12,306 nt of DNA, taken from the NCBI GenBank assembly GCA_030616165.1, contig JAUWXV010000102.1, forward strand, positions 1 through 12,306. The letters are read 5' to 3'. A model generated the notes under the pieces. The model was not told the DNA's origin. It searched no databases and saw only the letters and a list, made by a program, of their open reading frames with translations. The position numbers and the translations under genes were made by a program. The DNA comes from a bacterium (GTDB lineage Bacteria > SM23-31 > JAUVVT01). This document shows, piece by piece, positions 1 through 12,306 of this stretch; position 1 is the stretch's first letter, and the number at the start of each line of letters is the position of its first letter.

Positions 1-618
1 TCTAATTTTCAAAGCCTCTTCTGCCCCTTCTGAACGATATTGATTAGCCTGCCTGATCCTTTCGGCACGCATACGTTGAAAAACCGCTTTCTCATTCTCC
101 ACAGGAAGATCGGCTCTTTTTATCCGAACATCTACTATACTTATACCATATTTCTGAGACTTTTCGTCGCACCTTTTGGTAATTTCTTCCATAATGGTAT
201 CTCTACGCACAGAAACAATATCTATCAAGTCATATCTTCCTAATTCTACTCTCAGTTCCGAATAGACAATATCTCTGAGCCTTAATTGTGCACCATTTTC
301 GTCTCTTACTGCCTGCATAAATGTTAAAGGGTCGCTAATTTCCCACCTTGCATAATTGTCAATTACAAGATTCTTTTTATCTTTTGTTACAATCTCTGTT
401 GGTGCTGCATCATACTCAAGGAGACGGTCTTCGAAATAACTTACCGTTTGTATAAAGGGTATCTTCGCATTCAGACCAGGTTCCGTTATTGTTCTGATTG
501 GCTCACCAAATTGTAAAATTATTGCTTGCTGTTTTTCATCAACTGTAAATAAAGATAAATTTAATATTATAAAAATAACAATTAATGTTACTACTATTAT
601 GATAATTTTTTTATTCAT
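1..618 (-). CDS. hflC: HflC, SPFH/band 7 membrane protease regulator (partial, C-terminus off the window)
   Basis: The reading frame is open from an ATG at 616-618 to base 1, giving 206 residues without a stop. The family is usually about 300 residues or more, so the C-terminal part lies outside. Residues 4-24 form one hydrophobic signal anchor (IIIIVVTLIVIFIILNLSLF), followed by a band 7 domain with hallmark stretches: VDEKQQAIILQFGEPIR, EPGLNAKIPFIQ, DNYARWEISDP, and near the edge VDVRIKRADLP followed by RMRAER. In known systems HflC pairs with HflK in the inner membrane and forms a cage around the FtsH protease, modulating its activity. It starts 11 bases after the hflK stop, and a short GGGA ribosome site overlaps that stop, so the two are surely co-translated. 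Identification is strong from motif order and partner gene; the missing end cannot be judged. Confidence 0.93.
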   Translation of the reverse strand, partial: MNKKIIIIVVTLIVIFIILNLSLFTVDEKQQAIILQFGEPIRTITEPGLNAKIPFIQTVSYFEDRLLEYDAAPTEIVTKDKKNLVIDNYARWEISDPLTFMQAVRDENGAQLRLRDIVYSELRVELGRYDLIDIVSVRRDTIMEEITKRCDEKSQKYGISIVDVRIKRADLPVENEKAVFQRMRAERIRQANQYRSEGAEEALKIR

Positions 619-629
619 TTTCTTATTCC

Positions 630-1628
630 CTATTTTAAAATTTCTTGTCCAAGAGGGAGTATATTTAAAAACCCACTCTTTGAATCAGATTTTATAATAA
701 ATTTTTTGATTTCAGGCAAAATCGCCTCCATAGTTTCGATATACAGTCTTTGTTCAGTAACAGATTTTGCTTTCTGGTATTCATTCAAGACCAGTAAAAA
801 TTTTTCAGCATCTCCTTCAGACCTTTTAATTCGCTCTTCCATATATGCTTCTGATTCCCTGATATCTTTTTGAGCCTCGCCTCTTGCTTTTGGAATTACG
901 TCGTTTCTATAACCTTCCGCCTCTCGTGTAAGGCGTTCCCTATCTTCCCTTGCACTGGCAACATCTCTAAAAGCGTCGGATACCTCATCCGGAGGATGAA
1001 CATCCTGCAGTTGAGCCGCTACAACTTGAATACCTGAATCATATATGTCTAAAATCATTTGAGTAAGAATCATTATCTCTTCCTGAACTTCGAACTTTTT
1101 TTCGGTAAGCGCATCATCTATATTGTGTTTTCCGATGGTGCTTCTTATTGCTGCCTCTGCCACATCCCGAACTGTTTCTTCCTGGCCTCTTATGTTAAAA
1201 AGATACTTCGGTGCATCATTTATCCTATACTGTATAATAACCTGACAGTTGATAATATTCTCATCTCCGGTCAGCATTAAAGCCTCCTGTGGAACGGCAG
1301 CATATCTTGCTGGGGGTCCAGGGTCAATAGTCCTGAATCCTATTTCCACCCTTTTTACCTCTGTAACTTTGGGTTTTTCCACTACCTCAAAAGGATAAGG
1401 CAGTTTTAATTTCAACCCTGGTGAAGTTTCTCTTGCAAATTTGCCAAAGCGTCGAACAACTCCCCGTTCATCCGGATTTACCTGATAAAATATTCCGAAT
1501 AATAACCATAAAATTATTGCACCGCCGACAATATATCTAAACTTTACCTTCTTGAATCTCGAAAAATCAATCTTTGGCAGACCGAATTCTTCACTATTAA
1601 ATATCTTCCCTCTTTCTTCAAACATCAT
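630..1628 (-). CDS. hflK: HflK, SPFH/band 7 membrane protease regulator
   Basis: 332 residues. A basic, polar N-terminus is followed by one membrane segment at about residues 32-49 (IVGGAIILWLLFGIFYQV). A band 7 domain then runs to about residue 230, with NPDERGVVRRFGKF, LPYPFEVVEKPKV and MLTGDENI. The helical part contains QLQDVHPPDEV, REAEGYRNDV and PKARGEAQ. These are HflK signatures; E. coli HflK is longer (about 419 residues), mainly because of a Gly-rich N-terminus that is absent here. HflK should form the hetero-oligomer with HflC that controls FtsH. Two ATG codons stand in tandem (1626-1628 and 1623-1625). A strong GAGGTGA site at 1633-1639 sits 4 bases before the first ATG and 7 before the second, so either could be used. 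The gene begins 38 bases after rpoN, probably in the same transcript. Confidence 0.95.
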   Translation of the reverse strand: MMFEERGKIFNSEEFGLPKIDFSRFKKVKFRYIVGGAIILWLLFGIFYQVNPDERGVVRRFGKFARETSPGLKLKLPYPFEVVEKPKVTEVKRVEIGFRTIDPGPPARYAAVPQEALMLTGDENIINCQVIIQYRINDAPKYLFNIRGQEETVRDVAEAAIRSTIGKHNIDDALTEKKFEVQEEIMILTQMILDIYDSGIQVVAAQLQDVHPPDEVSDAFRDVASAREDRERLTREAEGYRNDVIPKARGEAQKDIRESEAYMEERIKRSEGDAEKFLLVLNEYQKAKSVTEQRLYIETMEAILPEIKKFIIKSDSKSGFLNILPLGQEILK

Positions 1629-1666
1629 AATCTCACCTCATTTTTTTGTTAAACTAATTAAATTAA

Positions 1667-3079
1667 TTAAATTTTTCTGCGGAGTCTTGCAACCGGGATC
1701 ATCATCTGTTCCCGATATTTTGCCACAGTCCTCCTTGCAATGGGTATACCTTGTTCAGACAATATCTTGACAATCTTATCATCAGTTAGGAGATTGCTTG
1801 GGTCCTCATTCTCAATTATCTCTTTTATCTTGTCTTTTATGCTTAAGGTTGAAACCTGTTCACCATCAGAAGTTTTCATCTTTTCGCTGAAAAAATACTT
1901 AAGTTCAAAAACGCCGTAATCTGTCTGAACATATTTCCCGTTTGTAACCCTGCTCACTGTTGATATATCCATTCCAATAGTATCAGCAATGTCTTTTAAA
2001 ATCATCGGTTCAATATGACCTTTCCCTTTCTCGAAAAATCTCCTCTGTCTTACAACAATATCTTTCATAACTTTAAGAATTGTTATCTTTCTCTGCTGAA
2101 TAGAGTTAATCACCCATCTTGCAGATTCAATCTTCTGCTTGATATACTGCTTGGTTGATTCGGAAACATTTTGATTTTCAGTAAGTATTTTTCTATATGA
2201 GTTGTTTATTCTCAGGCGGGGTATATTCCAGTCATTATGGCTGATTATATATTCCTTTCCCACTTTCTCTACGATTAAATCTGGGACAACATAATTTTCA
2301 TTTGGTTTTATATATCCCTCTCCCGGTTTGGGATTTACCCTGCTTATAGTCTTAACAGCGATTTTCACATCTTCAAGAGAAATATTTAAAAGTCTTGCTA
2401 TCTTTTCGTACCTTTTATTCTTAAAATCATCAAAATGTTCTTCTATTATCCTTATTGGCAGTTTATTCTTTTCTTCATTTTCCCTGAGTTGGATAAGAAT
2501 ACACTCTTTCAAATCTCTTGCAGCAATTCCCAGCGGATCAAATGTTTGAATAAGTTTCAGAATTTCAAGAACCTTTTCCACTGGAACTTTCATATGCTCA
2601 GCAATCGATTCAACCGAATATGAAAGATATCCATCTTCATCAATATTCCAAATAATGTATTCACCAATCTCCTGTTCCTCCTTGGTGAGTTTGAAAAAAT
2701 AGAGTTGAGAAATCAAATATTCCGACAGAGTAACAGGAGCAGGGTCAGGCCAAACAACCTCTTCTCTGCTTTCATCTCTTGGAACATATTCATAGCTTGT
2801 TTCGTCATTGACCAATTCATCCCAATCTACTTCATCGTCTTTATCGTCATCTTCTTTAACCTCATCATCGGCAAGTTCGTCCTTCTCTTCATCCTCTTCT
2901 TTTGTTTCTGTTTGTTCCAAATCCGTATCAATTTCTTCTTCCAGAAGGGGATTCAATTCAAGTTCTGCCTTTATTTTCTGCTCAAGAGCCATTACTGGAA
3001 GTTGAAGCAATGTAGAAAAAAGAACCTGCTGTGGAGAAAGCCTCTGTTGTAAAAGTAATCTTTGTTCAAGAAAAGGCAT
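1667..3079 (-). CDS. rpoN: RNA polymerase sigma-54 factor (RpoN)
   Basis: 470 residues, normal for the family. Region I (about 1-48) is the Gln/Leu-rich activator-responsive part, with QRLSPQQVLFSTLLQLP and LELNPLLEEE. Region II (about 49-110) is extremely acidic, a run of Glu and Asp. The core-binding domain follows, with DEDGYLS, FDPLGIAARDLKECILIQL and VNPKPGEG. The DNA-binding region has a helix-turn-helix at about 360-385 (IGMDISTVSRVTNGKYVQT). The C-terminal RpoN box ARRTVAKYRE at 448-457 reads the -24 promoter element. The protein directs core polymerase to -24/-12 promoters and needs an AAA+ enhancer-binding activator; no such activator is in this window. The start ATG is 4 bases after the lptB stop, with an AGG ribosome site about 8 bases ahead, indicating coupling to lptB. 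The lptB-rpoN adjacency is common in proteobacteria. Confidence 0.97.
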   Translation of the reverse strand: MPFLEQRLLLQQRLSPQQVLFSTLLQLPVMALEQKIKAELELNPLLEEEIDTDLEQTETKEEDEEKDELADDEVKEDDDKDDEVDWDELVNDETSYEYVPRDESREEVVWPDPAPVTLSEYLISQLYFFKLTKEEQEIGEYIIWNIDEDGYLSYSVESIAEHMKVPVEKVLEILKLIQTFDPLGIAARDLKECILIQLRENEEKNKLPIRIIEEHFDDFKNKRYEKIARLLNISLEDVKIAVKTISRVNPKPGEGYIKPNENYVVPDLIVEKVGKEYIISHNDWNIPRLRINNSYRKILTENQNVSESTKQYIKQKIESARWVINSIQQRKITILKVMKDIVVRQRRFFEKGKGHIEPMILKDIADTIGMDISTVSRVTNGKYVQTDYGVFELKYFFSEKMKTSDGEQVSTLSIKDKIKEIIENEDPSNLLTDDKIVKILSEQGIPIARRTVAKYREQMMIPVARLRRKI

Positions 3080-3083
3080 AATT

Positions 3084-3812
3084 TTACCTGTCTAATTTAA
3101 ATTTCTCTCCTAAGTATAATCTTCTTGTCTCTTCATCATTTGCAAGAAAATGAGAACTTCCTGACTTCAAAACTACCCCATCATATAACAAATATGCTCT
3201 ATCGGTAATAGAAAGCGTTTCATGGACATTATGGTCGGTAATCAGAATCCCAATATTTTTAAGTCTTAAACTTTTAACAATATTCTGGATATCTTCAACT
3301 GCTATTGGGTCTATTCCGGCGAATGGCTCATCGAGAAGCATAAAATCAGGCTTTACAACAAATGACCTGGCTATTTCAACCCTTCTTCTTTCGCCTCCGG
3401 AAAGAAGATAGGCTTTATTTTTTGCCAGATGCGTTACACCAAACTCCTCCATAAGGCGATTAAGTCTTTCGATTTTTTCTTTTTTGGGTATCCGTATAGT
3501 CTCTAAAATAGCCATAATATTCTCTGCTACAGTGAGTCTTCTGAATATTGAAGGCTCCTGTGAAAGATAACCCAAACCAAGCCTTGACCTTTTATACATA
3601 GGCATATTTGTAATATCAGTGCCGTTAAGATGAACCCTCCCTTCATCAGGTTTTATCATTCCAGTCATCATATAGAAAGTCGTTGTTTTCCCCGCACCAT
3701 TTGGTCCCAAAAGTCCCACTATCTCTCCTTCATTAACAAATATAGAAACATTATTTATCACTCGCCTTTTGCTATAAATTTTAACAAGTTCTTCTGATTT
3801 TAGACTATTCAT
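3084..3812 (-). CDS. lptB: LPS export ABC transporter ATPase LptB
   Basis: This cytoplasmic ATPase powers the LptB2FG transporter that extracts LPS from the inner membrane. From the ATG at 3810-3812 the product is 242 residues, matching the usual length (about 241). Visible motifs are Walker [10 protein letters not shown] (Lys42), Q-loop YLSQEPSIF, signature LSGGERRR, Walker B FMLLDEP with catalytic Glu162, D-loop GIDP and switch His194 in ITDHN. The coupling loop wording RLTVAENI is typical of LptB. The frame stays open to another ATG at 3861-3863, which would add 17 residues. I reject that start because it lies in an inverted-repeat element and the added residues match nothing in the family, although neither start has a clear ribosome site. 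The stop is 4 bases before rpoN. lptF and lptG are not in the window. Confidence 0.95.
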
Positions 3813-3850
3813 ATCGAAAAAAATATTTAAATTAACTTTTGTAAATTCCA

Positions 3851-3945
3851 GTAAGACAGACATTCCTGCTTGCCTTGGGGTCTGTCCTTCTGTTTTTATG
3901 GTCAGACCGTGTCCGCAGACAGGCGGGCAAGAATGTCTGACCTAC
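3851..3945. repeat. ~95-bp inverted-repeat (MITE/REP-like) element between the lptA-like gene and lptB
   Basis: The ends are 24-base imperfect inverted repeats, 3851-3874 (gtaagacagacattcctgct...) and 3922-3945, matching at 19 of 24 positions by hand alignment. A second nested pair, ggtctg at 3879-3884 and cagacc at 3903-3908, sits inside. No coding potential is seen. The element fills most of the 125-base gap upstream of lptB, and the alternative lptB ATG at 3861-3863 lies in its end. It resembles non-autonomous hairpin repeats, but no transposase for it is in the window. Confidence 0.75.
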
Positions 3946-3988
3946 CATCCATATCCATATGAAAAAAATATTTAATTCAAATTGTTTA

Positions 3989-5188
3989 TCATTTTTTCAA
4001 TTCATTCACAATATGTGAAGGATAAAAAATCCCCTCCCCTCCTCCTTCTACTATCACTCTTTCGATATCTTCACCAGTAAAATAAAGAGTAATCCTTTCT
4101 CCACTGACCGTGTTTGCACCTTGGGATTCCCCATTTTCAAACAAATAATAGACGCTTTCGGCATTTCTCTCTGCTATCATCTTTTCTATTTTATTTTCTT
4201 TCAGAAATATATAAATATTTTTACCCTTCAGTTCGTTTTCATAATCCAATGTATCAGCAGTCATCGTTGCCACCGCATCTTCAATTACATTGAGTTTATA
4301 TATATTTTTATCTTTTAAAAAGAGTTCAATCTGCTTCCCCCTAATATCACTTCCATCCTGAAATATAATCGGGTCTTCTTTAAGAATAATCCTCTCTTCT
4401 CCATTTTTCATAATATATTCCGCGATATTACATCTTGCTTTCAGATTATCTCTTAAAATCTCCACATTCTTAGAAGCAATCACTTTTGAAGTCTTATTAA
4501 AAAATTCAAGTTTTTCACCGGTTATTGTCATTTCGGTATTCTCTTCCTTCAAAACCATTACAGGTTTTTCGGAAACTTCTATAAAATCTTCCTTTCCAAA
4601 ATAATTTCCCTTTCCCCCCATTATAGTAATATTTTCATTAAAATTGTTAAATATTAAATTATCGTAAGCAATTATTTTTTCACTTTCCTCAAAGAATTCA
4701 GCCTTCCCGCAGGTAAATGTCTGAACACTGTCAATAAACTTCACATTCCCTTCAAAATAAGCCCTCTTTTCGCCGTTATAATAAATCCCCTTATCAGCAG
4801 TAAGGATATTTTTACCTTTGATTAATTTTATACCTTTATCAAAGTAAAATGTCTTTTCATTATTATCATATACAACTTTATTAGAAATAAGTTTTTTCAC
4901 TCCGTCATCAAACTCTACACTTCCCTCAAATATAAATCTATTTTCCTCTTGAAAAAATGTCCCCAGATCACTTTTTAATATATAATTTTTCTGATTAAGA
5001 ACTACATTTCCAATCAATTTTCTGACTGTTTGACCGTTAATGACTTCACTGGAAAGAACATCCGCACGGTATTTTAGAAAATCGTCTGTCTGCCCATAAA
5101 CTTTGTAATTAAATTCTCCGAATAAATTAAACGTAATCAATAAAATAATAAAAATTAATTCTTGAATAAATATGTCTATTTTTATCAT
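3989..5188 (-). CDS. Long OstA/LptA-like periplasmic protein (lipopolysaccharide transport)
   Basis: From the ATG at 5186-5188 the product is 399 residues. Residues 8-24 are hydrophobic and end near YGQTDD, which fits an exported protein. The rest is almost entirely short beta-strand repeats of the OstA/LptA type: GNVVLNQKNY, FEGSVEF, ADKGIYYNGEKRAYFEGNVK, GEKLEFFNKTSKVIA, ADTLDYENELKGKNIY and ERITLYF, each pairing a mask-like strand with a turn. The likely role is the periplasmic LPS bridge between LptC and the outer membrane. E. coli LptA is only about 185 residues, so this one is roughly twice as long. No outer-membrane barrel follows, so it is not a complete LptD. The frame is open upstream to 5374, but that would overlap lptC by 146 bases and put 62 residues before the signal sequence, so the internal ATG is preferred. 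It starts 40 bases after lptC; its ribosome site (AGAAG) is weak. Confidence 0.8.
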   Translation of the reverse strand: MIKIDIFIQELIFIILLITFNLFGEFNYKVYGQTDDFLKYRADVLSSEVINGQTVRKLIGNVVLNQKNYILKSDLGTFFQEENRFIFEGSVEFDDGVKKLISNKVVYDNNEKTFYFDKGIKLIKGKNILTADKGIYYNGEKRAYFEGNVKFIDSVQTFTCGKAEFFEESEKIIAYDNLIFNNFNENITIMGGKGNYFGKEDFIEVSEKPVMVLKEENTEMTITGEKLEFFNKTSKVIASKNVEILRDNLKARCNIAEYIMKNGEERIILKEDPIIFQDGSDIRGKQIELFLKDKNIYKLNVIEDAVATMTADTLDYENELKGKNIYIFLKENKIEKMIAERNAESVYYLFENGESQGANTVSGERITLYFTGEDIERVIVEGGGEGIFYPSHIVNELKK

Positions 5189-5228
5189 ACTTCTAACTTT
5201 AAAAAAAGTTGCAGAAAAAATTTTAAAT

Positions 5229-5771
5229 TCATAAAATAATTTTTCTATCAGTTGTTCCAACTGGTTTAATAATCTTCCACTTTCTAATTTCCTGGTCTGA
5301 TTCAAACCCGTAACCATTAATTGTGTCACCCTCTGAATAAATGGTAACAAATTTATCGGTATATATTTTTTCACTATCTTTATCCCATTTCAATTCTTCT
5401 GAAAGCAAAACAATCCCGCTGTCTGAGACTGCCTTTACATTTCCCTTTGCCGTCATAAAATTTCCGCTCTCCTCCACAAACCCGCTGTCAGAAGTAATCT
5501 TTGAAGTATGTCTGCCTTCTTTGTCAAAAAAATCAACAACTACCGACTGGTCAAGTTCGTATATTCCCTTCGCATTGAACTTTACCATATGCCCTGCCTC
5601 TACCTTTGCCTGTGAGATTCCCTCACTGGTCAATCTTAGACTGAAATCCCAGGTCTCTTGGTCAGGAACATCCTGCAAGGATATTCTGGCAGATAAATCT
5701 TCAAGAGAATCCCTCCCACAATTCACAAACACAAAAATAAAAACTGTGATAATCAACCTCTTTATTAACAT
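5229..5771 (-). CDS. lptC: LPS export ABC transporter periplasmic protein LptC
   Basis: 180 residues, near the family norm. Residues 1-17 are a short hydrophobic leader (LIITVFIFVFV) after two basic residues, then Cys18. This looks like a lipoprotein leader, but the residue before Cys is Asn, outside the usual lipobox, so lipidation is uncertain and the segment may be an anchor. The LptC/YrbK pattern follows: QDVPDQETWDFSLRLTSEG, VDFFDKEGRHTSKITSDSG (the classic y-d-xxG-xxxs-x-l-xA-xxG element) and AKGNVKAVSDSG. The C-terminal TIYSEGDTINGYGFESDQ compares with the family's GxGLxxDxxLxxw. The role is to receive LPS from LptFG and pass it to LptA. No good ribosome site precedes the ATG. The gene follows a large hairpin block that separates it from kdsD. 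Confidence 0.85.
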   Translation of the reverse strand: MLIKRLIITVFIFVFVNCGRDSLEDLSARISLQDVPDQETWDFSLRLTSEGISQAKVEAGHMVKFNAKGIYELDQSVVVDFFDKEGRHTSKITSDSGFVEESGNFMTAKGNVKAVSDSGIVLLSEELKWDKDSEKIYTDKFVTIYSEGDTINGYGFESDQEIRKWKIIKPVGTTDRKIIL

Positions 5772-5788
5772 ATATAATAAAATTTGAA

Positions 5789-5834
5789 TATCTCTAATTT
5801 ATCCCCCGAGCAATCGGGGGATAAATTAGAGATA
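5789..5834. repeat. Perfect 21-bp stem hairpin upstream of lptC
   Basis: Bases 5789-5809 and 5814-5834 are exact reverse complements around the 4-base loop gcaa. The core is cccccga/tcggggg, flanked by A+T-rich arms. It sits 17 bases before the lptC start codon, so in the transcript it would form in the leader of lptC. The C5-GA core is shared with the palindrome at 10406-10429, suggesting a dispersed repeat rather than a gene-specific attenuator. No T-run follows on the minus strand, so it is not a standard terminator. Confidence 0.85.
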
Positions 5835-5851
5835 AGTATAAAGTTTTTTGG

Positions 5852-5900
5852 GACACCTTTTTTTCAAAAAAGGTGTCTACTTTCTTTCCAAAGAAAGTAG
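5852..5900. repeat. Tandem pair of hairpins directly after kdsD
   Basis: The first stem pairs 5852-5863 (gacacctttttt) with 5866-5877. The second pairs 5877-5887 (ctactttcttt) with 5890-5900. Both are perfect, with 2-base centres, and they share base 5877. The pair begins one base beyond the kdsD stop codon. It could protect the 3' end of the kdsD transcript or reduce read-through, but it lacks the G+C-rich stem plus U-run of a classical terminator. It is more likely part of a mobile palindromic repeat. Confidence 0.75.
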
Positions 5901-5901
5901 G

Positions 5902-6867
5902 TTAAGTCAATCCGGTTTTTAAAACATCATGAAGATGAATCATTCCGACAGGGACCATTTTTTCATCAACAACCGGCACCTGCATTATGTCGAACTGTTT
6001 CATCTTATTCAGTGCAAATACTGCAAGGTCCTCCTGTTTCACTATCTTTGGATTTCTTGCCATCATATCCGAAGCCTTCAAAGAATATAAATCTACATTC
6101 TTTTCGAGAGTCCTCTTCAGGTCTCCGTCGGTTATTATTCCACTTAACGTCCCGTCAGAGTTTAAAACACAGGTTCCACCAAATCTTTTTGAGTTCATCT
6201 CCATAACAACCTCTTTAAAAGGAGCATCCTCACCTACCTTTGGTATATAATCCCCGGTATACATAATATCCTTGACTTTCAGGAAAAACCTTTTTCCTAT
6301 ATCTCCTCCGGGATGAAGGAAAGCAAAATCTTCTTTCGTAAAATTCCTTTTGTCCAGCAGTGCAACTGCAATAGCATCTCCCATAGCAAGTGTAGCGGTT
6401 GTGCTGGACGTCGGTGCAAGGTCAAGCGGACAGGCTTCCTCTTTCACACTCACATCTATTACCACATCGCTGCTGCCTGCCAGAAATGAATCTAATTTAC
6501 CAACCATCGATATAATCGGTATTTTCATCCGCTTTATAACGGATATGAAGGTGCGAAACTCATCAGATTCACCACTTTTTGACAGACAAATTACCACGTC
6601 CTCACTGCTCACTATTCCCAGGTCTCCATGAATGCTGTCAGACGGATTAAGAAAGACCGAAGGCGTCCCTGTACTTGACAATGTCGCTGAAATTTTTTTC
6701 CCGATAATACCTGACTTTCCCACACCGGCGACTATTATTTTCCCCTTGCAGTTATAAATTATATCAATTGCCTTCTGGAAATTCTCACCTATTCTATTCT
6801 CAAGGGCTTTTACAGATTCTGCCTCAAGCCTGATTACCTCTTGTGCTTTCTTAATGCTCAATTTCAA
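5902..6867 (-). CDS. kdsD: Arabinose-5-phosphate isomerase (KdsD/KpsF/GutQ family)
   Basis: The enzyme converts ribulose-5-phosphate to arabinose-5-phosphate, the first committed step to KDO. It has 321 residues: an SIS sugar isomerase domain (about 30-190) followed by two CBS domains (about 200-255 and 265-321). Catalytic and binding residues known from E. coli KdsD are all present at a constant offset of eight: Lys51 (GVGKSG), His80 (SIHGDLG), Glu103 (SKSGESDEF), Glu144 (KEEACPLDLAPT) and His185 (FLHPGG). The start codon is TTG at 6865-6867, supported by an AAAGGA ribosome site at 6872-6877, four bases upstream; a nearby ATG in another frame reads only seven codons. Upstream is a RAYT/REP island that separates it from kdsA, its usual neighbour. 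The gene for the KdsC phosphatase does not follow. Confidence 0.95.
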   Translation of the reverse strand: MKLSIKKAQEVIRLEAESVKALENRIGENFQKAIDIIYNCKGKIIVAGVGKSGIIGKKISATLSSTGTPSVFLNPSDSIHGDLGIVSSEDVVICLSKSGESDEFRTFISVIKRMKIPIISMVGKLDSFLAGSSDVVIDVSVKEEACPLDLAPTSSTTATLAMGDAIAVALLDKRNFTKEDFAFLHPGGDIGKRFFLKVKDIMYTGDYIPKVGEDAPFKEVVMEMNSKRFGGTCVLNSDGTLSGIITDGDLKRTLEKNVDLYSLKASDMMARNPKIVKQEDLAVFALNKMKQFDIMQVPVVDEKMVPVGMIHLHDVLKTGLT

Positions 6868-6871
6868 TCAT

Positions 6872-6877
6872 TCCTTT
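6872..6877 (-). promoter_or_regulatory. Ribosome binding site fixing the TTG start of kdsD
   Basis: AAAGGA on the minus strand lies 4 bases before TTG (6865-6867), the only start in frame with the SIS domain. The ATG that immediately follows the site is out of frame and meets a stop after MIEIEH, so the TTG is the real start. Confidence 0.7.
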
Positions 6878-6907
6878 TATTAAAATATTAATCACAAAAA
6901 AATTACT

Positions 6908-6930
6908 CCGCGACAATTTCCCTGTCGTGG
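6908..6930. repeat. Small hairpin upstream of kdsD
   Basis: Bases 6908-6915 (ccgcgaca) pair with 6923-6930 (tgtcgtgg), with one G-T wobble and a 7-base loop. It lies 6 bases from the REP palindrome that follows and seems to be part of the same repeat cluster. Confidence 0.6.
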
Positions 6931-6935
6931 GGTCT

Positions 6936-6963
6936 GTAGGGGCGGTTCGTGAACCGCCCTTAC
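6936..6963. repeat. GTAG-headed REP palindrome
   Basis: gtaggggcggttcg/tgaaccgcccttac forms a 13-bp stem with one G-T wobble. It starts with the tetranucleotide GTAG at 6936-6939, the feature recognised in REP sequences that serve as RAYT substrates. It is one of several sharing the GTAGGGG head in this window. Confidence 0.85.
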
Positions 6964-7018
6964 AAATACAATCATTATTATTCATTAACATTTTCATAAT
7001 TGCCATGCGGATTTCGTT

Positions 7019-7040
7019 GGGGCGAACGGCCGTTCGCCCC
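7019..7040. repeat. REP palindrome just downstream of the RAYT gene
   Basis: A perfect 22-base palindrome (ggggcgaacgg/ccgttcgcccc), 9 bases beyond the RAYT stop. Its core is identical to the palindrome inside the RAYT coding region (7323-7342). The head reads GTTG instead of GTAG, so this copy may be degenerate. It probably marks one end of the RAYT/REP island. Confidence 0.88.
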
Positions 7041-7049
7041 TTCATGAAT

Positions 7050-7616
7050 TTATTGTAATATTGTTTTATTAATTATGGATTTACCTCCCCAATTTTTTGG
7101 ATTTTCCTTATCCAACTCCCATCCTAATGGATTATTAAAAATATATTCACGAATTTGATTTAACTCTTTTTCATCGCCAATAATATGTTCATAATAATTC
7201 CCCTGCCAAAAAGGAGCGCCGGATGTTTTTCGCATTTTGTTAATTTTATATGTTGTCGATGATTTGAATCCAGCCATTAATGATGATAACAATTTGGATT
7301 TCATTCGTTTGTGGTTTTGTAGGGGCGAACGGCCGTTCGCCCTCACATCTGCAGAAATGTCCACAATAATAACAATGGCGTGAAAATGATTGGACATTAC
7401 CTGATAAAAATCCAATTCAATTTCAGATGAACGTAACCATTCCGCTTCAATGATTTGGCCATATTTGTTCAATTTCATTTCCCCATTCATTATCTCACCC
7501 AAAATACATTCCCTATTATGCGTACAAATGGGCACAAAATAGACACCATATTGTGAATAATCATAATTTTTTAACCGAATCGACCGTCGGTTATGTTTTT
7601 CCGGATTATATTTCAT
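7050..7616 (-). CDS. REP-associated tyrosine transposase (RAYT, Y1_Tnp/IS200-like HUH family)
   Basis: 188 residues, a normal length for RAYTs. The N-terminal pattern RRSIRLKNYDYSQYGVYFVP with ICTHNRECILGE is typical. The HUH metal-binding motif is NHFHAIV (His77, His79). The catalytic tyrosine lies in WQGNYYEHII (Tyr141/142), and the C-terminal REYIFNNPLGWELD closes the family signature. RAYTs are single-copy housekeeping-like relatives of IS200/IS605 transposases that act on REP palindromes with single-strand chemistry. Oddly, residues 92-98 (RANGRSP) are encoded by a perfect REP palindrome inside the gene at 7323-7342, in frame and without breaking the protein. A serine replaces the proline of the commoner MPNHFH form. 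No ribosome site is evident. The gene lies with its REPs between kdsA and kdsD, splitting that pair. It appears intact. Confidence 0.93.
   Translation of the reverse strand: MKYNPEKHNRRSIRLKNYDYSQYGVYFVPICTHNRECILGEIMNGEMKLNKYGQIIEAEWLRSSEIELDFYQVMSNHFHAIVIIVDISADVRANGRSPLQNHKRMKSKLLSSLMAGFKSSTTYKINKMRKTSGAPFWQGNYYEHIIGDEKELNQIREYIFNNPLGWELDKENPKNWGGKSIINKTILQ
7319..7343. repeat. REP palindrome embedded in the RAYT coding sequence
   Basis: A GTAG head at 7319-7322 is followed by the perfect 20-base palindrome 7323-7342 (gggcgaacgg/ccgttcgccc). On the minus strand it is read in frame as Arg-Ala-Asn-Gly-Arg-Ser-Pro between the HUH motif and the conserved C-terminal part. The core is identical to that at 7019-7040. 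Confidence 0.9.
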
Positions 7617-7642
7617 AACGTTCTGATTTATACATTAAACAT

Positions 7643-7738
7643 CTATACATTACATCCATCACAGGTTTTTGTGGTAGGGGCACAGCGCGCTGTGCCCCCA
7701 CAGGTATCAATCAAAATTACAATTCCGTGAAAATGATT
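7643..7738 (-). pseudogene. Decayed RAYT fragment carrying the HUH motif
   Basis: Read on the minus strand from 7738, the 31 codons begin NHFHGIVILIDTCGG, then TARCAPTTK and TCDGCNV, ending at TAG (7643-7645). The first part matches residues 76-90 of the intact RAYT next door (NHFHAIVIIVDISAD), sharing the 13-base string aatcattttcacg. It has no start codon, no N-terminal domain and no catalytic tyrosine, so it is a remnant. Its REP palindrome (7677-7698) falls within about one codon of where the intact gene carries its own, but the palindrome sequence is different. The upstream edge abuts a half REP head (GTAGGGGCG on the minus strand, 7739-7747). Confidence 0.7.
7674..7698. repeat. GTAG-headed REP palindrome inside the RAYT remnant
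   Basis: A GTAG head at 7674-7677 runs into the perfect 22-base palindrome 7677-7698 (ggggcacagcg/cgctgtgcccc). The head matches the other REPs, but the arm sequence is distinct. It is in the same orientation as the REP in the intact RAYT. Confidence 0.88.
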
Positions 7739-7758
7739 CGCCCCTACTTATTTATAAT

Positions 7759-8580
7759 TTAAGACTTAACAACATTATCTATCTCAATAAGTATTTTCAA
7801 ATTGTCTTCAAGTTCTTCCAATGGCATCATACTCGAGGCATCGCACTTTGCATAATCAAGGTCATCATGAGTTTCAATAAAAATAGCATCAATCCCGGCA
7901 GCAACCCCCGCTTTTGATAAAGTCGGTATAAATTCCGGGCTTCCCCCTCCTTTCTCGCCGCTTGGAATACCATAGTTCCTCAAAGTATGTGTCGGGTCAA
8001 ATACTACGGGATATCCTAATGAACGCATTATCGGAAATGAGCGAAAATCTGTAATCAGAGTTCGATACCCGAAACATAACCCCCTCTCCGTCAAAAGAAT
8101 ACTGCGATTACCCACACCTTCAAGTTTTTTGATAATGTTTTTCATATCAAAAGGGTGAAGAAACTGCCCTTTTTTTACATTAACCGCCTTGCCGCTCTTT
8201 CCCACCGCCAATGTGAGACTTGTCTGCATAGAAAGAAACGCCGGAATCTGAATAACGTCTAAAACCTGTGATGCCTTCTCAACATCGCTCACAGAATGAA
8301 CATCCGAAAGAACAGGAATCCCAAATTTACTTTTAATATTATTCAAAATCTCTAATCCTTTATCAATACCCGCTCCCTGATATGAGTCTGCCGAAGAACG
8401 ATTATCCTTTAAATACGAAGATTTGAAAATGAAAGGGATAGAAACCCTTTCAGTTATCTTTTTTATTTTTTCGGCAATCCTATAAACAACCTCCTCCTCC
8501 TCAATAACGCACGGACCGGCAATTAAAACTAACGGTTTTCCACCACCTATCTCAATATTTCCAACGGTTACTGTTTTCAT
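7759..8580 (-). CDS. kdsA: 2-dehydro-3-deoxyphosphooctonate aldolase (KDO-8-phosphate synthase), metal-dependent type
   Basis: KdsA condenses phosphoenolpyruvate with arabinose-5-phosphate to give KDO-8-phosphate in the cytoplasm. It is 273 residues, a DAHP synthase-like TIM barrel. Key stretches are IAGPCVIE, DVHSVSDVEKASQVLDVIQIPAFLSMQT, AVNVKKGQF, LTERG, DFRSFPIM and FDPTHT. Four candidate metal ligands stand at the spacing of the Aquifex class II enzyme: Cys24, His198, Glu236 and Asp247. The Cys in AGPCVIE, instead of the Asn of E. coli KdsA, indicates a metal-dependent enzyme. The PEP-binding loop reads KSSYLKDNRSS rather than the usual KASFDKANRSS. The ATG lies 11 bases after the pyrG stop with no clear ribosome site, suggesting translational coupling. 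Downstream the REP/RAYT island begins almost at once. Confidence 0.95.
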   Translation of the reverse strand: MKTVTVGNIEIGGGKPLVLIAGPCVIEEEEVVYRIAEKIKKITERVSIPFIFKSSYLKDNRSSADSYQGAGIDKGLEILNNIKSKFGIPVLSDVHSVSDVEKASQVLDVIQIPAFLSMQTSLTLAVGKSGKAVNVKKGQFLHPFDMKNIIKKLEGVGNRSILLTERGLCFGYRTLITDFRSFPIMRSLGYPVVFDPTHTLRNYGIPSGEKGGGSPEFIPTLSKAGVAAGIDAIFIETHDDLDYAKCDASSMMPLEELEDNLKILIEIDNVVKS

Positions 8581-8591
8581 AATTTATACGG

Positions 8592-10262
8592 TTATTTGAC
8601 AACGGCGGTCTCTTTTTCTGCCGTTTTAAATACTTCTCCTTCATTATCACGATATAATTTAGCAGCCCTGACAAATTCCCTGAATAAAGGATGTGCTTTT
8701 ATTGCCCGGGATTTCAGTTCCGGATGAAATTGACCAGCAACAAACCACGGATGCTCTGCAATCTCGATTATCTCCACCAATTTCTCATCCGGTGAAAGCC
8801 CGCTAAAAATCATCCCTTGCTTTTCAAGTATTTCTCTATATGAATTGTTCACTTCATAGCGGTGTCTGTGCCTTTCACTTATCACAACCTTCTGGTATGC
8901 CTCATAGGCTTTAGAATTCGTTTTGAGAATGCACGGATAAGCCCCGAGTCTCATAGTTCCACCTTTTGCCTTTATTCCCCTCTGTTCAGGAAGTAAATCT
9001 ATCACTGGATGTTTTGTACTCTTTTTAAATTCGCTGCTGTTTGCATTTTCAAGATTACAGACATTTCTTGCAAATTCTATAACCGCACATTGAAGTCCAA
9101 GACAAATGCCCAGATATGGTATCTTATTTTCCCTCGCATATTTTACCGCATTCAATTTCCCTTCGATTCCTCTATCTCCAAACCCACCGGGTACAAGAAT
9201 TCCAGACACATCTTTCAAATGTTCAGATGGCTGGCATCCTTCCAACTCTTCTGCTTCTACCCATTTTATTTCAACATTAACATCATTCTCCACGCCGGCA
9301 TGAACAAATGATTCTATTATACTTTTATAGGCATCCATTAAAGATGTATATTTCCCACATACCGCTATTTTTATATTATCCTTAAGATTTTTAATCTTTT
9401 TTACAAGTTCTTTCCATTTCTCAAGGTCGGGCTCTTTGCATCTAAGACGAAGATGCTTTACCACAATATGTGCCAAATCCTGATTTTCAAAAATAAGGGG
9501 AACTTCGTAAATAGACTCCACATTCCTTGCCTCTATTACACAAGATGCCTGCACACTACAGAAGAGTCCGATTTTTTCTTTTATCTCTTTTGACATTATA
9601 TTTTCCGTTCGGCAGAGGATGATATCGGGCTGAATCCCAATCTCCCTGAGTCTCATTACCGAATGCTGGGTTGGCTTTGTCTTAAGTTCTTGAGTAGCGG
9701 TTAAATAAGGAATCAATGTAACATGAATACTCATCGTATCTGCTCTCCCCCTCTCAAGGCGAAACTGCCTGATTGCCTCAAGAAACGGGAGGCTCTCTAT
9801 ATCACCCACTGTCCCTCCTACTTCGGTTATCACTACATCATAATCTATTTTATCTTTTGCAACATTTATTATTCTGTTTTTTATTTCTTCAGTAATATGC
9901 GGAACAACCTGAACCGTCTTGCCAAGATATTTCCCACTTCTTTCTTTATTAATAACAGTCTGATAAATCTGACCGGTAGTTGTATTATTTTTGCTGGTCA
10001 TATTTTCATCTATAAATCTCTCATAGTGTCCAATATCCAAATCGGTTTCTGAGCCATCGTCCGTAACAAAAACCTCTCCGTGCTGGAATGGGCTCATTGT
10101 CCCTGGGTCTACGTTAATATAAGGGTCAATTTTCTGGATAGTTACCCTCAATCCTCGTGCCTTCAATAATACACCAAGTGAAGATGATGCTATCCCCTTT
10201 CCAAGAGAAGATACAACACCTCCGGTTATGAATATATACTTTGTCTTTGACCTTTTTGTCAC
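8592..10262 (-). CDS. pyrG: CTP synthase (glutamine-hydrolysing)
   Basis: 556 residues (E. coli 545). The enzyme aminates UTP to CTP using ATP and glutamine, and KdsB uses CTP to activate KDO. The N-terminal synthetase domain (about 1-275) has [11 protein letters not shown] (P-loop), [32 protein letters not shown] and [12 protein letters not shown]. The C-terminal class I glutamine amidotransferase domain (about 300-545) has the oxyanion strand [10 protein letters not shown], nucleophile Cys387 in LGICLGLQ, and His513/Glu515 in QFHPE. The start is GTG at 10260-10262, with a GAGGG ribosome site at 10269-10273, six bases before it. The preceding gap of 478 bases is full of palindromes, so the gene probably has its own promoter, but I see only a weak candidate. 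kdsA follows 11 bases downstream. Confidence 0.97.
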
Positions 10263-10268
10263 AAAATA

Positions 10269-10273
10269 CCCTC
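10269..10273 (-). promoter_or_regulatory. Ribosome binding site for the GTG start of pyrG
   Basis: GAGGG on the minus strand lies 6 bases before GTG 10260-10262. The encoded start [14 protein letters not shown] aligns well with the family N-terminus, so the GTG is accepted. Confidence 0.75.
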
Positions 10274-10377
10274 AAATTTTTATAATATACCCATCTAACC
10301 TAATTAATTCATAAAATTGAATTAATAGCCTAAATAAGGAAAAGTAAAGGAAAAATTAATAATTGTCTGTCCATGTT

Positions 10378-10429
10378 TTATTTGTCATTCCCCCATTTAT
10401 TTGTCATTCCCCCGAGTACTCGGGGGAAT
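10378..10429. repeat. tgtcattccccc repeat: 17-base direct duplication plus a 24-base palindrome
   Basis: ttatttgtcattccccc occurs at 10378-10394 and again at 10397-10413. The second copy runs into the perfect palindrome attcccccgagt/actcgggggaat at 10406-10429. The family end tgtcattcc reappears inverted at 10619-10645, so the two may be ends of one composite insertion. Confidence 0.8.
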
Positions 10430-10511
10430 CCATTTCTTTTTTGGCATAAAATATTATGAGTTTTATCTCGAAAATAGCTGTCCTATCATACGGCATAAAA
10501 TTTAATCATTA

Positions 10512-10564
10512 GGGTGAACCAGTTCACCCCTACGCAGTTCGCGTAGGGGCGGGTTTACCCGCCC
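10512..10564. repeat. BIME-like pair of inverted GTAGGGG REPs
   Basis: Three consecutive stems are seen: 10512-10519 with 10522-10529 (gggtgaac/gttcaccc); 10527-10535 with 10541-10549 (cccctacgc/gcgtagggg); and 10547-10554 with 10557-10564 (gggcgggt/acccgccc). Two REP units lie in opposite orientation with their GTAG heads facing each other, the arrangement known as a bacterial interspersed mosaic element. Confidence 0.85.
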
Positions 10565-10618
10565 TCCCTTTTATTTTCATGTTTCGTGACGCTCTGAAAG
10601 AGCATGAGCGTTTAGTAC

Positions 10619-10645
10619 GAATCCCCACCTGCGCGGGAATGACAG
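10619..10645. repeat. Inverted tgtcattcc-type repeat unit
   Basis: gaatccccacctgcgcggga followed by atgacag is an imperfect palindrome. Read on the minus strand it starts tgtcattcccgcg, the same end as the repeat at 10383-10429 but in inverse orientation. Confidence 0.65.
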
Positions 10646-10740
10646 ATTAAAAATACTAAAATCTTTCTTATTTATTGTTATTATTGATAATATAGTTTAT
10701 TTAATACAAATTTATGAATAATCCAGGCTAAACAAAACAT

Positions 10741-11505
10741 TTACATTTTACCTATGAACCTTTCAACCTCTTTTATATCCTCTGGGACATCCACTGAATA
10801 TGGAATATAGTCCACAATCTCCACTTTCATCATATATCCATTTTCTAAAACCCGCAGCTGTTCAAGTCTTTCTGCCTTCTCAAGAGATGATTCTCCCAAT
10901 TCAACAAACTTAAACAGAAAATCTCTTTGAAACCCGTAAAGTCCTATATGTCTGTAATATTCGTGATTTTTTACCCATTCCTTTTTATTAGGAGAACCAT
11001 TATAAAATGGAACCTCTGCTCTTGAAAAATAGAGCGCAAATCCATTTTGGTCTATAATAACCCTCACGAGATTCGTGTCTTCAAGTTCTTTCAGTTCCGT
11101 TATTCTTTTAACCAGAGTGCTCGAATGAATATTCTCATCTTTAATCAGAGGTTCAGCCAGTTTATCTAACATCCATCCTTCAAGTAATGGTTCATCACCT
11201 TGAATATTCAGCACCACATTATATGGGTAAATCCTTGCAACTTCGGCAGTTCTGTCGGTTCCGGTTTGAATATTTTCACCGGTCATAATAACATCACCAC
11301 CAAAAGATTTTACCATATTAAAAATCTCTTCATTATCTGTGGCTACTATCAGTTTGTCCAAAATTTTAGAACTTTTTGAACGCTCATATACATGCTGAAT
11401 CATCGGTTTACCACAGATTTCCGCAAGTGGTTTACCAGGAAACCTCGTCGAACCATACCTTGCTGGTATTACTCCAAGAACACCTTTTCGAACTTTCAAT
11501 TCCAA
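10741..11505 (-). CDS. kdsB: 3-deoxy-manno-octulosonate cytidylyltransferase (CMP-KDO synthetase)
   Basis: The enzyme joins KDO to CMP from CTP, activating it for transfer to lipid A. It has about 254 residues, normal for KdsB, with a nucleotidyltransferase fold. Motifs in order are IPARYGSTRFPGKPL (13-27), TGTDR (81-85), QGDEP (102-106, metal site), YFSRAEVPF (159-167), HIGLYGF (186-192), AERLEQLR (211-218) and SVDVPEDI (237-244). The start is uncertain: the longest frame begins with TTG at 11503-11505 with no clear ribosome site. TTG two codons later or GTG at codon 8 (giving a N-terminus closer to that of E. coli KdsB) are possible. The neighbours upstream and downstream are repeat-filled gaps, so it may be transcribed alone or by read-through from gatC. 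PyrG downstream supplies its CTP. Confidence 0.95.
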   Translation of the reverse strand: MELKVRKGVLGVIPARYGSTRFPGKPLAEICGKPMIQHVYERSKSSKILDKLIVATDNEEIFNMVKSFGGDVIMTGENIQTGTDRTAEVARIYPYNVVLNIQGDEPLLEGWMLDKLAEPLIKDENIHSSTLVKRITELKELEDTNLVRVIIDQNGFALYFSRAEVPFYNGSPNKKEWVKNHEYYRHIGLYGFQRDFLFKFVELGESSLEKAERLEQLRVLENGYMMKVEIVDYIPYSVDVPEDIKEVERFIGKM

Positions 11506-11834
11506 TTTTAACTGAAAGATTTTTAATTCATTTTGAATAAAAAATAAAAAAATTTAAATTTTTTATCCTGAATAATTCATAAAATTCTTTATTTTACTAG
11601 ACAATTTATTGATATTATTAATATTACTATAAAATCACTTTTGAAACAGAACTGAATCTCGCTACTATTGTCATCCTGAACTTGTTTCAGGATCTAATAT
11701 TAAATCTGAAGATAGATTCCGAAGATCCTGAACATGTTTCAGGATCGGAATGACAATAAGTGTTTCAGAATAACAAAAACAGGATTTATGAATAAATCAG
11801 GTTATAAATTTATGAATTTATACGTTAAAAAGAT
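11506..11834. other. 329-base non-coding gap between gatC and kdsB
   Basis: No gene is seen. The gap contains the compound hairpin 11667-11757, an A+T palindrome (aaaaaattt/aaatttttt, 11547-11564), and two copies of a short motif like tttatgaataatycagg (11785-11802 on plus, 11565-11583 on minus). A weak sigma-70-like pair on the minus strand (TTGTCT, 17 bases, TATGAA) upstream of kdsB is too poor to call. Confidence 0.65.
11667..11757. repeat. Compound hairpin element with attgtcat/atgacaat ends
   Basis: The outer 8-base inverted repeat, 11667-11674 with 11750-11757, encloses two similar hairpins: 11673-11680 with 11686-11693 (atcctgaa/ttcaggat) and 11724-11732 with 11738-11746 (gatcctgaa/ttcaggatc), each with a 5-base loop. 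It looks like a ~91-bp MITE or a paired dispersed repeat. The cctgaac...ttcagg wording is a common bacterial intergenic repeat type. Confidence 0.75.
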
Positions 11835-12122
11835 TTACTCTATCACTCTTGGCACCAGAATAAACTCATCGCTTTTAACAGGTGCATTCTTTAATATCTC
11901 TTCCCTCGAATAAGACGGCTTTACCTCATCATTTCTCAATACATTTCCGGGCTCAATTACATGATACAGAGGTTCTACATTATCAGTATTAATCTCGCTC
12001 AACTGTTCCATGTAATCGAGTATCTCATTCATTTGAAGTGTAAACTTTTCAAGTTCTTCATCTTTGAATTCGAGTTTTGCAAGTTTTGCTATTTTTTTCA
12101 CCTCTTTTATAGAAACTCCCAT
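11835..12122 (-). CDS. gatC: Aspartyl/glutamyl-tRNA(Asn/Gln) amidotransferase subunit C
   Basis: 95 residues, the usual size. GatC is the small clamp subunit of the GatCAB amidotransferase, which converts misacylated Glu-tRNA(Gln) or Asp-tRNA(Asn) to the correct form. The family pattern is clear: IKEVKKIAKLAKLEFKDEEL, then MNEILDYMEQLSEINTDNVEP and near the end LRNDEVKPSYSREEILKNAP and LVPRVIE. The start ATG at 12120-12122 has an excellent ribosome site, GGAGGG at 12132-12137, nine bases away. A strong promoter precedes it. Unusually, gatA does not follow; kdsB does, after a repeat-filled gap, so the partner subunits must be encoded elsewhere. The gene itself looks intact. Confidence 0.95.
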   Translation of the reverse strand: MGVSIKEVKKIAKLAKLEFKDEELEKFTLQMNEILDYMEQLSEINTDNVEPLYHVIEPGNVLRNDEVKPSYSREEILKNAPVKSDEFILVPRVIE

Positions 12123-12158
12123 GTGCTTATTCCCTCCGGATGATTTAATTCAAATCGG

Positions 12159-12187
12159 AATATAAACCTTAATAACTAAATAGTCAA
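12159..12187 (-). promoter_or_regulatory. Sigma-70-type promoter for gatC
   Basis: On the minus strand, TTGACT (12182-12187) and TATATT (12159-12164) are separated by exactly 17 bases; each matches consensus at five of six positions. The predicted start of transcription is about 12152, giving a leader of about 30 bases that contains the GGAGGG ribosome site. This is the best promoter of that class I found in the window. Confidence 0.75.
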
Positions 12188-12201
12188 GTTAAATATAAAA
12201 A

Positions 12202-12217
12202 TGGCACATAAATTGCA
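12202..12217 (+). promoter_or_regulatory. Sigma-54 (RpoN) -24/-12 promoter element, pointing right
   Basis: TGGCAC-ataaa-TTGCA on the plus strand matches the sigma-54 consensus TGGCAC-N5-TTGCW at all fixed positions, with GG (12203-12204) and GC (12215-12216) exactly 12 bases apart. It lies 15 bases beyond the gatC -35 box on the other strand. Transcription would start near 12228 and run out of the window, so the target gene is not visible. No start codon with a good ribosome site appears before 12306. Confidence 0.65.
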
Positions 12218-12306
12218 CCAAATTTTTTCCCTATTTTAATTCGTGAATGTACAGGCGAAATTTATCATACATTATCTGATTTGATAAAACAAACTCCTAT
12301 AATCTA

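Follow-up and report, generated by a model that had tools for sequence, protein, structure and literature searches.

A RAYT gene fragment carrying a REP, and the association of in-gene REP type with the adjacent alphaC helix

The closest described systems are the TnpA_REP enzymes of subclass 2.4 (Quentin et al. 2018, PMC6006769), which resemble the locus studied here in having an HuH/Y1 enzyme, flanking REPs and double-foot REPs. According to the main text of that paper, REPs are inserted in frame between HuH and Y in the tnpAREP genes of this subclass, and a variable insertion domain lies between beta3 and alphaC; as far as this main text goes, no link is drawn between in-gene REP, flanking REP and alphaC sequence, and no mosaic genes are described, unlike here. 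The E. coli TnpA_REP enzyme has been solved bound to a REP hairpin (4er8; PMC8266576): its helix alpha3 contacts the REP stem, with K82 at the stem/bulge, and the region of W94/Q95 reads the GTAG. This structure is the best fold match of the AlphaFold2 model of the intact RAYT in our window, designated RAYT-A (VIA Z 12.7, Foldseek E 2.9e-6), but the E. coli enzyme has no in-gene REP, its REP is bulged, and the two proteins share 21% identity over 126 aligned residues. Work on RAYT–REP coevolution and 'orthoswitches' (Nunvar 2010, PMC2817692; Nunvar 2013, PMC3686654) showed that orthologous RAYTs can have different REPs; those cases concern flanking REPs in Stenotrophomonas and Pseudomonas, with neither an in-gene REP nor a helix module. 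Intragenic GTAG/CGTC REPs and the RPEs of Rickettsia (PMC3733652) are likewise in-frame palindromes inside genes, but their host genes are unrelated and the repeat has nothing to do with the target of the encoded protein. RAYTs are bacterial enzymes of single-stranded DNA, and REPs are the hairpins that they target; the present finding bears on how an enzyme chooses its REP family and comes to switch to another.

The window (the whole stretch of DNA analysed, 12,306 nt) carries RAYT-A and a short RAYT fragment on its minus strand. In minus-strand order, kdsA is followed by GTAGGGGCG-AATCATTTTCACGG...GATACCT-GTGGGGGCACAGCGCGCTGTGCCCCTAC-CACAAAAACCTGT-GATGGATGTAATG... and then by intact RAYT-A. 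The features are:

7739..7747, minus strand: REP head GTAGGGGCG, abutting the RAYT fragment, with the left junction within GTAGGGG-CGAATCAT (at the hyphen)
7702..7738, minus strand: RAYT-derived part, codons NHFHGIVILIDT (HUH motif and following strand), from its identity to RAYT-B
7674..7701, unstranded: REP palindrome of the fragment, GTGGGGGCACAGCGCGCTGTGCCCCTAC in minus-strand reading, an inverted repeat with a double foot
7661..7673, minus strand: REP tail CACAAAAACCTGT, of which CACAAAAAC recurs after related REPs
7617..7660, minus strand: leader of RAYT-A (GATGGATGTAATGTATAGATG...AACGTT), its first 24 nt identical before RAYT-B
7050..7616, minus strand: RAYT-A, intact, 188 aa, Y1_Tnp by Pfam and fold match, TnpA_REP subclass 2.4-like
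7380..7391, minus strand: HUH motif NHFH of RAYT-A, with N76, H77 and H79 invariant in alignments A1 and A2
7319..7346, unstranded: in-gene REP of RAYT-A, GTGAGGGCGAACGGCCGTTCGCCCCTAC in minus-strand reading, translated VRANGRSPL, part of loop 89-107
7230..7292, minus strand: alphaC (alpha3) helix of RAYT-A, residues 109-129 by AlphaFold2 secondary structure, the proposed REP reader
7019..7040, unstranded: REP 3′ of RAYT-A (GGGGCGAACGGCCGTTCGCCCC), with the core of the in-gene REP and decayed feet
6936..6963, unstranded: additional REP of a different class (GTAGGGGCGGTTCGTGAACCGCCCTTAC)

Positions 7747..7674 of the minus strand read GTAGGGGCG-AATCATTTTCACGGAATTGTAATTTTGATTGATACCT-GTGGGGGCACAGCGCGCTGTGCCCCTAC, and the fragment forms one open frame, translated NHFHGIVILIDTCGGTARCAPTTKTCDGCNV and ending in a stop. 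That it contains RAYT sequence, as a preliminary description had proposed, is borne out by RAYT-B, a gene on contig C108 of the same genome that was found by DNA search and is 58% identical to RAYT-A in amino acids. From CGAATCAT up to the REP, 41 of 41 nt (7740-7700) are identical to RAYT-B (G000:C108:2768-2808), and past this stretch both continue into the same REP and tail; the BLASTN match to C108 covers 76 nt at 96% (E 1.6e-29), and a third copy lies on C38 of the same genome (86%, E 1.3e-18). The similarity therefore extends beyond the NHFH string (its confinement to that string was to have counted against the claim), and a chance NHFH match is ruled out by the 41/41 nt identity. The REP core of the fragment has five genomic copies: three in and around RAYT-B, which has the same REP inside the gene and on both flanks, one in a RAYT remnant on C38, and that in the fragment itself. 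The tail element CACAAAAAC also lies 3′ of the REP inside RAYT-B, of both RAYT-B-flanking REPs and of the C38 REP. Identity, REP and tail together show that the fragment is a broken piece of a RAYT-B-type gene carrying its resident REP, with no separate REP insertion; taken alone, it is not the second independent REP copy that had been read into it.

Several details of the fragment change with this reading. The 31 codons described earlier do form an open frame, but only about 12 are RAYT-derived before the REP; nine are REP, and the remainder is REP tail and unrelated sequence. The HUH codons at which it was said to restart are present, but the nine bases before them are a REP head, joined at CGAATCAT. 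The palindrome has, as described, other arms than that of the intact gene (7674-7701 versus 7319-7346) and a GTAG head at its far end, but its HUH-side end reads GTGG, as befits a double-foot REP. Its position had been placed within about one codon of that in the intact gene; in fact the distance from the HUH N codon to the start of the REP is 37 nt in the fragment and 45 nt in RAYT-A, a difference of 8 nt, nearly 3 codons.

At the position of the left junction the C108 gene has ATGCCGAATCAT, and its identity with the fragment begins at CGAATCAT; REPs beginning GTAGGGGCGAAT are present elsewhere in the genome, and a few bases are common with the gene at this joint. The fragment ends about 13 nt past its REP, where it meets the conserved leader (GATGGATGTAATG...) that precedes the downstream RAYT; the right joint is the start of the leader common to RAYT-A and RAYT-B. 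The piece runs from the HUH codons through the in-gene REP and tail of a RAYT-B-type gene, fused to a REP head on one side and to the RAYT-A leader on the other. Interior half-RAYTs with a REP at the break occur on two other contigs of the same genome, C302, where a REP is immediately followed by a C-terminal half, and C278, where alphaC is replaced by two REPs, and in G108. The fragment fits this pattern, and REP-associated breakage is therefore its most likely origin. Only interior half-RAYTs were counted here, as many half-genes end at contig ends, where assemblies break at repeats; half-RAYTs as a whole were rejected as proof of breakage at REPs for the same reason. At L316, L317, L319, L323, L326 and L329, RAYT matches run out at a contig end just where the in-gene REP site lies, so these repeats seem to break short-read assemblies inside RAYT genes.

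It is an even call, in our judgement, whether a complete second RAYT once stood here and recombination at REPs removed all of it but the fragment. In favour, the broken RAYTs of C302, C278 and G108 have a REP at their breaks, and the REP that forms the fragment's right side is common to other sites, but no larger remnant is present at the locus, and no intermediate is seen: in relatives of the same class the gene after kdsA is kdsC, itself followed by kdsD, or else kdsD at once, and the stretch between kdsA and kdsD has neither REP nor RAYT. This arrangement leads us to reject an ancient RAYT at the locus and marks the RAYT and the fragment as specific to the lineage of the window. At 6868-7758 of the window kdsC is absent and the RAYT, the fragment and the REPs stand in its place, whereas the class relatives L338, L339 and L341 have kdsC between kdsA and kdsD; in L337, another class relative, kdsC is also absent, leaving a 24-nt gap and no RAYT. 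A further GTAG REP of the window (GTAGGGGCGGGTTTACCCGCCC, at 10543) lies between kdsB and pyrG, and its class is also found inside the RAYTs L002 and L003.

RAYT-A matches Pfam PF01797 with 33.9 bits (cut-off 23), and its HUH residues N76, H77 and H79 and the conserved tyrosine Y158 are invariant in alignment A1. Its in-gene REP lies in frame between HuH and Y and runs GTGA...CTAC, with imperfect double feet. The residues that it encodes fall in loop 89-107, which AlphaFold2 models with a pLDDT below 50, directly before the helix 109-129. The gene is flanked by GT[AG]G REPs, of which the 3′ one has the same core and the 5′ one is of another class; RAYT-A shares its REP class with L115 and L123, which also have the nearest alphaC helix. 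The E. coli GTAG contacts W94, Q95, E100, H101 and R104 correspond to W137, Q138, E143 and H144 in RAYT-A, but to G147 at the last position. Position 147, the equivalent of the GTAG contact R104, and position 139 are both glycine in RAYT-A and arginine in nearly all relatives, and MSNH stands in place of MPNH. Given the missing R147 and R139, RAYT-A may be inactive or losing activity.

The preliminary description had also suggested that this spot in the RAYT gene is a recurring REP site, which our survey confirms and which is already known for TnpA_REP subclass 2.4, where the insertions between HuH and Y are reported in the main text of Quentin et al. (PMC6006769) to keep the frame. We collected 169 distinct RAYT genes from whole genomes, mostly metagenome-assembled, and 80 named contigs of about 20 phyla, and split each gene at the HUH and W motifs. 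Palindromes scoring at least 10 were found in the HUH-to-W loop of 84 genes, against 2 in the N-terminal and 4 in the C-terminal part; they lie at a median of 41 nt after the HUH codon, and their arms are highly varied. In another 49 genes, taken from other genomes, the counts were 30 in the loop, 1 upstream and none downstream. The in-gene REPs are read in two frames (40 and 35 cases), and the third, which contains a TAG stop, is used in 1 of 76. Identical REPs can be read in different frames beside similar helices, as in L118 (VGAYGHTPLQ) and L143 (GRGVWPYAPT) or in L129 and L116; because of this, it appears to be the DNA palindrome that is conserved, and not the peptide, and selection on the encoded peptide is disfavoured. 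Such two-frame REPs can have arisen by separate insertions or by compensated frame changes. Cultured bacteria with subclass 2.4 RAYTs include Aquaspirillum serpens (L132, class GCACGGCGCGCCGTGC) and Nitrosomonas halophila (L134), and viral contigs yielded only two RAYT relatives, both without an in-gene REP. Among other arrangements, L002 and L003 (C283 and C302 of the window's own genome) belong to another RAYT subfamily with a REP directly before the W motif (REGRVNPPLR), L003 having a second one upstream of HUH (VGADLSARIH), and L056, L113, L121 and L219 hold 2 to 4 tandem in-frame REP-derived copies in the loop (e.g. AGLEPVTNRAGLEPVTNRAGLEPAPT).

The type of the in-gene REP tracks the adjacent alphaC helix, not the N- or C-terminal scaffold. 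Among 97 genes with an in-gene REP (4,656 pairs, some same-class pairs possibly sharing recent ancestry), the identity of the alphaC segment, taken without its REP-coded residues, predicted a shared REP with an AUC of 0.92, compared with 0.68 for the N-terminal and 0.58 for the C-terminal segment. The partial Mantel value of alphaC given the other two segments was 0.47 (permutation maximum 0.11), with both N and C staying within the permutation range. In a sliding window, the AUC stayed at 0.52-0.6 over most of the protein, rising to 0.75 at the end of alphaB and to 0.93 in alphaC. The informative alphaC columns (4, 7, 8, 11, 12, 15 and 16) form one helical face, and the variable columns 20, 23, 24, 26 and 30 hold no REP information. 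A gene's nearest neighbour had the same REP in 60 of 80 cases by alphaC, 20 of 80 by N and 4 of 80 by C; for held-out genes it was right in 16 of 25 by alphaC, 4 by N and 2 by C (chance 1.0). Sorted into eight classes, with classes and cut-offs of our own choice, REP type needs 10 changes on the alphaC tree, against a mean of 46.8 after shuffling, and 44 on the scaffold tree, against 46.6; the scaffold segments are conserved and their tree is short, so that the missing signal there may partly reflect poor resolution. The REP classes span phyla. The alphaC helix is homologous to the REP-contacting helix of the E. coli enzyme, whose K82 aligns to informative column 15, and the helix that follows the in-gene REP most likely reads the REP stem.

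The in-gene REPs were also compared with the REPs around each gene. In 39% of 69 genes, the middle 20 nt of the palindrome inside the gene recurred at 90% or more within the 700 nt on either side, against 2.7% for crossed genes; where the flanks held a REP-like palindrome, the in-gene REP matched it in 21 of 28 genes (cross-gene 7%). By these matches, a gene usually carries inside it the same, cognate REP that flanks it. With flanking REPs alone (39 genes), the same-REP AUC was 0.67 for alphaC, 0.64 for N and 0.59 for C, and among pairs including a gene without an in-gene REP, of which only 19 had the same REP, it was 0.65 for alphaC versus 0.76 for N; another flank-REP test was slightly favourable (alphaC 6 and N 4, versus 0.35 expected). 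The flank-only test is weak and therefore leaves recognition of the REP by the helix unseparated from physical linkage.

Sibling genes provide a further view of the same stretch. Among all pairs, RAYT-A and RAYT-B stand at the 93rd percentile of N identity and the 99.5th of C identity, but at the 57th for alphaC, and their REPs differ; their nucleotide identities over N1, N2, mid and C are 0.73, 0.65, 0.60 and 0.83, and by leader and ends the two genes are siblings. The tandem RAYTs of G337 (0.90, 0.66, 0.67 and 0.97) likewise differ in REP and alphaC, and the dip recurs in L040/L168, L244/L245 and L352/L388, whereas the pairs with the same or closely similar REPs, L144/L151 and L351/L379, have no dip. 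The dip extends from the end of alphaB to alphaC, where the REP signal also lies. Such mosaics could have arisen equally well by a swap of the middle or by conversion of the ends. At L371 (G337:C2:2299500-2303000), three tandem RAYTs each start in overlap with the end of the previous one (common GAACATTATTCAAAATAA); the first two are mosaic, with differing REP and alphaC, and the third is broken by a stop. The agreement of in-gene with flanking REPs, the tracking of alphaC and the sibling mosaics therefore lend partial support to the earlier idea that a RAYT acquires or swaps REPs at this site: not as a REP moving alone, but in the modified form of a linked REP-plus-helix module that is exchanged or co-evolves.

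Two other accounts of this association have to be weighed. REPs might insert everywhere and survive only where they fall in frame into a disordered loop, in which case the in-gene copy would have no role and would match the flanks only as a result of RAYTs acting in cis. The low predicted confidence of the loop (pLDDT below 50), the near absence of the TAG-stop phase (1 of 76), the intragenic REPs of many other genes (PMC3733652) and the view in the main text of Quentin et al. (PMC6006769) that the insertion is peripheral all agree with such tolerance. We nevertheless hold it to be unlikely, as disordered tails rarely hold REPs and as, unless the match in cis is by itself enough, it gives no reason for REP class to go with alphaC rather than with the scaffold. 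Alternatively, a REP beside alphaC could simply hitch-hike with it by descent, with no recognition implied, and the position of alphaC as the segment nearest the REP and the weak flank-only result are in keeping with this. Such linkage is the more doubtful of the two, since the equally near segment on the HUH side predicts REP type poorly (window AUC 0.55-0.59), the informative alphaC columns follow a helical face with no decay with distance, the same REP can be read in either of two frames next to similar helices, and the REPs within genes agree with those on the flanks. For the fragment, a mobile REPIN-like unit of 74 bp carrying a RAYT piece, bounded by inverted GTAGGGGC, is suggested by the inverted REP heads at the ends of 7674-7747 but is very improbable: these ends are different REPs rather than two inverted copies of one dispersed REP, the exact unit is single-copy in the genome (its left junction has no second copy at up to 3 mismatches), the copy on C108 is part of a gene and lacks the left REP head, and what lies on C38 is a longer remnant of a RAYT. 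A 73-bp REPIN-like element with inverted ends GTAGGGGCGAAGCATT...AATGCTTCGCCCCTAC does occur at L024 (1501-1573, on C32 of the same genome), with a relative on C20 (L016).

We consider it probable that the best overall explanation combines a fragment from a RAYT-B-type gene with a REP/alphaC module. In subclass 2.4, the loop that joins the HUH strand to alphaC, disordered and of variable length, holds an in-frame copy of the REP that the enzyme most likely recognises, and this copy and the adjacent alphaC reader would make up one specificity module, so that near-identical gene ends may bear different modules. Contacts of alphaC would set REP specificity, the enzyme itself may place or renew the in-gene REP, and modules could move between RAYT genes by recombination or gene conversion. 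More tentatively, and with the balance tilting a little against it, REP and alphaC would form an exchangeable cassette, in which a swap from the end of alphaB to the end of alphaC re-aims the scaffold to a new REP family. The segment would then comprise both reader helix and target template, and a new target and its new reader would arrive together. For the tracking of alphaC by REP type, the agreement of in-gene and flanking REPs, and the mosaics, we found no earlier report in the open-access literature.

If a short helix beside a REP copy in the same gene does set the REP type, one could tell the target of many uncharacterised RAYTs from the gene sequence. The code by which REPs are read would then be derivable by comparison, and module-swap experiments would be straightforward. 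A further consequence would be an explanation of how an old enzyme scaffold gives rise to new REP families.
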